Source of the DNA: Brevibacterium marinum
GTDB lineage: Bacteria; Actinomycetota; Actinomycetes; Actinomycetales; Brevibacteriaceae
Direction of reading: 5' to 3'
NCBI RefSeq assembly: GCF_011927955.1
Contig: NZ_JAATJN010000001.1
Coordinates: 992,001-1,056,000, forward strand
Length of the DNA: 64,000 nt
The notes beneath the pieces were generated by a model, which worked only from the letters and a program-made list of their open reading frames with translations, did not search any database and was not told the DNA's origin. This document shows, piece by piece, positions 1-64,000 of the stretch; the first letter of the stretch is position 1; the number at the start of each line of letters is the position of its first letter. Position numbers and translations under genes: made by a program.

Positions 1-1284
1 CGCCAGCACGGTCAGCACGCCGAAGACGCCGAAGACGCCGGCGCCACCGATGAGGTCGAGCAGGTTGGGGAAGAACTGCGCCACGATCGCATTGGCCACG
101 AGGTCGGAGGTCAGCATCAGTGAGGCGCCCAGCGCCCGATACTTCGAGGGGAAGGTCTCACCCGCGTAGACCCACACGAGAGAGCCGAATCCGAAGGTGT
201 AGCCCATGGTGAAGGCGATGATGCCGATGACTCCGACGATCGTGCCCCACTGGGTGCTGCCGGCCTCCCCGCCGAGGGTGAAGACGAGCACGAGCACGAG
301 TGTCGAGACGATCATGATGCCGATTCCCGTCAGCAGCACCGGACGGCGGCCGAGGCGGTCGACGATGAACATCGACACGATGACGGCGACGAGGGCGAAG
401 GTCTGCACGATGGCGGGTATGCCCAGGAGCGAACCGTAGCCTTCGAATCCCATCGACTCGAAGATCGACGGGGCGTAGTAGATGGTGGCGTTGATGCCGG
501 TGATCTGGATGAAGAAGCCCAGGCCGATGACGAACATCGTGGCCTTGAGCAGATGCCCCCGGAACATGTCGACGAGGCGGCCGCTGTCCTGCTGGAGCTC
601 GCTCCTGATCAGTGTGATCTCATGGTCGATGTCGCGATCGGGTTCGAGGGCGACGAGAGCGGTCGCGGCCTCGTCCTCCCGGCCCTTGAGCATGAGCCAG
701 TGCGGAGTCTCGCGGGTCCGCAGCAGCAGGATGAGGACGATGAGCGCGGGCAAGGCCGCCAGTCCCAGCATCAGTCTCCAGGACTCGATGAGGGCCAGGC
801 CCCAGCACACGAGGTAGCCGGCGACGATGCCGATCACCGTGGTGACCTGGTAGGCCACGAGCAGTCCGCCGCGCACGTTCGTCGGTGACGATTCGGCGAT
901 GAAGACCGGCACGACGGCCAGGGCGATGCCGATCGAGACTCCCAGGAGCAGACGCGCCAGCAGCAGGGTCAGATAGCCGGGGGCCAGTCCGGAGATCACG
1001 GAGAAGAGGATGTAGCCGGCCGCGATGACGAACATCGTCTTCTTGCGGCCAATGCGATTCGACAGGGAACCGCCGAAGAGGGCACCGATGATCTGACCGA
1101 TGACGACGGCGGTCGCGAGCCCGCCGAGCTCGGCATTGCCCAGTCCGAGGTCGGTCTCGAGGAAGAGCAGTGCGCCGGCGATGTTGGAGATGTCGTAGCC
1201 GTAGGTGATGCCGAGGGCGATCGCGGCGAAGGCGACGATGATGACAAGCCTGGGTGCTCGTCTGAGGTCGGTGAGAAAAGCCAT
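1..1284 (-). CDS. MFS sugar porter, 3' end beyond the window
   Basis: Reads from an ATG at 1284 leftwards with no stop, 428 codons, so the C-terminus is missing. It is an inner-membrane 12-helix sugar transporter of the sugar porter family. Visible family marks are GYDISNIAGAL in helix 1, NRIGRKK between helices 2 and 3, ETPHWL (the usual ESPRWL position) before the central loop, and DRLGRRP between helices 8 and 9. A GGAGCAGC element lies just before the start. It is divergent from the amino-sugar operon starting at 1449, so it probably imports the sugar that operon degrades; this substrate is inferred from context only. Confidence 0.88.
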   Translation of the reverse strand, partial: MAFLTDLRRAPRLVIIVAFAAIALGITYGYDISNIAGALLFLETDLGLGNAELGGLATAVVIGQIIGALFGGSLSNRIGRKKTMFVIAAGYILFSVISGLAPGYLTLLLARLLLGVSIGIALAVVPVFIAESSPTNVRGGLLVAYQVTTVIGIVAGYLVCWGLALIESWRLMLGLAALPALIVLILLLRTRETPHWLMLKGREDEAATALVALEPDRDIDHEITLIRSELQQDSGRLVDMFRGHLLKATMFVIGLGFFIQITGINATIYYAPSIFESMGFEGYGSLLGIPAIVQTFALVAVIVSMFIVDRLGRRPVLLTGIGIMIVSTLVLVLVFTLGGEAGSTQWGTIVGVIGIIAFTMGYTFGFGSLVWVYAGETFPSKYRALGASLMLTSDLVANAIVAQFFPNLLDLIGGAGVFGVFGVLTVLA

Positions 1285-1321
1285 GCAGCTGCTCCTTCGT
1301 CAGAGTGGCTCGAGATTGTGA

Positions 1322-1356
1322 CGCACCGGGTTGCGGTGCGAATATGTGGTGCACAT
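1322..1356. promoter_or_regulatory. Two inverted repeats in the divergent intergenic region
   Basis: The 164-base gap between the porter and the SIS gene is AT-rich near the SIS start. It holds CGCACC/GGTGCG (1322-1327 and 1335-1340, 7-base spacer) and ATGTG/CACAT (1344-1348 and 1352-1356, 3-base spacer). These are candidate operators for the DeoR-type regulator at 5227. I could not fit a convincing -35/-10 pair. Confidence 0.35.
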
Positions 1357-1448
1357 TACACGCAAACGCACTTGAATACTATCTGTCAAGCGAAAAATAT
1401 GCCATGATGATGATTGAATAATCCGCAATGCAATCAGGAGTGTGATCG

Positions 1449-2378
1449 ATGTCGGTCCTTGGTGAGTTCATGGCACAGGAGCTGCGAAGCCAGCCGGAGA
1501 CGTGGGAGAGGACCCTGAACGTCGACTTCCCCGCCTCGGCGCTGCCACAGGACGGAGAGCGGATCGCGGTCATCGGCTGCGGATCCTCCTGGTTCGGCGG
1601 TCAGGTGTTCGCCTCACTGAGGGAGACGCTGGGCAGAGGCGAAACCGATGCCTTCACCGCCAGCGAGTTCCCCGCCCATCGCGACTACGACCGCATCATC
1701 GCCATCTCCCGGTCCGGCACCACCACCGAGGTCGTCGACGCACTCGAACGCCTCGGTGCAAGCACCCCGGTCACCGCCCTCGTCGGCGCCGTCGACTCGC
1801 CGATCGCCACGCGCGCCACTGACGCCGTCGCACTCGACTTCGCCGATGAGCGCTCCGTCGTCCAAACCAGGTTCGCCACCTCGGTGATCGCCGCCATGCG
1901 CTCCTGGCTGGGTCAGACAGATCAGATGGAGACCGCGATCCGGGACGCGGAGTCCGTCTTGGCCGGCGTCTCACCGGACTTCTCCGCAGCCGAGGCGAAC
2001 GTCATCGACGAGGAGCTCATCGCCGCCGAGCAGTTCAGCTTCCTGGGCCTCGGGTGGACATGGGGCCTGGCGAACGAGGCCGCGCTGAAGCTGCGTGAAT
2101 CCGCGCAGGCCTGGACAGAGTCGTACTCGTCGATGGAATACCGCCACGGCCCCATCGCCATCGCCGCCCCCGGCCGGGTGACCTGGCAGATCGGTGACGT
2201 CCCGGCGGGATTGCGGGAACAGGTCGAGGCCACCGGCGCACGATTCCTCGCATCCGACCGCGATCCGCTGGCCGAGCTCGTGCGTGTCCACGCACTCGCA
2301 CTCGTCAGGGCCCGTCGGCTGGGCGTCGACCCCGACCGTCCGCGCTCCCTGAGCCGCTCCGTGGTCCTGGACGGATGA
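1449..2378 (+). CDS. agaS: SIS-domain sugar-phosphate isomerase/deaminase, AgaS-like
   Basis: 309 aa. Two SIS folds related to the isomerase half of GlmS. Phosphosugar-binding loop SRSGTTTE sits near residue 90, and the second half has EAALKLRESAQ and YRHGP, the conserved AgaS/GlmS segment near the active site. AgaS proteins convert galactosamine-6-phosphate to tagatose-6-phosphate with loss of ammonia. AGGAG at 1436-1440 is correctly spaced for ATG 1449. It starts the operon and overlaps the next gene by ATGA. At 309 aa it is shorter than the roughly 380 aa of E. coli AgaS, so a different amino-sugar phosphate remains possible. Confidence 0.75.
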   Translation: MSVLGEFMAQELRSQPETWERTLNVDFPASALPQDGERIAVIGCGSSWFGGQVFASLRETLGRGETDAFTASEFPAHRDYDRIIAISRSGTTTEVVDALERLGASTPVTALVGAVDSPIATRATDAVALDFADERSVVQTRFATSVIAAMRSWLGQTDQMETAIRDAESVLAGVSPDFSAAEANVIDEELIAAEQFSFLGLGWTWGLANEAALKLRESAQAWTESYSSMEYRHGPIAIAAPGRVTWQIGDVPAGLREQVEATGARFLASDRDPLAELVRVHALALVRARRLGVDPDRPRSLSRSVVLDG

Positions 2379-3322
2379 CCTCGCGCGCAGAGATCCTCGC
2401 CGTCGCCGAAGGGCTGAGCCTCGGGGCCGGGCCCGCGGCGCTCGCCGTCGACGTCGGCGGCACCGGCATGAAGGCCGCACTGTTCGACGCGGGAGGGCGC
2501 ATCGTCGACGCCCGGACGGCTCCGACCCCGGAGTGCACACACAGCGCTGCGACGGAGGTCATGGACGTCATCGCCGGCTTCCACTCCGCCTTCGCCGACG
2601 AACATCGGGACCATCCCGTCACCGAGGCGGCCGTGGTCATCCCCGGGATCGTCGACGAGGCCAGCGGCATCGGAATCCTGTCAGCCAACCTCGGGTGGCG
2701 CAACGTCGCCTTCCGAGAGCTGCTGAACGAGAGGCTGAACCTGGACGTGACCCTCTCCCATGACGTGCGGGCGGCCGGGAGGGCCGAATTCGACCTGGTC
2801 GAGGACACTCCCGCCGATGCGGTGATGATCACCATCGGCACCGGCATCGCTGCGGCCATCCGCGTCGGCGGTCGGCTGATCTCATCCGGCGGCTACGCGG
2901 GAGAGGTGGGCTTCACCGAGGTCGCCGTCGACACCGCCGAGGGCCTGTTCCGCGGACCGATCGAGCACATCGCCTCGGCGTCGTCGATCGCCAAACGATA
3001 TTCGCAGCGCAGCGGGACCGAGGTCGCCGGTTCACTCGACGTCCTCGACGCAGTGCATGCCGGCGACCCGATCGCCCATCAGGTGTTCGCCGAGGCGGTC
3101 GAGGCACTGGCGGCGATGTGTGCACAGATCGCCGCGGTCGTGGCACCGGCGACGATCGTGCTCGGCGGCGGTCTGAGCGGGGCCGACGAGCTGCTCGACG
3201 GAGTCGCGGCGGGACTGGAGTCCCGTTTGGACGTCCACCGGATGCCGAGCGTCCGCCGCGCAGGACTGGGTCCCGTGGCCGGGCTCATCGGTGCCGGTCT
3301 GCTGACCAGGGATGTGGCATGA
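2375..3322 (+). CDS. ROK-family sugar kinase lacking the zinc motif
   Basis: 315 aa. The N-terminal phosphate loop DVGGTGMKAALFD and the later GTGIAAAI identify the ROK (repressor, ORF, kinase) family, which phosphorylates hexoses or N-acetylhexosamines with ATP in the cytoplasm. There is no N-terminal helix-turn-helix, so it is a kinase and not a repressor. Most ROK proteins have GExGH followed by a CxCGxxGCxE zinc loop; here the sequence is GEVGF and then a stretch without cysteine. Start ATG 2375 overlaps the upstream stop (ATGA), which implies translational coupling. In this cluster the likely job is making N-acetylgalactosamine-6-phosphate. Confidence 0.82.
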   Translation: MTSRAEILAVAEGLSLGAGPAALAVDVGGTGMKAALFDAGGRIVDARTAPTPECTHSAATEVMDVIAGFHSAFADEHRDHPVTEAAVVIPGIVDEASGIGILSANLGWRNVAFRELLNERLNLDVTLSHDVRAAGRAEFDLVEDTPADAVMITIGTGIAAAIRVGGRLISSGGYAGEVGFTEVAVDTAEGLFRGPIEHIASASSIAKRYSQRSGTEVAGSLDVLDAVHAGDPIAHQVFAEAVEALAAMCAQIAAVVAPATIVLGGGLSGADELLDGVAAGLESRLDVHRMPSVRRAGLGPVAGLIGAGLLTRDVA

Positions 3323-4365
3323 CCGGCGGCGACACGTCGCGCGTCGGTGCTGTCGTTGACACGGCGCGCGTCGACACCGTCCGCGACACGGCCGACGATC
3401 CGCATGAGCGGCCTGCACCCGACGTGATCACCGTGACGCTCAGCCCCGCCCGGGACATCACCATCTCCACGCAGCACCTGGACCCGGGCCGCTCGCACCG
3501 GATCGACCCCGCAGCGGGCAGGCTCGGGGGCAAGGGGATCAACGTGGCCAGGGTGCTCGCAAGCATCGGCACCGCCGCCTACGTACAGGGTCCCGTCTCC
3601 CGCGAACACTGGCCCGAATCCGACGGCAGACGGTGCGCGGACAGCTCGACCGACATCGAACCGGTGTGGGACCTGACCCCGAGCTCGACGCGACTGCGCT
3701 GCAGCTATGCCGTCGTCGAGGAATCGGGACGCGCCACCGTGCTCAACGAACGAGCCCCGGCACAGACGCCCACGGTCTGGACGGCACTGACCGAGACCAT
3801 CATGCGGCGCCTGCGCGAGACGTCTGTGTCCGTTCTCGTGATCTCGGGCTCCACCCCCGCAGACTGCCCGGACGACTTCCACGCGGGGCTCGTGGGGGCC
3901 GCACACGCGGCCGGAGTCAGCGTCATCGTCGACACCTCCGGCCCCGCACTGCTCACCGCCGCACGAGCGGGCGCCGACTGGGTCAAACCCAACGACGAGG
4001 AGCTGAAGGAGCTGTTCGCACACGAGGATGCGACCACCTCGGCGAGGGAACTCGTCGGACTGGGCGCCCACCGCGTCCTCGTCTCCCGCGGTGAGGCCGG
4101 CATGGTCCTCGTCGACGGGAACGGCACTCGATGGAGTGCGCGACTGCGGCGGGTCCTGCGGGGCAATCCCACCGGGGCGGGCGACGCAGCGGTGGCGGCC
4201 CTGGCTCATCACCTGGTCGAATCACCCGACTCGGGGTGGATGAGCGAGGGTTCCGTCCGCGACATGGTCGCGCTCTCGGCCTCCGCGGTCCTCATGCCCC
4301 AAGCCGGCCGGATCCACCCCGACTGGAAGAACCTGAGAACAGACGTCAGCTTGGAGCGAGCATGA
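3319..4365 (+). CDS. PfkB-family kinase, tagatose-6-phosphate or fructose-1-phosphate kinase type
   Basis: 348 aa. PfkB ribokinase-fold sugar kinase. Signature GGKGINVARVLA lies near residue 70, and the C-terminal NPTGAGDAAVAALA contains the GAGD anion hole with the catalytic Asp. The DWVKPNDEEL segment is typical of the LacC/FruK branch. The start was placed at ATG 3319, which overlaps the ROK stop by four bases; the open frame continues further upstream inside the ROK gene but that is antagonised by the coupling pattern. About 35 residues precede the usual beginning of the fold. In context it would phosphorylate tagatose-6-phosphate to the 1,6-bisphosphate. Confidence 0.85.
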   Translation: MTGGDTSRVGAVVDTARVDTVRDTADDPHERPAPDVITVTLSPARDITISTQHLDPGRSHRIDPAAGRLGGKGINVARVLASIGTAAYVQGPVSREHWPESDGRRCADSSTDIEPVWDLTPSSTRLRCSYAVVEESGRATVLNERAPAQTPTVWTALTETIMRRLRETSVSVLVISGSTPADCPDDFHAGLVGAAHAAGVSVIVDTSGPALLTAARAGADWVKPNDEELKELFAHEDATTSARELVGLGAHRVLVSRGEAGMVLVDGNGTRWSARLRRVLRGNPTGAGDAAVAALAHHLVESPDSGWMSEGSVRDMVALSASAVLMPQAGRIHPDWKNLRTDVSLERA

Positions 4366-5222
4366 CCAGAGCCACCACGATCGACCTTCTGAGAACAGCC
4401 GACGCGGCTCTCGGAGCCTTCAACGTCATCCACCTCGAGTCGGCCGAGGCGATCGCCACCGGGGCGGAACGGGCGGGAGAGCCGGTGATCATGCAGATCT
4501 CCGAGAACTGCGTGCGCTATCACGGCAGCCTGGCTCCGATCGCTCACGCCACGATGGCCATCGCGGAATCCGCGCGCGTGCCGATCGCCGTCCACCTCGA
4601 CCACGCGAGAGACACCGAGCTCGTCCACGAGGCCATCGGTCTCGGCTTCGACTCCGTGATGTACGACGGCGCGCACCTGAGCGTCGACGAGAACCGCGCC
4701 ACCACCGCCGAGGTCGTCCGCCGTGCCCATGCCCGCGGAGTCGGCGTCGAGGCGGAGCTGGGCGAGATCGGCGGCAAGGACGGGGCGCACGCCCCCGGGG
4801 TGCGCACCGACCCGCGGGAAGCCGCGGACTTCGTCGCCGCCACGGGGGTCGACGCTCTGGCCGTGGCGGTCGGCAGCTCGCACGCGATGGTCGAGCGGAC
4901 CAGCAGGCTCGACCTCGACCTCATCGCCGAGCTCGCCGCGACGCTGCCGGTGCCGCTGGTGCTGCACGGGTCCTCCGGTCTCGCCGACGACGAGATCCGC
5001 CGAGCGGTGGCGGCGGGCATGGCCAAGATCAACATCTCCACCCACCTCAACAAGGTCTTCACCGCCTCCGTGCGCGCAGTCCTGAGGGACCATCCCGAAC
5101 TGGTCGACTCACGGAAGTACATCGCAAGCGCCCGGGAGGAATTCGCGAGCGAGTCGGCACGCCTGATCCGGACTCTGGCCGCCGCCGATTCTTGCCATTG
5201 CCCCGGTGAGGACCGAGACTGA
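4362..5222 (+). CDS. Class II (zinc) ketose-bisphosphate aldolase, GatY/AgaY type
   Basis: 286 aa. Class II aldolase splitting tagatose- or fructose-1,6-bisphosphate into dihydroxyacetone phosphate and glyceraldehyde-3-phosphate. Motifs in order: HLDHA (zinc His and catalytic Asp), SVMYDGAHLS, VEAELGEIGG, AVGSSHA (zinc His), LHGSSG (zinc His) and KINISTH. Length matches the GatY/KbaY family (about 285 aa). ATG 4362 overlaps the PfkB stop by ATGA. The C-terminal tail has a CHC sequence not expected in the family. Directly following the PfkB kinase gene, it completes the tagatose branch. Confidence 0.9.
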   Translation: MTRATTIDLLRTADAALGAFNVIHLESAEAIATGAERAGEPVIMQISENCVRYHGSLAPIAHATMAIAESARVPIAVHLDHARDTELVHEAIGLGFDSVMYDGAHLSVDENRATTAEVVRRAHARGVGVEAELGEIGGKDGAHAPGVRTDPREAADFVAATGVDALAVAVGSSHAMVERTSRLDLDLIAELAATLPVPLVLHGSSGLADDEIRRAVAAGMAKINISTHLNKVFTASVRAVLRDHPELVDSRKYIASAREEFASESARLIRTLAAADSCHCPGEDRD

Positions 5223-5226
5223 CCCT

Positions 5227-6018
5227 ATGAGCACCCGTGAGGACCGTCTCGACTCGATCCTGTCGAAACTCGACCGGACGGGCACCGTCGGCGTCGAGGC
5301 GCTGAGCCAGGAGCTGGAGGTCTCCGTGGCCACGATCCGCCGCGACCTCGATCTGCTCGAGCGGCGACGCCTCGTCGAACGCACCCACGGCGGGGCCACA
5401 CGACGGGCCGTCGACTACGACCTGTCGCTGCGCTACAAGGAAGCGGCGGCGACCGAGGCGAAGGCGGCGATCGCCCGGGCGGCGGTCGACCGGATCATCC
5501 CCGGATCGGTCGTCGGGCTCTCCGGGGGAACGACCACCTTCATGGTCGCCGACGCACTGAGCCAACGAGACGACCTGCTCCACGACCTCACCGTCGTCAC
5601 CAACGCCGTCGACATCGCCAACAAGCTCGCCGTCCACCCCGACATCAAGGTGATCGTGTGCGGTGGCGTCATCAACACCTCGAGCTTCGAACTCGTCGGA
5701 ACCTTCGTCGATTCGGTGCTGCGCAGCATCTGGCTGGACCTGGCATTCGTCGGCGTCCACGCATTCACCGCTGCGAACGGGGGACTGACGGCCAATGAGG
5801 ACGAAGCCTACGTCAACCGCCTCATGGCCGAACGCGCCGAGCAGGCCGTCGTCGTCGCCGACTCCTCGAAGTACGGCAGACGCTCCTTCGCCGGCGTCGG
5901 CGGCACCGAGGTGTTCCAGGCGATCATCACCGACTCCCACCTCGGGTCGGACGCCCACGCCGAGCTGAGGCAGGCCGGCTACGACGTCGAACTGGCGCAG
6001 ATGCAGGAGAGGGTCTGA
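5227..6018 (+). CDS. DeoR-family transcriptional regulator
   Basis: 263 aa. N-terminal DeoR winged helix (about residues 5-58) with ATIRRDLDLLE as recognition helix and the family's THGGATRR hinge. The C-terminal effector domain has GLSGGTTTFMVADAL, the phosphosugar-binding region. ATG 5227 was preferred because GGTGAGGA lies upstream at 5205-5212; the GTG at 5206 lacks any ribosome-binding site. Family members such as AgaR and GlpR repress their own sugar operon and are released by a phosphosugar. It sits inside the operon it probably controls. Confidence 0.88.
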   Translation: MSTREDRLDSILSKLDRTGTVGVEALSQELEVSVATIRRDLDLLERRRLVERTHGGATRRAVDYDLSLRYKEAAATEAKAAIARAAVDRIIPGSVVGLSGGTTTFMVADALSQRDDLLHDLTVVTNAVDIANKLAVHPDIKVIVCGGVINTSSFELVGTFVDSVLRSIWLDLAFVGVHAFTAANGGLTANEDEAYVNRLMAERAEQAVVVADSSKYGRRSFAGVGGTEVFQAIITDSHLGSDAHAELRQAGYDVELAQMQERV

Positions 6019-6023
6019 ATACG

Positions 6024-7229
6024 GTGAATGGGAACAGCGACACGATGTCCGCGGACACGGCCCGAGCGGATTCGATCATCCACAACGCCGTCATCCTCGA
6101 TGACGACCCGCGCCGCTTCACCGCGGAGCTCGCCGACGACTGGCTCGCCGAAGCGGGGGGAGTCGTCATCGCACGCGGCCGCGGTGCGGGCTGGCAGGGC
6201 CTGACCACCTCGGCGAAGGCGCGGATCATCGACGCAGGGGGAGCGTACCTGGCCCCGGCCTACGTCGACATCCACTGTCACGGGGCCGGCGGATCCAGCG
6301 CCGAGGACGGGGAGGCCGGACTCGCCGAGGCGCTCGCGGTCCACCGCAGTCACGGAACCCGAGCGCTCGCCCTGTCTTACGTCTCGGACACCATCGACGG
6401 CCTGTGCACCTCCCTGACCACGGGAGCCCGGCTGACCCGTGACCACTCGGCCGTGCTCGGGCTGCACGCCGAGGGCCCCTTCCTGTCCCCGGACTTCAAG
6501 GGCGCACACGCACCCGAGGTGCTCACCGCCCCCACGCCCGAAGCGGTCGACTCGATCCTCGCAGCCGCCGACGGACGCCTGGCCCAGATCACGATCGCCC
6601 CGGAACTGCCCGGCGCGCTCGACGCCATCGAACGATTCACCTCGGCGGGGGTGAGCGTGGCAGTCGGACACACGGCGGCCGGCTACGAGGAGGCTGTCCG
6701 GGCCTTCGACGCGGGGGCGAGCATCCTCACCCACACGTTCAACGCGATGCCCGGAATCCACCACCGGGCTCCCGGACCGATCCTCGCCGCCGTCGACGCC
6801 GGACATGTCACGCTCGAACTCATCGACGACGGGGTGCACGTGGCGGCCCCGGCCGCACGGATGCTGGCGACACTGGTGCCGGACAGGATCGCACTGATCA
6901 CCGATGCCATGGCCGCCACGGGGATGGCCGACGGGCGCTACATGCTCGGGTCCCTGCCTGTGCAGGTGGAGGAGACCGTGGCACGACTGCTGAACGAGGA
7001 CGGCTCGACCGGGTCCATCGCCGGTTCGACCCTGACCATGGACGATGCTGTGATGAGGGCCGTGACCGAGGTGGGCATGAGCCCCCTCGAAGCGGTCCGG
7101 GCAGCGAGCCTCGTGCCGCTGCGGGCACTGGGTCTCGTCGCAGCCGAGGAACACAGGCTGCTGCGGGCCGGAGCGCCCGCCGACTACCTGCTGCTGGGTG
7201 AGGACATGAGCATCCGCGACCGTGACTGA
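6024..7229 (+). CDS. nagA: N-acetylhexosamine-6-phosphate deacetylase (NagA/AgaA)
   Basis: 401 aa, amidohydrolase fold. DIHCHGAGG carries the HxH metal motif, HAEGPFLS the metal Glu, VGHTAAGY and LTHTFNAM the further metal and substrate histidines, and ITDAMAATGM the catalytic Asp. The enzyme removes acetate from GlcNAc-6-P or GalNAc-6-P. Start is GTG 6024, with AGGAGAGGG at 6005-6013 about ten bases upstream. It is the last gene of the sugar operon, five bases after the regulator. The reaction specificity (GlcNAc versus GalNAc) cannot be read from sequence; context favours GalNAc. Confidence 0.9.
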   Translation: MNGNSDTMSADTARADSIIHNAVILDDDPRRFTAELADDWLAEAGGVVIARGRGAGWQGLTTSAKARIIDAGGAYLAPAYVDIHCHGAGGSSAEDGEAGLAEALAVHRSHGTRALALSYVSDTIDGLCTSLTTGARLTRDHSAVLGLHAEGPFLSPDFKGAHAPEVLTAPTPEAVDSILAAADGRLAQITIAPELPGALDAIERFTSAGVSVAVGHTAAGYEEAVRAFDAGASILTHTFNAMPGIHHRAPGPILAAVDAGHVTLELIDDGVHVAAPAARMLATLVPDRIALITDAMAATGMADGRYMLGSLPVQVEETVARLLNEDGSTGSIAGSTLTMDDAVMRAVTEVGMSPLEAVRAASLVPLRALGLVAAEEHRLLRAGAPADYLLLGEDMSIRDRD

Positions 7230-7263
7230 GCACGGTCCGGAAGAACATGGCACGATAGGGGGC

Positions 7264-7734
7264 ATGGATGCACTGCTCCTCATCGACACCGACGACGCCA
7301 GCTTCACCTCCGACGACACCGCCGAGACCTTGGGCGACATCGTCGGCCGCACTCGCGCGGTCGGCGGCGTGCTCATCTTCGCCTCGACCAAGGACGAACT
7401 CGCCGAGGTCGACGATGAGGACCTGTCCGTCTTCGGTCCCGACGAGGAGGACCTCGTGCTGCGTTCGGAGAGCCCCGACGTCTTCGACGGCATCGGCGAT
7501 CTGGCCCCGGGACTGCACGACATGGCGGTCGACCGGATCGTCATCGCCGGCGGCGACGCGGAACCGGGCTCCGTCTGGGCCTCGGCGATGGCAGGCCTCG
7601 TCTGCAACTTCGACATCATCATCCTCTCCGACGCGGTCATCGACCCCGACGGCCGACCGGTGACCTGGATGGGCGCGGCCGAAGAGGCCGGCGCCATGGT
7701 CAAGGCGACCGCCGACACCTGGCTGAGGATGTGA
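7264..7734 (+). CDS. Degenerate isochorismatase-like protein
   Basis: 156 aa, very acidic. MDALLLIDTDDASF followed by DRIVIAGGDAEPGSVW and DIIILSDAVID resembles the strand order of isochorismatase-like hydrolases (an ALLVIDMQ strand, then a GxxTxxCV helix, then a V(V)SDA strand). The nucleophilic Cys position is occupied by Ser/Val, so classical hydrolase activity is unlikely. Start chosen at ATG 7264 because CACGAT at 7251-7256 lies seven bases ahead, fitting a leaderless transcript; GTG 7222 in the same frame would overlap nagA. The family assignment is tentative. Confidence 0.5.
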   Translation: MDALLLIDTDDASFTSDDTAETLGDIVGRTRAVGGVLIFASTKDELAEVDDEDLSVFGPDEEDLVLRSESPDVFDGIGDLAPGLHDMAVDRIVIAGGDAEPGSVWASAMAGLVCNFDIIILSDAVIDPDGRPVTWMGAAEEAGAMVKATADTWLRM

Positions 7735-7753
7735 GCCCTCAGCCCCGGGCCGT

Positions 7754-8335
7754 TCAGAACAGCATCGGGGGAAGGGCGTCCTCGAACTCGAGCAGCCAGC
7801 GTTTCGTCTCGAGGCTCGTCCCCGGCAGACCACCGGAGTATCCGCCCAGTCCGTCACTGCGCACCACTCTGTGGCAGGGCACGATGATCGGGATCGGATT
7901 GAGCCCCATGATCCCGCCGACGGCGCGGGCGGGAATGCCGGTTCCGCTGCGCCCGGCGAGCTCACCATAGGTGATGGTAGTGCCGCGCTCGACCGTTTCG
8001 GCGAGTGTGGTCAGCACCGTCCTGGCGATATCGGAGACCCCCTGGAGTTCGATCGTCAGATCGAAAACAGTGAGACTGCCGTCGAAATACCTGTGGAGCT
8101 GGTCAGCGGCCTCTGCCAGCAGTCGTTCTGACGTCGCGGCCGGTGATGCGCCTGCAGTCTCACAGGAGGCGGCAATGGCGGTGGCGGTCTCGGAGCTTCT
8201 GCCGGCCCATTCGACGCGAAGGACAGCCCGGTCACTGGCCGACACGGTGATCGAGCCGACAGGGGTGCTCACAGTCGTCGATTCCCGAGGGGCCCCGGCT
8301 CGATCCTGCTGCGGCCCATCGGCGCCCTTCACCAT
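7754..8335 (-). CDS. ogt: Methylated-DNA-protein-cysteine S-methyltransferase
   Basis: 193 aa. Suicide repair enzyme that takes the alkyl group from O6-alkylguanine. The acceptor motif is IIVPCHRVV with the reactive Cys, preceded by the DNA-binding helix with ARAVGGIMGLNP and followed by LGGYSGG. The N-terminal domain has the usual DNA-methyltransferase ribonuclease-like part without Ada regulatory cysteines. ATG 8335 follows an AGGAGA element; the frame stays open to 8362 but lacks a site there. It is downstream of the betaine operon but separated by a strong hairpin, and ends just before the convergent gene at 7264. Confidence 0.92.
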   Translation of the reverse strand: MVKGADGPQQDRAGAPRESTTVSTPVGSITVSASDRAVLRVEWAGRSSETATAIAASCETAGASPAATSERLLAEAADQLHRYFDGSLTVFDLTIELQGVSDIARTVLTTLAETVERGTTITYGELAGRSGTGIPARAVGGIMGLNPIPIIVPCHRVVRSDGLGGYSGGLPGTSLETKRWLLEFEDALPPMLF

Positions 8336-8370
8336 GCATCTCCTTCGAATTCCGACCACCATAGCCGACG

Positions 8371-8412
8371 AGAGGCCCTCCGACTCGTCTGCACGAGCCC
8401 TGGAGGGCCTCT
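8371..8412 (-). terminator. Nested hairpin ending the betaine transport operon
   Basis: Perfect 11-bp arms AGAGGCCCTCC (8371-8381) and GGAGGGCCTCT (8402-8412) enclose a second stem CTCGT/ACGAG. It lies between the proX stop and ogt, both on the minus strand. No T-run follows, as is common in actinobacteria. Confidence 0.7.
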
Positions 8413-8453
8413 CTCAGTTTCCGGGAGTCATAGCCGAGTTCCCAGATTTCGGA

Positions 8454-9365
8454 TCACTCGTCTTCGTCGGTGATCTCACTCTCGTAGGCGTCGGGGTTCT
8501 TCTTCAGCCACTCGGTGATGGCCTTCTCGCCCTCGTCCTCGTATTCGTTGACGACCAGGTCCTCGAGGTCACCGTACTGAGCATCATCGAGCTTGATCTT
8601 GCTGACGTAGTCGGCGGCGTCGGAGAATTCATCACTGAAGCCCTTGGTGGCTGTGAAGTGAAGCTTCTCGGGATCACCCATGGCACCCTTCGGATCCTTG
8701 AGGTCCTTGACCGGGTAGGCGTTGTTCGCCCAGAACGGACGCCACAGTGTGACGACGATGTCTTCTTCGGCGTCGGTGGCGTTGCCGAGCTCGGTGAGCA
8801 TGGCCGCAGTCGAGGAGGTGACGAGTTCGTACTCCTTGTCCAAGCCGTATTCGGGGAGCATCGAATCTTTGGTGGTCTTGGTCAGGCCCGCACCGGGCTC
8901 GATGCCGATGATCTCTCCGTTGAAGCGGTCTGCCTGTCCCTTGAGATCCTCGATCGAGTTGACGTCGTCCATGTATTTCGGCACCGCGATGGTGAGCACT
9001 GCGTTGTCGTAGTAGGCGCCGACGTCTTCGAGCTTGTCGCCGTACTCGTCCATGTATTGCTTGTGCGTGACCTCGGGCCACGACGAGGGGTACATGTCGA
9101 CATCGCCGTTGGCGACACCGGCATAGAGGACAGCAGCATCGGCGAAGGTTTCTGTCTCGACGTCGTATCCCATCTTTCCGAGCTGGTCTTCGAGCAGCAG
9201 AGAGATGCTCTGACCGTCGGTCCAGCCGGTGACATAGCCGAGCTTGATGGTGCCCTTGTCTCCGCCGCCTCCTTCGTCATTCGAGGCCTCCTGCGAACAA
9301 CCGGTCAGGGCCAGGCCGAGAGCTGCCACTCCGGCGACGAATGTTGTGAGGAATCTATTTTTCAT
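8454..9365 (-). CDS. proX: Glycine betaine/proline ABC transporter substrate-binding lipoprotein
   Basis: 303 aa. Signal peptide MKNRFLTTFVAGVAALGLA followed by lipobox LTGC, so the mature protein is lipid-anchored on the outer face of the membrane. The rest has the OpuAC/ProX fold with a ligand pocket: GYVTGWTDGQ, then DVDMYPSSWPEV. Start ATG 9365 is backed by AAAAGGAA; the same frame opens earlier at 9425 without a site. Last gene of a three-gene operon with permease and ATPase; binds quaternary ammonium osmoprotectants such as glycine betaine. Confidence 0.9.
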   Translation of the reverse strand: MKNRFLTTFVAGVAALGLALTGCSQEASNDEGGGGDKGTIKLGYVTGWTDGQSISLLLEDQLGKMGYDVETETFADAAVLYAGVANGDVDMYPSSWPEVTHKQYMDEYGDKLEDVGAYYDNAVLTIAVPKYMDDVNSIEDLKGQADRFNGEIIGIEPGAGLTKTTKDSMLPEYGLDKEYELVTSSTAAMLTELGNATDAEEDIVVTLWRPFWANNAYPVKDLKDPKGAMGDPEKLHFTATKGFSDEFSDAADYVSKIKLDDAQYGDLEDLVVNEYEDEGEKAITEWLKKNPDAYESEITDEDE

Positions 9366-9421
9366 GGCATGTTCCTTTTCTCTTGTATTCGACATCTTCT
9401 GTTTGTGACGGCTCGGGACGC

Positions 9422-10321
9422 TCACGCTTGTGCGGCCGTGGCCTTCTTCTTCGCGCTGCGTTTGCGGAATGCAGCGACGAGCGAGCGCGGATAGTCTTTC
9501 GCATTGCCCAAGGCAGCGGTTACGCGATCGAGGTAGACCGCGACAATCACCACACCGAGTCCGGCTTCGACGCCGAGGGGCAGATTCTGGGTGGCGACGG
9601 CCTCGACGACGTTCTTTCCCAAGCCGTCGGCACCGACGAAGCCGGCGATGACGGCCATTGCCAGCGCGAGCATGATGACCTGGTTGATGCCGGCCATGAT
9701 GGTCGGTGTGGCGAGAGGCAGCTGAACGCCTCTGAGGATCTGTCCCGGCGTGGCTCCGAAGGATTGGCCGGCCTCAACTGTCTCCGAGTCGACTCCTCGA
9801 ATTCCGAGTTCGGTGAACCGCACTCCTGGTGGCAGGGCGAAGATGACGGTTGAGACGAGGCCGGGGACCACGCCGATGCTGAAGAAGGTCACTGCTGGGA
9901 TCAGGTAGACGAATGCCGGCATGGTCTGCATGAAGTCGAGTACGGGCCGGATGAAGGCAGACGCAGTATCGTTCCTGGCGGCCAGGATGCCGACCGGGAT
10001 CGCGATGATGATCGCGATGACCGCAGCGATGATGATCAGCGCCAATGTCTGCATCGCGGGCACCCACTGATCCATGGTCATGATGAAGAACAGGGTGACC
10101 AGTGTGCCCAGCGCCATCTGCCAGGACCGCAGGATCCAACCGATGAGCGCGAGCAAGATGATGATGACCAGTGGGTGAAGGTCGACGAGTACCTCGGTGA
10201 GTCCCTCGATGAGGAAGGTGAAGAGGAAGGTGACGAAGTCGAAGAACCAGGAGATGTTCTCTTTGAGCCAGTCGAAGGCGACGTCGACCCAGGCCCCGAT
10301 CGGGATTCTGATGTTCTCCAT
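9422..10321 (-). CDS. proW: Glycine betaine/proline ABC transporter permease
   Basis: 299 aa, six or seven membrane helices. The EAA loop that docks on the ATPase reads EAGQSFGATPGQILRGVQLP near residue 195. The N-terminal about 40 residues (amphipathic, FDWLKENISWFFDF) match the ProW/OpuAB periplasmic-type extension. The C-terminus is strongly basic (KRSAKKK). Its ATG overlaps the ATPase stop (TAATG), so translation is coupled. It forms the membrane channel of the osmoprotectant importer. Confidence 0.9.
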   Translation of the reverse strand: MENIRIPIGAWVDVAFDWLKENISWFFDFVTFLFTFLIEGLTEVLVDLHPLVIIILLALIGWILRSWQMALGTLVTLFFIMTMDQWVPAMQTLALIIIAAVIAIIIAIPVGILAARNDTASAFIRPVLDFMQTMPAFVYLIPAVTFFSIGVVPGLVSTVIFALPPGVRFTELGIRGVDSETVEAGQSFGATPGQILRGVQLPLATPTIMAGINQVIMLALAMAVIAGFVGADGLGKNVVEAVATQNLPLGVEAGLGVVIVAVYLDRVTAALGNAKDYPRSLVAAFRKRSAKKKATAAQA

Positions 10322-11631
10322 TAGAAGGCGCCCTTCCTGTCTGCAGTTTCGGCCCCTGCGGCATCATCCGTCTCGGCGAGAACTTGATCGATGACGCCGG
10401 TATTCACCGGCGCAGCCCATTCCAAGGACGTCTCCTCGTTCGACTGTTCGTCGTTTCCGGTCTGATTGCCCAGCGCGGCCAACAGAGTGGCGCGGGGAAC
10501 GACTCCGACGAGATGTTCTTCGTCGTTCGTCACCGGAACGGGCAGAGGGGTCTCCGATGACGGAAGGAACAGGTCGATGAGCAGATCGTCCGGCGATGCC
10601 GGTGTCACGATCGGTTTGATGATCTCATCCAGGGTGGTCGCGCCCGCGCGAAGGTGGTCGATGCAATCGCGATCGCTGACGCCGCCGAGGAACTTCCGGT
10701 GACGATCGGTGACATAGATGGCCGAGGCGTTGCTCTCGCGCATACTGCGCAAGGCGACGCGGGGGCCGTTCTGGTTTGTAACGACCTGACGGGCCTTCTC
10801 CATGACGTTGCTGGCAGTGAGGACTCTGGCACGATCGACGTCGTGGACGAATTGGGCCACATAGTCATTGGCCGGATCGGTGAGTATCTCTTCCGGGGTG
10901 CCGACCTGGACGATGCGTCCATTGCGCATGACCGCGATCCGGTCACCGAGGAACATCGCTTCGTTGAGGTCGTGAGTGATGAAGATGATGGTCTTCTTGA
11001 GCTCGGACTGCAGGTCGACGAGCTGCTCCTGCATCTCACGTCGGATGAGAGGGTCCAGAGCGGAGAAAGCCTCGTCCATGAGCAGGATGTCTGTCTCGGC
11101 AGCAAGAGCACGCGCGAGGCCCACACGTTGCTGCATGCCGCCGGAGAGCTGTTCGGGGTACTTGTCGGCCCAGCCATCGAGGCCGACTGCCTTGAGCCAA
11201 CGATCCGCGGCTTTGTCTCGCTCGGCCTTGTCCGTCCCACGGATCTCAAGTGCGTAGGCCGCGTTGTCGCGAACCGTGCGGTGGGGGAGCAAGGCGAAGT
11301 GCTGGAACACCATTGAGACGTGCTCGCTGCGAGTCTTGCGCAGAGTGGGCGCATCGACCTTGGCTATATCGGTGCCCAGCACCTCGACCGAGCCCGCAGT
11401 CGGAGCCCACAGCCCGTTGAGCGTGCGGATCAGGGTGGACTTGCCCGAGCCTGACAGGCCCATGACGACGAAGATCTCGCCTGGTTCGACCTCAAAGCTC
11501 GCATCGATGACTGCGGCAGTGCCGAGTTTGGTGAGATCATCGCGATCTGCGCCTTCTTCGAGTCGTTTGACGACCTCATTCTGGCGCTTGCCGAAGACCT
11601 TGTAAACGTTTGATGCTTTGACAACGCTCAC
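10321..11631 (-). CDS. proV: Glycine betaine/proline ABC transporter ATPase with CBS pair
   Basis: 436 aa. Walker A GLSGSGKST, Q-loop, signature LSGGMQQRVG and Walker B ILLMDEAFSALD are all present, as is the N-terminal KLG...DASFEVEPGE typical of ProV/OpuAA. After residue about 280 a tandem CBS module follows (SAIYVTDRHRKFLGGV and PVTNDEEHLVGVV), which in OpuA-type systems senses ionic strength. The start is GTG 11631: AAGGAGGAAG precedes it at ideal spacing, while the open frame upstream has none. First gene of the operon. Confidence 0.92.
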   Translation of the reverse strand: MSVVKASNVYKVFGKRQNEVVKRLEEGADRDDLTKLGTAAVIDASFEVEPGEIFVVMGLSGSGKSTLIRTLNGLWAPTAGSVEVLGTDIAKVDAPTLRKTRSEHVSMVFQHFALLPHRTVRDNAAYALEIRGTDKAERDKAADRWLKAVGLDGWADKYPEQLSGGMQQRVGLARALAAETDILLMDEAFSALDPLIRREMQEQLVDLQSELKKTIIFITHDLNEAMFLGDRIAVMRNGRIVQVGTPEEILTDPANDYVAQFVHDVDRARVLTASNVMEKARQVVTNQNGPRVALRSMRESNASAIYVTDRHRKFLGGVSDRDCIDHLRAGATTLDEIIKPIVTPASPDDLLIDLFLPSSETPLPVPVTNDEEHLVGVVPRATLLAALGNQTGNDEQSNEETSLEWAAPVNTGVIDQVLAETDDAAGAETADRKGAF

Positions 11632-12003
11632 GTGCTTCCTCCTTACATTCTTGGCTGTCCGCAAGAACGAGAGGCTTCACCCCCGATTCTGCGAGCCGGC
11701 GGTGGTGGTCGATCCGAACCGGGTCGATCGCACACTCGCCTCACCGCACACGGATATCTCACTGCTCATTGTAGATTTGTTCAGCGATTACGCCATGAGT
11801 CATGTCGAGACATACCGGGGTTTTGAGCTTGTTCGGCTCTCTGACCTGGAGCGATACTGAACTATGCGTTACTTGATTGTTACAAACTCGGGTTGAGGCC
11901 CATGGGTATGTCCTTATCCGGTTTGTTAGATTGTGTGGATTTTTGATGCTGATCGCTCCGGTCCGCTCGTCCAGCAGATGCGGCGGCGTCCAGAAGGTGG
12001 CAC
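11632..12003. other. 372-base intergenic region upstream of the betaine operon
   Basis: No convincing gene. The stretch 11760-11945 is clearly poorer in GC than its surroundings. On the minus strand TACAAT (11773 to 11768) is a possible -10 for proV, but no good -35 is found 16-18 bases further up. Short open frames here have no ribosome-binding site. Confidence 0.5.
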
Positions 12004-12804
12004 TCAGGAAACGTCGTGCAGGAAACCGTTGATCTCGGGGTTGACCACCTCGGCGAACTCCTCGAAGAAGCCGTGCCGGCCGCCGCGGCAGATGAGGATC
12101 CGGGAATTCGCTATGCGCTCGTGCAGCAGGTGCGCGTTGTCGACGGGATTCATCAGGTCTTCGTCACCGTGGACGATGAGGGTGGCCGCTGTGATCTCCG
12201 GCAGACGGTCGAAGGCGTTGTGGCTGGCGCTGATGCGCAGATGCGCCGCCGACTCCTGGGGTGTCATCGTGTCATCGCCGAGGAGCTTGCTGCAGCGGGC
12301 AGCGCCCGTCCAGTCGGGAGTATAGAACAGCGAGAAGAGGTACTGCGTGTGCTCGCGTCCGCGCAGCCGGGCCAAGGACCGGCCGACCTCCCGTGGGCGT
12401 TTGATCGAGTGCGGCCCGCCCGGTGTCGTACATCCCAGGACCAGGGCGCTGACCCGATCGGGGAAATTCAGCGCCAGCATCTGGGCGATGCGCCCACCCA
12501 TCGACGTTCCGTACACGGCGGCCCGCGCGATGCCCAGCTGGTCGAGGACTTCGGCGGCGTCGGCGGCGAAGCTCGCGGTCGACAGCACACCCAACTCGCC
12601 GCGGCTGCCTCCGGTGCCGCGGTAGTCGAAGGTCACGGTGCGAAACTGCGGTTCGAAGTCCGAGCGCAGTCCGTCCCACCATGCGTGGGAGTTCGCCTGA
12701 CCTGGGAGGAGGAGCAGGGCGGGTGCCTGTGGCGGGCCGCTGACCTGGACTGCGAGCCGAAATCGGTCGCGGGTGGTGATGGTGTGCTGGTCCCTGGCGC
12801 TCAC
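12004..12804 (-). CDS. Alpha/beta hydrolase
   Basis: 266 aa. Oxyanion-hole region LLLPGQANSHAWWDGL, nucleophile elbow GTSMGG, acid GDEDLMN and base RGGRHGFF are in canonical order, so the Ser-Asp-His triad is intact. This is the 3-oxoadipate enol-lactonase/epoxide hydrolase-like branch; the substrate is unknown. GTG 12804 was chosen because GAAGGGGA lies about seven bases upstream and the longer frame runs into aroD on the other strand. Divergent from aroD, with about 50 bases between starts. Confidence 0.8.
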   Translation of the reverse strand: MSARDQHTITTRDRFRLAVQVSGPPQAPALLLLPGQANSHAWWDGLRSDFEPQFRTVTFDYRGTGGSRGELGVLSTASFAADAAEVLDQLGIARAAVYGTSMGGRIAQMLALNFPDRVSALVLGCTTPGGPHSIKRPREVGRSLARLRGREHTQYLFSLFYTPDWTGAARCSKLLGDDTMTPQESAAHLRISASHNAFDRLPEITAATLIVHGDEDLMNPVDNAHLLHERIANSRILICRGGRHGFFEEFAEVVNPEINGFLHDVS

Positions 12805-12841
12805 GTGCTGTTCCCCTTCACCGGTGCGGAGCCCGAACGAA

Positions 12842-12847
12842 TACGAT
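12842..12847 (+). promoter_or_regulatory. -10 box of leaderless aroD
   Basis: TACGAT, then six bases, then ATG 12854. No Shine-Dalgarno sequence is present, so transcription probably starts at or near the A of the start codon. Confidence 0.6.
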
Positions 12848-12853
12848 TGGGTC

Positions 12854-13720
12854 ATGAAGCAATTGTCGTTCCTCAACGGTGCCGGCCGCCCGGCCATCAT
12901 CGTTCCCGTCCAGGCGAGCGAGCCGGATGAGATCGTGCGGCACTGCTGGGACATTGCCGGCACCGGCCTCGTCGACGTCGTCGAATGGCGCATCGATCCG
13001 TTCATCACCCGGATCTCGGGCAATGGCAGTGCCGCGGGTGCCGGCGGGAGCGAAGCCCGCGAGCTCGCCGAGGCCGTCTTGGGCGTGGTCCCGGACGTCG
13101 CCGCAGCAGGACTGCCGGTGCTCATCACGCTGCGCACGGGATTCGAAGGAGGAGCCGCCGAGGTCGGCGAGGACGACTACGCGCAGTTCCTCTCTGTGTT
13201 CATCACCGGGCTGCGGAACCGGGGCGCGACCCAGACCGCCACCGGAGATTCCGGGCAGACCGCCACCGGAGGGTCGGGGCAAGGACAGGGGACGGAAGCG
13301 CGATTGGCCCTCGACGTCGAGATCGATCGCCGGGGAGCGAGTGAACTCATTGCCCTGGCTCACGAGTACGGTCTTCCGGTTGTGGCCTCACACCACGACT
13401 TTGCGGACACCGCCTCGGCCGAAACCCTGCTGGCTAAGTTCACCGCGATGGCCGGAGCCGATGCAGATGTGGCGAAGATCGCGATGATGCCGCGATCGCG
13501 GGCCGATGTCGCGAGACTGCTGCGTGCCACCGCCGAGGCGGATCAGACCCTCGAAACTCCCGTGATCGGGATCTCCATGGGCCGGCTGGGCAGAACCAGT
13601 CGGATCATGGGCGCGGACTTCGGCAGCCGTGCATCCTTTGCGCAGCTGGGTGAGCCCTCGGCTCCCGGCCAGATCGCAGTTGCGGACCTGGCCGGGATGT
13701 TCGACCGGCTCTACGGCTGA
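12854..13720 (+). CDS. aroD: Type I 3-dehydroquinate dehydratase
   Basis: 288 aa. Shikimate pathway step 3: dehydroquinate to dehydroshikimate through a Schiff base. DVVEWRID, LDVEID, the catalytic His in SHHDF, the Schiff-base Lys in VAKIAMM and the GISMGRLGRTSR / FGSRASFAQ phosphate-side motifs are present. Two Gly/Ser-rich inserts occur, one after residue 55 and one near residues 126-145; the second is encoded by a 24-base tandem duplication (13232-13279). They make the protein about 35 residues longer than typical AroD. Start is the leaderless ATG 12854. Confidence 0.92.
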   Translation: MKQLSFLNGAGRPAIIVPVQASEPDEIVRHCWDIAGTGLVDVVEWRIDPFITRISGNGSAAGAGGSEARELAEAVLGVVPDVAAAGLPVLITLRTGFEGGAAEVGEDDYAQFLSVFITGLRNRGATQTATGDSGQTATGGSGQGQGTEARLALDVEIDRRGASELIALAHEYGLPVVASHHDFADTASAETLLAKFTAMAGADADVAKIAMMPRSRADVARLLRATAEADQTLETPVIGISMGRLGRTSRIMGADFGSRASFAQLGEPSAPGQIAVADLAGMFDRLYG

Positions 13721-13724
13721 TCGC

Positions 13725-14024
13725 TCAGTCGCTCGTCTCGTCGATCGGCTTCTGGAACTTCTTGGGCAGAGCCTCATCGCCGAAGCTGTTGCGAACGGTG
13801 GTGGCGGCAATGCGCTGAGCGACGAGCCGTGCCACAGCGACGCCGACACCGGAGACGATGGTCCAGGCGAGGGCCTCGGACATCGAGATCTCATCATCGA
13901 CGGGGTTGTTCGGTGCGGGGCGTTTGGTCGACTTCTCCCAGGCGAAGGTCAACGCCTTGCGAGCCACGAATGTCGCCGCAATGGGCGCTCCGACGCCGAT
14001 GATCTGCCAAGCGAGCTTTCCCAT
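13725..14024 (-). CDS. DUF4235 membrane protein
   Basis: 99 aa. Begins MGKLAWQIIGVGAPIAATF, a first membrane helix, with a second helix near residues 50-70 (ALAWTIVSGVGVAVARLVAQRI). This is the actinobacterial DUF4235 family, of unknown function. GGAAAGGA precedes ATG 14024. Its stop is only four bases from that of aroD, with which it converges. Confidence 0.8.
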   Translation of the reverse strand: MGKLAWQIIGVGAPIAATFVARKALTFAWEKSTKRPAPNNPVDDEISMSEALAWTIVSGVGVAVARLVAQRIAATTVRNSFGDEALPKKFQKPIDETSD

Positions 14025-14206
14025 GCTCTGTCCTTTCCTGAGACGTTGTGTCTGCGACGACGATGCGCCGCGACGATATCGCTGGGGTGCGAATCCGTAC
14101 GAGTCCACACTAGCGCAGGAGATCCGACGGCCGAACTTCATACTTTCGACGGATGTGCGGTGCCCGCGCAGCCGATAGATTGGACTTCAGTATGAGAGGA
14201 GGGGCA

Positions 14207-14506
14207 ATGCTCACGAGATGGAAGATCGCGATCGTGACCGGGCTGTTCGTCGTGGGCGCGCTGAGTTTCCTCCTGGGGCTCTTCCCGACCTTCGCCGGGA
14301 TCTTCTGGATCCTGTGGTTCACCGGATGCGGAGCCTGCATCCTCGCCTTGGTCCTGACGGTCCTCGTCCCGACGCATCGTCCCGCGGTAAGCCGTCCAGT
14401 GGCGAGTCGTTCTGCGGTGCGTCGTTCCGTGACCGATCCGCCGGTGACCGGCGGCCCGGCGGCGGACTCCGCGACCGGGTCGGCCGACGGCGTCAGCCGG
14501 CCATGA
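14207..14506 (+). CDS. Small two-helix membrane protein, unknown function
   Basis: 99 aa. Two hydrophobic helices (IAIVTGLFVVGALSFLLGLF and FWILWFTGCGACILALVLTV) and a low-complexity cytoplasmic tail rich in Arg, Ser, Val and Pro. GAGAGGAGGGG just before ATG 14207 fixes the start. Its 3' end overlaps the end of pabC on the other strand by 14 bases. I do not recognise the family. Confidence 0.6.
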   Translation: MLTRWKIAIVTGLFVVGALSFLLGLFPTFAGIFWILWFTGCGACILALVLTVLVPTHRPAVSRPVASRSAVRRSVTDPPVTGGPAADSATGSADGVSRP

Positions 14507-15380
14507 TCACCCGCTGCAGCTTCGACGTCAGCTCCTCGTCGCGCGCGATGGGGTTGCCGTCCAGCTGATTGAGAGTCACGGCCGTGCGCATCGATGACAC
14601 ATACCAGGCTCCGTCGGCGGCGATGACATCGCCGAGGCCGAAGTCCGCGTATTCGGCCGTGAGCCCGAGCTCTCCTGCATGGTCGAAGACCAGACGCTGG
14701 GTAGTGCCGGAGAGCAGCCCGGCCTCCGGATTCGGTGTGAGGAGGCGCTCGCCTCGGCGGATGATGAGATTGGATGTCGGTCCCTCGAGGACGACGCCGT
14801 CGTGGGAGACGAACAGAGCCTCGTCGGCTCCCTGCTCCGCGGCGTACCTGCCCGCGGCCTGGTTGACCGCGTAGGAGAGGGTCTTGGCGCCGATGAGCAG
14901 CCATGGCGCCTTGCTGCCGAGGTAGGCGTCGTAGCCGCGATCGAGGCTGACGGCGGAGATGCCCTGCGTCCGGGCCCGCGTGATCTTGCCATCGACGGGG
15001 ACGTTGAATGCCCAGCCGCGCGGGCTCTGGCTCCCGTCCGGATTCTGGCTCCCGCGTGAGCACGCGTAGCGGACCCCGAACTCGGTGTTCAGCGGATCGG
15101 CCGCCCGCACCTTCGCGATCACGGCCTCGAGGGCACGGTTCCACAGCTCCGGGTCCGGGTCGGGCAGGCCCAGCGCCGAGGCGGATGCGCCGAACCGTGC
15201 GAAGTGGCGTTCCCGAGACACGACGGTCACGTCCGCATCGTCGAGGCGCACGAGCACGGTCTCGAAGATGCCGTCGCCGCGGTGGGCGGACAGATCCGTG
15301 ACGGGAAGCTGCGGCGCGTCGAGGTCGGCGGCCTCGACGGTGGAAGCAGCAGGGTCGATGAGGACAAGGGCATCGGTCAT
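14493..15380 (-). CDS. pabC: 4-amino-4-deoxychorismate lyase, class IV PLP enzyme
   Basis: 295 aa. Fold-type IV PLP enzyme: HRGDGIFETVLV near residue 34, catalytic Lys in GAKTLSYAVN, and EGPTSNLIIRR holding the cofactor phosphate loop. It makes 4-aminobenzoate and pyruvate in folate synthesis; branched-chain or D-amino-acid aminotransferases are close relatives. Leaderless: TAGACT (15392 to 15387), six bases, ATG 15380. Confidence 0.8.
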   Translation of the reverse strand: MTDALVLIDPAASTVEAADLDAPQLPVTDLSAHRGDGIFETVLVRLDDADVTVVSRERHFARFGASASALGLPDPDPELWNRALEAVIAKVRAADPLNTEFGVRYACSRGSQNPDGSQSPRGWAFNVPVDGKITRARTQGISAVSLDRGYDAYLGSKAPWLLIGAKTLSYAVNQAAGRYAAEQGADEALFVSHDGVVLEGPTSNLIIRRGERLLTPNPEAGLLSGTTQRLVFDHAGELGLTAEYADFGLGDVIAADGAWYVSSMRTAVTLNQLDGNPIARDEELTSKLQRVIMAG

Positions 15381-15386
15381 ACCGAC

Positions 15387-15392
15387 AGTCTA
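15387..15392 (-). promoter_or_regulatory. -10 box of leaderless pabC
   Basis: TAGACT on the minus strand, six bases before the ATG at 15380; no ribosome-binding site. Confidence 0.55.
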
Positions 15393-15429
15393 GGTTCTCG
15401 AGCGGGCCTCAGGCTGTGTGGCAGGTGGA

Positions 15430-16536
15430 TCAGCCGCCGCTGACGCCGAAGAGGAGGCCGAGCACGTAGGTCACGGCCGCCGCGCCGAATCCCACGGCGA
15501 GCTGACGCAGGGCCCGCGGTCCCGGGGCGGTGCCCGAGAGCAGGCCGACGGTGCCGCCGGTGAAGAGGAGCGCGATGCCGACGAGTCCGGCCGAGAGGAT
15601 CACCGCGGACAGTCCCGTCATGCCGAAGGCATAGGGGAGAATCGGGATGAGTGCGCCCGAGGAGAAGAAGCCGAAGCTCGACAGCGCCGCCCCCAGGCCT
15701 GTGCCCAACTCGTCGCGGTCGACGCCGGAGTCGAGGCTGGGCAGCCGCGGGGCCCTCTGGTTCTTGGCCGCGGCGATGGTCTTGTGGGCGCGGGCGTCGG
15801 CTGCGGGAGATTCCATGCCCCGGGCGCGGAAGACCAGCGAAAGCTCATTGGCGTCGATGTTGAGATCGGCCAGGGCGTGGCGGGATTCGGGATCCGGGGT
15901 CGAGGCGTCGAGCAGCTCGCGCTGGGAGCGCACCGAGATGTACTCCCCGGCCCCCATCGACAGAGCCCCGGCAAGCAGCCCGGAGACGCCGGTGAGCAGA
16001 ATGACGTGGTTGCTCACTCCCGCGGCCCCGACGCCGAGGACGAGGGCGAGGTTGGAGACGAGCCCGTCATTGGCGCCGAAGACCGCGGCACGGAAGTTGC
16101 CCGACAGGCGGGCTCGGGAACGGGCCGCGAGAGCACGGACCACCTCGGCGTGGATCCGCTCATCCGCGGCCATCTCCGCCGATGCGGCGTCATCGTCGTC
16201 ATAGGGCGAACTCGTCTCCGACTGCTGCGCGAGCGCGAGGACGAAGACCGACCCGAAGAGCCGCCCCAGAAAGGCGAGGCCCAGCGTGATCAGATCGGGG
16301 GCGCGCTTCTTCCCGGCCCGCTCGCCGAGGAGGTCGATCCAATGCTCCTGATGCCGGGATTCGGCCGTGGCCAGTCCCAGGAGGATCTCCCGATCCTCAC
16401 CGGAGCGGCGCTCGGCCAGATCGCGGTAGACGCGCTCCTCGAGCCGCTCGTTTGCGAGGTACCTCTGCCAGCGTCGGATGGTCCTGCGATCGGGCTCATG
16501 GGGTGCGTCGGGGACCGTCGATTCATTGTTCATCAC
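15430..16536 (-). CDS. Ferritin-like/VIT1 fusion iron or manganese transporter
   Basis: 368 aa. Residues about 20-140 form a rubrerythrin-like four-helix domain with metal motifs ERVYRDLAERR, AESRHQEHW and ADERIHAEVV. The C-terminal half is a VIT1/CCC1 vacuolar iron transporter domain (GANDGLVSNLALVLGV, GALSMGAGEYISVRSQ) with five membrane helices. Such fusions export Fe(II) or Mn(II), with the soluble domain collecting metal. The start is GTG 16536, seven bases after TAGAAT, with an in-frame ATG immediately following. Confidence 0.85.
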   Translation of the reverse strand: MMNNESTVPDAPHEPDRRTIRRWQRYLANERLEERVYRDLAERRSGEDREILLGLATAESRHQEHWIDLLGERAGKKRAPDLITLGLAFLGRLFGSVFVLALAQQSETSSPYDDDDAASAEMAADERIHAEVVRALAARSRARLSGNFRAAVFGANDGLVSNLALVLGVGAAGVSNHVILLTGVSGLLAGALSMGAGEYISVRSQRELLDASTPDPESRHALADLNIDANELSLVFRARGMESPAADARAHKTIAAAKNQRAPRLPSLDSGVDRDELGTGLGAALSSFGFFSSGALIPILPYAFGMTGLSAVILSAGLVGIALLFTGGTVGLLSGTAPGPRALRQLAVGFGAAAVTYVLGLLFGVSGG

Positions 16537-16543
16537 TGCTCGG

Positions 16544-16549
16544 ATTCTA
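16544..16549 (-). promoter_or_regulatory. -10 box of leaderless VIT1 fusion gene
   Basis: TAGAAT on the minus strand, seven bases before GTG 16536. Confidence 0.55.
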
Positions 16550-16926
16550 GTCGGAGACGCCCATTGAATTCAACACTTGCGCAATCGACTAAGTATCGGT
16601 TGTTATCGTTTCGTTACCTCATAGGCGCTGAGGATGCACTAGATTAAAGCTCAATGTGAGTTGTGTCACCGTTTCGTTATAGAAGTATGTATTTCGTTAC
16701 TCATGGCGAAACGCGAGAATCAAGCTTCCCCTTGAGCTCGACGGGTCGGCACCGCTGCTGTTGTGAATGTCGACGGTGCCGGTGCCGTCACTTCGCGTTC
16801 AGCTTTTCGCGCGCTGCGATCACCGGGCAGGCGACGTTCGACCCGAGCGGTTGGAGATGTCCGCTCGTCGACGTGTGTGAGGAGTCATGAAGGTTCGTCT
16901 GGCACCTGAGGAGCGAAAGGAACTCT
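16550..16926 (+). promoter_or_regulatory. AT-rich regulatory region of the M28 peptidase gene with three TTTCGTTA repeats
   Basis: No gene is visible in this stretch. Bases 16565-16705 are markedly AT-rich. TTTCGTTA occurs at 16609-16616, 16672-16679 and 16692-16699, spaced 63 and 20 bases (close to whole helical turns). Several TA-rich -10-like hexamers lie between them. A peptidase RBS (AAAGGAAC) is near 16916-16923. Confidence 0.45.
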
Positions 16927-18945
16927 ATGAAATCAAGCACCAGAACATGGCTGGCGATCACCGCCGCCACCGGCATGGTCCTCGGCGGGATCAGCCCGGC
17001 GGTGGCGGCCGGGAACGCAGGACCGAGCGAACACACCGATATGGGCGTCACAGGAGACGCCGTGATGGAGCATCTGCAGTCGATCTCGGACATATCGACG
17101 TCTCACGCCGACGAGGGATTCCGGGCGTTGGGCACTCCAGGCTACGAAGAAGCCGTCGAATACGTCGAAGCGACCCTCGAGGACACTGGTGCCTTCGACG
17201 TCGAACGGCAGGCCTTCGAGGTCGACGACCAGACGTTCGGCGACGTCGCCGTCAGCGTTGACGGACAGGATCTCGAGGTCACTCCCGCCAGCTACACCGA
17301 AGGCACCGACGAACCGCTCACGGAGCTGCCCTTGGCGCTGCCGGTCGATGACGACTACAGCGACTTGGCCGGAGGGCAGCTCGGCTGCGCGGCCGGCGAC
17401 TTCGACGACAGCGCCGAGGGTGCCGTCGTCCTCGTCGCCCGCGGGTCCTGCGCCTTCGGCGAGAAGACGCAGGCGGCCACGGACGCCGGCGCCGCAGCGG
17501 TCATTCTCTACAACAACGACACCTCCGCACCCGATGAGGCGCTCAGCGCCACCCTCGGCGAGCGCATCGCCGATGGCGCACCCACCGTCGGCGTCAGCTA
17601 CAACGCCGGCAACGAGCTGCTGACCAAGGTCGAAGGGGCCGCCGAGGACGAGCCGCTGCTGGCGGACTTCACCCTCGAGACCGAATACACCACCTCGACG
17701 ACCTGGAACGTCATCGCCGAGACGAAGGCGGGCGACCACGACAACGTTCAGATGTTCGGCGCCCACCTCGACGGTGTCCCCGAAGGGCCGGGAGTCAACG
17801 ACAACGGTTCCGGCTCAGCCGCACTGCTGGCCAGCGCAGAGGCCCTGGCGAAGCAGCCGACGGAGGCCGACAACGCCATCCGCTTCGGCTGGTGGGGTGC
17901 TGAAGAGGTCGGCCTCGTCGGGTCGACCCGCTACGTGGAGTCCCTCGGTGAGTCAGAGCTCTCGAAGGTCAAGTCGTACATGAACTTCGACATGATCGGA
18001 TCCGACAACTACATCGTCGGCACGCTCGACTCCGACGGCTCCGATGTGCCGATCCCCGATGGGGTCAACGTGCCCGAGGGCTCGGCGGAGCTCGAGGAGG
18101 TCTTCACCGACTACTTCGCCGATATCGATCAGCCCAACGTCGGAACGAGTTTCTCGGGCCGCTCGGACTACCAGGCCTTCATTGACAACGGCATTCCCTC
18201 CAGCGGGCTGTTCTCCGGTGCAGACGGCACGAAGACGCAGGAGGAAGCGGATCTGTTCGGCGGGACCGTCGGGGAGAAGCACGACACGAACTACCATCAG
18301 GCCACGGACACGATCGACAACGTCAACAAGGAGTCCGTCGACATCTTCGCCCCGGCCATCGGCTATGCGGTGCACACGCTCGCCTACGATCTGAGCGAGG
18401 CACCCGCCCCGACCGATCCGCCGACCACGCCACCGACGGAGCCTCCCACGGAAACGCCCACCGAGACGCCCACGGATGATCCGACCGAGGCGCCGGACGA
18501 GCGGAGCCTGAGCATCGATCCGACCACGATCGATCAGAGCGACTTCGTCGGTGAGCGGGGCGTACAGGTGACTGCCGCCGGCTGCACCCCGGACACCGCC
18601 GCCACGATGACGGTGGATCCGCAGAATGGAAAGATCGAGAGATTCGAGCAGACCGCGACGGCTGATGCCGGTTCTGTGGCCACATTCGGCGTGCGCGGAC
18701 TCGACGAGTCCAAAGCCGCAACCTATGTGGGCACGTACGAGGTCACGGTCGACTGTGACGGAGGTGACCCGCTGTCCGGTTCGTTCGAGGTCCTGGCGGC
18801 CGACAGCGACGGTCCGGGCGCAGGTGGCGGCGGGGGAGACCTGCCGCGCACAGGCAACGAGGCCATGCCTCTGGTGATCTCGGCCGGAGCGCTCATCGTG
18901 CTCGGCGTGGCCATGACCATGGGGGCTCGCCGCCGCAGGGACTGA
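16927..18945 (+). CDS. Wall-anchored M28 aminopeptidase with PA domain
   Basis: 672 aa, secreted. Signal peptide to about residue 28 (VLGGISPAVAAG). A protease-associated domain (GCAAGDFDD...VLVARGSCAFGEK, residues about 155-215) is inserted before the M28 catalytic core. Zinc ligands are visible: GAHLDG, VNDNGSGS, GAEEVGLVGS, NFDMIGSD and YHQATDT. A Pro/Thr/Glu linker (about residues 490-525) crosses the wall, then a second domain, and the protein ends with LPRTG, a hydrophobic helix and RRRR, a sortase signal. AAAGGAAC supports ATG 16927. Likely releases amino acids from extracellular peptides. Confidence 0.9.
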   Translation: MKSSTRTWLAITAATGMVLGGISPAVAAGNAGPSEHTDMGVTGDAVMEHLQSISDISTSHADEGFRALGTPGYEEAVEYVEATLEDTGAFDVERQAFEVDDQTFGDVAVSVDGQDLEVTPASYTEGTDEPLTELPLALPVDDDYSDLAGGQLGCAAGDFDDSAEGAVVLVARGSCAFGEKTQAATDAGAAAVILYNNDTSAPDEALSATLGERIADGAPTVGVSYNAGNELLTKVEGAAEDEPLLADFTLETEYTTSTTWNVIAETKAGDHDNVQMFGAHLDGVPEGPGVNDNGSGSAALLASAEALAKQPTEADNAIRFGWWGAEEVGLVGSTRYVESLGESELSKVKSYMNFDMIGSDNYIVGTLDSDGSDVPIPDGVNVPEGSAELEEVFTDYFADIDQPNVGTSFSGRSDYQAFIDNGIPSSGLFSGADGTKTQEEADLFGGTVGEKHDTNYHQATDTIDNVNKESVDIFAPAIGYAVHTLAYDLSEAPAPTDPPTTPPTEPPTETPTETPTDDPTEAPDERSLSIDPTTIDQSDFVGERGVQVTAAGCTPDTAATMTVDPQNGKIERFEQTATADAGSVATFGVRGLDESKAATYVGTYEVTVDCDGGDPLSGSFEVLAADSDGPGAGGGGGDLPRTGNEAMPLVISAGALIVLGVAMTMGARRRRD

Positions 18946-18960
18946 GCTTCCCGGCAGTGC

Positions 18961-19000
18961 CACGGGGGTCGGTGACCGACACAGGTCGCCGTCCCCCGTG
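18961..19000. terminator. Hairpin after the M28 peptidase gene
   Basis: CACGGGGG (18961-18968) pairs with CCCCCGTG (18993-19000); inside is TCGGT/ACCGA. It begins 16 bases after the peptidase stop and lies between convergent genes, so it may act both ways. Confidence 0.65.
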
Positions 19001-19056
19001 CCCATTCCCCGCGTGCCCATTCCCCTTGTCTCGGTTGCCCCGCGTGCCCATTCCCC
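18997..19056. repeat. 14-base direct repeats, three copies
   Basis: CGTGCCCATTCCCC occurs at 18997-19010, 19012-19025 and 19043-19056. The first copy shares its start with the right arm of the terminator hairpin. Confidence 0.85.
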
Positions 19057-19072
19057 GCGTCTCCGTGAGCCT

Positions 19073-19147
19073 GTGCGTCCTCGGCTCAGGGCTCGACGTG
19101 CGTCCTCGGCTCAGGGCTCGACGTGCGCCTTCGGTTCAGGACTCGAT
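19073..19147. repeat. 25-base tandem repeat, three copies, last one containing a stop codon
   Basis: Copies at 19073-19097, 19098-19122 (identical) and 19123-19147 (diverged). The third copy includes the last codons and the stop (TCA at 19136-19138) of the minus-strand transporter gene, so the array looks like a duplicated gene end. Confidence 0.85.
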
Positions 19148-20128
19148 GCTGTCGGTGTTCGCCGGACTCGGACCTCGGGCGATGAGAGGGGCCAGTCGCA
19201 CGAGGATCACCATGACGATCAGCTCGACGAGAGTCTGGGCGACCACGGCCAGCGGTGCGATCGACAATGAGTTCGGCAAAGCCAGAGCCAGCGGAAGCAC
19301 GACCAGAGAGTTCCGCGTCGCGACCGAGAACATCACGGCACGCGTGGAAGCCGCATCCAGATGGGCAAGCACACCTGCGAACCGTCCCACAGCGACCATG
19401 ATCGCCGCGAACACGACATAGACAGGCAGCACCCGCACGAGCGTGCCGACCTGCGAACCGACCGCGGCGATCTGCGAACCGACGACGACGGCCAAGGTCG
19501 CCATCATCAGTGGGACCATCGCGGCGTCCATCACCTCCTCGACGGCGTGGCCGAACGTGTGTCGTCGGGCGAGGGCCTGAACGACTGCGGCCGCGATGAG
19601 GGGGACGACGATCAACGTCAGGAACGCCTCGGCGAACGGGGCGATGTCGATGACCGAGAGCGCGTCCTCGCCGGCGAAGAGGAACAGGTAGACGGGCAGC
19701 AACAGGATCTGGGCCAGCATCAGCAGGGGAGTGGCGGCCAGCAGCTTGCCGCTCGCCCCGCCGGCCAGGCCGGTGAAGACGATGACGTAGTCGATGCACG
19801 GGGTGAGCAGCACGAGCAGGACGCCGACGAGCAGCCCCCGGTCATCGGCGACGAATCGCGACAGACCCCACACCACCAGGGGCACGCCGATGAAGTTCAC
19901 GATCAGGACGGTGCCCAGGAAGCGCACATCGCGAACGGCCCGACCGACTTCGATCAGGGGCACGCCGAGGAATGTCGCGAACAGCAGAAGCACGAGCACC
20001 GGTTCGATCGAAGCCTCGAGACCGGGAGCGATGTTCGGGAATGCCGATCCGATCACTGCGCCGACTGCGATGGCGACCAGGTAGAGAAGCACCTGGAACC
20101 TGTCCCACCACTGCACCGCCGTCTTCAT
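19136..20128 (-). CDS. ACR3/bile acid:sodium symporter-family transporter
   Basis: 330 aa, about ten membrane helices. LTPCIDYVIVFTGLAGG in the middle matches the conserved TPC segment of the arsenite permease ACR3 branch of the BART superfamily, and SVATRNSLVVLPLALALP is the second crossover motif. Arsenite export is a reasonable guess, but no arsR, arsC or arsenate reductase adjoins it, so the substrate is open. GGGAG upstream supports ATG 20128 (the frame opens at 20152). Its stop lies within the tandem repeat at 19073-19147. Confidence 0.7.
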   Translation of the reverse strand: MKTAVQWWDRFQVLLYLVAIAVGAVIGSAFPNIAPGLEASIEPVLVLLLFATFLGVPLIEVGRAVRDVRFLGTVLIVNFIGVPLVVWGLSRFVADDRGLLVGVLLVLLTPCIDYVIVFTGLAGGASGKLLAATPLLMLAQILLLPVYLFLFAGEDALSVIDIAPFAEAFLTLIVVPLIAAAVVQALARRHTFGHAVEEVMDAAMVPLMMATLAVVVGSQIAAVGSQVGTLVRVLPVYVVFAAIMVAVGRFAGVLAHLDAASTRAVMFSVATRNSLVVLPLALALPNSLSIAPLAVVAQTLVELIVMVILVRLAPLIARGPSPANTDSIES

Positions 20129-20225
20129 CACGACTCCCATTCTCCAGGTCAACGGTGAGATTCTCCCGCTCAGCTGGTGAAGGTCTTCAGCGCCCGCCCA
20201 TCTCGTTCAGGCACAATGGACTCCT

Positions 20226-20687
20226 GTGACCCCCAAACGCTTTTTCCAGATCTTCGCATTTGCGGAGACCATCACGTGGACCCTGCTCATCATCGGCATG
20301 ATCTTGAAGTACGTCACCCAGACGACCGAGATCGGCGTGCGCATCGGCGGCGGCATCCACGGGTTCATCTTCATCTGCTTCGTCATCGCCGTCATCGGCG
20401 TCGGAACCTCGCAGATGTGGAGCAAGAAACGCATCGCCACGGGACTGGCCTCTGCGATCATTCCCTACGCCACGATCCCCTTCGAGGTCTCCGTGGTCAA
20501 GGCCGGGGTGCTTGAGGGCGACTGGGGCCTGGGTGCGAACGGGCGGACCCCGAGGAACTGGTTCGAGAAGCTGACCTCCTGGGCGATCCGCTCGCCTTGG
20601 TTGGCCATTGCCGTGGGAATCGTCGTGGTCATCGCCATCTTCAGCGGACTGCTGCTCGCCGGCCCTCCCGGCGACTGGGGCAAGTGA
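20226..20687 (+). CDS. DUF3817 integral membrane protein
   Basis: 153 aa, four predicted membrane helices. Begins MTPKRFFQIFAFAETITWTL and continues with GGGIHGFIFICFVIAV and IIPYATIPFEV, the characteristic conserved residues (E in helix 1, GxxHG in helix 2, P.E in helix 3) of this actinobacterial family; some proteins of this fold are annotated as lineage-specific membrane proteins of unknown role. GTG 20226 follows CACAAT (20212-20217) by eight bases, with no Shine-Dalgarno sequence. Confidence 0.82.
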   Translation: MTPKRFFQIFAFAETITWTLLIIGMILKYVTQTTEIGVRIGGGIHGFIFICFVIAVIGVGTSQMWSKKRIATGLASAIIPYATIPFEVSVVKAGVLEGDWGLGANGRTPRNWFEKLTSWAIRSPWLAIAVGIVVVIAIFSGLLLAGPPGDWGK

Positions 20688-20826
20688 ACCTCTGAGCCGC
20701 CTCAGTGATGGCGAAGACGCCCGCGGGCCTGTGCAGGAGATGCAGACTCGCATAGGATGAGCGCAACGGGCGCTGTCGCCTCAGTTCGACCTGTCCCATT
20801 CATCCCCGAATTCCGGAAAGGCTCAA

Positions 20827-22641
20827 GTGGATTTCATCGTGGGCGCCGTAGTCGTCGGCGTCATAGTCATCATCGCCCTGATCGCGTTCTTCGTGATCAT
20901 GCGCTCGATCAAGATCGCCTCCCCGTCCGAGGCACTCATCATCACCGGCAGGAACGCCAGCAGCTCGGGTGGCACCGGTCGTATCATCATCGGGGGGCGC
21001 TCGGTCGTCTATCCGATCGTCCAGAAGGCCTTCATCCTCTCGCTGTCATCGCGGCAGATCGCCGTGGCCATCGACGGCATCTCGATGAACGGCATCGCGC
21101 TGCGCCTGCACGGCGTGGCACAGGTCAAGGTCGGCGGCACCGAGGAGGACGTGCGCAAGGCCGCCCAGCGCTTCCTCGACCAGCAGGACCAGATCGAGCC
21201 CTACAGCACGGAGATCCTCTCCGGCACGCTGCGTGCCGTCGTCGGCACGCTGACCGTCGAGCAGATCATCCAGGATCGAGCATCCTTCGCGGCCCAGGTG
21301 CAGGAGGAGTCCGCGCACTCGATGAACAACCAGGGTCTGGTCATCGACACCTTCCAGATCTCCGCCGTCGAGGACGACGGCAGCTACCTGAAGGACTGGG
21401 GGCGCCCGCAGGCCGCCGAGGTCGCGAAGAACGCCGCCATCGCCGAGGCGAACGCCAGCCGTGCCTCGTCCGTCGAGGAGGCGCAGCAGAACGAGTCGAC
21501 CCAGAAACAGCAGGCTCTGACCGATCAGGCCATCGCCGAACAGCAGCAGCAGCTTGCGCTGCGCCGTGCGGGACTGAAGGAAGAAGCCGACCAGCGTCAG
21601 GCGACAGCCGACAACGCCGGTCCGCTGGCGACGGCGGCGGAGAAGCAGAAACTGCTCGAACGCGACCGGGTGGTGGCGAAGGAAGCGGCAGAGCTGCGTG
21701 CCGAACAGCTCGATGCCGAGGTCCGGCGCCCCGCAGACGCGGAGAGGTACCGCCAGCAGGCGGCCGCCGATGCTCACGCCTACGAGATCGAAGCCCAGGG
21801 GCGCGCCGAGGCCGCGGCCGAGCTGCATCGTCGATCGAAGGACGCCGAGGCGGTTCGGCTCGAGGGCGAGGCCCAGGCCGATTCGATCAGGGCCCGCGGC
21901 GAGGCGGAGGCAGAGGCGCTTCAGGCTCAGGCCGAGGCCTACAAGAAGTTCAACGATGCGGCGGTGCTGTCGAAGGTCCTCGAGGCCCTGCCGAACATCG
22001 CCGGCGAACTCGTCGCTCCGTACGCGAACATCAAGGACCTCTCGATCGTGTCGACGGACGGAGAGTCCAAGCTCGCGAACTCGATGTCGAACAACCTCGC
22101 TCAGGTTCTCGAGGTTGTGCGCGGCACCACCGGCATCGATCTCGGCAACCTGGTCGACAAGGCCCAGGCCCAGGGCGGAGCGAAGAACTTCGGCGGGCCG
22201 GGGGACTTCGCAGGCTCCGATGACGGCACAGGTGCCGGCTCCGAGACAGCGTCGGAATCGGCCGACGTCGACGACGATCAGGTCGTCGAAGGCCAGATCT
22301 CCGAGCGATCGGGTTCCGCGGACCACGACGGACACCCGAGGCGCGGAAGCCGCTCCGGGCGCGGGGCGGCGTCGTCCGATCTGAAGGATCCCAACGCCTG
22401 GTCGCCCGAGAACTTCGATCCGACGACCTACTTCGATGAGAACGGCGACCTCGACCTGACCCATATCGGTGACGATGTGAAGAAGGCCACCGGGATCGAC
22501 GTGCAGTCCTATATCGCGGACGCGCTGCGCCGTCGCGACGGAGGCGACGGTGGGGCCGATGGCCCGGACAGCCCCGGTTCGGGTGGCACCGGTTCGGACG
22601 GCACCGACGGCCCGAAGAACGGCGGCTCCGACAAGAAGTAA
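20827..22641 (+). CDS. Flotillin-like SPFH-domain protein
   Basis: 604 aa. One N-terminal membrane helix (FIVGAVVVGVIVIIALIAFF), an SPFH/Band 7 domain to about residue 200, then a long Glu/Ala/Gln-rich coiled coil (about 205-385) containing repeated AEA motifs as in FloT/YuaG. The last about 180 residues are an acidic, Gly/Ser-rich extension absent from typical flotillins, with a short structured piece near FDPTTYFDENGDLDLTHIGDD. Flotillins scaffold membrane microdomains. No nfeD partner is adjacent. GTG 20827 is preceded by GGAAAGG; CATAGG at 20751-20756 is a likely -10. Confidence 0.88.
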   Translation: MDFIVGAVVVGVIVIIALIAFFVIMRSIKIASPSEALIITGRNASSSGGTGRIIIGGRSVVYPIVQKAFILSLSSRQIAVAIDGISMNGIALRLHGVAQVKVGGTEEDVRKAAQRFLDQQDQIEPYSTEILSGTLRAVVGTLTVEQIIQDRASFAAQVQEESAHSMNNQGLVIDTFQISAVEDDGSYLKDWGRPQAAEVAKNAAIAEANASRASSVEEAQQNESTQKQQALTDQAIAEQQQQLALRRAGLKEEADQRQATADNAGPLATAAEKQKLLERDRVVAKEAAELRAEQLDAEVRRPADAERYRQQAAADAHAYEIEAQGRAEAAAELHRRSKDAEAVRLEGEAQADSIRARGEAEAEALQAQAEAYKKFNDAAVLSKVLEALPNIAGELVAPYANIKDLSIVSTDGESKLANSMSNNLAQVLEVVRGTTGIDLGNLVDKAQAQGGAKNFGGPGDFAGSDDGTGAGSETASESADVDDDQVVEGQISERSGSADHDGHPRRGSRSGRGAASSDLKDPNAWSPENFDPTTYFDENGDLDLTHIGDDVKKATGIDVQSYIADALRRRDGGDGGADGPDSPGSGGTGSDGTDGPKNGGSDKK

Positions 22642-22649
22642 GACCCACG

Positions 22650-22693
22650 CGCCGAGGCGGTTCCGGGCACCTGAGCCCGGAGACGCCTCGGCG
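22650..22693. terminator. Terminator after the flotillin gene
   Basis: Perfect 10-bp arms CGCCGAGGCG (22650-22659) and CGCCTCGGCG (22684-22693) with an inner CCGGGC/GCCCGG stem, eight bases after the stop codon. Confidence 0.8.
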
Positions 22694-22746
22694 ATGTCTG
22701 TGCCCGAATGCGGTTGAGGGAAACGAAAACCTATTAATGCATAAAG

Positions 22747-22760
22747 ACATACGCATATGT
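22747..22760 (+). promoter_or_regulatory. Candidate operator of the cation efflux gene
   Basis: ACATA-CGCA-TATGT inverted repeat in an AT-rich stretch 26 bases before the start of the CDF gene. TTAATG occurs on both sides (22734-22739 and 22760-22765). Placement fits a metal-responsive repressor site; not identified with a known consensus. Confidence 0.35.
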
Positions 22761-22785
22761 TAATGTGATTGTGTAGGAGGTTTCC

Positions 22786-23694
22786 ATGGCACACGACCAC
22801 TCGCACGCATCAGGCTCGCGTCGCCGCTTGGCGATCGTCTTCGGCATCGTGCTGGTGATCTTCATCTTCCAGGTCATCGGTTCGATCGTGACAGGCAGCC
22901 TGGCGCTGCTGATCGACACCGGCCACAATTCCGTCGACCTCATCGGCATCGGCATCGCACTCTTCGCCGCCACTCTGGTCCGGACGCCTCCACGGGGGCA
23001 GAAGACCTGGGGGTTCCGCCGAGCCGAGGTTCTCGCCGCCGGGGCGCAGGCGACTCTGCTGCTGGGCCTGGGCGTCTACAGCCTGATCGAAGGGGTCCGC
23101 CGCTTCTTCGTCCCGCCCGAAGTCCCGGGCCCGGAGCTGATGCTCTTCGGCGTCGTCGGGCTTGTCGGCAACATCGTATCGATCATCATCCTCAGCTCGT
23201 CCAAAGAGGAGTCGCTCAACCTCAGAGCCGCATTCCTCGAAGTCATCGCCGATGCACTGGGGTCGGTCGCCGTCATCCTCGCTGCGGTGTCGATCTGGCT
23301 CTTCGACTGGACCCGTGCCGACGCGGTGGCGGCGCTGTTCATCGCGGCTCTGATCGTGCCCCGAGCGTTTTCCATCCTGCGGGAGACCGGCTCGATCCTG
23401 CTCGAACTCGCTCCGAAGGAGCTCGACCTCGACAAGGTCAAGATGCATATCGAAGGGGTCGAACACGTCCAGGACGTCCACGACCTCCACGTGACGCGCA
23501 TCGACTCGAACCTGCCCGTACTCACCGCACACGTGGTCCTCGCCGACGAATGCTTCTACGACGGTCACGCCCCGCGGATACTCACGGACCTCCAGGAATG
23601 TCTGGCCGAGCACTTCGAGATCGCCATCGAACACTCGACCTTCCAGTTCGACCGGGCGAAGGACGCGGCCCAGGAGACGCACACCCACAGCTGA
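22786..23694 (+). CDS. Cation diffusion facilitator (CDF) metal exporter
   Basis: 302 aa. His-rich N-terminus (MAHDHSHAS), six membrane helices, and a C-terminal cytoplasmic ferredoxin-like domain (VQDVHDLHVTRIDSNLPVLTAH) ending with another His motif (HTHS). It exchanges cytoplasmic Zn, Co, Cd or similar for protons. In helix 2 the transport site is H47/D51 (DTGHNSVD). In helix 5 the usual His is replaced: E152/D156 (LEVIADALGS), which may change metal preference. TAGGAGG precedes ATG 22786. It has its own AT-rich promoter. Confidence 0.9.
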   Translation: MAHDHSHASGSRRRLAIVFGIVLVIFIFQVIGSIVTGSLALLIDTGHNSVDLIGIGIALFAATLVRTPPRGQKTWGFRRAEVLAAGAQATLLLGLGVYSLIEGVRRFFVPPEVPGPELMLFGVVGLVGNIVSIIILSSSKEESLNLRAAFLEVIADALGSVAVILAAVSIWLFDWTRADAVAALFIAALIVPRAFSILRETGSILLELAPKELDLDKVKMHIEGVEHVQDVHDLHVTRIDSNLPVLTAHVVLADECFYDGHAPRILTDLQECLAEHFEIAIEHSTFQFDRAKDAAQETHTHS

Positions 23695-23734
23695 GTCGGT
23701 GCGGGTCGTCGGCAGCCGACAGTCGCTTGAAAGC

Positions 23735-23798
23735 CCAACAGTCGGCATGTTCTGCTCGAAATCCGCCGAAATTTCGAGCAGAACATGCCGACCGTTGG
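23735..23798. repeat. Long intergenic palindrome, 28-base arms
   Basis: Inner arms 23741-23762 and 23771-23792 are perfectly complementary over 22 bases with an 8-base loop (CCGCCGAA); after one mismatch five more pairs (CCAAC/GTTGG) follow. It lies between convergent genes. A small hairpin GTCGGC-A-GCCGAC (23708-23720) precedes it. It may terminate transcription from both sides, but it is much longer than needed for that. Confidence 0.85.
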
Positions 23799-23886
23799 TG
23801 GCTGTACGGGAACGCCGTGCGCCTGCGCGTCAGCAGCCGCTCAACGACCCAGCGGCAAGCGGCGCTTCGGGCGCTTCGGGCGCCCC

Positions 23887-25011
23887 TCAGCTGTGGGGCA
23901 GGATCGTGAGCGAGTCGGTGCGGAACATCTCGAGCTTCGCGGGATCGATCGAGACGCCGAAGCCGACGCCCGTGGGCACGTCGACCTTGCCGTCGTGCAT
24001 GACGATCTCTTCGGTGATGTCTTCGTGGAAGAAGCGGTTGGATCCCGAGATGTCTCCGGGCAGGCTGAAACCGGGAAGCGATGCGAGGGCGGCATTGGCG
24101 GCTCGGCCGAGGCCGGTCTCGACCATGCCGCCGTGCCAGACGGCCACACCGTGGGCGGCGCACAGATCATGGATCTTCTTCGCCTCGATGAAGCCGCCCA
24201 CCCGTCCGGGCTTGATGTTGATGACCGCCGCCGCGCCCATGGAGATCGCATCAGCGGCCGCCTCGGCGGAGTCGATCGACTCGTCCAGGCACATCGGCGT
24301 CTCCATCAGCTTCGCCAACTCCCCGTGCTGGCGGATGTCGGCCTCGCCCAGGGGCTGTTCGATGAGCAGCAGGCCGTAGTCGTCGAGCCTGCGCAGGTGG
24401 GAGGCGTCGACAAGGGTGTAGGCGGCATTGGCATCGACCTGGAACCCGAAGTCATCGCCGAAGGCCTTGCGCACGGCAGCGATCTCAGCGACGTCCTTGC
24501 CCGGTTTGATCTTGAGCTTGATGCGGGCGTAGCCGTCCTCCAGGTAGCCGCCGATGACCCGGACGGTCTCTTCGACGGAGTGCTGGATGCCCACGGATAC
24601 GCCCGAGGGCACGGAGTCGACGACGCCGCCCAGATAGCCTTTGAAGGACTGGTCGTTGAGTTTGAGTTGGGCCTCGATGACCGCCATCTCCAATGCAGAC
24701 TTCGCCATCGGGTGGCCGATCACATGGCGCAGATGCCAGGACACGGTCTCCGCAGTGAGGTCGTCGACGTCGAAGAGGATCGGCGCCAGCCAGCGCTTCG
24801 TGACGTCGATTCCGGAGGCGACGTACTCCGACGAGTAGAGCGGAGCGATCATCGCCACGGACTCTCCCCAACCGGTGATCTCACCCTTGGGGGTGTCGAA
24901 GACTGCCTCGACGAGGTAGCAGTCCTTCTCGGTCTCCCGCATGAACGAGGTCTCGAACGGAGTGACCAGTGGGATCGATACCTGGTGGAGTGTGACCGAC
25001 TTGAGCTTCAT
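23887..25011 (-). CDS. Enolase-superfamily enzyme, o-succinylbenzoate synthase / N-acylamino acid racemase type
   Basis: 374 aa, MLE subgroup. The paired lysine motif RIKLKIKPG, metal ligands in QVDANAAY, LIEQPL and CLDESI, and the second general base in NIKPGRVGG are all present, followed by WHGGMVETGLGRAAN. Length and the GGMxETGxGR segment fit the OSBS/N-succinylamino acid racemase group. It could be MenC of menaquinone synthesis, but no other men gene is nearby. A dimetal M20 hydrolase two genes away would suit N-acylamino acid metabolism. ATG 25011 chosen; the frame opens 15 codons earlier without support. A 9-base repeat (GCGCTTCGG twice, 23862-23879) adjoins the stop. Confidence 0.82.
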   Translation of the reverse strand: MKLKSVTLHQVSIPLVTPFETSFMRETEKDCYLVEAVFDTPKGEITGWGESVAMIAPLYSSEYVASGIDVTKRWLAPILFDVDDLTAETVSWHLRHVIGHPMAKSALEMAVIEAQLKLNDQSFKGYLGGVVDSVPSGVSVGIQHSVEETVRVIGGYLEDGYARIKLKIKPGKDVAEIAAVRKAFGDDFGFQVDANAAYTLVDASHLRRLDDYGLLLIEQPLGEADIRQHGELAKLMETPMCLDESIDSAEAAADAISMGAAAVINIKPGRVGGFIEAKKIHDLCAAHGVAVWHGGMVETGLGRAANAALASLPGFSLPGDISGSNRFFHEDITEEIVMHDGKVDVPTGVGFGVSIDPAKLEMFRTDSLTILPHS

Positions 25012-25091
25012 GCGCCATGCACCTTCTTCGTGTTTTGGGGCTGATGGTCCTTGCACTCAGCCTATAGCCACCCGCGCGACCGCCACGGGGT

Positions 25092-25137
25092 GCATTGCGG
25101 AATGGGACGGGAGGGCGCGCATTGCGGAATGGGACGG
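25092..25137. repeat. 19-base direct repeats between divergent genes
   Basis: GCATTGCGGAATGGGACGG at 25092-25110 and again at 25119-25137, identical, 27-base period. They sit between the starts of the enolase-superfamily gene and the FkbM gene and could be operators for either. Confidence 0.7.
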
Positions 25138-25263
25138 TCAGGGTGAGAAATGTGTGAGTTGAAGCAGGAGAACTTGTGTCTCACAGCGGCGCTTCCGCTG
25201 GAGCTTCGGCTGGCGACATTGGTATTGTGAGGCAAAGGGTTCGCGCAACCAAGGGAGAGCCAC

Positions 25264-26208
25264 GTGAACGACTACCTGCAGTCCCTCAAAGGCCGGAAGC
25301 AGAAGTGGTTCGGACTCAAGCTGCCCGTCAAGACTGCACTCGCTCAGCCGTTCCTCCATCCGATGCTGAGGACGCTCGCCCCGCACATCAGCGGCATCAG
25401 GATCGGCAGGCTGCCCGCCCCGATCGGCCTCACCGAGGTGCGCGGTCGTGCCGGAGGCGGAAACTTCTACCTCGTCGATCCGTTCCGCTGCGAGATCGCC
25501 AAGGAATTCTACTGGGGCAAGGGGCGTCGGACGGAGGAAGAGGACGCCTTCGCGCTCGACCTCATGGTCGAACTCAGCCGCGACGCCGACGTGTTCGTCG
25601 ACATCGGCGCCTATACCGGGGTCTTCACGATGGCGGTGCTGGCCGCGAATCCGGACGCGATCGCGCATTCCTTCGAAATCATCCCCGCCGTCGTCACCGG
25701 GCTGGAGCGCAACATCGCCCGCAACCGCCTCGGCGATCGGGTCACCGTCCATCCGACGGGTGTCGGCAGGCCCGGCACCACGATGCAGGTGCCCACCGGT
25801 GACGGGGGATCGGCGCTGCCGTCGTTCTACTCGACGGGAATGGACTTCGACTCCGGCGCCGAGGTGCGCTTCACCTCACTCGACGAACTCCTTCCGGACC
25901 TGCCGCCTGGCCGTCCGACGGTGACCGTGAAGATCGATGTCGAGGGGGCGGAGAACGACGTCCTCGACGACGGTCGGGAGCTGTTGGACACGCTCCGGCC
26001 CGATATCCTGTGTGAGGTCCTCGACGACCGGGCACGGCCCGAGCAGCTGATGCACGTGCTCGACCGCTTCGACTACCACTACTACCTCGTCGGCGGTGAC
26101 CATCTCGTCGCCCGTGACGAGATCGTGCCCGACCCGCATCTGCGCGATTGGCTCTTCACGACGAAGAACCCGGAGGACATGCGGGTCGCGGGCTATCCGA
26201 TCAGGTGA
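25264..26208 (+). CDS. FkbM-family SAM-dependent methyltransferase
   Basis: 314 aa. SAM-binding loop ADVFVDIGAYTGVFTMAV near residue 108, the acidic residue at the end of strand 2 (HSFEIIP), and the FkbM signature VKIDVEGAENDVLDD near residue 222. Members O-methylate sugars or polyketides; the acceptor here is unknown. An N-terminal about 80-residue extension precedes the fold. GTG 25264 has AAGGGAGAG correctly spaced. Single gene between two minus-strand genes; TATTGT at 25222-25227 is a possible -10. Confidence 0.85.
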   Translation: MNDYLQSLKGRKQKWFGLKLPVKTALAQPFLHPMLRTLAPHISGIRIGRLPAPIGLTEVRGRAGGGNFYLVDPFRCEIAKEFYWGKGRRTEEEDAFALDLMVELSRDADVFVDIGAYTGVFTMAVLAANPDAIAHSFEIIPAVVTGLERNIARNRLGDRVTVHPTGVGRPGTTMQVPTGDGGSALPSFYSTGMDFDSGAEVRFTSLDELLPDLPPGRPTVTVKIDVEGAENDVLDDGRELLDTLRPDILCEVLDDRARPEQLMHVLDRFDYHYYLVGGDHLVARDEIVPDPHLRDWLFTTKNPEDMRVAGYPIR

Positions 26209-26215
26209 CCTGAGT

Positions 26216-26280
26216 CAGCCCTGCAGGTGAAGGCTCGCCTCAGGCCTGCAGGTGAAGGCTCACCTCAGCCCTGCAGCTGA
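26216..26280. repeat. 25-base tandem repeat containing a stop codon
   Basis: Copies at 26216-26240 and 26241-26265 differ at two bases; a partial third copy (26266-26280) is the end of the minus-strand M20 gene. The M20 stop (TCA at 26265-26267) sits at the copy border, and the equivalent TCA recurs in the array. Same design as the array at 19073-19147. Confidence 0.85.
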
Positions 26281-27437
26281 TCGGCGATGAGGGCAGCGAG
26301 CAGCGCCGTGCGCGGGGCGATCTCATCGATGACGGCGTGTTCGTGTTCGGCGTGGGCGCCGTCGCCCACAGCGCCGAGCCCGTCAAGCGTCGCGATGCCG
26401 TCCCCGGCGGTGAAGTTGCCGTCCGAGGCGCCGCCCACGGACACGCCCTCAGGTACGGGCAGGCCGAGATCGGCAGACAGGGCGGTGGCGCGCTCGAACA
26501 GCGCGGCCGACCGCTCACGCTCGAACGGCGGCCGGTTGATTCCGCCGATGACCTCGACCGTCGATCCCTCGAGCTGCGGGCGGGTGGCGAGCTCACGGAT
26601 GGCGGCGTCCACACGGTCGAGTTCGGCGGCGGTGCGGGCACGGACGTCGACATCGACGCGCGCCTCGGCGGGGACGGTGTTCGTCGTGGTGCCCGCACTG
26701 ATCACGGTCGGGACCACGGAGGTGCCCGCTGACGCGTCGGCGAGATCCGCGACCAGGGGCAGGTGCAGGGCCAGAGCCATGCCCGCGTTGATCCCCTTCT
26801 CGGGTTCGAGACCGGCATGGGAGGCCCTGCCCGTGAACACGAGGGTGTAGTCGCTCGTGCCCTTGCGTTCGAGTTTGAGCGCACCGCCGGCGCTCGCCTC
26901 CATCACATACACGGCCTTCGCCTCGGCCGCCTCGGCGCGGATGAGATCGGAGGACGAAACCGACCCGATCTCCTCATCGCCGGTGACGAGGATCGACAGA
27001 CCATCGAGCCCGCCGGCGCCGAGGTGCTCAGCGACGATCGCGGTCGCATGCACACTCATGATCGCCCCGGTGAGCATGTCGAAGCTGCCCGGCCCGCGCA
27101 GGAGGCCGTCGTCGGTGGAGAAGGGTTTGCGGTCGAGGGTCCCGTGCGGCCACACGGTGTCCTGATGGTTGAGGAGGACGACGCGGGCCGGTCCCGAGCC
27201 GAAGCGCAGCCGCACATGCGCGGTGCCGTCGATGGTGACGACCTCGGCCGCGGCACCGAGGCGTTCGTTCAGAAGCTCGACGAAGTCCTGGGCGCCGGCG
27301 GCCACGGCTTCCTTGTCGTGCGAGGGAGTCTCCTTCGTGATGACGCGTTCGATGTCATCGAGGATGAGAGGAAGACGCTCGGTGGCCTTCGAGACGAGAT
27401 CTGCGGACTGGAGAGCTGAGGACTGAGAGGTGGTCAT
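26265..27437 (-). CDS. M20-family metallopeptidase, carboxypeptidase G2-like
   Basis: 390 aa. Dinuclear zinc hydrolase: NHQDTVWPHGTL (metal His and Asp), GSFDMLTGA (bridging Asp), VTGDEEIGS (catalytic Glu and metal Glu), MEAS (metal Asp/Glu), and a final HAEHEHAV (metal His), with the inserted dimerisation domain (RASHAGLEPEKGINA). The relatives cleave glutamate or other acidic amino acids from acyl or peptidyl groups. Leaderless: TAGAAT (27449 to 27444), six bases, ATG 27437. Confidence 0.87.
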   Translation of the reverse strand: MTTSQSSALQSADLVSKATERLPLILDDIERVITKETPSHDKEAVAAGAQDFVELLNERLGAAAEVVTIDGTAHVRLRFGSGPARVVLLNHQDTVWPHGTLDRKPFSTDDGLLRGPGSFDMLTGAIMSVHATAIVAEHLGAGGLDGLSILVTGDEEIGSVSSSDLIRAEAAEAKAVYVMEASAGGALKLERKGTSDYTLVFTGRASHAGLEPEKGINAGMALALHLPLVADLADASAGTSVVPTVISAGTTTNTVPAEARVDVDVRARTAAELDRVDAAIRELATRPQLEGSTVEVIGGINRPPFERERSAALFERATALSADLGLPVPEGVSVGGASDGNFTAGDGIATLDGLGAVGDGAHAEHEHAVIDEIAPRTALLAALIADQLQG

Positions 27438-27443
27438 GACCAG

Positions 27444-27449
27444 ATTCTA
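27444..27449 (-). promoter_or_regulatory. -10 box of leaderless M20 gene
   Basis: TAGAAT on the minus strand, six bases before ATG 27437; no ribosome-binding site. Confidence 0.6.
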
Positions 27450-27539
27450 CGACGGGGTCTGCGGGGCAGGTTCCGGCGTCCGCATCATGCGACGACATTC
27501 GGCAAGCGCGGACCCGGCCGTCTGTGGTTTGCTTGACCT

Positions 27540-29018
27540 ATGGGTGAGGAAGTCAGTTCCAAGCGATATACGCCGGAAGAGCGCACGCTGTATCGGGAGA
27601 AGCTCGCGGAGAACCTCGAACTCTTCGACACGTATCTGCGCCACGCAGAGTTCAAGTCCGCGGGCACGATCGGTCTGGAGCTCGAACTCAATCTCATCGA
27701 CTCCGACAATCAGCCGAGCCTGCACAACACGCAGGTCCTGCAGCGCCTCGACGATGACTACCAGTCCGAGATAGGCGGGTTCAACCTCGAACTCAACCAT
27801 CCGGTCCTGCAGGTCGCCGGGCGCGGACTGAAGACCCTCGAAGCCGGAGTCGCGCATCGGCTGGACAAGGCACGGAAGGCCGCCGAGGCGGAGGGGCTGA
27901 CGGTCACATCGATCGGAACGCTGCCGACCCTGAGCACCCAGTTCCTCTCCGCAGCGAAGTGGATGACCCAGGAGAACCGCTACGAGGCGCTGAGCAATTC
28001 GATCGTCGACGCCCGCGGCGAGTACGTGCGCATCGAACTCGACGGTGAGGAGAAGTACAAGCACGAGTTCTCCGACATCGCTCCGGAAGCCTCCTGCACC
28101 TCGATGCAGCTGCACCTGCAGGTTGCGCCCAACAAGTTCGCCGAGGCGTGGAATGCCTCCCAGGCGATCGCGGCGGCGCAGGTCGCGATGAGCGCGAACT
28201 CACCGCTGTTCGTCGGCCGCAAGCTCTGGCACGAATCCCGGATCCCCGTGTTCAGCCAGGCCATCGACACCCGCACTCCCGAGCTCGTCAACCAGGGGGT
28301 TCGGCCCCGAGTGTGGTTCGGAGAGCGGTGGATCACCAGCGTCTTCGACCTCTTCGAGGAGAACGTCCGCTATTTCCCGCCCCTGCTGCCGGAGATCAAG
28401 GACTTCGTCGAGTTCAGCCAGGCCGATGCGCCGAAGCTCTATGAACTCAATCTGCACAACGGCACCGTGTGGCGCTGGAACAGACCGATCTACGATTCCT
28501 CGGACTCCGGCGCCCACATCCGTGTGGAGAACCGACTGCTCCCGGCCGGGCCCACTCCCATCGACATGGTCGCCGACGCCGCCTTCTACTACGGTCTCGC
28601 CGAGTTCCTCGTCGGAGAGAACCGTCCCGTGTGGTCGAGGATGTCGTTCCGTGAAGCTCAGGAGAACTTCTTCGCCTGCGCCAAGGACGGCATGCACGCA
28701 CGGGTGACCTGGCCGAAGATCGGCCACATCGACGTCGCGGACCTTGTGCTCGACGTTCTCATTCCACAGGCGCGGAGGGGGCTGAGTCGTCTGGGCATCG
28801 ACAAGGACGTCATCGACGAATACATGTCGATCATCGAGGGCCGGGCCGAGCGGCGTGCCAACGGCGCGACCTGGCAGCTGAGGATGCTCGACCATCTGGC
28901 CCCGAACAGCGCCCCGGACTCATCCGAGCGCCGTGAGGGCCTGAAGCAGATGATGGACGCCTACGTGGCGAATCAGGTCTCGGGCGACCCCGTCCACACC
29001 TGGTCCCTGCCCAGCTGA
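27540..29018 (+). CDS. GCS2-type glutamate-cysteine ligase-like protein
   Basis: 492 aa. GTIGLELELNLID near residue 42 is the acidic ATP/Mg site of the carboxylate-amine ligase (GCS2) fold, followed by FNLELNHPV, ASCTSMQLHLQV (substrate loop) and AHIRVENRLLPAGPTP (ARG-like catalytic strand). These proteins join glutamate or another acid to an amine; actinobacterial members are often annotated as glutamate-cysteine ligases though the product is rarely proven. No Shine-Dalgarno sequence precedes ATG 27540; a weak -10 (TTTGCT) lies six bases upstream. Confidence 0.75.
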   Translation: MGEEVSSKRYTPEERTLYREKLAENLELFDTYLRHAEFKSAGTIGLELELNLIDSDNQPSLHNTQVLQRLDDDYQSEIGGFNLELNHPVLQVAGRGLKTLEAGVAHRLDKARKAAEAEGLTVTSIGTLPTLSTQFLSAAKWMTQENRYEALSNSIVDARGEYVRIELDGEEKYKHEFSDIAPEASCTSMQLHLQVAPNKFAEAWNASQAIAAAQVAMSANSPLFVGRKLWHESRIPVFSQAIDTRTPELVNQGVRPRVWFGERWITSVFDLFEENVRYFPPLLPEIKDFVEFSQADAPKLYELNLHNGTVWRWNRPIYDSSDSGAHIRVENRLLPAGPTPIDMVADAAFYYGLAEFLVGENRPVWSRMSFREAQENFFACAKDGMHARVTWPKIGHIDVADLVLDVLIPQARRGLSRLGIDKDVIDEYMSIIEGRAERRANGATWQLRMLDHLAPNSAPDSSERREGLKQMMDAYVANQVSGDPVHTWSLPS

Positions 29019-29026
29019 GCACCGTC

Positions 29027-29044
29027 GTCGCAGCTGTCGCAGCT
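29027..29044. repeat. 9-base tandem repeat after the GCS2 gene
   Basis: GTCGCAGCT twice (29027-29035, 29036-29044), starting nine bases after the GCS2 stop codon. Confidence 0.6.
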
Positions 29045-29060
29045 GCCTCAGCCTCGTAGG

Positions 29061-29109
29061 TGGACGATTTGGACCGAAGTTTCGCTGTCGGAGCGGTCCA
29101 AAACGTCCA
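29061..29109. terminator. Long bidirectional hairpin between convergent genes
   Basis: Arms 29061-29076 (TGGACGATTTGGACCG) and 29094-29109 (CGGTCCAAAACGTCCA) pair over 16 bases with one A-A mismatch; 17-base loop. It separates the GCS2 gene from the cupin gene and probably stops both transcripts. Confidence 0.7.
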
Positions 29110-29139
29110 GCCAAGGGACCGATTGCTGGGTTGGACCCG

Positions 29140-29436
29140 TCAGAGGCGTTCGATCTCGACGAAGACGATGTCATCGGTGCCGTCGGGATTCGAGACCTCA
29201 TGCTCGGAGCCCGCGGCGCGTGTGTAGCTGACGCCGGCCTCGAGGTCGGCGACGATCGACGTCCCATCCGAGTTCCGCACGTGCATCGCGTCGGTGACCA
29301 TCGGCACGACGACGTACTCGTAATCATGCTTGTGCATGGGAATGATCCCATTGGGCTGGATGGTCCACCTGGTCACACGGAAGACTCCGTTGTCGAGCTG
29401 GATCTCACCTGTCGAACCGGTGTTCGTCTCACTCAT
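29140..29436 (-). CDS. Small cupin-domain protein
   Basis: 98 aa, a single cupin barrel. PMHKHDYEYVVVPM provides the first metal motif and AGSEHEVSN the second, so a mononuclear metal site is likely. GGAGGAG is well placed before ATG 29436; the open frame upstream to 29694 overlaps the divergent gene and has no site. Function unknown; relatives include small cupins with dioxygenase or sensing roles. Confidence 0.75.
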   Translation of the reverse strand: MSETNTGSTGEIQLDNGVFRVTRWTIQPNGIIPMHKHDYEYVVVPMVTDAMHVRNSDGTSIVADLEAGVSYTRAAGSEHEVSNPDGTDDIVFVEIERL

Positions 29437-29602
29437 GATTCCACTCCTCCTGATCGTCATCGATGATCTGCTCTTCACCCTAGCCGTCTGTGCCGTCGCA
29501 TCCCAGCCCCACGCGACCGTCTTCTCGCTCGCCTCGTCGACTGCGACAGTGGTGCGTGACCGGTGGCACAGACGACCCGCCTCGGCGGTTAGCATGAGCA
29601 GT

Positions 29603-30175
29603 ATGCGATACCCATATGCTGACATCGACGATGTCGAAGACGATATCCGCGAACAGATTCTGGCGGTGTCGGAGAAGTCGGGCTTCGTGCCCAACGTCTT
29701 CCTCTCCCTCGCCCGCCGTCCGGCGGAGTTCCGCGCATTCTTCGCCTACTACGACGCCCTCATGGAGAAGGAGACCGGGAACCTGAGCAAGGGAGACCGG
29801 GAGATGATCGTCACGGCCACCTCGGCGGTGAATAACTGCCTGTACTGCGTCGTCGCCCACGGAGCCGTGCTGCGGATCATGGAGAAGAAGCCCCACGTGG
29901 CCGACCAGGTGGCCGTCAACTATCGGCAGGCCGACATCACCGACCGACAGATGGCGATGCTCGACTTCGCGATGACGGTCTGTGAGGAGCCCTGGACGCT
30001 CGGCGATGCCGACTTCGCGGCCCTGGCCGAGCACGGATTCGACGACGAAGACGCCTGGGACATCGGCGCGATCACCGGATTCTTCGGCTTGTCGAATCGG
30101 ATGGCGCACGTCGGGTCGATGATGCCCAACCCCGAGTTCTACCTCATGGGACGCGTCCCCCGCGAGAGGAAGTGA
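29603..30175 (+). CDS. AhpD-like peroxidase-related protein
   Basis: 190 aa, carboxymuconolactone decarboxylase-like all-helical fold. The active motif NNCLYCVVAHG (CxxC plus His) lies near residue 80, with the family's FVPNVFLSLARRPA near the N-terminus and GFFGLSNRMAH near the C-terminus. Such proteins reduce peroxides or protect against electrophiles through the CxxC pair. TAGCAT (29590-29595) lies seven bases before ATG 29603; ATG 29594 in the same frame overlaps this box. Followed at three bases by the aminotransferase gene. Confidence 0.82.
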   Translation: MRYPYADIDDVEDDIREQILAVSEKSGFVPNVFLSLARRPAEFRAFFAYYDALMEKETGNLSKGDREMIVTATSAVNNCLYCVVAHGAVLRIMEKKPHVADQVAVNYRQADITDRQMAMLDFAMTVCEEPWTLGDADFAALAEHGFDDEDAWDIGAITGFFGLSNRMAHVGSMMPNPEFYLMGRVPRERK

Positions 30176-30178
30176 GCG

Positions 30179-31390
30179 ATGACCATGAGCACCCACACGA
30201 GCGCGCCCCGCGTCTCCGACCGGGCCGGCCTGGTCCAGCCCTTCGCCGCCATGAACATCGTCGCCAAGGTCCAGGAGATGTCACGCAGCGGCCGTGACAC
30301 CATCGCCATGTGCCTCGGCGAACCGAGCCAGGGTGCATCGGGCCCGGTGCGCAGGAGAGCCGCCGAGGTGGTCACCGACGGGACGAACCTCGGCTACTCC
30401 CCGGTCTTCGGCATCCCCGAACTGCGCGAATCCATCGCCGGGCACTACCGCGCCTGGTACGGCCTCGACGTGGATACCGAACGGATCGCCATCACCACCG
30501 GATCCTCCGGTGCCTTCCAGACAGCCTTCCTCACCTGCTTCGACGCCGGCGACCGTGTCGCGCTCGCACGTCCCGGCTACGGTGCCTACAAGAATATCCT
30601 CGCCGCCCTGAACTGCGAGGTCGTCGAGCTCGACTGCGGCGGAGACCACGGCTTCCAACCCACCGTCGAACTCCTCGAACAGGCACACGCGAAGGCCCCG
30701 CTCAAAGGGCTGATGCTCGCCTCGCCGGCGAATCCGACGGGGACGATGATCACCGGCGACCACCTCGGCGAGCTCGTCGCCTGGTGCGTCGAGCACGACG
30801 TGCAGGTGATCTCCGATGAGATCTACCACGGCATCAGCTACATCGGGACCCGCGGTGAGACCGCGCTCGCCCACGATGACAATGCCATCGTCATCTCCTC
30901 GTTCTCGAAGTACTGGGCGATGACCGGGTGGCGACTCGGCTGGGCGATCCTGCCCGGGGAGCTGACGAACCCGGCCCAGAACGTGACCGGGAACCTGTCG
31001 CTGTGCGCCCCGGTCCCCGCCCAGCATGCGGCCGTCGCGGCCTTCACCGAGGAGTCCTACGCGGAGTGTGAGGCGGCGGTCGACTCCTTCGCTCGGGCCC
31101 GCAAACACGTTCTCGACGCGACGGCCGACCTGGGGTTCACCGATATGGCACCGCCCGATGGGGCCTTCTACATGTATGCGCGCATCGACGAGATCCTGCA
31201 ACGGTCGCACCCTGACATCGTCACCGCGACCGATTGGTGCGAGGCGCTCCTCGACGCCACCGGAGTCGCTCTGGCGCCGGGTGACGACTTCGACTCCGTC
31301 AACGGCTCCCGCTCGGTGCGGCTGTCGCTGGCCGTCGGCGCGGACAAGACCGCCGAGGCGCTCGAGAAGATCCTCGACTTCATGAGATGA
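30179..31390 (+). CDS. Class I/II PLP-dependent aminotransferase
   Basis: 403 aa, fold-type I. GSSGAFQTAFLTCF binds the cofactor phosphate, ASPANPTGTM and VISDEIYHG hold the ring, SSFSKYWAMTGWRLGW carries the Schiff-base Lys, and VRLSLAVG the substrate-binding Arg. Closest in layout to aspartate/aromatic aminotransferases; the true amino acid is unknown. It begins three bases after the AhpD-like gene and overlaps the EamA exporter gene by ATGA, so the three are probably one transcript, suggesting the exporter handles a related amino acid or metabolite. Confidence 0.87.
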   Translation: MTMSTHTSAPRVSDRAGLVQPFAAMNIVAKVQEMSRSGRDTIAMCLGEPSQGASGPVRRRAAEVVTDGTNLGYSPVFGIPELRESIAGHYRAWYGLDVDTERIAITTGSSGAFQTAFLTCFDAGDRVALARPGYGAYKNILAALNCEVVELDCGGDHGFQPTVELLEQAHAKAPLKGLMLASPANPTGTMITGDHLGELVAWCVEHDVQVISDEIYHGISYIGTRGETALAHDDNAIVISSFSKYWAMTGWRLGWAILPGELTNPAQNVTGNLSLCAPVPAQHAAVAAFTEESYAECEAAVDSFARARKHVLDATADLGFTDMAPPDGAFYMYARIDEILQRSHPDIVTATDWCEALLDATGVALAPGDDFDSVNGSRSVRLSLAVGADKTAEALEKILDFMR

Positions 31391-32310
31391 CCTCGAAACC
31401 GGCTGCGAGCCACGGCGCTGCGTCCTCTGGTCTGCCGACTCTGGGCATCATCGTCTCGGCGATGCTTCTGGGCTCGGCAGGCCTGTTCGTCATCCTCGCC
31501 GAGGCGAGTGCTCCGACCGCGGCATTCCTGCGCTGCTGGATCGCCGTCATCGTCCTCGCACCCCTGGCGGTCGTCGAACTCCGCCGACACGGCCTGCTGC
31601 CGTCGAAGGCGGTCATCGTCGCGGTGGTCTCCGGCATGGCCTTGGGCATCGACTACGTGCTGTGGGCTCAGAGCGTCCTCGACGCGGGTGCCGGCGTTTC
31701 CACGGTCCTCATCAGCGTCCAGGTCATCGTGTTCCCCGCGCTGGTCTGGGCCTTCGGAGGATCGCGGCCGGGGTGGCTGTTCATTGCCTGCATCCCGGTC
31801 ATGATCATCGGCATGCTGCTGACCGGGGGAGTCTTCGGTGCCGATGCAGGAGCGGCGAACCCGGGACGTGGAGCGATCTTCGGAGTGCTGTCCGGAATCC
31901 TCTACGGCGTCTACATCTTCGGCATCCACCACTGTCGGAAGGCAGCGCGGGACTTCGTGGTCGCGCCCGTGGCCGTCGGCACCGTCGCAGCCGGGGTGAT
32001 GACGGCGATCGCCGGGTTCGCACTCGGCGGCCTCGACTTCGACCTGGGCTGGAGCGGATGGGGCTGGATGGTCGCACTCGCGGTCTTCGGCCAAGCACTG
32101 TCCTGGGTGCTGCTGAGCATTTCGAGTCCGCAGGTTCCTGTGCCGCGGACGGCCGCTCTCATGCTGCTCCAGCCGCTGTCGGCGGTGGTGTCGGGTGCGG
32201 TCGTCGTCGGCGAGCGGCCGACGCCGCCGCAGTGGATCGGAGCCGTGCTGGTCGTCGTCATCGTCTGGGTCGTCGGCGGTGGACCTCAAGCCCTGCGCAG
32301 AAGACGGTGA
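31387..32310 (+). CDS. EamA/DMT-family exporter
   Basis: 307 aa, ten membrane helices in two EamA repeats. Begins TLGIIVSAMLLGSAGLFVIL; the second repeat starts near GRGAIFGVLSGILYGVYIFG, and the end has the typical LLQPLSAVVSGAVVVGERPT. Family members export amino acids, metabolites or drugs. Translationally coupled (ATGA overlap) to the aminotransferase. Confidence 0.85.
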   Translation: MTSKPAASHGAASSGLPTLGIIVSAMLLGSAGLFVILAEASAPTAAFLRCWIAVIVLAPLAVVELRRHGLLPSKAVIVAVVSGMALGIDYVLWAQSVLDAGAGVSTVLISVQVIVFPALVWAFGGSRPGWLFIACIPVMIIGMLLTGGVFGADAGAANPGRGAIFGVLSGILYGVYIFGIHHCRKAARDFVVAPVAVGTVAAGVMTAIAGFALGGLDFDLGWSGWGWMVALAVFGQALSWVLLSISSPQVPVPRTAALMLLQPLSAVVSGAVVVGERPTPPQWIGAVLVVVIVWVVGGGPQALRRRR

Positions 32311-32340
32311 ACCCGGCATGCGGGGATGGTCCAGAGGCAC

Positions 32341-32700
32341 TCAGTGTTCGTGAGCCTCGATGGTGTGAGCCAGCGCGTCGAGGATGATGTGGGCGACGTG
32401 ATCGTCCTTGAGCGAGTAATAGGCCTCGCGGCCGATTCGGTTGACTCCGACGAGGTGGAGGCCGCGCAGGAACTTCAGGTGCTGGGAGACCAAGGGCTGT
32501 GAGAGTTCGGTCGATTCGACGATATGAGTCACCGTCGCTTCACCGTGGGCGAGGACCAGCAGCATCTTCAGCCGGGAGGGAGTGGCCAGCGCCTTGAACA
32601 GGTCGGCCGTCTCCGAAATGGCCTCGAGATTGTCCTCGGGATTGCGCAGGAGCTGTTCGACTTCTGGATTGACCGGGGTGGAATCTGAAGAGGAGGCCAT
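32341..32700 (-). CDS. ArsR/SmtB-family zinc sensor with alpha-5 site
   Basis: 119 aa. ArsR winged helix with recognition segment STELSQPLVSQHLKFLRG. The C-terminal helix DDHVAHIILDALAHTIEAHEH-like tail carries D99, H101, H112 and E115, exactly the D-x-H-(10)-H-x2-E spacing of the SmtB/CzrA alpha-5 zinc site; no cysteine alpha-3 site is present. It should be a homodimeric Zn/Co-released repressor. Leaderless: TAATCT (32712 to 32707), six bases, ATG 32700. It converges on the EamA gene; likely targets are its own promoter or a metal exporter such as the CDF gene at 22786. Confidence 0.87.
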   Translation of the reverse strand: MASSSDSTPVNPEVEQLLRNPEDNLEAISETADLFKALATPSRLKMLLVLAHGEATVTHIVESTELSQPLVSQHLKFLRGLHLVGVNRIGREAYYSLKDDHVAHIILDALAHTIEAHEH

Positions 32701-32706
32701 GGGTAG

Positions 32707-32712
32707 AGATTA
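32707..32712 (-). promoter_or_regulatory. -10 box of leaderless arsR-type gene
   Basis: TAATCT on the minus strand, six bases before ATG 32700. Confidence 0.55.
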
Positions 32713-32817
32713 CCGGAAATTCCGCAGCGAACTCACGTCTGCGAATCCGCTGTCGTTCGTGCTGTGCCGTTGACGGTCGATGTGCGGCTCGACCCATGAA
32801 GTCAGAGGACTCCCTGC

Positions 32818-33405
32818 TCAGCTCAGGGCTTCGACGTCGTCCTGACTGCCGATGAGGTCGTCGGCCAGCGACTTCCACTGCCCATAGGCATCGGGCAGAG
32901 CCGATCGCTGCACGGCCTGTGCCGCTTCGGTGGGTCTCATCGTGTGCCAGTCTTCGATCTGGTCGAGGCCGGGGTTCTCGATCTCCGGATTGATTCCGTA
33001 GAAGGACTTCGTGGCGTAGGAGGGGTCATTGAGCCGTTCCGGGTCGCCCCAGCCCTGTGAGGGGCGCTGCTGGAACAGGCCGACCGAATCGCGGTCACCC
33101 GAGTCGAGGTTGCGCAGGGAGGATTCCTGCAGGGCCGTCATGAGGGCGATTCTGATCGCCCGGTCGTCGAAGTCGCCGCCGCGACCGATGCCGATGATGA
33201 GTCGGGCATTGTCGATCTGCTGTTCGGTCAGTTGGTTCACTGAAGCCATCTGCATCTGCCTGATTGTGGTGGAGCCGAAGGAGACTGGCGCTTTGATGAT
33301 GATGACGGCAGCCAGTGCCAATGCCATCACTGCTGCTCCGAGGCCGATCAGGGCACCACGAAGCACGGACCGGTGGTCCTTGCGGTGTCGGGTCTGTCCA
33401 GGCAT
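32818..33405 (-). CDS. Membrane-anchored lysozyme-like (LFQQRPS) protein
   Basis: 195 aa. One N-terminal membrane helix (residues about 17-38), then an extracytoplasmic domain with TALQESSLRNLDSG and SVGLFQQRPSQGWG. The Glu after ALQ and the GLFQQ turn correspond to the catalytic Glu and GLMQI motif of lytic transglycosylase-like folds, and this LFQQRPS domain is common in actinobacterial cell-wall hydrolases. Peptidoglycan is the likely target. ATG 33405 is seven bases after TATCGT; the upstream codons to 33441 have no support. Confidence 0.7.
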   Translation of the reverse strand: MPGQTRHRKDHRSVLRGALIGLGAAVMALALAAVIIIKAPVSFGSTTIRQMQMASVNQLTEQQIDNARLIIGIGRGGDFDDRAIRIALMTALQESSLRNLDSGDRDSVGLFQQRPSQGWGDPERLNDPSYATKSFYGINPEIENPGLDQIEDWHTMRPTEAAQAVQRSALPDAYGQWKSLADDLIGSQDDVEALS

Positions 33406-33412
33406 GAATATA

Positions 33413-33418
33413 ACGATA
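33413..33418 (-). promoter_or_regulatory. -10 box of leaderless lysozyme-like gene
   Basis: TATCGT on the minus strand, seven bases before ATG 33405. Confidence 0.5.
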
Positions 33419-33567
33419 ATGCAACAAACTGAAGGATGCATGTGTCCACGCCGTGCCTTTTGTCACGAAACAATCACGGAAGTGGATTTCTCCGGTGTTC
33501 CGTCGATGGCGCGCCGATGTTCCAACTCTGCGTCATCGTGTGCAGGCGGGGCAATGAGGGAGCGGGC

Positions 33568-33573
33568 TACGAT
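33568..33573 (+). promoter_or_regulatory. -10 box of leaderless small membrane protein gene
   Basis: TACGAT, six bases (CGGGCT), then ATG 33580. Same hexamer and spacing as aroD. Confidence 0.6.
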
Positions 33574-33579
33574 CGGGCT

Positions 33580-33786
33580 ATGGCTTTTGCAAGACGACGC
33601 TATCCAAGATCTCGGCTGTTCGGGTGCCTTGTGGGCGTGATCGGGATGGTCGTCATGATGATCGTTGTCGTCGCCGTTGTGGCCACGCTGGCAATCGTGG
33701 GGGCCGGCGGCGGTGGCTCGGGGAACGGTTCGAGCGGTGACGGTGCATCGCCCGCCTCCAGCGGACACTGGTCGATCGGCGGCTGA
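33580..33786 (+). CDS. Small single-helix membrane protein
   Basis: 68 aa. Basic start (MAFARRRYPRSR), one long hydrophobic helix (LVGVIGMVVMMIVVVAVVAT) and a Gly/Ser-rich outer tail. No known family recognised. The leaderless promoter and coding-like third positions support it as real. Confidence 0.6.
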   Translation: MAFARRRYPRSRLFGCLVGVIGMVVMMIVVVAVVATLAIVGAGGGGSGNGSSGDGASPASSGHWSIGG

Positions 33787-33826
33787 GCGTTCAGAGGCTC
33801 CACCGGGCGCTGATCTCAATCCGGGC

Positions 33827-33857
33827 TTGACCTTGACACGATGTCAAGGTCTTCACT
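33827..33857 (+). promoter_or_regulatory. MerR-type promoter/operator of the HEAT-protein gene
   Basis: TTGACC (33827-33832), a 19-base spacer, and TTCACT (33852-33857) as -10. The palindrome CCTTGACACGATGTCAAGG (33831-33849, arms CCTTGACA/TGTCAAGG around CGA) lies between the two boxes. The over-long 19-bp spacer with a central palindrome is the hallmark of promoters activated by MerR proteins through DNA distortion. Confidence 0.85.
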
Positions 33858-33878
33858 GGTTTCAAGGAGGTGGAGACA

Positions 33879-34592
33879 ATGACAAATCCACACATCACCG
33901 ATAAGGCCACGCAGCATGTCTCGCAGCCGCAGCCGCAACAGGATCCCATCGTCGCAGCATTGTCGTCGCCGGCCTCGCAGCAGCGACTGCAGGCGGCCCT
34001 GTCCGTCGGGATCACGGCCGAGGACCGCCACCTCGGCGCGCTCATCCAGCGCTGCAGGACCGAGCCGGACTTCTTCGTCCGTGACATGCTCACCTGGGCA
34101 ATCACTCGGATGTCTGCCGAGGTGGCTGTCGAGGTGCTCATCGCCGAGCTGAGATCAGATGTGCCGCAGGCCCAGGGGCAGGCTCTGCACACGCTGTCGA
34201 AGATCGGAGATCCCCGCGGCTGGGAGGCCATGGACCCGGGAGCCATCGGAGACGAACTGATCGCTCATTCCGACATCGAGGTGGCTCGCAGCGCGTGGAG
34301 GGCCGCCGTTGCGCTTGTCCCCGAAGATGACCGAGAGCGGTTGGCATCGTCCCTGGTCACACAGCTCGGACGGGGTGACATGGAGACGCAGAAGAGCCTC
34401 AGTCGAGCCATCGTCACCTTGGGCGAGGACCTCGTGTCAGTGCTCGATGGAAGACTGCAGGCAGAGGAAGAGACGGTGCGGACACACGCCATGGCGACCC
34501 GGGACATGTTCACCGATCCGGACGCCGGCTTCGCTCATGCCTTGAGCGAGGCCAAGCGCGTGGTCGCACTGGGGTCCGAGGCCTCAGCATAG
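33879..34592 (+). CDS. HEAT-repeat-like protein under MerR control
   Basis: 237 aa, soluble. Helical repeats of HEAT/PBS-lyase type: VRDMLTWAITRMSAEVAVEVL, PQAQGQALHTLSKIGD and VARSAWRAAVALVPEDDRE, about 35-40 residues apart. No catalytic motif is seen. AAGGAGGTGGAG directly precedes ATG 33879. It is followed after about 175 bases by a MerR regulator whose own C-terminus has the same kind of repeats, so the two probably work together. Function unknown. Confidence 0.8.
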   Translation: MTNPHITDKATQHVSQPQPQQDPIVAALSSPASQQRLQAALSVGITAEDRHLGALIQRCRTEPDFFVRDMLTWAITRMSAEVAVEVLIAELRSDVPQAQGQALHTLSKIGDPRGWEAMDPGAIGDELIAHSDIEVARSAWRAAVALVPEDDRERLASSLVTQLGRGDMETQKSLSRAIVTLGEDLVSVLDGRLQAEEETVRTHAMATRDMFTDPDAGFAHALSEAKRVVALGSEASA

Positions 34593-34768
34593 GTCGATTT
34601 TGGGAAGGGTCGAGCGGGACGGCACTGCCGGGCGGGGCAAGCTCGTGCAGCGCTGCGTGCGAGACCTCGGGCTCCTTCCTCATGAACTGGGTGTGTTCCT
34701 CCTGAACCGGGTGTGTCGATCGCCGAGCCACGACAGCGTCACCTGTCTATAGTGGAGGCGAGAGTGAG

Positions 34769-35932
34769 GTGCGAATGCTGATCGGCGAAGTGGCCAGGCG
34801 TTCCGGTGTGAGTGCTCGAATGCTGCGCCACTACGAATCCTTGGGGCTGGTCGACCCCAGCGAGCGCACCTCGAACGGGTATCGGGAATATTCGGCCGCC
34901 GACATCGGACGCATCTTCCACATCGAAGGGTTGCGTAAGCTCGGAATGTCGCTGGCAGACATCGGACCCGTCCTCTCCGATCCCGCATTCGATCCCAGCC
35001 ATCTGATGTACGATCTCATCGAGGCTTCCAAGCGACGGATCGCGGTCGAACAGGAGCTGCTCGCGCACCTCGAACAGATCGACCGGCTCCACCATGCCGA
35101 CGGTGAGGCCCTGCTGCTGACCATCGATCTCATGCGCTCCCTCGAATCACGCGACGTCATCCAACGCCACAAGGCGGCGCTGGGCAGTGGCGTCGACGGC
35201 GCTGTGCCCGTCGAATCCCTGTCCGCGGCCGTCCTCAATGAGTCCGTGCTCAACGCGGCCGGAGCCATGCGTTGGGCTCTGGCGCAGTCGGGGCCCGAGG
35301 CGGTCCGATACCTGGAGAAAGGAATGGACGACCTGTCCGTCGACGTGCGTCGCAATGCGCTGCAGGCGCTCGACGAGATCCGCCGCAACACCCCCAGAAG
35401 CGAACTGGGGCCCGTCGCCGAGGCAAGCATTACCGATGCACTGCATTCCGGCCTCAGCGACACGGACCTCGAGGTGCGCAGCAACGCCGCTCTCATCCTC
35501 GGGCGGATGGGGGACCAGGCGGCGGTGCCCGATCTGCTCGACCTCGCCATGGATGGTCCCAAGGACATCGAAGCCGCCGAGGCGCTCGCCGCCTTCATCA
35601 AGAAGGCCGCAGGCGAGACGAGGACCGCAGTCGAAGAAACCCCGGACGTGGGAGCCGTGGGAGCCCTTGGCGAGAGTCCCCAGGGTGCGGAGGTGGACCA
35701 GGATGCGGGGGTGCACGCCGAGGTTGCGAGCCGGATCATGTCCGATCTGCGCCGACATGCACGGTCGCCGGAAGCGAAAGTGCGTTTCCGAGTGCTCCAG
35801 GTCCTCATCGAGATCCCGGGCGACGAAGCCGATGATTTCATCGCAGAACTCAGCTCCGATGAGAATCTCGAGGTCGCGGCAACTGCGACAGCGACTCTGA
35901 ACCGCCGTCGGGCGCATCGACTGACCGACTGA
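34769..35932 (+). CDS. MerR-family regulator with C-terminal HEAT-type repeats
   Basis: 387 aa. Residues about 3-70 are a MerR winged helix (IGEVARRSGVSARMLRHYESLGLVDPSERTSNGYREY split by a short linker) with the coiled-coil dimerisation helix after it (to about 125). The rest is helical HEAT-like repeats (VRRNALQALDEIRRN, VRSNAALILGRMGDQAAVPDLLDLA, VRFRVLQVLIEIPGDEADDF) instead of a small-ligand domain, broken by a disordered stretch near 290-315. GTG 34769 or ATG 34775 may start; TATAGT (34748-34753) is a good -10. No MerR palindrome is seen at its own promoter. Confidence 0.87.
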   Translation: MRMLIGEVARRSGVSARMLRHYESLGLVDPSERTSNGYREYSAADIGRIFHIEGLRKLGMSLADIGPVLSDPAFDPSHLMYDLIEASKRRIAVEQELLAHLEQIDRLHHADGEALLLTIDLMRSLESRDVIQRHKAALGSGVDGAVPVESLSAAVLNESVLNAAGAMRWALAQSGPEAVRYLEKGMDDLSVDVRRNALQALDEIRRNTPRSELGPVAEASITDALHSGLSDTDLEVRSNAALILGRMGDQAAVPDLLDLAMDGPKDIEAAEALAAFIKKAAGETRTAVEETPDVGAVGALGESPQGAEVDQDAGVHAEVASRIMSDLRRHARSPEAKVRFRVLQVLIEIPGDEADDFIAELSSDENLEVAATATATLNRRRAHRLTD

Positions 35933-35965
35933 ACGGGTTCCCAGTCCGCAGCCCGCAGCGATCAT

Positions 35966-35971
35966 TAAGCT
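35966..35971 (+). promoter_or_regulatory. -10 box of leaderless LssY-domain gene
   Basis: TAAGCT, six bases, then ATG 35978; no ribosome-binding site. Confidence 0.5.
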
Positions 35972-35977
35972 TGTCCC

Positions 35978-37447
35978 ATGACCTCCGGAACCACGACACC
36001 CGACTCGGGGCAGGATCGACCGAGCGATTCCGACAAGCGGCGGCACAGACAGCCGTTCGCTTTCCGACGCCACCGATTCACTCTCACCGGGGTCCTCGAC
36101 TACCTCTTCTTCCTCTTCGGTGGGGCCTCGTCGACGTGGTTGGCGATGCTGATCCTGTTCAAGGGGTTCGCTCTGGGGTGGTGGCAGGTGCTGACCCTGC
36201 TCGCGTTCTGGGTGGTCGTGTCCTATCTGGCGCTCCCGCGTCTGCATCGCATCCTGTCCCAGATCTACGTCCCCAACTACTTCATCGGGCGCGCGCGAAC
36301 CTCGGACGGTCTGCTCGGCGATCCGGTCAACCTCGCGTGGCGAGGCGATGAGGCGCAGATCCATCATGCGATGAAGTCGGCGGGCTGGATCCTCGCCGAC
36401 GGGATCACTCCGGCCTCGACCTGGGAGATCATCAGGTCCACTCTGACGCGGCGCAGCTATCCACGGGCCCCGGTGTCGCCGTTGCTGCTCTTCGGCAGGA
36501 GGCAGGATTTCGCGTACCAACAGGAGGTCGACGGTGACCCCGGGCAGCGTCACCATGTCCGGTTCTGGAAATGCCCCTCCGGGTGGATGCTCCCCGGTGG
36601 TCACCAGGCGGATTGGCTGGCCGCGGGCACCTATGACAAGAGCGTGGGCATCTCGCTGTTCACCTTGCAGTTCACCCACAAGATCGAAGAGAACACCGAC
36701 GTCGAACGCGACTACATCGTCGATACGGTGGCGCAGGCCGACGATTCCGTCGTCGTCCAGCGCGTCCGCGACTTCTCTACCGGCTACCATTCCCGCAACG
36801 GCGGTGGCGACGCGATCATCACCGACGGTGACCTGCCGATCATCGAGGTCGGCGAGGTCGCCGCTGATGATTCCGACACCCCGGAGCGTCTTGAGCTGGC
36901 CCTTGATGCGACCCAGATCTATGCCGACGCCCGTTCGGTCAGGGAGGTGACGAAGACCCTGTGGAGCAGGCGCCCGCTGCAGACGGTCGTCGGTGCCGCG
37001 CTCGTGGTGGTCCTCCTCGTCTTCCAGGCCTGGGACGTGCTGGGCACGCTGCTGGACTGGAACGGATTCCGCACCGAGGTCGTCGACTTCAGTGCAGACA
37101 TCGAGCCCCTCGGCGACGAAGTGGCGACCCGAATCGCCGCCGGAGTCCTCATCGGTCTCAGTCTGCTGACCGGCTGCCTGCAGGTCCTCGCCAGCATCTC
37201 TGTCTTCCGCGGCAGCAACCGCGCCAGACTGTGGATTCTCACTCTGTCGACGGTGTCGGTGGTCGTGTCGATGACGAACTACTTCACCGGCGACCGTGAC
37301 CTCGCGACGAATATGTACGCGCTGACGACGATCGCGATGCAGGTCGCGGTGCTCCTGTCGTTGTCGAGCGATTCCTCGAGGCTGTTCACACGGTTCAGCA
37401 CGGCCGCGCTGCGCGCCGAGCGACAGGATCGGGCACTCGAGGACTGA
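35978..37447 (+). CDS. Membrane protein with LssY C-terminal-like domain
   Basis: 489 aa. Two N-terminal membrane helices (about residues 40-85), then a soluble domain resembling the LssY C-terminal region (AWRGDEAQIHHAMKSAGW, SPLLLFGRRQDFAYQQ, RHHVRFWKC), then three or four C-terminal helices. In other proteins this domain follows PAP2 phosphatase or SNARE-like membrane units; its activity is not established. Leaderless ATG 35978. A 14-base imperfect triplication starts at its stop codon. Confidence 0.65.
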   Translation: MTSGTTTPDSGQDRPSDSDKRRHRQPFAFRRHRFTLTGVLDYLFFLFGGASSTWLAMLILFKGFALGWWQVLTLLAFWVVVSYLALPRLHRILSQIYVPNYFIGRARTSDGLLGDPVNLAWRGDEAQIHHAMKSAGWILADGITPASTWEIIRSTLTRRSYPRAPVSPLLLFGRRQDFAYQQEVDGDPGQRHHVRFWKCPSGWMLPGGHQADWLAAGTYDKSVGISLFTLQFTHKIEENTDVERDYIVDTVAQADDSVVVQRVRDFSTGYHSRNGGGDAIITDGDLPIIEVGEVAADDSDTPERLELALDATQIYADARSVREVTKTLWSRRPLQTVVGAALVVVLLVFQAWDVLGTLLDWNGFRTEVVDFSADIEPLGDEVATRIAAGVLIGLSLLTGCLQVLASISVFRGSNRARLWILTLSTVSVVVSMTNYFTGDRDLATNMYALTTIAMQVAVLLSLSSDSSRLFTRFSTAALRAERQDRALED

Positions 37448-37482
37448 CCATCGGGGACTGCCCATCGAGCACCGACCGTCGT
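37441..37482. repeat. 14-base imperfect tandem repeat carrying a stop codon
   Basis: GGACTGACCATCGG, GGACTGCCCATCGA and GCACCGACCGTCGT in succession. The first unit contains the TGA of the LssY-domain gene (37445-37447). Confidence 0.65.
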
Positions 37483-37585
37483 CAGACCTCGGTCCGCACA
37501 CACCCTGTGTATCCTGTTCTCGACTGCACTTTGGCGGCGGACTGCCCGCCATTTGATCCGGAGCCACGCGAAGAGGCGGAACCCC

Positions 37586-38107
37586 ATGACCGAACAGACA
37601 CCAGAATCCACCACCGTTGCCGAGAGCACGGAGACGATCGACGCCTCGATCTTCGACACGATCGACTCGAAGCTCAAGGTGGTCAGCGTCGAGCTCGAGA
37701 TCGCCGCTCCCGCGGCCGAGGTGTTCGAGCTCATCGCCGACCCCGTCCGTCAGCCCGAGTGGGACGGCAACGACAACCTGGGCTACGCCGCTCAGGGGCA
37801 GCGGGTGACCAGCGTCGGCAGCTCCTTCGTCACCACTCTGACCAAAGGCGTGGACCGTGAGAACCACATCGTCGAATTCGAGGAGGCCCGACTCATCGCC
37901 TGGAAGCCCTCCGAGGTCGGCGGCGACCCCTTCGGGCACAAGTGGATATGGGAGATCGAAGCGACCGGAGACCGCTCAAGTCTGGTTCGACAGACATACG
38001 ACTGGACCGAACTGAGAGATCCTCAGCGGCTGCCGCGTGCGCAGTCGACGAAGGCAGCGAACCTGCTGGAGTCGCTGGAGAGGTTGAAAGCCCTCGCCGA
38101 GAAGTGA
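37586..38107 (+). CDS. SRPBCC-family (START-like) protein
   Basis: 173 aa. Helix-grip fold of the polyketide cyclase/dehydrase type: VSVELEIAAPAAEVFELIADPVRQPEWDG-like start split over residues 30-58, then HIVEFEEARLIAWKPSE and a long C-terminal helix (ANLLESLERLKALAEK). It binds a hydrophobic ligand in the cavity; the ligand is unknown. GAGGCGGAA before ATG 37586 sets the start; the frame opens 11 codons earlier. Confidence 0.78.
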   Translation: MTEQTPESTTVAESTETIDASIFDTIDSKLKVVSVELEIAAPAAEVFELIADPVRQPEWDGNDNLGYAAQGQRVTSVGSSFVTTLTKGVDRENHIVEFEEARLIAWKPSEVGGDPFGHKWIWEIEATGDRSSLVRQTYDWTELRDPQRLPRAQSTKAANLLESLERLKALAEK

Positions 38108-38113
38108 ATCGAG

Positions 38114-38178
38114 CGGCCCCTCGGAGCGGAACGGCCCCTCGGAGCGGAACGGCCCCTCGGAGGGGAGCGGTCCCTCAG
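38114..38178. repeat. 18-base tandem repeat, 3.6 copies, containing a stop codon
   Basis: CGGCCCCTCGGAGCGGAA at 38114-38131 and 38132-38149, a variant at 38150-38167 and a partial unit at 38168-38178 that includes the stop (TCA 38175-38177) of the minus-strand MarR gene. Confidence 0.85.
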
Positions 38179-38870
38179 TGGGGCCAGGCGTCGGCCAGTC
38201 GTGAGAGCAGCTGCGCGAGAAGAGCACGTTCCTCATCGCTGAATCCGTCGAGGGCCTGATCGACGCTCTCCCGCTGAGCTCCTCGGAACCTGCTGGTGAT
38301 CGCACGGCCCTTGTCCGTGAGTGCGATGAGTGTGCGACGGGCGTCCTCGGGATCGACTTCGCGCTGCAGCAGCCCCAGCTCAACGCCCTGTGACACGAGG
38401 CGAGAGGCCCGAGGTTGGTCGACGCCGATCGCCTCACCGATCGCACTGACGCCCAGAGGCCTCCCGGCCTGAGCGAGGGCGATGAGCAGTCGCAGCTGCG
38501 CCCGTCCGCCGAGGTGACCGCCTCCGAAGTTGCCTCGCCAATCGTGTTCGTCGTCATGTCGACCACGATCGCTGTCATGACGGCGATCGCCGCGGGGTGC
38601 GTCCTCTCCGAGTGGACCGCGCGGGTCGTGAGAGGAACGTTCATCTTCGCTGCCGTGTCGGCGCCGACCGCGCCCGAACGGAAAATCTCCCCGTCCTGGA
38701 CCGCCGAATCCGGGACGGCCACCGAAACCAGGTGCGCCTGAAGGCGGCCCGAATCCGCGCGGGCCGCCACCGGGCCCGCGCCTCCACTGCAGGCGCGTCA
38801 GCGCCTCGGCGATCCTCTGGCTGGCATCGTCCGCGCCCATACCCTGATCGTTCTTCCCCTGGCTGCTCAT
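38175..38870 (-). CDS. MarR-family regulator with Gly/Arg/Phe-rich insert
   Basis: 231 aa. Helix 1 is near residues 14-30; residues 31-120 are low complexity, first Gly/Pro/Phe/Arg-rich (RGFG, PGFGGRPGFGG, FPFGRGRRR), then Asp/Arg/His-rich. The winged helix follows (about 125-190: LRLLIALAQAGRPLGVSAI, VDQPRASRLVSQ, DPEDARRTLIALT) and a C-terminal dimer helix (SDEERALLAQLLSRLADAW). Without the insert it would be a normal 140-aa MarR protein. Leaderless: TAAAAT, six bases, ATG 38870. Divergent from an Arg/Gly-rich protein gene with which it shares an operator-like region. Confidence 0.87.
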   Translation of the reverse strand: MSSQGKNDQGMGADDASQRIAEALTRLQWRRGPGGGPRGFGPPSGAPGFGGRPGFGGPGRGDFPFGRGRRRHGSEDERSSHDPRGPLGEDAPRGDRRHDSDRGRHDDEHDWRGNFGGGHLGGRAQLRLLIALAQAGRPLGVSAIGEAIGVDQPRASRLVSQGVELGLLQREVDPEDARRTLIALTDKGRAITSRFRGAQRESVDQALDGFSDEERALLAQLLSRLADAWPH

Positions 38871-38876
38871 ACTTCG

Positions 38877-38882
38877 ATTTTA
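38877..38882 (-). promoter_or_regulatory. -10 box of leaderless marR-type gene
   Basis: TAAAAT on the minus strand, six bases before ATG 38870; it abuts the palindrome starting at 38883. Confidence 0.6.
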
Positions 38883-38933
38883 CATGTCTATTGACATGCT
38901 TTGCGAGTGCATGTCATGCTACATATACATGTC
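38883..38933. promoter_or_regulatory. Cluster of CATGTC/GACATG operator half-sites
   Basis: CATGTC-TATT-GACATG (38883-38898) is a perfect 6-4-6 palindrome directly upstream of the MarR -10 box. Further half-sites are GCATG-T-CATGC (38909-38919) and CATGTC (38928-38933). They fill the gap between the divergent MarR and RG-rich protein genes, so the MarR protein probably represses both. Confidence 0.7.
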
Positions 38934-38956
38934 GAATAACAAGTAAAGGAGATGGC

Positions 38957-39784
38957 ATGAACTCGCATAACAGCGACAGAGAGAATGACAGCAGCTTCAG
39001 CGGCCAATCAGGTCGTGACGAACGTGCTGATGAACGCAGTGAGGATCTGAATGAGGAGAGTGCGAAGATGAACGACGAAAACGAATTCGACGGGGCAGGC
39101 TCTGTCGAAGCTGACCGTTCCGAGCTCCGCGACGAGGGCCCGGACCTGACGGACCTTCTCAAGCAGGCGAGCCGCCTGCTGCGCCGAAAACTCGCTGCCG
39201 CAGCTGCAGCCGGGGAGTTCGGAAACCGCGGCCGGGCGATCCGTGAAGAGGTCGATGCCGTGATCGACGAGGCGCTGTCGGACGAAGAACTCGAAACCCT
39301 GACAGACTCTCTGAGTAGAATCGTTGACACGCTCGGCAGGAACGCGGAAGGTGCCGACGATGAGTGCAATGACCGTCGAGAGTTCGCCGGCCGACGCGGC
39401 TACGCGGCTCGTCGCGAATTCGCGCGCCGCTTCGCTCGTGCTGGCGGGGCCGCCACATACCGAGAGTATGGTCTCGGACGTGGGTTCGGTCCCTCCGGCG
39501 ACCGGAAGCCGAGGCGGGAATGGAGCCCACGGCAGGACCGGAACCGACCTCACGGGTGGGGTCCGCGTGGTGGCTGGGGCTCACGCGAGGACTGGGGTGA
39601 AGGCCTCGCGGACGAAGGACGCTTCGACCACCGCCGCAGCCATGAAGCCTGGGGGCCGGAGGTCCACGGCGCCGACCATCGTGGTCATCGCCTCGGCAGT
39701 CGGCGTCGAGGCATGGGCAGGATGGCCGGCGCTGCGTTCGAACACGGATTCGCAGCGGGCTACGAACACGGCGCCCGGTCCTGA
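38957..39784 (+). CDS. Arg/Gly-rich disordered protein with MarR-like helix
   Basis: 275 aa, no recognised family. Residues 1-65 are acidic and disordered; 66-90 form an amphipathic Lys/Arg/Ala helix (LLKQASRLLRRKLAAAAAAG); 95-127 are helical, and SDEELETLTDSLSRIVDTL (108-126) aligns with SDEERALLAQLLSRLADAW, the dimer helix of the divergent MarR protein, with 9 of 19 identities. Residues 138-275 are rich in Arg, Gly, His, Trp and Tyr (RGGWGSREDWG, FDHRRSHEAWG). AAAGGAGATGG sets ATG 38957. Likely a target and perhaps partner of that regulator. Confidence 0.7.
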   Translation: MNSHNSDRENDSSFSGQSGRDERADERSEDLNEESAKMNDENEFDGAGSVEADRSELRDEGPDLTDLLKQASRLLRRKLAAAAAAGEFGNRGRAIREEVDAVIDEALSDEELETLTDSLSRIVDTLGRNAEGADDECNDRREFAGRRGYAARREFARRFARAGGAATYREYGLGRGFGPSGDRKPRREWSPRQDRNRPHGWGPRGGWGSREDWGEGLADEGRFDHRRSHEAWGPEVHGADHRGHRLGSRRRGMGRMAGAAFEHGFAAGYEHGARS

Positions 39785-39857
39785 GGACTCAGGGTCGCGG
39801 CAGCCTTGTGCAGAAGAGAACCCAGCCGCTTCCCATGCTCAGCCGTGCGCTCGGAGG

Positions 39858-41786
39858 TCACCGGCGTCCGAGCACAGGCTCCAGGGCGTCGAGGACTGCT
39901 GTGTCCTCGATCGTCGACGGCACCGCCGGAGAGTCGACTCCGTCGGCGATCTCGCGCATCGTCTTGCGCAGGATCTTCCCGGACCGGGTCTTCGGCAGTG
40001 CGGAGACGATGTCGACCTGTCTGAACGCGGCGACGGGGCCGATCTCCTTGCGCACCAGCTCGACGAGCTCGGCGACGACCGTATCCGGATCGCCCGCCTC
40101 GGCGGAATCACCGAGGACGACGAGTGCACGCGGGCTCTGGCCCTTCGTATCATCGTGAACACCGATCACCGCGGTCTCCGTGACCGCCGGATGCGAAGCG
40201 ATGGCAGCCTCGATCACACCCGTCGACAGACGGTGGCCGGCGACATTGATGACATCGTCGGTGCGGCCCATGACGTAGACGTATCCGTCCTCGTCGAGGT
40301 ACCCCGAATCGCCGGTGAGGTAGTAGCCGTCGAAGGCCGCGAGGTATGAGGACACGAACCTCGAGTCATCGCCCCAGACGGTGGCCATCGTTCCCGGCGG
40401 CAGGGGCAACTTCATGACGATGAGGCCCTCCTCGCCGGCCGGCACGGGCTTGCCCGAGGGGTCGAGTACCTCCACATGGTAGCCGGGGACCGGCTTCGTC
40501 GGTGAGCCCGCCCTGAGGGGGAATTGTGTGAGACCGAGCGGGTTGGCGACGATCGGCCAGCCCGTCTCCGTCTGCCACCAGTTGTCGACGACCGGAATGT
40601 CACGTCCTGTCGCCTCGGCGAGGATGTTCGTCGTCCACTCATAGGTGTCGGGGTCGAGGCGCTCGCCGGCGAGGAACTCCGCCCGCAGGCTGGAGAGATC
40701 GTACCTCTTGATCAGCTCGCCGTTCGGGTCCTCCTTGCGCACGACGCGCATCGCCGTCGGTGCGGTGAAATGGACGTTGACCCCGTGGTCTTCGATGATG
40801 CGGAAGAAGGTGCCGGCATCGGGGGTGCCGATCGGCTTGCCCTCGAACAGGACCGTCGTGACACCGGCCAACAGCGGTGCGTAGACGATGTAGGAGTGGC
40901 CGACGACCCAGCCGACGTCGGAGGCGGTGAACATCGTGTCGCCGGGGTCGAGTCCGAAGATCGACGGCATCGAGTAGGCCAGGGCGACCGCGTAGCCGCC
41001 CGAATCGCGCACAATGCCCTTGGGCTTGCCCGTGGTGCCCGAGGTGTAGAGGACGTAGAGCTCATCGGTGGCCCTGACGGTGACGGGATCGATGCCCTCC
41101 GGGGTGTTCGCCAGCATTTCGGCGTAGTCGAGGTCCTTCTCGCCCATCTCGCAGCGGTGCTCGTCGCGCTGGACGATGACGGTGAACTCGGGTTTGCTCT
41201 CGGCGATGTCGATCGCTTCGTCGACCATGGGCTTGTATTCGAGGGTGCGGCTCTTCTCGACCCCGCACGAGGTCGAGATGACGGCCTTCGGGGCGGTGTC
41301 GTCGATGCGCACGGCCAGCTCGTTCGGGGCGAACCCGCCGAAGACGACCGAGTGGATGGCGCCGATGCGGGCGCAGGCGAGCATGGCGATGGCGGCCTCC
41401 GGGACCATCGGCATGTAGATGATGACCCGATCGCCCTTGACCACTCCCTTGTCGGACAGTGCCCTCGCGAAGCGGGAGACCTCGTCGAGGAGCTGGGAGT
41501 AGGTGATCGTGCGGATCGTGTCGGTGACGGGGGAGTCGTAGATGATGGCCGCCTGGTCCCCGCGACCGGCCGCGACGTGACGATCGACGGCATTGAAGCA
41601 CACGTTGAGCTCTCCGTCGGAAAACCAGCGGTAGATCGGGGCCTCCGAATCGTCGACGGCCCGAGTCGGCTCCGAGACCCAATCGATGTGCTCCCTGGCC
41701 TGTTCGAGCCAGAATCCCTCAGGATCGGCGTCGATCCGAGCGATGACGTCGTCGTAGCTGGGTTGGTCCTGTGCAATCGTGTTCAT
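39858..41786 (-). CDS. prpE: Propionyl-CoA (acyl-CoA) synthetase, PrpE-like
   Basis: 642 aa. ANL-superfamily ligase: YTSGTTGKPKG phosphate loop, WWQTETGWPI adenylate motif, YLTGDSGYLDEDGYVYVMGRTDDVINVAGHRL hinge region (split around the hinge Asp), and LPKTRSGKILRKT with the catalytic Lys. N-terminal FWLEQAREHIDW is typical of PrpE/acetyl-CoA synthetase. It activates propionate or another short acid to its CoA ester. Leaderless start: CACAAT (41798 to 41793), six bases, ATG 41786; the frame extends to 41843 without support. Confidence 0.88.
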   Translation of the reverse strand: MNTIAQDQPSYDDVIARIDADPEGFWLEQAREHIDWVSEPTRAVDDSEAPIYRWFSDGELNVCFNAVDRHVAAGRGDQAAIIYDSPVTDTIRTITYSQLLDEVSRFARALSDKGVVKGDRVIIYMPMVPEAAIAMLACARIGAIHSVVFGGFAPNELAVRIDDTAPKAVISTSCGVEKSRTLEYKPMVDEAIDIAESKPEFTVIVQRDEHRCEMGEKDLDYAEMLANTPEGIDPVTVRATDELYVLYTSGTTGKPKGIVRDSGGYAVALAYSMPSIFGLDPGDTMFTASDVGWVVGHSYIVYAPLLAGVTTVLFEGKPIGTPDAGTFFRIIEDHGVNVHFTAPTAMRVVRKEDPNGELIKRYDLSSLRAEFLAGERLDPDTYEWTTNILAEATGRDIPVVDNWWQTETGWPIVANPLGLTQFPLRAGSPTKPVPGYHVEVLDPSGKPVPAGEEGLIVMKLPLPPGTMATVWGDDSRFVSSYLAAFDGYYLTGDSGYLDEDGYVYVMGRTDDVINVAGHRLSTGVIEAAIASHPAVTETAVIGVHDDTKGQSPRALVVLGDSAEAGDPDTVVAELVELVRKEIGPVAAFRQVDIVSALPKTRSGKILRKTMREIADGVDSPAVPSTIEDTAVLDALEPVLGRR

Positions 41787-41792
41787 GATCCC

Positions 41793-41798
41793 ATTGTG
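41793..41798 (-). promoter_or_regulatory. -10 box of leaderless prpE
   Basis: CACAAT on the minus strand followed by GGGATC and ATG 41786; nearly identical to the promoter at 41987 for the divergent gene. Confidence 0.6.
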
Positions 41799-41986
41799 AC
41801 TCATTGCACATGCCCTCGCCGAGGTGGACGGCAGCGAATTCATGGTTCGTGATGGTTGTGCGCGAACCGGTTCTGGCGTATGAGCATGGTCGGGTTCGCC
41901 TCCGTGGCGTGCCGATTCATGTGCCGGCGCGGGAGTGTCACGACAGGCATTGTGCCGACTTTCGACGCTCGCGGACCAACACAGGG

Positions 41987-41992
41987 CACAAT
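41987..41992 (+). promoter_or_regulatory. -10 box of leaderless acidic-tail membrane protein gene
   Basis: CACAAT, then GGGACC, then ATG 41999. Confidence 0.6.
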
Positions 41993-41998
41993 GGGACC

Positions 41999-42784
41999 AT
42001 GAGATACCTCGTCGCTCTGATCATCGGCATCGGCGCCCTGTTCTGCGTCAACGCCTTCGCCGACCTCTTCTCGATGCCGCGCCCGTGGAATTCGCTGCTG
42101 ATGGGTGCCACCGTCGGCATCACAATGGTCGTCGTCCTCCTCATCTGGGAAGTCGTCAAGCCCAGCAACAAGGACGCAGCACCGGCGAAGCCGGCGATGA
42201 GCGAGGAGGAGCGGGCGAACGCGCGCGCCGAGCGTCGTGCCCGATTGGCCGCCGAGGCGGGTGTGAGTCTCGATGACAGCGACCGATCCGAGCCGGACGC
42301 AGCCTCTCAGGAGTCCGATGAGTCCTCGATCGAGGCGGAACCGACCGAGGTCGAAAGCGGGCAGGACGAGCGAGACGAGGCCGAGACGGCACAGGACGAG
42401 CGACGTGTTGACGAGGCTGCACAGGACGAGGACGGGGACACCGGTGTCGGCGCCGGCCCGGGAGAGTCGGAGACATCGGCACCGGATGAGGTCGACGAAG
42501 AGGCGACGGGATCATCCCTGGAGAGCCCTCCGACAGGAGAGCCCGGAGCGTCCGTGGGCTCGACGGAAGACGCGCCGCCCGAGCCCGACCCTGACTTCGA
42601 GTCCGCCCCTGGCTTCGAGTCCGACGGGAAATCCGCCGATGGTGACGGGTCGAGGCACGACGGCGAATCCGCCGAAGCAGACAAGGCGAGGGACGACCGC
42701 GAATCGACAGATGTTGACGAGTCGTCGGATGGCGACGATTCCGGAGACGAAACCGTCCCCGGGGGACCGGCCCCCAAGAGCTGA
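41999..42784 (+). CDS. Two-helix membrane protein with long acidic tail
   Basis: 261 aa. Two N-terminal helices (YLVALIIGIGALFCVNAFAD and LLMGATVGITMVVVLLIWEV), a basic helical patch (ERANARAERRARLAAEAGV) and then about 170 disordered residues made almost entirely of Asp, Glu, Ser, Gly, Pro and Ala. The N-terminal part resembles short actinobacterial membrane proteins of unknown function. The tail looks expandable and is not conserved-looking. Confidence 0.65.
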   Translation: MRYLVALIIGIGALFCVNAFADLFSMPRPWNSLLMGATVGITMVVVLLIWEVVKPSNKDAAPAKPAMSEEERANARAERRARLAAEAGVSLDDSDRSEPDAASQESDESSIEAEPTEVESGQDERDEAETAQDERRVDEAAQDEDGDTGVGAGPGESETSAPDEVDEEATGSSLESPPTGEPGASVGSTEDAPPEPDPDFESAPGFESDGKSADGDGSRHDGESAEADKARDDRESTDVDESSDGDDSGDETVPGGPAPKS

Positions 42785-42796
42785 ACTCGCGCGGCT

Positions 42797-43783
42797 TCAC
42801 TCCGTGTCTGAGTCTGATCCCATGTAGTGAGCGGCGAGGATCTCGAGCCCCTCTTCGATGCCGACCCGCGGCTTCCACCCGAGGACCTCGTGGGTGCGGC
42901 GCTGGTCGAACCAGTGGGCCGTGGAGAGCTGTTCGGCCAGGAACCTCGTCAGCGGAGGCTCATCATCGTGCTCGCCCAGGTCCCACACCTTCTCGACCAC
43001 CGACCCGGCGGCCAGCGCCGGACCCACGGGAACCCTCAGCCTCGGCACCTCGGCGCCGCCGGCGATCGCGATCCGCGACATGAGTTCGCCGATGGGGCGC
43101 GGCTGACCATTCGTCACCACCAGCGACTCGCCGTGCGTGACATCGACGGCGTCGACGGCGGCGGCGATGGCCTCGACCGCGTTGTCGACGAACAGGGCAT
43201 CGACGAGCGGGGCGCCCGACCCGAGAATCGGCATCCGACCCGCTCGGGCACGGTCGATGACGCGTTCGGTCAGCTGCGTGTCGCCCGGCCCCCACATGAG
43301 GTGCGGGCGCAGGACGAGGACCTTGAAGTCGACGGAATCCGCACCCAATGCGATGAGCTCGCCGGCCGCCTTCGTGCGTGCATACTCTCCGCGGGCCAGT
43401 TCGGGTGAGGCCGGGCCGGCACCCTCGCCGATGATCGAATCACCGGTGTGCGCCACCGAGGGCGAGGAGATGTGCACCATCCGCTGCACACCGGCGGCCA
43501 GAGCCGCATCGACGAGGGTGCGCGTGCCGCCGATGTTCACGGCCTCGAACTCACTGGGGTCGCCCATCATGGACACCTTCGCTGCCAAGTGCACGAGCGC
43601 CTCGGCGCCGGTGAGAGCCTCGCTGACACTCCTCGGATCGGTGACGGTGCCGATGACGTCGCGGGCACCGGCCACCTGCGAGGGGCGGCGCTGCAGCGTC
43701 GTGACCTCGTGGCCGTCTGCCACAAGCGCGCGGCCGACGGACGATCCCAGGAGCCCGGAGGCGCCGGTGACGGTGATCTTCAT
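42797..43783 (-). CDS. oleD: OleD: NAD(P)H-dependent 2-alkyl-3-ketoacid reductase
   Basis: 328 aa. Extended short-chain dehydrogenase: GASGLLGSSVGRAL nucleotide loop at the N-terminus, LVHLAAKVSMM, and catalytic YARTKAAGE. In olefin synthesis OleD reduces the 2-alkyl-3-ketoacid made by OleA to the beta-hydroxy acid. The assignment to OleD, over other 3-beta-hydroxysteroid dehydrogenase-like enzymes, rests on its place directly after oleA and oleBC. GGAGTCCC before ATG 43783; 24 bases after the oleBC stop. Confidence 0.85.
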   Translation of the reverse strand: MKITVTGASGLLGSSVGRALVADGHEVTTLQRRPSQVAGARDVIGTVTDPRSVSEALTGAEALVHLAAKVSMMGDPSEFEAVNIGGTRTLVDAALAAGVQRMVHISSPSVAHTGDSIIGEGAGPASPELARGEYARTKAAGELIALGADSVDFKVLVLRPHLMWGPGDTQLTERVIDRARAGRMPILGSGAPLVDALFVDNAVEAIAAAVDAVDVTHGESLVVTNGQPRPIGELMSRIAIAGGAEVPRLRVPVGPALAAGSVVEKVWDLGEHDDEPPLTRFLAEQLSTAHWFDQRRTHEVLGWKPRVGIEEGLEILAAHYMGSDSDTE

Positions 43784-43807
43784 TGGGACTCCTCAGACAG
43801 ACGAGAT

Positions 43808-46651
43808 TCAGACCTTGGTGCGCACCGAGCCGCCGGCCAGGACATGATCGGCCCAAGCCGCCAGACGGGATCGGTCGATCTTCGAATTGTGGCGGATGTC
43901 GGTCGGGAACGTGGGCGCGACGAGGACCGCGGTGAGATCATGACCGACGACCTCGGCGACCCGGTCCCGCAGCCTCGCCGTCAGATCCAGCGGTGCCAGA
44001 CCGGGGGAGAGATCGGCCCCCTCGGCATCGAGGACGGCCACCAGCGATTGGGTGCCGGCCGGACCGATGCCGACGATCGAGCTGCGGCTGACCTGCGCGT
44101 CGGAATCGACGATCGCCTCGAGGCCGCCGGGGCCCACCGGTCCGCGCGGCGTCGTGACCACATGCTGCAGGCGGCCTTCGAGCCACACCCGGCCCTCGGC
44201 GTCGATGTGGCCGACGTCGTTCGTCCGGTGCCAGGCTCGACCGTCGAGATGATCATGGGCCGAGGCTGCGGTGGTGGCCCAGAGGTTGTCATAACCGGAC
44301 TTGATGTGGGCGGCGCTGACGACGAATTCGCTCAAGCGGCCCTGTGCCTCGGCCCCCTGTTCCAAGGTAGCCGCGGACGAGCCCGAGGCGTCGACGGGGG
44401 CCAGGGCCAGTTCGACGCCGTCGATGGGCCGCCCCACGCACACGCCGAGGTTGGGCGTGGCCTCGGCCGCGGTCACTCCGGCACGGTCGATGTCGGTGAG
44501 CAGCAGCCCCTCGGTCATGCCGTAGGGCGAATGGATGCTCGCATTCGGGAACACCTCGGCGATGGCATCCATCAGCTCCAGCGGCACGGGTGCACCTGCG
44601 GAGAGCACGAGTTCGACCCGGGCGCACGCGGCCTTCTGCTCCTTGTTCAGGTCAGAGGCGGTGGCCGCGACATTCTTGTACGCGGCGGGCGAGGCGAAGA
44701 CCATCGTGGCGTGGCCGGCGATGATCGCATCGGAGATCGCGCCGGCCGTGAGCGTCTTCGGCTTCGTCACGGACATGTCCGGAGTCACCGAGGTGGCCCC
44801 GATGGCCGGTCCCAGGAGGGCGAACGGCGGGAACCCGGCGACGAGGCCGGTGCCCTCTTTGACATCGAAGACCCTGGTCAGCACCGCAGCCAAGGCGGAG
44901 ATGTTGCCGTGGGTGTAGCGCACGCCCTTGGCCGGTCCCGTCGACCCGGAGGTGAAGAGGATCGCCGCATCGTCGGTGGCCGCCGGGGTGGGCAGCTGTG
45001 CGTGGTGCGTGGTGCGCGACAGCGCCGTCAGGCTGGTGTCGACCTTGAGCAGTTTGGCCTGCACCGAACCCAGCGGGGACACGGAGATGCGTCGGCCCGG
45101 CCAGTTGAAGGCTCGGGCCAGACCGAGTCCGGGCAGTTCCCCGATGATCCAGGCCGGATCCGCCGAGGTGGTCGCCCGCGTCATGCCCTTCGGCCCGAGT
45201 CCGGCGTCGGCGACGACCGCGACCGCGCCGATCTTCAGGCAGGCGTAGAGGGCGGCGGTGAGGTTATTGCCCGGCGGAACGAGCATGGAGACCCGATCGC
45301 CGGGACGCACACCGAGTTCGAGCAGGCCGCCCGCGATGCTCGTCGATACGTGCCAGAGATGACGCCAGGTGATCTGCTGGGCCGGGTTCTGCGAGAAATC
45401 CACCGAGGCGACGGTCTCGTCATCGCGGCGAGCGTCGAGGATCGCAGTCACCCCTCGCGCAGGAGGTGCGGCTGTCGCGTCCTCAGCGGCTGCGTTCTCA
45501 GCGGCTGCGTTCTCGCCGGATGTGTCCGCAGCGGCTGCGTTCTCGCCGGATGTGTCCGCAGGGTTCGCTCCAGCTCCGTCGGTGGGGAACGCTCCGTCGG
45601 TGGGGAACCGGGCCTCGAGCCAGTCGGTGACGACGCCGGCGACATCATAGTCCTCGCTGACCAGGTGCGAACCCAGTTCGAAGCGGTGCACATCGGCTTG
45701 GGGCAGGCGCTGGCGCAGATCCCGCAGATAGCGTTCGAGGAAGACCGGGTCCTTGGGCCCCCACACGAGGAGGGCAGGGGCGTCGAAGGCCGCGATGTCG
45801 GCGCCGATGCGCTGCAGCTCCGAGAAGGACGGATGGTTCTCATCGACGGGGATGTCGGCGACGAATCCGCCGATCCCATGGCGTCGGGAAGCATTCTCAT
45901 AGGGGGAGCGGAAGGCGTCCTTGATCGCGGGATCGAGATCGCCGAGGCTCATCGTCACCCGCAGGAACCCGTCTGTGGCGACGGTCGCCGTGGGCAGAAT
46001 CGGTCCTGCCAGCGTGGCCCGCAGAGGTGCCGGGATCGGCGCATCCTCGGGCTGGTGGACGGCCGTGTTGAGGCTGATCGCGGCCGAGACGAAATCGGTG
46101 TTGCGTGCCGCCCAGCCCAGGGACAGGACTCCGCCCCAGTCGTGACCGATCGTCACGACCGGGTGCTCGACGTTCGCCGGCCCGTCGTGCCCGGTGGTCT
46201 CAGCGCCGACGGCAGCGTCGCGGGCGGCGGCACTGCCTGCCACCTCGGCGAGAAGAGGCGTGACGACGGCGTCGAAGTCGTCGATGCGCTGGGACATGCG
46301 GCGCACCTCGGCGCCGTGGGGAGTCGGCAGCGACTCATGGTCAAGCCGCTCGGAGAAGCCCATGTCGAGGTGGTCGGGGGCGATGAGGCGCCACACGCGC
46401 CCCCCGGATCGGGCGGCGTCCACGGTCGCTCGGGCCAGGTGCCGCCACAGGTAGGACCAGGTGGGGTTGCCGTGCAGGGCGAGGATCGTGCCGCTGGGCT
46501 CGAGCCCTTCGGCGCGCAGCACCTCGAGGGTGTCGAGGACGTGGAAGGAGCGTGGTCCTTCGGGTGTCGTGGCCTCGACGATTCGGGACCAAGCGGGGTC
46601 CCACTCGGGCAGCTTCGGGGGAGCTTGAGCCGGCCGTGCAGGAAATCTCAT
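43808..46651 (-). CDS. oleBC: OleBC fusion: beta-lactone decarboxylase plus beta-lactone synthetase
   Basis: 947 aa. Residues about 1-345 are an alpha/beta hydrolase of the haloalkane dehalogenase group with nucleophile Asp in TIGHDWGG and base in FELGSHLVSED (OleB, decarboxylates the beta-lactone to the cis-olefin). Residues about 400-947 are an ANL ligase-like domain with FTSGSTGPAKGVRY, YGMTEGLLLTDID, DVGHIDAEGRVWLEGR and HNSKIDRSRL (OleC, closes the beta-lactone using ATP). A repetitive Ala/Asn/Asp/Thr linker joins them. The fused form is known from actinobacteria. ATG 46651 is seven bases after the oleA stop with GAGG between. Confidence 0.92.
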   Translation of the reverse strand: MRFPARPAQAPPKLPEWDPAWSRIVEATTPEGPRSFHVLDTLEVLRAEGLEPSGTILALHGNPTWSYLWRHLARATVDAARSGGRVWRLIAPDHLDMGFSERLDHESLPTPHGAEVRRMSQRIDDFDAVVTPLLAEVAGSAAARDAAVGAETTGHDGPANVEHPVVTIGHDWGGVLSLGWAARNTDFVSAAISLNTAVHQPEDAPIPAPLRATLAGPILPTATVATDGFLRVTMSLGDLDPAIKDAFRSPYENASRRHGIGGFVADIPVDENHPSFSELQRIGADIAAFDAPALLVWGPKDPVFLERYLRDLRQRLPQADVHRFELGSHLVSEDYDVAGVVTDWLEARFPTDGAFPTDGAGANPADTSGENAAAADTSGENAAAENAAAEDATAAPPARGVTAILDARRDDETVASVDFSQNPAQQITWRHLWHVSTSIAGGLLELGVRPGDRVSMLVPPGNNLTAALYACLKIGAVAVVADAGLGPKGMTRATTSADPAWIIGELPGLGLARAFNWPGRRISVSPLGSVQAKLLKVDTSLTALSRTTHHAQLPTPAATDDAAILFTSGSTGPAKGVRYTHGNISALAAVLTRVFDVKEGTGLVAGFPPFALLGPAIGATSVTPDMSVTKPKTLTAGAISDAIIAGHATMVFASPAAYKNVAATASDLNKEQKAACARVELVLSAGAPVPLELMDAIAEVFPNASIHSPYGMTEGLLLTDIDRAGVTAAEATPNLGVCVGRPIDGVELALAPVDASGSSAATLEQGAEAQGRLSEFVVSAAHIKSGYDNLWATTAASAHDHLDGRAWHRTNDVGHIDAEGRVWLEGRLQHVVTTPRGPVGPGGLEAIVDSDAQVSRSSIVGIGPAGTQSLVAVLDAEGADLSPGLAPLDLTARLRDRVAEVVGHDLTAVLVAPTFPTDIRHNSKIDRSRLAAWADHVLAGGSVRTKV
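45486..45608 (-). repeat. In-frame tandem repeats in the OleB-OleC linker
   Basis: A 15-base unit (GCGGCTGCGTTCTCA, 45486-45500), a 30-base unit twice (45501-45530, 45531-45560) and an 18-base unit twice (GCTCCGTCGGTGGGGAAC, 45573-45590 and 45591-45608). All are multiples of three, encoding repeated ADTSGENAA and TDGAFP segments. Confidence 0.85.
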
Positions 46652-46658
46652 TGAACCT

Positions 46659-47687
46659 CTACCACTCGATTTCGGTCATTGCGGTGTTGAGTCCCGACCC
46701 GACTCCCATGCACAGGATGCGGTCGCCGGGGTTGAGGCTCGACGCCTCGCGGGCGAGCGTGATCGGCAGGGAAGCCGGTCCCACATTGCCCAGCTCAGGG
46801 TAGGTGACCGGAATCCGATCGGGATCGAGGTTCGCGGCCTTCGTGATCGAATTCACGTGCACGTCGGAGACCTGGTGCATGACATAGCGATCCATCTCGC
46901 GCCAGTTCCACCCGTCCTCGTGGGCCTCCTCCCACGCTGCGACGACGAGTTCCATGCCACCGGCGAGCAGGCCCTTGGTGTCGGTGAACATGCCGTTGTG
47001 ATCACCGACGCACAATTCGTGGTGCTGGGTTGCGGCGCGGGTGATGCCGCCGAGGACGCGGTGACCGGCCGGATGCTTGTCGGCCGGGCCCAGGACGGCG
47101 GCGGAGGCGCCGGATCCCAGCGTCAGGGAGGCGAATTCGTTGAGGTACTCCTCGCGGCTGATGCCCGGGCGGGTCAGTCGGCGCAGTGTGGCCTCTTGGA
47201 CTCGGGAGGCGTCCTCGCCGGCGACGATGAGAGCGTACTCGATCTGGCCGGCGTCGATCATGTTCGCGGCCAGGGTCATGCCGTTGACGAACCCCAGGCA
47301 GGCGTTGGCGATGTCGAAGTTCATCGCCTGCGGCCCCAGTCCGATGCCTGCGTGAACACCGACGGCCACCGAGGGTTCGAGATGCTCACGGGTGACCGAG
47401 GTGTTGATCATCAGGCCGATCGAGTCGGGAGAGACACCCGACTCGGCGAGGACCTTCTTGCCTGCGGTGATCGCCCCGTCGGCGAAATGGCTCGGGTTGT
47501 CCCAGTTGCGGCGTGCGTCGACACCGGCGACGCGCTGCAGGAGCCCGGTCGGCAGGTTCAGGGTGGACAGGGTATCGGCGAGACGCTCGTCGAATTCTTG
47601 TGAGGTCACTTCGTGCGGGGCGACGGTCTCGGTCAGGCCGAGAAGCGCCACGTTCGAGTGCCGGAAAGTTGCGTTGCCATTCGCCAA
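46659..47687 (-). CDS. oleA: OleA: acyl-CoA head-to-head condensing thiolase
   Basis: 342 aa, FabH-like thiolase fold. Active-site C130 in DIANACLGF, His in YVMHQVSDVH, Asn in ELGNVGPAS, and Glu104 in TREHLEPS, the position of the OleA-specific glutamate that acts as base in non-decarboxylative Claisen condensation. It joins two fatty acyl-CoAs into a 2-alkyl-3-ketoacid. The start appears to be TTG 47687 (GGGATGAG upstream); no ATG or GTG fits the conserved beginning. First gene of the ole operon. TATAAG (47791 to 47786) is a likely -10. Confidence 0.9.
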   Translation of the reverse strand: MANGNATFRHSNVALLGLTETVAPHEVTSQEFDERLADTLSTLNLPTGLLQRVAGVDARRNWDNPSHFADGAITAGKKVLAESGVSPDSIGLMINTSVTREHLEPSVAVGVHAGIGLGPQAMNFDIANACLGFVNGMTLAANMIDAGQIEYALIVAGEDASRVQEATLRRLTRPGISREEYLNEFASLTLGSGASAAVLGPADKHPAGHRVLGGITRAATQHHELCVGDHNGMFTDTKGLLAGGMELVVAAWEEAHEDGWNWREMDRYVMHQVSDVHVNSITKAANLDPDRIPVTYPELGNVGPASLPITLAREASSLNPGDRILCMGVGSGLNTAMTEIEW

Positions 47688-47812
47688 TTGAGGTTCTCAT
47701 CCCTTTGCGGGTCGTTCGTCGTCGTCTGCTGAGGCCGATGCGGCGCGCCGTGAGGCGCGGCACGCCGGGGAAGTCCGGAGACTATCTTATATCCCTGAGG
47801 CTGAGATGTTCC

Positions 47813-48904
47813 TCAGCGTGTGAACCAGGTGAATCCGTCGTAGAGCATTCCGGTCGCGCACAGGACCGCGATTGCGGCCAGAATGATCGAAGTCACCGTA
47901 TGCGAGACCTTCGAGGATTGGAACCGAACGGCCCGCGAATGGGACATAGGGCGGTCGGTGATGAAGCGCCCGAACTGGACGAAGATGCGCCAGTCCATGA
48001 CGTCGATGAGCGACTTCGCCGCGAGGGTGAAGACGATGATGCAGCCGATCGCCATGAAGAGGAAGAAGACGAAGCCCATGAAGCCGAATTCGCGGAAGAA
48101 GTCGACGACACGATCGGCGATGGCGGTGGCGAAGCCTGTGAATCCCTCGCTGAAGGGCAGCGCATCGAAGGAGCTCGTGATGTGGCCCAGACTGTAGCCG
48201 TCGCGTTCGGTGCGTTCCGCGCCGATGAACATGGTGAGTGCGGCGGCCAGAGCGACGAGGAGGTTGATGATCGAGATCGTCGAATTGTCCGGCCAGAAGT
48301 CCAGGGACTTCAACGTGTACGTCGAGGCCAGTGCCACGCAGATGATCGCACCCGCGAGGGCGCCGACAGTCGCCGGGAGGAGGAGGTTGTTGAAGAACAC
48401 GAACGCGACGACGGCGATGAGGACGGCCCCGAAGATATAGGTGAATACCGCCAGCGTGTCACCGTTCGAAGACGTGGCCGCGCGCCGATTCGCCTCGATC
48501 ATCTGCCCCGACTGGCCGATGTTGTTCCGCAACTCTGCCTTCGTGGCCCGCTGATCGGCATCGGACCCGGCTGCCGACATCACCCGGGTCTCGTCCTCGC
48601 TCATGCCGTAGACGCGTTCGGGCCGGCCGTGAGCCCGAGTCGGCTGCTCATAGGCGCGCGTGGGCTGCTCGTAATAGCCCGCTCCCGGCTGTTCGGCCCC
48701 GCCGTAGCCGTGCTGGCCGTATCCCTGCTGGGGGTAGCCGTACCCGTTGTGGCCATAGCCATTCTGCCCGGGTGCCGGTCCGCTCTGTGCTCGAGGCTGC
48801 GGTGCCGGCTGCCATCTGCCGATCCGAGAAGCGATGAGATAGATGATGAGGACGACGAGGGCTGCGAGGACTCCGATTGAGATGCTGGCGCCGATCTCGC
48901 TCAT
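47813..48904 (-). CDS. Multi-helix membrane protein with Tyr/Gly/Gln-rich region
   Basis: 363 aa. N-terminal helix (SISIGVLAALVVLIIYLIAS), a low-complexity segment about residues 35-90 (repeated GYGxxGYG and EQPTRA), then five membrane helices with large loops. One loop has DVMDWRIFVQFGRFITDRP. I do not recognise the family. The stop lies in the right arm of a weak hairpin CTGAGG/CCTCAG (47795-47816), upstream of oleA on the same strand. Confidence 0.65.
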   Translation of the reverse strand: MSEIGASISIGVLAALVVLIIYLIASRIGRWQPAPQPRAQSGPAPGQNGYGHNGYGYPQQGYGQHGYGGAEQPGAGYYEQPTRAYEQPTRAHGRPERVYGMSEDETRVMSAAGSDADQRATKAELRNNIGQSGQMIEANRRAATSSNGDTLAVFTYIFGAVLIAVVAFVFFNNLLLPATVGALAGAIICVALASTYTLKSLDFWPDNSTISIINLLVALAAALTMFIGAERTERDGYSLGHITSSFDALPFSEGFTGFATAIADRVVDFFREFGFMGFVFFLFMAIGCIIVFTLAAKSLIDVMDWRIFVQFGRFITDRPMSHSRAVRFQSSKVSHTVTSIILAAIAVLCATGMLYDGFTWFTR

Positions 48905-49243
48905 AAGTGGACTTCCTGGGAATGGACAACGGTGGTCGTGTGCTCAGTCTAAGAGGTTTGAGGCGGTAATCACGTTTGCGGACCGTCACAGGCCGGTTGG
49001 GCGAGTCCCCTTGCCGCTGCCGGTACACGTTGCCGTTGCCCGCACAAGGGAGGTGTCCCGCATAGGGGGAGGTGTCCCTATGGGTGAGGTGTCTCGCACA
49101 AGGGAGGCATCCCTATGGGTGAGGTGTCTCGCACAAGGGAGGTGTCCCGCACAGGGGGAGGTGTCTCGACTGTAGGGTGAGAACACGACCTTCCGCGACC
49201 TCCCGTGCAGTGAGGTCCGCCCAGCATTCGAAGGAGAATCGCG
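48905..49243. repeat. 339-base divergent intergenic region with a seven-unit tandem repeat (49041-49165)
   Basis: No gene. Units of 17-19 bases ending in GAGGTGTC (once GAGGCATC) run without spacers: 49041-49057, 49058-49076, 49077-49093, 49094-49111, 49112-49128, 49129-49146 and 49147-49165. Two types alternate: CGCACAAGGGAGGTGTC and CCTATGGGTGAGGTGTC. It precedes both the membrane protein gene (minus) and the SDR gene (plus), so the array may hold regulator sites. Promoters were not identified with confidence. Confidence 0.8.
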
Positions 49244-50047
49244 ATGAGCAACGCCCAGGCATTCACAACGGCGGCCATGCCCCTTGACCAGCAGATCGTC
49301 CTCGTGACCGGGGCCGGACGCGGCGTGGGATCATCCATCGCGAAGGCCTTCGCCCACGAGGAAGCCGCGCTCGTCATCAACTACCGCTATTCCGCGGAAT
49401 CCGCCGAAGAGCTCGCCGAGGCGGTCCGTGCTCGTGGAGGGCGCGCGGTTGCGATCGAAGCCGATGTCACCGACTCACGAGCCGTCGACGCAATGTTCGC
49501 GGCCGCCCACGCCGAATTCGGTGCCCCCGTGTCGACGGTGGTCAACAGCGCCCTCGTGGATTTCTCCTTCAACGGCGAGGAGCGGCAGCCGGCAGACGAG
49601 ATCGACTTCTCCGACTTCACGGATCAGTTCCGGGGCTCCGTCGGTGCCGCGCTCAATACGGTCCAGGCCGCGATGAGCGGGTTCCGCGAGATCGGATCCG
49701 GTCGGGTCATCAACATCGGGTCCAACCTGGTGCAGAACCCGGTCGTGCCGTATCACGACTACACCGCGGCGAAGTCGGCTCTGCTGTCGCTGACGAGGAC
49801 CTTCGCAAAGGACCTCGGGCCCTCCGGGGTGAGGGTGAACATGGTCTCCGGCGGCCTGCTGCGCACCACCGACGCCTCCTCGGCGACCCCCGAGGAGGTC
49901 TTCGACCAGATCGCTGCGCAGACCCCGTTGGGGCATGTGGCCACACCGGAGGAATTCGCCTCGGCGGTGGTGTTCTTCGCATCACCGGCCTCACGCGCAG
50001 TGACGGGCCAGAACCTCGTCGTCGACAACGGTCTGGTGATGGACTGA
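49244..50047 (+). CDS. Short-chain dehydrogenase/reductase, FabG-like
   Basis: 267 aa. Classical SDR: TGAGRGVGSSIAK cofactor loop, ADVTDS, NIGSN with the catalytic Ser, YTAAKSA with Tyr and Lys, and VRVNMVSGGLLRTTD. NNAG is replaced by NSAL. The basic residue after strand 2 (NYRYSAES) favours NADPH. AAGGAGAATCGCG supports ATG 49244. Substrate unknown; a 3-oxoacyl reductase role is the family default. Confidence 0.87.
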   Translation: MSNAQAFTTAAMPLDQQIVLVTGAGRGVGSSIAKAFAHEEAALVINYRYSAESAEELAEAVRARGGRAVAIEADVTDSRAVDAMFAAAHAEFGAPVSTVVNSALVDFSFNGEERQPADEIDFSDFTDQFRGSVGAALNTVQAAMSGFREIGSGRVINIGSNLVQNPVVPYHDYTAAKSALLSLTRTFAKDLGPSGVRVNMVSGGLLRTTDASSATPEEVFDQIAAQTPLGHVATPEEFASAVVFFASPASRAVTGQNLVVDNGLVMD

Positions 50048-50048
50048 C

Positions 50049-50065
50049 GGCGCGAGTGCCGCGCC
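50049..50065 (+). terminator. Short hairpin after the SDR gene
   Basis: GGCGCG-AGTGC-CGCGCC (50049-50065) begins two bases after the stop. Confidence 0.55.
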
Positions 50066-50136
50066 GGAGGCCCGAGGAGCGACCTCCCCGCCGGGCGGCG
50101 ATCTCCTCACCCCGAGAGGCGACCTTCCCGCTGGGC

Positions 50137-50153
50137 GGCGACTTCAGGGAGTC
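50137..50153. repeat. 17-base direct repeat, copy 1 (copy 2 at 51250-51266)
   Basis: GGCGACTTCAGGGAGTC occurs here, spanning the stop codon of the nuclease-like gene, and again at 51250-51266 beyond its 5' end, 1113 bases apart. Each copy can fold (GACT/AGTC). The two copies bracket the nuclease-like gene. Confidence 0.75.
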
Positions 50154-51124
50154 TGCGCTCGACGGCGCGGTCGTCTTCCGCCAATGTGGTTCTTGATGGT
50201 GACGAACATGTCGTTGCGAAACAGGTCTGCCCAAACCACGTTGAACACCGTGAATCCGGCGTTGGTCAATCGCATGTGTCGAGCGTGGTTGTCCTTGCTT
50301 GCTCGATCCGGCCCATTCTCATTGAGGTAGTACTTTCCCAAGCCGTGGAATTCGACGATCAGGGGAAGCGACTCGTGCTTGAAATCGCATCGGCCGAGAA
50401 ATTTTCCGGTGCGATCGTGCACCGTCACCTGTGGGAGCATCCCGCCGATCGAGAACCGGTGAAACTTCACTGCACAGAGCGACTCGCCCTGCGATTCGTG
50501 AAGCGGACTCGAGAGGTCGATGGCCCGCCGCGCATTTCTGCAGCCTCGGCGACGGTCGCCCACCTGGTCGAGAAGCTCAAACGTGTCGATGCGCCCGCGT
50601 CGGCGGGCTTCGGAGATCATCGGAACCGATATCTCCAGCGGGTAGTCGTGGGCGATGTCGGAAAGTGTGCGAGACAGATCGGTGACGGCGAAGTCGCCGA
50701 CGATCGTCCTGTCTTTCGGGGGAACAGTGCGGTCATAGATACGCAACGTTGGAAAATTCTCGTGGTAGCCGGTGCGGATGATCTCGGCCTGATCAGTCGC
50801 TGGGAACGGTGGCTGAACGCCGTGGATCAAGGCGGCAGAGATGTGGGAGTAGACGTCGCCGGTACGGAGTTCGTGCAGTCTCGAGCGGATGAGCGGCTTG
50901 AGGTTCTCGATCTGATCTCGGATGTCGCCGAAGGTCTGGGAATAGGTGATCGGCTCGGCGGCGTCGGCGGAGTGCAGGATCGCATGTTCGGGTGAGCTGC
51001 AAGGGTGGGCCACGGCGTAGTGCCCACGCCGTACCTTCTGCAGGCAACATTGTTGAGCTTGGTGGATGTCGCTATCGGTCAAGCCGAACCTGAGCAGGTC
51101 CTGCTTCATGTAAACCTGAACCAT
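50144..51124 (-). CDS. AbiEi/DUF559-type protein: HTH plus nuclease-like fold
   Basis: 326 aa. N-terminal winged-helix segment of the AbiEi antitoxin type (LTDSDIHQAQQCCLQKVRRGHYAV), a middle helical domain, and a C-terminal region like DUF559/Vsr endonucleases: GESLCAV, RCDFKHESLPLIVEFHG and a final VFNVVWADLF, giving an E..D..E/K-type acidic set. Such actinobacterial proteins are linked to phage defence or toxin-antitoxin modules, but the activity is unproven. No separate toxin gene adjoins. Codon use is less GC-biased than its neighbours and the upstream region is AT-rich. ATG 51124 or ATG 51109 may start. Confidence 0.7.
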   Translation of the reverse strand: MVQVYMKQDLLRFGLTDSDIHQAQQCCLQKVRRGHYAVAHPCSSPEHAILHSADAAEPITYSQTFGDIRDQIENLKPLIRSRLHELRTGDVYSHISAALIHGVQPPFPATDQAEIIRTGYHENFPTLRIYDRTVPPKDRTIVGDFAVTDLSRTLSDIAHDYPLEISVPMISEARRRGRIDTFELLDQVGDRRRGCRNARRAIDLSSPLHESQGESLCAVKFHRFSIGGMLPQVTVHDRTGKFLGRCDFKHESLPLIVEFHGLGKYYLNENGPDRASKDNHARHMRLTNAGFTVFNVVWADLFRNDMFVTIKNHIGGRRPRRRAQTP

Positions 51125-51220
51125 TTAACGATAATGACATCAATAAGTGTCAAACACAATGAAACAAGCAGAAAATATATCTAAAACGTCGTCAGGTCCC
51201 AAACGATCCGCGATCAACAA

Positions 51221-51298
51221 ACCGCCGAGAGCGGACCGCGGCTGCGGAGGGCGACTTCAGGGAGTCCGCCCCCGGCGGTGCGATCCGCTCTCGGCGGT
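51221..51298. repeat. 78-base hairpin element with perfect 15-base arms
   Basis: ACCGCCGAGAGCGGA (51221-51235) is fully complementary to 51284-51298. The 48-base loop contains copy 2 of the 17-base direct repeat (51250-51266), which itself forms GGGCGACT/AGTC-CGCCC. It lies upstream of the nuclease-like gene and downstream of the DLH gene (both minus strand). Confidence 0.8.
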
Positions 51299-51301
51299 GG
51301 G

Positions 51302-51355
51302 GGCGCCCTCGGCGCCCTCGGCGCCCTCGGCGCCCTGGGCGCCCTCGGCGCCCTG
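51302..51355. repeat. 9-base tandem repeat, six copies
   Basis: GGCGCCCTC or GGCGCCCTG six times in a row, ending 15 bases before the stop codon of the minus-strand DLH gene at 51371. Confidence 0.9.
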
Positions 51356-51370
51356 GGCGTGAGGGGAGTT

Positions 51371-51940
51371 TCAGACTCGTTCGAGGAACGCCAGGGTGCG
51401 GTCGAAGAGCAGTTCGGCGCTGTCCTCCCGGTAGTCGTCGACCAGCTGGTCGCTGAACAGATGGGTCGCGCCCGGGTAGAGGAAATACTCTGCCTGAGCC
51501 CCTGCGCGTGCGGCCGACTCGATCAGGGTCTCCGGGGCGCCGGCGTCACGCCAGACGTCGTCGACGGAGAAGTGGATCTGGACGGGAACATTCTCCTGCC
51601 ACCGCGTCGGTTTGGGGAAGCCACCGCCATGGAGGAGGAGCGCACCGCGTGCACGCGGATCGTTCTTCCCCATCTGCTGGGCGATGCCGGCACCCAGCGA
51701 CAGACCGGCGAACACGATCTCATCCGGCAGGTCGGCGCAGGCCGCGCTCACGCGGTCGACGAGTTGTGAGAATCCGACCTCCTGCGAGTGGCCGACCCCG
51801 GTCTCGGCGGTCGTGAATGTCTGCCCTTCGTAGAAGTCGAGGGCGAACACCGTATGCCCAGCAGCGGTGTAGCGATCTGCTATCGCATCGATGCCGGGTG
51901 TCTTGCCCAGTGCGGAATGGAGCAGAACGAGGTTTGCCAT
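51371..51940 (-). CDS. Dienelactone hydrolase-family protein
   Basis: 189 aa. Small alpha/beta hydrolase: LVLLHSALGKTPGI at the N-terminus, nucleophile elbow AGLSLGAG with Ser (most DLH enzymes have Cys), acid in SVDDVWRD and base in YPGATHLFSD. The Ser nucleophile and short length fit the DLH-like subgroup common in actinobacteria with unknown substrates. ACAGGAGAC before ATG 51940 fixes the start; the frame upstream to 52258 is an overlap artefact. Confidence 0.83.
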   Translation of the reverse strand: MANLVLLHSALGKTPGIDAIADRYTAAGHTVFALDFYEGQTFTTAETGVGHSQEVGFSQLVDRVSAACADLPDEIVFAGLSLGAGIAQQMGKNDPRARGALLLHGGGFPKPTRWQENVPVQIHFSVDDVWRDAGAPETLIESAARAGAQAEYFLYPGATHLFSDQLVDDYREDSAELLFDRTLAFLERV

Positions 51941-52076
51941 GGCTGTCTCCTGTCGGGACTGGTGCTGCGTGCGTATCGGCGCCTGGCCCGGGCGTACCGC
52001 TCGGCCGGGGCGCCTCTGCTGCTGGGGCAGTGGCCGGAATTGGCCCAGGGGCCGAGACCGTGGAGCCGGAACCGCC

Positions 52077-53642
52077 TCAGCGGCTGTGGCCCTGCGGGAT
52101 GGCGAAAGAATCGGCCTGCGCCGTCTCCCAGTCCGCGGCCCAGTCGTCCGGGGCGCCGGCGAGCAGCTCGCCGGGTTCGAGCCAGTCGTAGAGTCGGGCG
52201 TAGGACCACGATTCAGACTCCGAGACGTTGCGGCGCAGCATCGTCGGTTCCAACTCATCCGGATTCGTCACGCCCATCGACGCCATCAGACGCACCGCCT
52301 CGGCGACGGTGCCGTCATGGTAGTTCTTCACTCGGGCCGACTTGTCGGGGACGTCGACGGCGCGAGCCCGGCGAGGATCCTGCGTGGCCACGCCGACCGG
52401 GCATTTGCCTGTGTGGCAGACCTGAGCCTGAATGCAGCCGACGGCCATCATCATCGCGCGAGCCGCCAGCGTGAAGTCGGCACCCTGGATGAGCCGCTTG
52501 ACGATGTCGGAGCCGGCAGCGATCTTCCCTGCCGCGCCGACCCTGATGCGATCGCGCAGGCCCGCGCCCGTGAGTGCATTGTGCACGATCATCAGGCCCT
52601 GGGTCAGCGGGAGGCCGACATGGTTCTCGAATTCGAGCGGCGCAGCGCCGGTGCCGCCCTCGGAGCCGTCGACGATGATGAAGTCGGGGGTGATTCCCGT
52701 TTCGACCATCGCCTTGCAGATGGAGAGGAATTCGGTGCGGGAACCGACGCAGAGCTTGAAACCGGCAGGCTTGCCGCCGGAGAGCTCGCGCATCTGCTCG
52801 ATGAAGTGGAGGAGCTCGACCGGCGTCGAAAACACACGGTGGTTCGGGGGACTGACGCAGGTCTTGCCGACGGGGATGCCGCGGATCTCTGCGATCTCCT
52901 CGGTGACCTTCGGCCCGGGCAGGACGCCGCCGATGCCGGGCTTGGCACCCTGAGAGAGCTTGAGCGAGACCATCTTGACCTGCGGGTCCTGTGCCTTCTT
53001 CGCGAAGACCTCCGGATCGAATTCACCCTCGGGGGTTCTGGCACCGAAGTATCCTGTGCCCAGCTCCCAGATCAGGTCGCCGCCGGATTCACGATGGTAG
53101 GGCGAGATCGAGCCTTCACCGGTGTCCTGGGCGAAGCCGCCCATGGCGGCACCCTTGTTGAGCGAGCGCACCGCGTTGTCACTGAGCGAACCGAAGCTCA
53201 TGGCCGATACGTTGAGCAGGGAGATGTCGTAGGGCTGCGTGCATTCCGCACCGCCGACACGGACCCGCGGGGGAGTCGGCGAATTCGTGATCGGAACCGT
53301 GGAGTGCATGAGGGCTTCGTAGCCCGTGCGATTGACATCGCGCTCAGTGCCGAAGGCGCGTTCGGAGTGCTTGCCCTTGGCACGTTCGTAGATCGTCGCG
53401 CGAGTGTTGCGGTTGAACGGACGGCCGTCCCAGTTCCGTTCGATGAAGTACTGCTGGATCTCGGGACGAATCGACTCGAGCAGATACCGTGCGTGGCCGG
53501 CGACCGGATAGTTGCGCAGAATCGAATGCTTCTTCTGAGTCACGTCCCAGGCGGCGAGGGCGCCGAGCCCGAGCGCTGAGACGGCTGCGGCGGCCTGGGC
53601 CACCCGCTTTCCTGTCGAATCTCCTCCGAGCTGACCAACCAT
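52077..53642 (-). CDS. FMN-binding glutamate synthase-related protein
   Basis: 521 aa. An N-terminal membrane-like helix (VAQAAAAVSALGLGALAAW), then the GltB central and FMN domains: SAMSFGSLS, KLSQGAKPGIGG, VDGSEGGTGAAPLEF and the 3Fe-4S ligands CIQAQVCHTGKC (C-x5-C-x4-C) followed by PVGVATQDP. The glutaminase domain and the rest of GltB are absent, so it is the stand-alone glutamate synthase-like family and probably not a true GOGAT. GGAAAGGTC precedes ATG 53642. Confidence 0.87.
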   Translation of the reverse strand: MVGQLGGDSTGKRVAQAAAAVSALGLGALAAWDVTQKKHSILRNYPVAGHARYLLESIRPEIQQYFIERNWDGRPFNRNTRATIYERAKGKHSERAFGTERDVNRTGYEALMHSTVPITNSPTPPRVRVGGAECTQPYDISLLNVSAMSFGSLSDNAVRSLNKGAAMGGFAQDTGEGSISPYHRESGGDLIWELGTGYFGARTPEGEFDPEVFAKKAQDPQVKMVSLKLSQGAKPGIGGVLPGPKVTEEIAEIRGIPVGKTCVSPPNHRVFSTPVELLHFIEQMRELSGGKPAGFKLCVGSRTEFLSICKAMVETGITPDFIIVDGSEGGTGAAPLEFENHVGLPLTQGLMIVHNALTGAGLRDRIRVGAAGKIAAGSDIVKRLIQGADFTLAARAMMMAVGCIQAQVCHTGKCPVGVATQDPRRARAVDVPDKSARVKNYHDGTVAEAVRLMASMGVTNPDELEPTMLRRNVSESESWSYARLYDWLEPGELLAGAPDDWAADWETAQADSFAIPQGHSR

Positions 53643-53735
53643 GGGGACCTGACCTTTCCTTGAGCTTCCTCGGTCTGTGCTTGATGCGAGCCTAAACCGA
53701 GAATGCGGGGATTTCAGGAAAGGGTGGACTAAATT

Positions 53736-54161
53736 TCACAACAGCTGTGTCAGCAGTGCCGAGACCAGCTCGTCGAGCTGCAGTGAATAGCCGACGATGA
53801 GGAGGAAGCCCGTGGCGATCCAGGCGACCTCCTTCCACGCGTCGTAACCGCGCAGTCGGCGCCGGTCGCTGCGCAGGCCGCCGGCCATGACGATGACGAG
53901 GTCGACGATCCACCACAGGCCCAGACCGCCGAGGGTCACGAGTTTGAGCGCGCCGGTGGCGTAGCGCCCGGTGTAGAAGCGGTCGGCGCCGAGAAATCCC
54001 AGAGCCAGTGACAGGATCCAGGTGACGAAGAACGAGCGATTTCGGGCCCCCTCCGAGGAGCCGGCCGAGGAGCCGGCCGAGTCCGCGGTCTCCGTCGGCA
54101 GGGACGGGATGGGCGGCAGGTCGAAGGACGAGGTGTCGGGGGACAGGGAGGACACGGACAT
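53736..54161 (-). CDS. TM2-domain membrane protein
   Basis: 141 aa. About 45 disordered Ser/Pro/Glu residues, then the TM2 domain: SFFVTWILSLALGFLGADRFYTGRY and GLGLWWIVDLVIVMAGG, two helices joined by the conserved G.D.FY.G turn. A third helix follows (VAWIATGFLLIVGYSLQL). Function of bacterial TM2 proteins is unknown. AAGGAGATC precedes ATG 54161. Confidence 0.8.
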   Translation of the reverse strand: MSVSSLSPDTSSFDLPPIPSLPTETADSAGSSAGSSEGARNRSFFVTWILSLALGFLGADRFYTGRYATGALKLVTLGGLGLWWIVDLVIVMAGGLRSDRRRLRGYDAWKEVAWIATGFLLIVGYSLQLDELVSALLTQLL

Positions 54162-54276
54162 CGTGGTGATCTCCTTCGGGCTGCCTCCGGTGATCCGAGT
54201 GATCAGTCGCGGAGAGCTGTGGGTGGGTATCAGGTGGGGACCTGAGTACAGCCTAGGAAAGTCATCAACGTCTGCG

Positions 54277-54296
54277 CATTGGGGTTTTCCCCAATG
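54277..54296. promoter_or_regulatory. Operator-like palindrome upstream of the MFS gene
   Basis: CATTGGGG-TTTT-CCCCAATG, perfect 8-bp arms, immediately upstream of CATAGC (54301-54306), the probable -10 of the MFS gene starting at 54315. It occupies the -35 area between divergent genes, a repressor-like position. Confidence 0.55.
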
Positions 54297-54314
54297 TCGG
54301 CATAGCGTGGACCC

Positions 54315-55592
54315 ATGAGTACCGGCGAGCCGAGCGCGACGAGTACTCGGCGAACCGTGATCGCGGTGTTCCTGGCGGGAGTCTCGGTCTTCCTCGTGCT
54401 CTACGAGACGCAGGGCCTCCTCCCCGCCATCCGTGAGGCCTACGGCATCGACACTCCCACCGCGAGTCTGACCGTCTCCGCCACGAACGTGGCCATGGCC
54501 GTCTTCCTCATCCCCTTCTCCGCGCTCGCCCCGCGCATCGGACACGCCCGACAGATCGCCGGCGGAGTGGTGCTCGCTGCTCTCCTCGCGCTCATCATGC
54601 CGTTCATGCCGAGCCCCGAGCTGCTCATCGCCGTGAGGTTCCTCCAGGGTGTGACGATCGCCTCGGTCCCGGCCACCGCGATGGCCTACCTCTCGCTGCG
54701 ACTGCCGCCTGGCGCGCTGCCCGGAGCGATCGGCGTCTACATCGCCGGCAACACGATCGGCGGGCTCTCCTCCCGGCTCCTCACCGGTCTGGCGGCAGAG
54801 ATCCTCGGCTGGCACGGCGGCCTGGCCTTCACCGCCGTCATCTCGCTCGTCTGCGGACTCATCGTCGTCTGGCTGCTCAGGCACGACCTGTTCACCACTT
54901 CGAAGTCCGTGGCCGCGCGGGACTCAGTGACACCGACCGACGAAGCACCGGCGACACAGCAGGTTGCGGCCAAGCACCGGGACCCGGCGAATGCTGAACC
55001 TGTGCAGCCACCTCGGAGGGCGATGATCCCGCTGCGATCGGGACTGTGGCGGATCTACCTCACCGGATTCCTGTGCATGATCGTATTCGGCGGCTCCTTC
55101 ACGATGCTCGGCACCCGGCTGCAGCAGGATCCCTGGCGACTGAGCGAAGGCGCGGTCGCCCTGTTCTTCCTCATCTACCTCGTCGGCACCGTCGTGACCA
55201 CGTACTACGGGCGGCTGGCGACGAAGCTCTCGCGCACTTCGCTGACGCTGATCGGAATGGTCACGGCGCTCGCCGGGGCCGGACTCACCCTCATCGACTC
55301 CCTGACCTGGATCATCATCGGCATGTCGCTGCTCACCGGCGGATTCTTCCTCGGCCACACGGGGGCATCCGCGGCCGCCAGCGCCAAACGAACCGGTGTC
55401 GACTCGACCCGCTCGGCGGCCATCTACCTCACCGTCTACTACCTGGGCACGAGCCTCGGCGCCTGGCTGTCGGCGGTCCTGTTCACCGATTTCGCCTGGT
55501 CGGGCGTGGTCGTCATGTGCATGACCTCGTTGGCCGCGGTGCTGATCTTGACCCTGACCGGAGCTCCGATAGGCTTCAGGAAACGCAACTGA
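54315..55592 (+). CDS. MFS transporter, YnfM-like
   Basis: 425 aa, twelve membrane helices in two halves joined by a loop near residues 200-240 that is polar and disordered. TQGLLPAIREAYGI in helix 1 and RFLQGVTIASVPATAMAYLS in helix 4 are typical of the YnfM/arabinose-efflux branch. Exported compound unknown. ATG 54315 follows CATAGC by eight bases without a Shine-Dalgarno sequence. Confidence 0.85.
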   Translation: MSTGEPSATSTRRTVIAVFLAGVSVFLVLYETQGLLPAIREAYGIDTPTASLTVSATNVAMAVFLIPFSALAPRIGHARQIAGGVVLAALLALIMPFMPSPELLIAVRFLQGVTIASVPATAMAYLSLRLPPGALPGAIGVYIAGNTIGGLSSRLLTGLAAEILGWHGGLAFTAVISLVCGLIVVWLLRHDLFTTSKSVAARDSVTPTDEAPATQQVAAKHRDPANAEPVQPPRRAMIPLRSGLWRIYLTGFLCMIVFGGSFTMLGTRLQQDPWRLSEGAVALFFLIYLVGTVVTTYYGRLATKLSRTSLTLIGMVTALAGAGLTLIDSLTWIIIGMSLLTGGFFLGHTGASAAASAKRTGVDSTRSAAIYLTVYYLGTSLGAWLSAVLFTDFAWSGVVVMCMTSLAAVLILTLTGAPIGFRKRN

Positions 55593-55626
55593 TCAACTGT
55601 TCAGCTTTGGAACCGGAGGCCCTCCC

Positions 55627-56517
55627 ATGCCCCACGCCGCACACGCGAGTCTCACCTATTCGATCGACCAGGGCGTCGCCCATGTGGAGATCGATCGCGC
55701 CGAGAAGCTCAACTCCCTCACCCGAGAGGTGTTCGAGGACCTCGTCGAAGTCGGGCTCGCGCTCAAGGGCTCGCACGAGGTGAGAGCGGTCGTGCTCTCC
55801 GGCCGCGGACGGGCCTTCAGCGCCGGATTGGACTTCACCGAGATGTCGAGGCTCGCCGGTCAGGGCACTCCCACCACCGCCGAGGCGGGGACCGGGTCGA
55901 CGTCGACCGCCGAGGTGGACGCGAAGGCCCCATCATCGGCCGACGACGCTGTCGACGACGTCGACGACGGTGAGCGCCTCGGCGCTGCCCGGGCTTTGGC
56001 GCAGAAGGCCGTGCACGTGTGGTCGCTGATCGAGGTGCCGGTCATCGCCGGTGTCCGCGGGCCGGCCCTCGGCGGGGGAATGCAGATCGCTCTGGGCACC
56101 GACATCCGCATCGCCGGACCCGATGCCAAGCTCTCGCTGATGGAGATCAAATGGGGCATCATCCCCGATATGTGCGGCACCCAGCTTCTGCCGCGACTGG
56201 TCGGGCCCGGAACAGCGAAGAAGCTCATCGCCACGGGCGCGGCCGTCGATGCCCGGGAAGCGCTGCGGATCGGGCTGGTCGAAGAGATCGCCGAGGAGCC
56301 TGTCGAGCGGGCGCTCGAACTCGCGACCGAGATCGCCGGGAAGTCACGCTCGGCACTCGCCTGGGCCAAGAAGCTCGTGGATCTGTCCTACGAGGCCGGC
56401 TTGGCCACGGGGCTCGACGCGGAGCAGGAGGCCCTGGCCTCACTCATCGGAACACCCGAACAGCGCCAGGTCGTCGAAGAGCGCCTGGCGACCATGGCCG
56501 CACGGTCGAAGGGCTGA
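55627..56517 (+). CDS. Enoyl-CoA hydratase/isomerase (crotonase) family
   Basis: 296 aa. Oxyanion-hole segments RAFSAGLDFTEM (residues about 60-72) and VRGPALGGGMQIALGTDIRIA (about 137-157), then LSLMEIKWGIIPDM, where the usual catalytic Glu pair is represented by E in MEIKWG. Between the two segments, residues about 80-118 are an acidic Thr/Ala/Asp-rich insert not typical of the family. CGGAGG supports ATG 55627. Follows the MFS gene by 34 bases and may be co-transcribed. Confidence 0.83.
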   Translation: MPHAAHASLTYSIDQGVAHVEIDRAEKLNSLTREVFEDLVEVGLALKGSHEVRAVVLSGRGRAFSAGLDFTEMSRLAGQGTPTTAEAGTGSTSTAEVDAKAPSSADDAVDDVDDGERLGAARALAQKAVHVWSLIEVPVIAGVRGPALGGGMQIALGTDIRIAGPDAKLSLMEIKWGIIPDMCGTQLLPRLVGPGTAKKLIATGAAVDAREALRIGLVEEIAEEPVERALELATEIAGKSRSALAWAKKLVDLSYEAGLATGLDAEQEALASLIGTPEQRQVVEERLATMAARSKG

Positions 56518-56546
56518 GATCGCCTCAGGCCGACGGTGGGCCCCGA

Positions 56547-57245
56547 TCAGCCGTGTTGGCCTGGAAATTCCGGGCGGACCGGGTCGATGATCCGGTCGAA
56601 CCCGATCACCTCGGCGACGGTCCGGAACGCGGCGAGCTCACGCAGCAGCGTCAGCGTCGGTCGCATGAGCTTGAGCCGCTCCTCGGTCTCGGCGGTCAGG
56701 ATCTCGCTCACCGACATCCACTCGCTCGTGTGAGCTTCCGTGGTCTGGTGGTGGGCCGAGGCCAGCTCGCCGACCGAGAGCACGTAGAAATAGGTGTCGA
56801 AGCGCTTCGGTCGGCCCACCGGGGTCACCCAGTTCGCCCAGGGCTTGAGCCCGGCGGGATCGAGGACTGCGCCCGTCTCCTCCTCGACCTCACGCACAGC
56901 GGTGGCGAGCAGGACGCGCCAACCATCGGCCACCTCGGCGATGGTGGAGTCCTTCCACGCCTGCCGATGGAGATGCGGGTCGGGGACGTGGAGGGACGAC
57001 GCGGTCTGCTCGTCGACGGGATCGACGCGACCGCCGGGGAAGACGACGACGCCGGCGGCGAAGTCCATCGTCGACACCCGATGCTGGACGAAGACCTCGA
57101 GACCGGTGCCGCCGTCGCGGATCATGAGCACGCTGACGGCGGGCTTGACCGGCACGGCCGCCGCATCGGGCACATCGGGACCGCGGCTGGAGGAGTCGGC
57201 GAGGTCCGAACGGTCGGACCCCTCGGGTGAGATATCTCGAATCAC
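56547..57245 (-). CDS. NUDIX hydrolase with split Nudix box
   Basis: 232 aa. VVVFPGGRVDPVDE begins the Nudix box, but about 35 residues intervene before the conserved REVEEETGAVLD, an arrangement seen in the NUDT7/NUDT19-like CoA/acyl-CoA diphosphatase group. The adjacent crotonase fits a CoA-related role, by inference. GTG 57245 follows GAAGG at good distance; GTG 57254 in frame is the alternative. N-terminal 30 residues look disordered. Confidence 0.77.
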   Translation of the reverse strand: MIRDISPEGSDRSDLADSSSRGPDVPDAAAVPVKPAVSVLMIRDGGTGLEVFVQHRVSTMDFAAGVVVFPGGRVDPVDEQTASSLHVPDPHLHRQAWKDSTIAEVADGWRVLLATAVREVEEETGAVLDPAGLKPWANWVTPVGRPKRFDTYFYVLSVGELASAHHQTTEAHTSEWMSVSEILTAETEERLKLMRPTLTLLRELAAFRTVAEVIGFDRIIDPVRPEFPGQHG

Positions 57246-57254
57246 TGTCAGCAC

Positions 57255-57569
57255 CTTCGCTTCTGTCTCTGGGCCCCTTCTGTGTCCGGGCGCTGCCTCC
57301 CATTATGACTCGCACCGCCCAGCCAGCCGGAGGCGGGGTGGCCCGCTGTCGTCATCGGAGCTGGGGACGCGGGCCCGGAATCGGGGCAGAGGCGACGGTC
57401 GGGGCGACCACCAGAGGATTCATGCGGCGGGATACGATGGGTGCTCAGAGGAGAACGACGGTGAACTGCCCAAGGCCTCTTGCACGATGCGTCTTGTGGC
57501 TCGGCACACGTTGTGGCTCGGCACACGGCATCGGGCGCACGGAGGCCCGCAGACCGAAAGAGCATGGAA
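57255..57569 (+). promoter_or_regulatory. 315-base leader region of the cardiolipin synthase gene with 17-base tandem duplication
   Basis: No separate gene accepted. TACGAT (57433-57438) is a likely -10. AGAGGAGA (57447-57454) sits six bases before GTG 57461, a strong translation start that is out of frame with the synthase. TTGTGGCTCGGCACACG is repeated exactly at 57494-57510 and 57511-57527 between that GTG and the synthase start. Confidence 0.6.
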
Positions 57570-59066
57570 GTGAGCGGACTGGAGATCTACCCCTTCTTCA
57601 CGATCGACCAGGCGTGGCCCAATTGGCTGATCTTCACGCTCCTGGCCGTCGACCTGATCATCCGCATCGTCGCTCTGGGCTGGATTCCGCACAACCGCAG
57701 GCCATCGGTCGCTCTCGGGTGGCTGCTCGCGATCTTCCTCATCCCCTATGTCGGGATCCTCGCGTTCCTGCTGCTCGGCTCCTCGAAGCTGCCCAAGAGT
57801 CGGCGGGACAAGCAGATGCTCGTCAACGACATCTTTCGTGGCCAGACGAACGATCAGGCGATCATCGGCGACTCCGCCCACATGCCCGAACCGCTGAGCA
57901 CGGCCGCGCATCTGAACTTCGATCTGGGCGCACTGCCGATGACGCACGGCAACTCCTTCGAGCTGCAGACGGACAATCATGCCTGCATGGACGCGATGGC
58001 CGACCATGTCGACGCGGCGACGACGTTCGTCCACTTCGAGTTCTACATCGTCGCCATCGATGACACGACGAGGCGGCTCTTCGAATCGCTGCTGAGCGCA
58101 CACGAGCGCGGGGTGCATGTGCGGATCCTCATCGATCATCTCGGGTCTTTGGGCTATCCCGGGTACTCGGAGCTGGTCAAGCGGCTCGACGCCTCCGGTG
58201 TGGAATGGCGCAGGGCCCTGCCGATCCGACCGTGGAAGGGCGAGTACCAGCGGCCCGACCTGCGCAACCATCGGAAGATCCTCATCGTCGATGGTGACGT
58301 CGCGTTCACCGGGTCGCAGAACATCATCGACCGGTCCTACAACAAGCGACGCAACCGGCGGAAGGGCTTCCAATGGATGGATCTGTCGCTGAAGTGCACC
58401 GGTCCGGTCGTCGATGAGCTCGACGCCGTGTTCGTCACTGATTGGTACTCGGAGACCGGAGAGTTCTTCGACGAACCCGCGCAGGGCGATCTGCCCGCAC
58501 CGCAGAACGGAGGGATCCAGGCGCAGGTGGTGCCCTCGGGTCCGGGGTTCGAGGACGAGAACAATCTGCGCCTGTTCAACCACCTGATCTACAACGCGAA
58601 CCGCAGCGTCGTCGTCTGCTCACCGTACTTCGTGCCCGATGAGTCGCTCATGCACGCCCTCACGACCGAGGCACGCTCCGGCGTCGATGTTCGCCTGTAT
58701 GTGGGAGAGACCAGCGACCATTGGATCACGCAGCGAGCCCAGCAGTCCTATTACGCCGACCTGGTGCGAGCCGGGGTCCGGATCTTTCTGTACCACGCCC
58801 CGACCGTGCTGCATTCGAAGTTCCTCATGATCGATGACGAGGTCTCGATCATCGGATCCTCGAATATGGACGAACGGTCCTTCGCGATGAATATGGAGGT
58901 CACCATGTTCATCGTCGACCAGGAATTCACGCAGCGGATGTACGACCTCGAAGCGGAGAGGTACACACCGAATTCCGTCGAGCTCGACGCCGAACGGTGG
59001 AACGATCGGTCCCTGCTGAACAAGTACGTGGAGAACGTCGCCCGGCTCACGAGCTCACTGCTCTAG
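57570..59066 (+). CDS. cls: Cardiolipin synthase (phospholipase D family)
   Basis: 498 aa. Two N-terminal membrane helices (PNWLIFTLLAVDLIIRIVAL and LGWLLAIFLIPYVGILAFL) and two HKD motifs: HRKILIVDGDVAFTGS near residue 230 and HSKFLMIDDEVSIIGS near residue 412. It condenses phosphatidylglycerol molecules to cardiolipin, or acts with CDP-diacylglycerol. GTG 57570 has AAAGAG seven bases upstream; ATG 57564 is too close to it. The frame is open back to 57480. Confidence 0.9.
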   Translation: MSGLEIYPFFTIDQAWPNWLIFTLLAVDLIIRIVALGWIPHNRRPSVALGWLLAIFLIPYVGILAFLLLGSSKLPKSRRDKQMLVNDIFRGQTNDQAIIGDSAHMPEPLSTAAHLNFDLGALPMTHGNSFELQTDNHACMDAMADHVDAATTFVHFEFYIVAIDDTTRRLFESLLSAHERGVHVRILIDHLGSLGYPGYSELVKRLDASGVEWRRALPIRPWKGEYQRPDLRNHRKILIVDGDVAFTGSQNIIDRSYNKRRNRRKGFQWMDLSLKCTGPVVDELDAVFVTDWYSETGEFFDEPAQGDLPAPQNGGIQAQVVPSGPGFEDENNLRLFNHLIYNANRSVVVCSPYFVPDESLMHALTTEARSGVDVRLYVGETSDHWITQRAQQSYYADLVRAGVRIFLYHAPTVLHSKFLMIDDEVSIIGSSNMDERSFAMNMEVTMFIVDQEFTQRMYDLEAERYTPNSVELDAERWNDRSLLNKYVENVARLTSSLL

Positions 59067-59083
59067 GGGTGCCGACGGCAGCG

Positions 59084-59131
59084 CTCCCGCACAGACAACG
59101 CTCTGCACAGGCAGTCCTCCCGCACAGACAA
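59084..59131. repeat. 15-base direct repeat after cls
   Basis: CTCCCGCACAGACAA at 59084-59098 and 59117-59131. The beginning (CTCCCGCACA) occurs a third time in the left arm of the adjoining hairpin. Confidence 0.75.
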
Positions 59132-59132
59132 T

Positions 59133-59163
59133 GCTCCCGCACACTGGATCAGTGTGCGGGAGC
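59133..59163. terminator. Bidirectional terminator between cls and the YtxH-like gene
   Basis: GCTCCCGCACACTG (59133-59146), loop GAT, CAGTGTGCGGGAGC (59150-59163): perfect 14-bp stem, near-continuous into A-T beyond. Further imperfect repeats of GGTGACTCGGGCGACC type fill 59210-59277 up to the stop of the next gene. Confidence 0.8.
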
Positions 59164-59277
59164 GTACGGTTCGATGCATGCGACCGCAGGCCGGTCAAAG
59201 GCGACATGCCTGAGCGACTCGGGCGACCCGGTGGCTCGGTGACTCAGTTGACCAGGTGACTCGGGCGACCGGGCGGT

Positions 59278-59667
59278 TCAGGTGTCTTGGGAGAGTCCGG
59301 CCGGGCCTTCGTCGTCGATGTCGCGCTCGGGGTCGGCGATGACATCGTCTTCGACCTCTGGAGCATCGGTGGCTTTGTTGCCTGCCGCATTCGCGCCGGC
59401 TGCGCCCGCACCTGCGGCACCGGTTCCGGCCGCACCGGTTCCGGTGGCGGCGTTGACCTTGTCGGCTGCAGTCTGGACGGCATCGGCGACTGCCGGTGAC
59501 TTGTCGCGAATCGACTGGTTCGCCTTCTCCACCGTGTCCTGCACACGCGGGTCGGTCCAGAGGTCCTGTGCCTGTGCCTTGAGCTTCTCGTAGCTCTGAC
59601 GTCCGGTGCGTGATCCGAGTACGTAACCGACTCCCAGACCAGCCAGGAGAATCAAACGCTTCTTCAT
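59278..59667 (-). CDS. YtxH-like small protein
   Basis: 129 aa. MKKRLILLAGLGVGYVLGSRTGRQSYEKLK is the typical beginning (one helix with a GxxxGYxLGSRxGR end) of YtxH-like stress proteins; then an amphipathic helix region (VQDTVEKANQSIRDK) and an Ala/Gly-rich, finally acidic tail. GGAGAGCAGGAAG precedes ATG 59667. Function unknown. Confidence 0.75.
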   Translation of the reverse strand: MKKRLILLAGLGVGYVLGSRTGRQSYEKLKAQAQDLWTDPRVQDTVEKANQSIRDKSPAVADAVQTAADKVNAATGTGAAGTGAAGAGAAGANAAGNKATDAPEVEDDVIADPERDIDDEGPAGLSQDT

Positions 59668-59887
59668 CTTCCTGCTCTCCTTCTCAGCTTGCCGTGACTG
59701 CATTCGACGTGACTGCATTCGACACGTGTGGGTGCACCGACCGACGATGGCCGTCGATCATCCGCATCGGCATTGTGCCGTGGTTCACCACTTTATACTG
59801 CCCACGGTTCCCGAGGGAAAGAATGTCCTGGGCGGAATCGTCGAAAAAACACTGCGCAAGCGCCGAGGCGGGGCCAGAGTCGCTCGG

Positions 59888-60922
59888 TCAGCTCACCGTG
59901 GGCTGCTGTTGGGTGATGCAGTGGATGCCGCCGCCGCGGGCATAGAGCTCACGGGCGTCGACGCCGACGACCTTGCGCCCCGGGTACACCTTCTCGAGCA
60001 CGGCCACCGCCTCGGCGTCCATCGGATCGTCGAAGGTGCAGGCGATGACCCCGTCGTTGGTGACGAGGTGATTGACATAGGAGTAGTCGACCCAGTCCTC
60101 GCCGTCTTGCAGCACCTCGGGGGCGGGGATCGCCACGACCTCGAAGGGCAACCCGTCCGCCGTCGTCTCAGCGGTGAACCGGGTCTTGAGCCGCTGGCTG
60201 AATTCGAAGTCCGGATGCTCGGGATTGCGCTGATCGTGGATGAGGACGACCCCCGGTGCGGGCATGGCCGCGACGATGTCGACGTGGCCGCGGGTGCCGA
60301 AGGTCTGATTGTCGCGGTAGAGGCCATGATCGAGCCAGATGACCTTCTTCGCCCCGATCGTGGCTGCGAACTCCGCCTCGACATCGGCCTCGGTCAGCTC
60401 CGGGTTGCGGCCGGGGTCCAGCTGCACGCTGCGTGTGGCCAGCACCGTTCCCTGCCCGTCGACGTGGATCCCTCCGCCTTCGTTGCGCAGCTGGGAGTCG
60501 ATGATCGGCACGCCGGCTTCGTTCGCGACGAAGCGCCCGATGTGCTGATCGTGATCCCATTTCGCCCATGCCTGCGCGCCCCAGCCGTTGAACACCCAGT
60601 CCACCGCGTGCAGGGCGCCCTTGTCGTCGACGACGAAGCTCGGCCCGATGTCGCGCATCCACGCATCGTCGAGTTCTGCATTGATCACCGAGATCGGATG
60701 CCGGATCCCCTCGCCGAGGTGGCGGCGGGCATGGTCCGTCTGTTCCGTCGACACCACCACAGTCACCGGGGTGAACTCGCTGGTGGCGCGTGCCACCGCG
60801 GCCCACGTGCGACGGGCTGCCTCGGCCTCGGCTTCGGTGTCGCCCAGGGCGTAGCCGGAGGAGGGGAATGCCATCCAGATGCGATCGTGGGCGGCAGTTT
60901 CCGCGGGCATGTGGAACGTCAT
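59888..60922 (-). CDS. aguA: Agmatine deiminase
   Basis: 344 aa, peptidyl-arginine deiminase-like fold. Conserved AELDDAWMRDIGPSFV, FNGWGAQ, EGGGIHVDGQGT, TRGHVDIVA (catalytic His/Asp) and the nucleophile Cys in GGGIHCITQQQP near the C-terminus. Converts agmatine to N-carbamoylputrescine, a step of putrescine synthesis or arginine use. AAGGGATG precedes ATG 60922. No carbamoylputrescine amidase gene lies next to it in this window. Confidence 0.9.
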   Translation of the reverse strand: MTFHMPAETAAHDRIWMAFPSSGYALGDTEAEAEAARRTWAAVARATSEFTPVTVVVSTEQTDHARRHLGEGIRHPISVINAELDDAWMRDIGPSFVVDDKGALHAVDWVFNGWGAQAWAKWDHDQHIGRFVANEAGVPIIDSQLRNEGGGIHVDGQGTVLATRSVQLDPGRNPELTEADVEAEFAATIGAKKVIWLDHGLYRDNQTFGTRGHVDIVAAMPAPGVVLIHDQRNPEHPDFEFSQRLKTRFTAETTADGLPFEVVAIPAPEVLQDGEDWVDYSYVNHLVTNDGVIACTFDDPMDAEAVAVLEKVYPGRKVVGVDARELYARGGGIHCITQQQPTVS

Positions 60923-61164
60923 CGTTCATCCCTTCGAGAGGCGGTCGGATTGCTCCGAGTCTAACGAGGATCTCCGTGCGACGGGCAACGGAATCCGTAC
61001 CTGCCGCTGTGGCGAGGAGGTGGGTCGAGAGGGCCGGCCGAGCGTACCGGTTGAGTCCGTATAGTTGGGCAGGGTAATAGCTGGGCCGGGAATCCGGAGG
61101 GGCAGGCAGCCCGGAGCCCGGAAGCCCGGAGAACGGGCCTCGATCGTGCCAAGGGAGGCGGCAA

Positions 61165-62340
61165 GTGGAACAGCAGGATCTGCAGGAACTGTTCGGTCGG
61201 AGTGGGACCGGGCCGTTGGCGGGAGTGGTCGTCGCCGATTTCTCCCGCGTGCTCGCGGGACCGTACGCGACGATGATGCTTGCCGACCTCGGCGCCACGG
61301 TGATCAAGGTCGAGGGCAGGACCGGTGACGACACACGGCACTGGGCGCCGCCTCGGCGAGGGGACGATGCGACGTATTTCCTCACCGCGAACCGGAACAA
61401 GCATTCCGTGGTCTTCGACTTCAAGGACGATGAGGACCTGGGCCTCGCACAGGAGCTGGCCGGACGGGCCGACGTTCTGGTGGAGAACTTCAAGGCCGGT
61501 GGACTGGCGAAGTACGGCCTCGACTACGACACCGTCAAGATTGAGAATCCGGGCATCATCTACGCCTCGGTGACGGGATTCGGCCGCGACAACCCGCAGC
61601 CGGGATACGACCTGCTCATCCAGGGACTCTCGGGTTTCATGAGCGTGACCGGCTCTCAGGAATCCGGCCCGGTCAAGGCCGGCGTCGCGGTCGTCGACGT
61701 ATTCACCGGGCTGCACACCACAGTGGGAATCCTCGCGGCACTGGCCCACCGCAAGGACACCGGTCAGGGGCAGCTGGTGGAGACGAACCTCCTGTCCTCG
61801 GCGCTGTCGGGACTGGCGAACCAGACCTCGGCGTATGTGGCCGGCGGCGTCGTCCCACAGGCCATGGGCAACGCCCATCCGAGCCTGTACCCCTACCAGC
61901 CGATGCCCACGGCCGAGGGGCAGATCATCGTCGCCGTCGGCAACGACAGCCAGTTCCGGTCCCTGGCGGCGGTGCTGGGCCATCCCGAGTGGGCCGAGGA
62001 CGAACGATTCGCGAACTTCTCCGATCGCAACGAGAACCGGGCCGAACTCGAACCCGAACTCATCGCCGCCCTGAGTGAGAAGACGAACCAGGAATGGTTC
62101 GACATCCTCTCCGCGGCCGGTCTGCCGTGCGCTCCGATCAACTCGATCGCCCAGGGCGTGGACCTGGCGACCTCGCTGGGTCTCGAGCCCGTCGCCGAGG
62201 CAGGAGTCGGGGATCGTATCGTCCCGACCGTGGCCAACCCGATCCGCCTGTCCGAGACCCCGGCCAGCTACGACCTTGCGCCGCCGACGCTGGGCGAGGG
62301 CACCGACGCCGTCAAGGACTGGCTGAGGAGTGGGCGCTGA
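61165..62340 (+). CDS. Family III CoA-transferase (CaiB/BaiF)
   Basis: 391 aa. Begins with VVVADFSRVLAGPYATMMLADLGATVIKVE, the signature N-terminus of the family, followed by NRNKHSVVFDF, ENFKAG and VAVVDVFTGLHTTVG, where the Asp is the catalytic residue forming the acyl anhydride. It moves CoA between carboxylic acids; substrate unknown. GTG 61165 has AAGGGAGG at proper distance. TATAGT (61060-61065) is a likely -10, giving a leader of about 90 bases containing three GCCCGGA repeats. Confidence 0.88.
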   Translation: MEQQDLQELFGRSGTGPLAGVVVADFSRVLAGPYATMMLADLGATVIKVEGRTGDDTRHWAPPRRGDDATYFLTANRNKHSVVFDFKDDEDLGLAQELAGRADVLVENFKAGGLAKYGLDYDTVKIENPGIIYASVTGFGRDNPQPGYDLLIQGLSGFMSVTGSQESGPVKAGVAVVDVFTGLHTTVGILAALAHRKDTGQGQLVETNLLSSALSGLANQTSAYVAGGVVPQAMGNAHPSLYPYQPMPTAEGQIIVAVGNDSQFRSLAAVLGHPEWAEDERFANFSDRNENRAELEPELIAALSEKTNQEWFDILSAAGLPCAPINSIAQGVDLATSLGLEPVAEAGVGDRIVPTVANPIRLSETPASYDLAPPTLGEGTDAVKDWLRSGR

Positions 62341-62541
62341 GCTGCTGTGCCGGCTTCACCTGCGGGCGTTCCGGCAGAGTGGGTTCGCACAACACGGGCG
62401 ATGCCCCGGGCTGAAGTTACGGATTCACTGAAGTACCCTAGAGTCTGTATGAAAGCACCCTAGTCACTGGGGAGATCCTGAGCAGTCCACTTCTGGTCAA
62501 GGCGGATTTCGCAAGGTGGCATATCCGATTCCAGGACTGAG

Positions 62542-63333
62542 ATGGACGCAGACAAGACTGAGACGACCGCCGCCCGACGCCCGGTCGTCAAACGCACGCT
62601 GATGGTCGTGGCCATGCTGATCACAGCGCTGCACCTGTTCGCAAGCTTCTTGTGGATCGCACCGTCATCGACGATGCGGCAGGTGTTTCCGGGCAACCTG
62701 CTCTCCGAGTACATGATTCCGCTGTGGGGACAGTCGTGGAGCGTGTTCGCTCCAGAGCCGATCAACGGCGACTACTACTTCGACGTGCGAGCGGTCGTGA
62801 AGACCGCCGACGGTGGCGAAGAGGTCACCGACTGGGTGCGAGCAACCGACGTCGAGCTCGGCCATTCGTCCTACAAGCTCTTCCCACCCCGGTCTGCCGG
62901 ACTGGGCGTCGGAGTCGCCTCCGACATCAAGGGGTCATGGGAGGACCTGCCCAACGATCAGAAGGCGATCGTCAAGCTCGACTACTTCAAGGGCGACGAC
63001 TCGGTCGACCGACTCACGAACAAACTGGAGGAGTACGACGATCCCGATGGCACCGTGGACGACTACCTGGACAGCGAACACCTGGCCACGGCCTATGCGA
63101 CTCAGGTGGCCAAGGCGATCTGGGGTGAGGACGTCCAACGCGTCCAATACCAGGCAGCCCGCCAGAACGTGGTGCCGTTCGCACAGCGCAACGATGCCGG
63201 TGCCGAACGGCCGAACATCCAACCGGTCCCCGTCGGATGGAGGGCACTCGTGACCGAACCGCACCAGTCCGACGAAGAGTTCGCCGAATACTTCTGTGCC
63301 TCGGACAAAGTGAGGTGCGCAGATGAGCAGTGA
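62542..63333 (+). CDS. DUF5819-family membrane-anchored protein
   Basis: 263 aa. One N-terminal helix (LMVVAMLITALHLFASFLWI), then PLWGQSWSVFAPEPINGDYYFDVRA, the WxxFAPxP signature of this family, and an extracytoplasmic domain ending with ADEQ and two cysteines (FCASDKVRC). The family usually precedes an HTTM-domain gene, as here. Function unknown, possibly maturation of exported proteins. It overlaps the next gene by 11 bases. ATG 62542 has AGGA upstream. Confidence 0.78.
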   Translation: MDADKTETTAARRPVVKRTLMVVAMLITALHLFASFLWIAPSSTMRQVFPGNLLSEYMIPLWGQSWSVFAPEPINGDYYFDVRAVVKTADGGEEVTDWVRATDVELGHSSYKLFPPRSAGLGVGVASDIKGSWEDLPNDQKAIVKLDYFKGDDSVDRLTNKLEEYDDPDGTVDDYLDSEHLATAYATQVAKAIWGEDVQRVQYQAARQNVVPFAQRNDAGAERPNIQPVPVGWRALVTEPHQSDEEFAEYFCASDKVRCADEQ

Positions 63334-64000
63334 GAAGACGGAGTCCGCGCAGAATATGACGTCCGAAACCGGTCCGACCACGGATGCGGCTGCCGAGCAC
63401 TCGGAGTCGGACCGCTCTGCGGAGCATACGGAGCCGGACCGCTCGGGTGCCGAACCCGGTAAGCAGATCCCCGTCGCCTCTCGAGTGCTGGCGAGCATCT
63501 CACGAGGCTGGAACTGGCTCGAGGAGATGCTCACCGGTCGCTATCACGCCACCTACGGCCTTGCGGTGACCCGCATCCTCATCGGTCTGACCGGGCTCGG
63601 GCTGCTGCTGACGAACTTCAGTGCCAGGCACTACGCCTTCGGTGTGGGCAGCGCCTGGAACGGTGAGATCGCCGAACCTCAGAGCGACTTCCCCAACATC
63701 TGGCTGTTCTCCCTCTTCCACCGGGCGGTGACCAACCCGCCGCTGTTCACCGCTATGATCCTCGGACTGGCCGTCCTCGCAGTCCTCATCATCCTGGGCT
63801 GGCGCACCCGCATCGTCCTGCCGTTCTACCTCGTGGCGTGGGTGAGCTTCATCGAGCTCAACGACGGCGCCGGTGATCAGGGTGACAACGCCTATCGCAT
63901 CTTCATGATCGCGCTGCTGTTCGCCGACACCACACGCCGCTGGTCGTTGGACGCCCGCCGACGGAGGAAGAACCCGGACTTCCCCGCCACCGACGGCGGA
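63323..64000 (+). CDS. HTTM-domain membrane protein, cut by the window end
   Basis: At least 226 codons; the 3' end is outside. An acidic disordered N-terminus of about 55 residues is followed by ATYGLAVTRILIGLTGLGLLL, several further helices and GDNAYRIFMIALLFADTTRRWSLD, a layout of the HTTM (vitamin K-dependent gamma-carboxylase-like) membrane domain. The ATG overlaps the end of the DUF5819 gene, with GTGAGG inside that gene as ribosome-binding site, so the two are coupled and probably form one complex. Confidence 0.75.
   Translation, partial: MSSEKTESAQNMTSETGPTTDAAAEHSESDRSAEHTEPDRSGAEPGKQIPVASRVLASISRGWNWLEEMLTGRYHATYGLAVTRILIGLTGLGLLLTNFSARHYAFGVGSAWNGEIAEPQSDFPNIWLFSLFHRAVTNPPLFTAMILGLAVLAVLIILGWRTRIVLPFYLVAWVSFIELNDGAGDQGDNAYRIFMIALLFADTTRRWSLDARRRRKNPDFPATDGG

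Follow-up and report, generated by a model that had tools for sequence, protein, structure and literature searches.

A MarR-family regulator and its divergently encoded, MarR-derived partner in Brevibacterium and Microbacteriaceae

The gene pair and the region between its genes

The window analysed here is a 64,000-nucleotide stretch of the 4.22-Mb actinobacterial genome of Brevibacterium marinum. Within it, a gene for a MarR-family regulator and a gene for a protein that has no match in Pfam, hereafter the partner, face away from each other across a short region bearing candidate operator sites. The coordinates and strands given for both genes in the original prediction are correct. The features considered below are the following.

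38175..38870, minus strand: gene for the MarR-family, putative repressor (231 aa, no cysteine; PF12802, MarR_2)
38184..38519, minus strand: MarR winged helix and C-terminal dimer helices (dN/dS 0.066)
38520..38777, minus strand: low-complexity insert of the MarR protein, about 86 aa, G/R/F/P-rich and then D/R/H-rich (from sequence)
38871..38956, no strand: shared putative divergent operator/promoter region, 86 bp, with four ACATG-type half-sites
38882-38886, 38892-38898, 38910-38916 and 38927-38933: the ACATG-type half-sites
38957..39784, plus strand: gene for the partner, 275 aa, MarR-derived by profile comparison, without a winged helix
39143..39211, plus strand: partner helix 1, about residues 63-85 (AlphaFold helix 64-84; hhalign to helix 1 of the Microbacterium partner)
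39224..39340, plus strand: partner hairpin corresponding to MarR helices 5-6, about residues 90-128, including the SDEE segment (hhalign alignments and the AlphaFold model of the window partner)
39365..39367, plus strand: codon of Cys137, the only cysteine of the window partner (sequence; one-cysteine pattern)
39368..39712, plus strand: R/G/W/H-rich low-complexity tail, predicted to be disordered (pLDDT under 50 for most residues from 173 onwards)
39722..39778, plus strand: conserved C-terminal helix of the partner, AAFEHGFAAGYEHGARS (AlphaFold helix 256-274, low confidence)

The regulator has a MarR winged-helix domain, with PF12802 matching residues 123-179 (E 5.6e-10) at 39.7 bits against a cut-off of 27. 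The Gly/Arg/Phe-rich and then Asp/Arg/His-rich stretch noted in the original prediction separates helix 1 (IAEALTRLQW, residues 20-29) from the winged helix, which begins at about residue 118. MarR proteins from outgroup loci such as L269 lack this insert and pass from the helix-1 motif to the winged helix in about 20 aa. An 18-bp tandem repeat (CGGCCCCTCGGAGCGGAA; 3.5 copies, 93% match) occupies positions 38114-38176, in the interval between the stop codon of the neighbouring SRPBCC gene and the 3' end of the MarR gene.

The partner had been described as an unrecognised protein with a 138-residue tail, and its last ~138 residues are indeed rich in Arg, Gly, Trp and His. Its AlphaFold model, which is of low confidence, consists entirely of helices, with no strands and no wing, and a Foldseek search with this model returned no fold match, a result that is uninformative for a model of this quality. 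The C-terminal helix contains several invariant alignment columns (A260, G264-A266 and G268).

A shared palindromic region had also been predicted between the genes. The palindrome TGACATG-N11-CATGTCA, which did not occur once in 100 shuffles of the window, is located at 38892-38916, and its footprint is conserved across two families: a block of about 55 bp can be aligned between Brevibacterium and Microbacteriaceae (ATTTTACATGYnnCTTGACATGCn9TGCATGTCATnCTnCATATACATGTCA). These conserved half-sites, read from sequence alone, place a probable palindromic operator at the regulator's own promoter. In a genome search allowing two mismatches, the exact site ACATGYNNNTTGACATG was found only between the pair, as would be expected for autoregulation of a closed module. 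One-mismatch matches occur at L260, beside a different MarR gene, and at L261; at two mismatches there are 26 sites, several of them inside the pair's own region, versus 10 for the reversed pattern. We considered a wider regulon based on these one- and two-mismatch sites and rejected it, as they look like background. A scan for sigma-70 promoters and terminators found none.

Pairing, co-loss and selection across genomes

The partner evolves too fast to serve as a probe, and a search of contigs across genomes with the window partner as sole query found nothing; we therefore used the MarR protein and alignments as queries. MarR orthologues are present in 29 of 57 Brevibacterium genomes and also in Microbacteriaceae. 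The original prediction had staked itself in advance on the partner being conserved next to MarR homologues, and this was found at each scale: an intact divergent partner accompanies all 29 Brevibacterium orthologues, with the two starts 86-87 bp apart; it is present at 78 of 80 Brevibacterium and Microbacteriaceae loci, the remaining two being cut by contig ends; and across the class (394 genomes) it lies beside 20 of the 21 highest-ranking MarR matches (E <= 1e-25), the exception, in G186, being at a contig edge. The next-best MarR proteins beyond these 21 have no partner close by. Pairing is a trait of this MarR subfamily. Plasmid searches gave distant matches only, among them a Streptomyces plasmid that encodes a MarR protein on one strand and a partner-type protein on the other.

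The genes flanking the pair, encoding LssY_C, SRPBCC and acyl-CoA synthetase proteins, are common to 27 of 28 Brevibacterium loci and to none of the 84 loci in the Microbacteriaceae set. Beside the synthetase gene, an ORF at 42001-42784 of the window, conserved in 24 of the 28 Brevibacterium loci, encodes a protein with a hydrophobic N-terminal part, after which comes a long low-complexity tail rich in Asp, Glu and Ser. Nine Brevibacterium genomes carry the SRPBCC gene without the MarR gene. In seven of these the SRPBCC and acyl-CoA synthetase genes are only 37-143 bp apart, and both genes of the pair and all half-sites are gone; in another (L296) the interval is an unrelated 706-bp gap. The closed-up flanks indicate that both genes and the operator were gained or lost together and, with the pairing in 29/29 and 78/80 loci, that they constitute a single module. 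In the last of the nine genomes (L293, contig G036:C9, downstream of SRPBCC) the syntenic site has a LysR-type gene and a frameshifted remnant of MarR, and the partner is missing; this is the module caught in decay.

Both genes are under purifying selection, with dN/dS below 0.45 in all of their parts. The values are 0.05-0.07 for the MarR winged helix, 0.10 and 0.35 for the partner core in the linens clade and the window clade, and 0.17-0.28 for the tails, that of the window partner being 0.28.

Descent of the partner from a MarR-fold family

The likeness of the partner to MarR had been proposed from a short match to the regulator's dimer helix, SDEELETLTDSLSRIVDTL / SDEERALLAQLLSRLADAW, which is identical at 9 of 19 positions. 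A direct hhalign profile comparison of partner and MarR is weak and not significant alone (P = 0.014 over 22 columns), and the resemblance of the helix is secure only through related families. The Brevibacterium partners align with those of Microbacteriaceae at E 3.2e-18 over 127 columns, and at 2.6e-10 after removal of the low-complexity parts, versus 0.24 or worse for reversed and shuffled controls. The Microbacteriaceae partners in turn match a family of ~150-aa proteins found across the class (8.3e-31), which matches solved MarR structures (2.7e-12, with dozens more) as well as the module's own MarR protein (2.4e-8). The AlphaFold model of the Microbacterium partner has a core with pLDDT above 90; MarR-family structures make up nearly all of its top 50 Foldseek rows, and the top VIA-align rows among the matches listed are all MarR, with Z of about 10-11.

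By this chain of profiles, from Microbacteriaceae partners through the ~150-aa family to solved MarR structures, the window partner is a wing-less descendant of a MarR-fold family. There are no residues between its helix 1 and hairpin that could house a winged helix, making it a MarR-derived protein and not a DNA-binding MarR regulator. The original prediction of one MarR-like helix was therefore right about the helix and understated the extent of the relationship, as the protein belongs, without its wing, to an undescribed MarR-fold family. The best Pfam and NCBIfam matches of the Microbacterium partner, to the HTH_67 / SCO6745-type models (PF21863 and NF047719), are borderline (2.4e-6 and 9e-5); they align only in the region of the wing and C-terminal helix, and most members fall under the curated cut-offs. 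The class-wide ~150-aa family (L269-L288; RPIGYWLK...RRxWQVLN...) is not covered by a dedicated Pfam model and is often encoded away from MarR genes.

Arranged by lineage, the partners differ in how much of the DNA reader they retain. In those of outgroup loci L269, L271 and L280 the MarR-like core is complete and a low-complexity tail is absent. In Microbacteriaceae the wing is kept, the winged helix is shortened, the model does not form the first HTH helix, and a tail rich in His, Gly, Phe and Arg has been added. Most Brevibacterium partners have an RG-rich linker in place of the reader, and in the window clade helix 1 and the helix 5-6 hairpin are all that remains of the MarR core. At L145, from another Microbacteriaceae genus, the partner (~5273-5800) comprises a His-rich N-terminal part with one cysteine followed by the hairpin LAPEQLHRRIAATVSHADYMTTLRTLRRIGMEL, and the operator is conserved. 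The DNA reader has been lost separately in L145 and Brevibacterium, i.e. at least twice. Two variants of the partner may be recorded here. The outgroup partner ORF at L277 (~3500-4041) opens with a lipoprotein-like signal (MRYLLCALAVLTLTAC) before the MarR-like domain; either the start is misassigned or this may be a form anchored in the membrane. In one Microbacteriaceae clade (L140, L142 and L148) the tails end in alternating VHVHVHVH, and the AYERGFDAG C-terminal helix is missing.

A possible antirepressor and its alternatives

The distribution of cysteine in the two proteins bears on what the tail might do. Among 73 pairs, no MarR orthologue contains a cysteine; of the partner tails, 59 have exactly one, 7 have two and 7 have none. 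These tail counts are under-dispersed (variance/mean 0.17 and 0.19), below all twelve other residues examined. The sequence contexts of the cysteine are diverse, often with acidic residues before and His after (e.g. DEGCHGH, DDGCRGH), which suggests that a single cysteine is kept up despite turnover of the tail, in a pattern inflated by shared ancestry. His makes up 0.07-0.14 of the tail and is enriched near the cysteine (0.169 vs 0.112). The cysteine pattern suggests that the partner may receive a redox or metal signal. Given that the tail is rich in His and has one recurrent cysteine in addition to its RG/FG character, metal or redox sensing would be at least as likely as condensate formation. 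The low-complexity parts of the two proteins resemble each other, with GFPR contents of 55-56% in the tail and 57-69% in the MarR insert, and their lengths correlate (rho 0.76 and 0.38, uncorrected for phylogeny).

We suggest, at about even chances, that the pair is a self-contained autoregulated repressor with a DNA-binding-dead antirepressor or co-regulator. In this model, the MarR protein would bind the four intergenic half-sites and repress both genes. The partner, which has lost the winged helix but retains the elements used by MarR proteins for dimerisation (helix 1 and the hairpin of helices 5-6), would most likely pair with MarR through these elements and act as a dominant-negative antirepressor or co-regulator. 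The one-cysteine, His/Arg/Gly-rich tail and the matching MarR insert might provide signal input or mutual affinity. The partner helices might, however, form only homodimers, or the protein could work through its tail and not through the helices. A more tentative extension of the model is that sensing has moved off the repressor, such that a cysteine-free MarR would be controlled by a wing-less heterodimerising paralogue with a single-cysteine sensor tail, the matched low-complexity regions tuning their association.

Possible, although we consider it somewhat doubtful, is that the partner is itself the effector and MarR only its repressor, with no complex between the two. A partner homodimer would then bind a metal, an oxidant or nucleic acid through its tail, as a buffer or chaperone. 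With the only exact genome match of the operator at the pair, the partner is the sole evident output of the regulator, and the tail composition described above, both in His and in the recurrent cysteine, fits such a role. This explanation does not account for the descent of the partner from the fold of its own regulator, for the repeated loss of the DNA reader with retention of the dimer helices, or for the similar low-complexity regions in both proteins. It is unlikely that the partner is instead a co-repressor, with a MarR-partner assembly bridging the four half-sites for tighter or looped repression. Four conserved half-sites in ~55 bp do exceed the need of one MarR dimer, and the winged helix is retained in Microbacterium and outgroup partners, but the Brevibacterium and L145 partners have no DNA-binding head, which leaves the Arg-rich tail as the only source of additional contact.

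The matched G/F/P/R-rich regions, and the correlation between insert and tail lengths, are what would be expected if these parts drove co-condensation of both proteins with DNA or RNA, in line with the condensates suggested in the original prediction; because metal or redox chemistry explains the His and Cys content equally well, we regard this as rather improbable. The relaxed core of the partner in the window clade relative to the linens clade, together with loss of the winged helix, could be taken as signs of a decaying pseudogene or chance ORF. Such an origin is very improbable given the low dN/dS throughout, the intact gene and fixed spacing in every Brevibacterium genome with the MarR gene, and the conserved C-terminal helix.

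In the open-access literature we found no description of a MarR repressor accompanied by a MarR-derived partner without a wing. Autoregulated, divergent MarR-family repressors such as Corynebacterium glutamicum CrtR (PMC7432914) and MexR (PMC6018408) likewise have palindromic sites at their own divergent promoter regions, but there the divergent gene is a pump, enzyme or biosynthetic operon, whereas here it encodes a MarR-derived, DNA-binding-dead protein. Antagonism of a MarR repressor by a small protein, as proposed here for the partner, is known from the antirepressor pair MexR-ArmR (3ECH; PMC6018408, PMC10458429). There, NalC controls ArmR, a peptide of 53 aa that inserts into the cavity of the MarR protein; the partner, in contrast, is a divergently encoded, 275-aa MarR-fold descendant. 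The 1-Cys OhrR redox sensors share with the module a single conserved cysteine in each chain that may act as a redox switch. In OhrR, however, it lies in the DNA-binding MarR protein itself (PMC10458429), and here in the disordered tail of the partner.

With two genes, the module is small enough for rebuilding in vitro, and it would allow a clear test of the functional importance of low-complexity regions in bacterial regulators. The partner belongs to a family that lacks its own Pfam model and has relatives spread across actinomycetes. From an intact winged-helix paralogue, through a shortened reader, to no reader at all, these proteins form a natural series that illustrates how a duplicated transcription factor could turn into a DNA-binding-dead partner.
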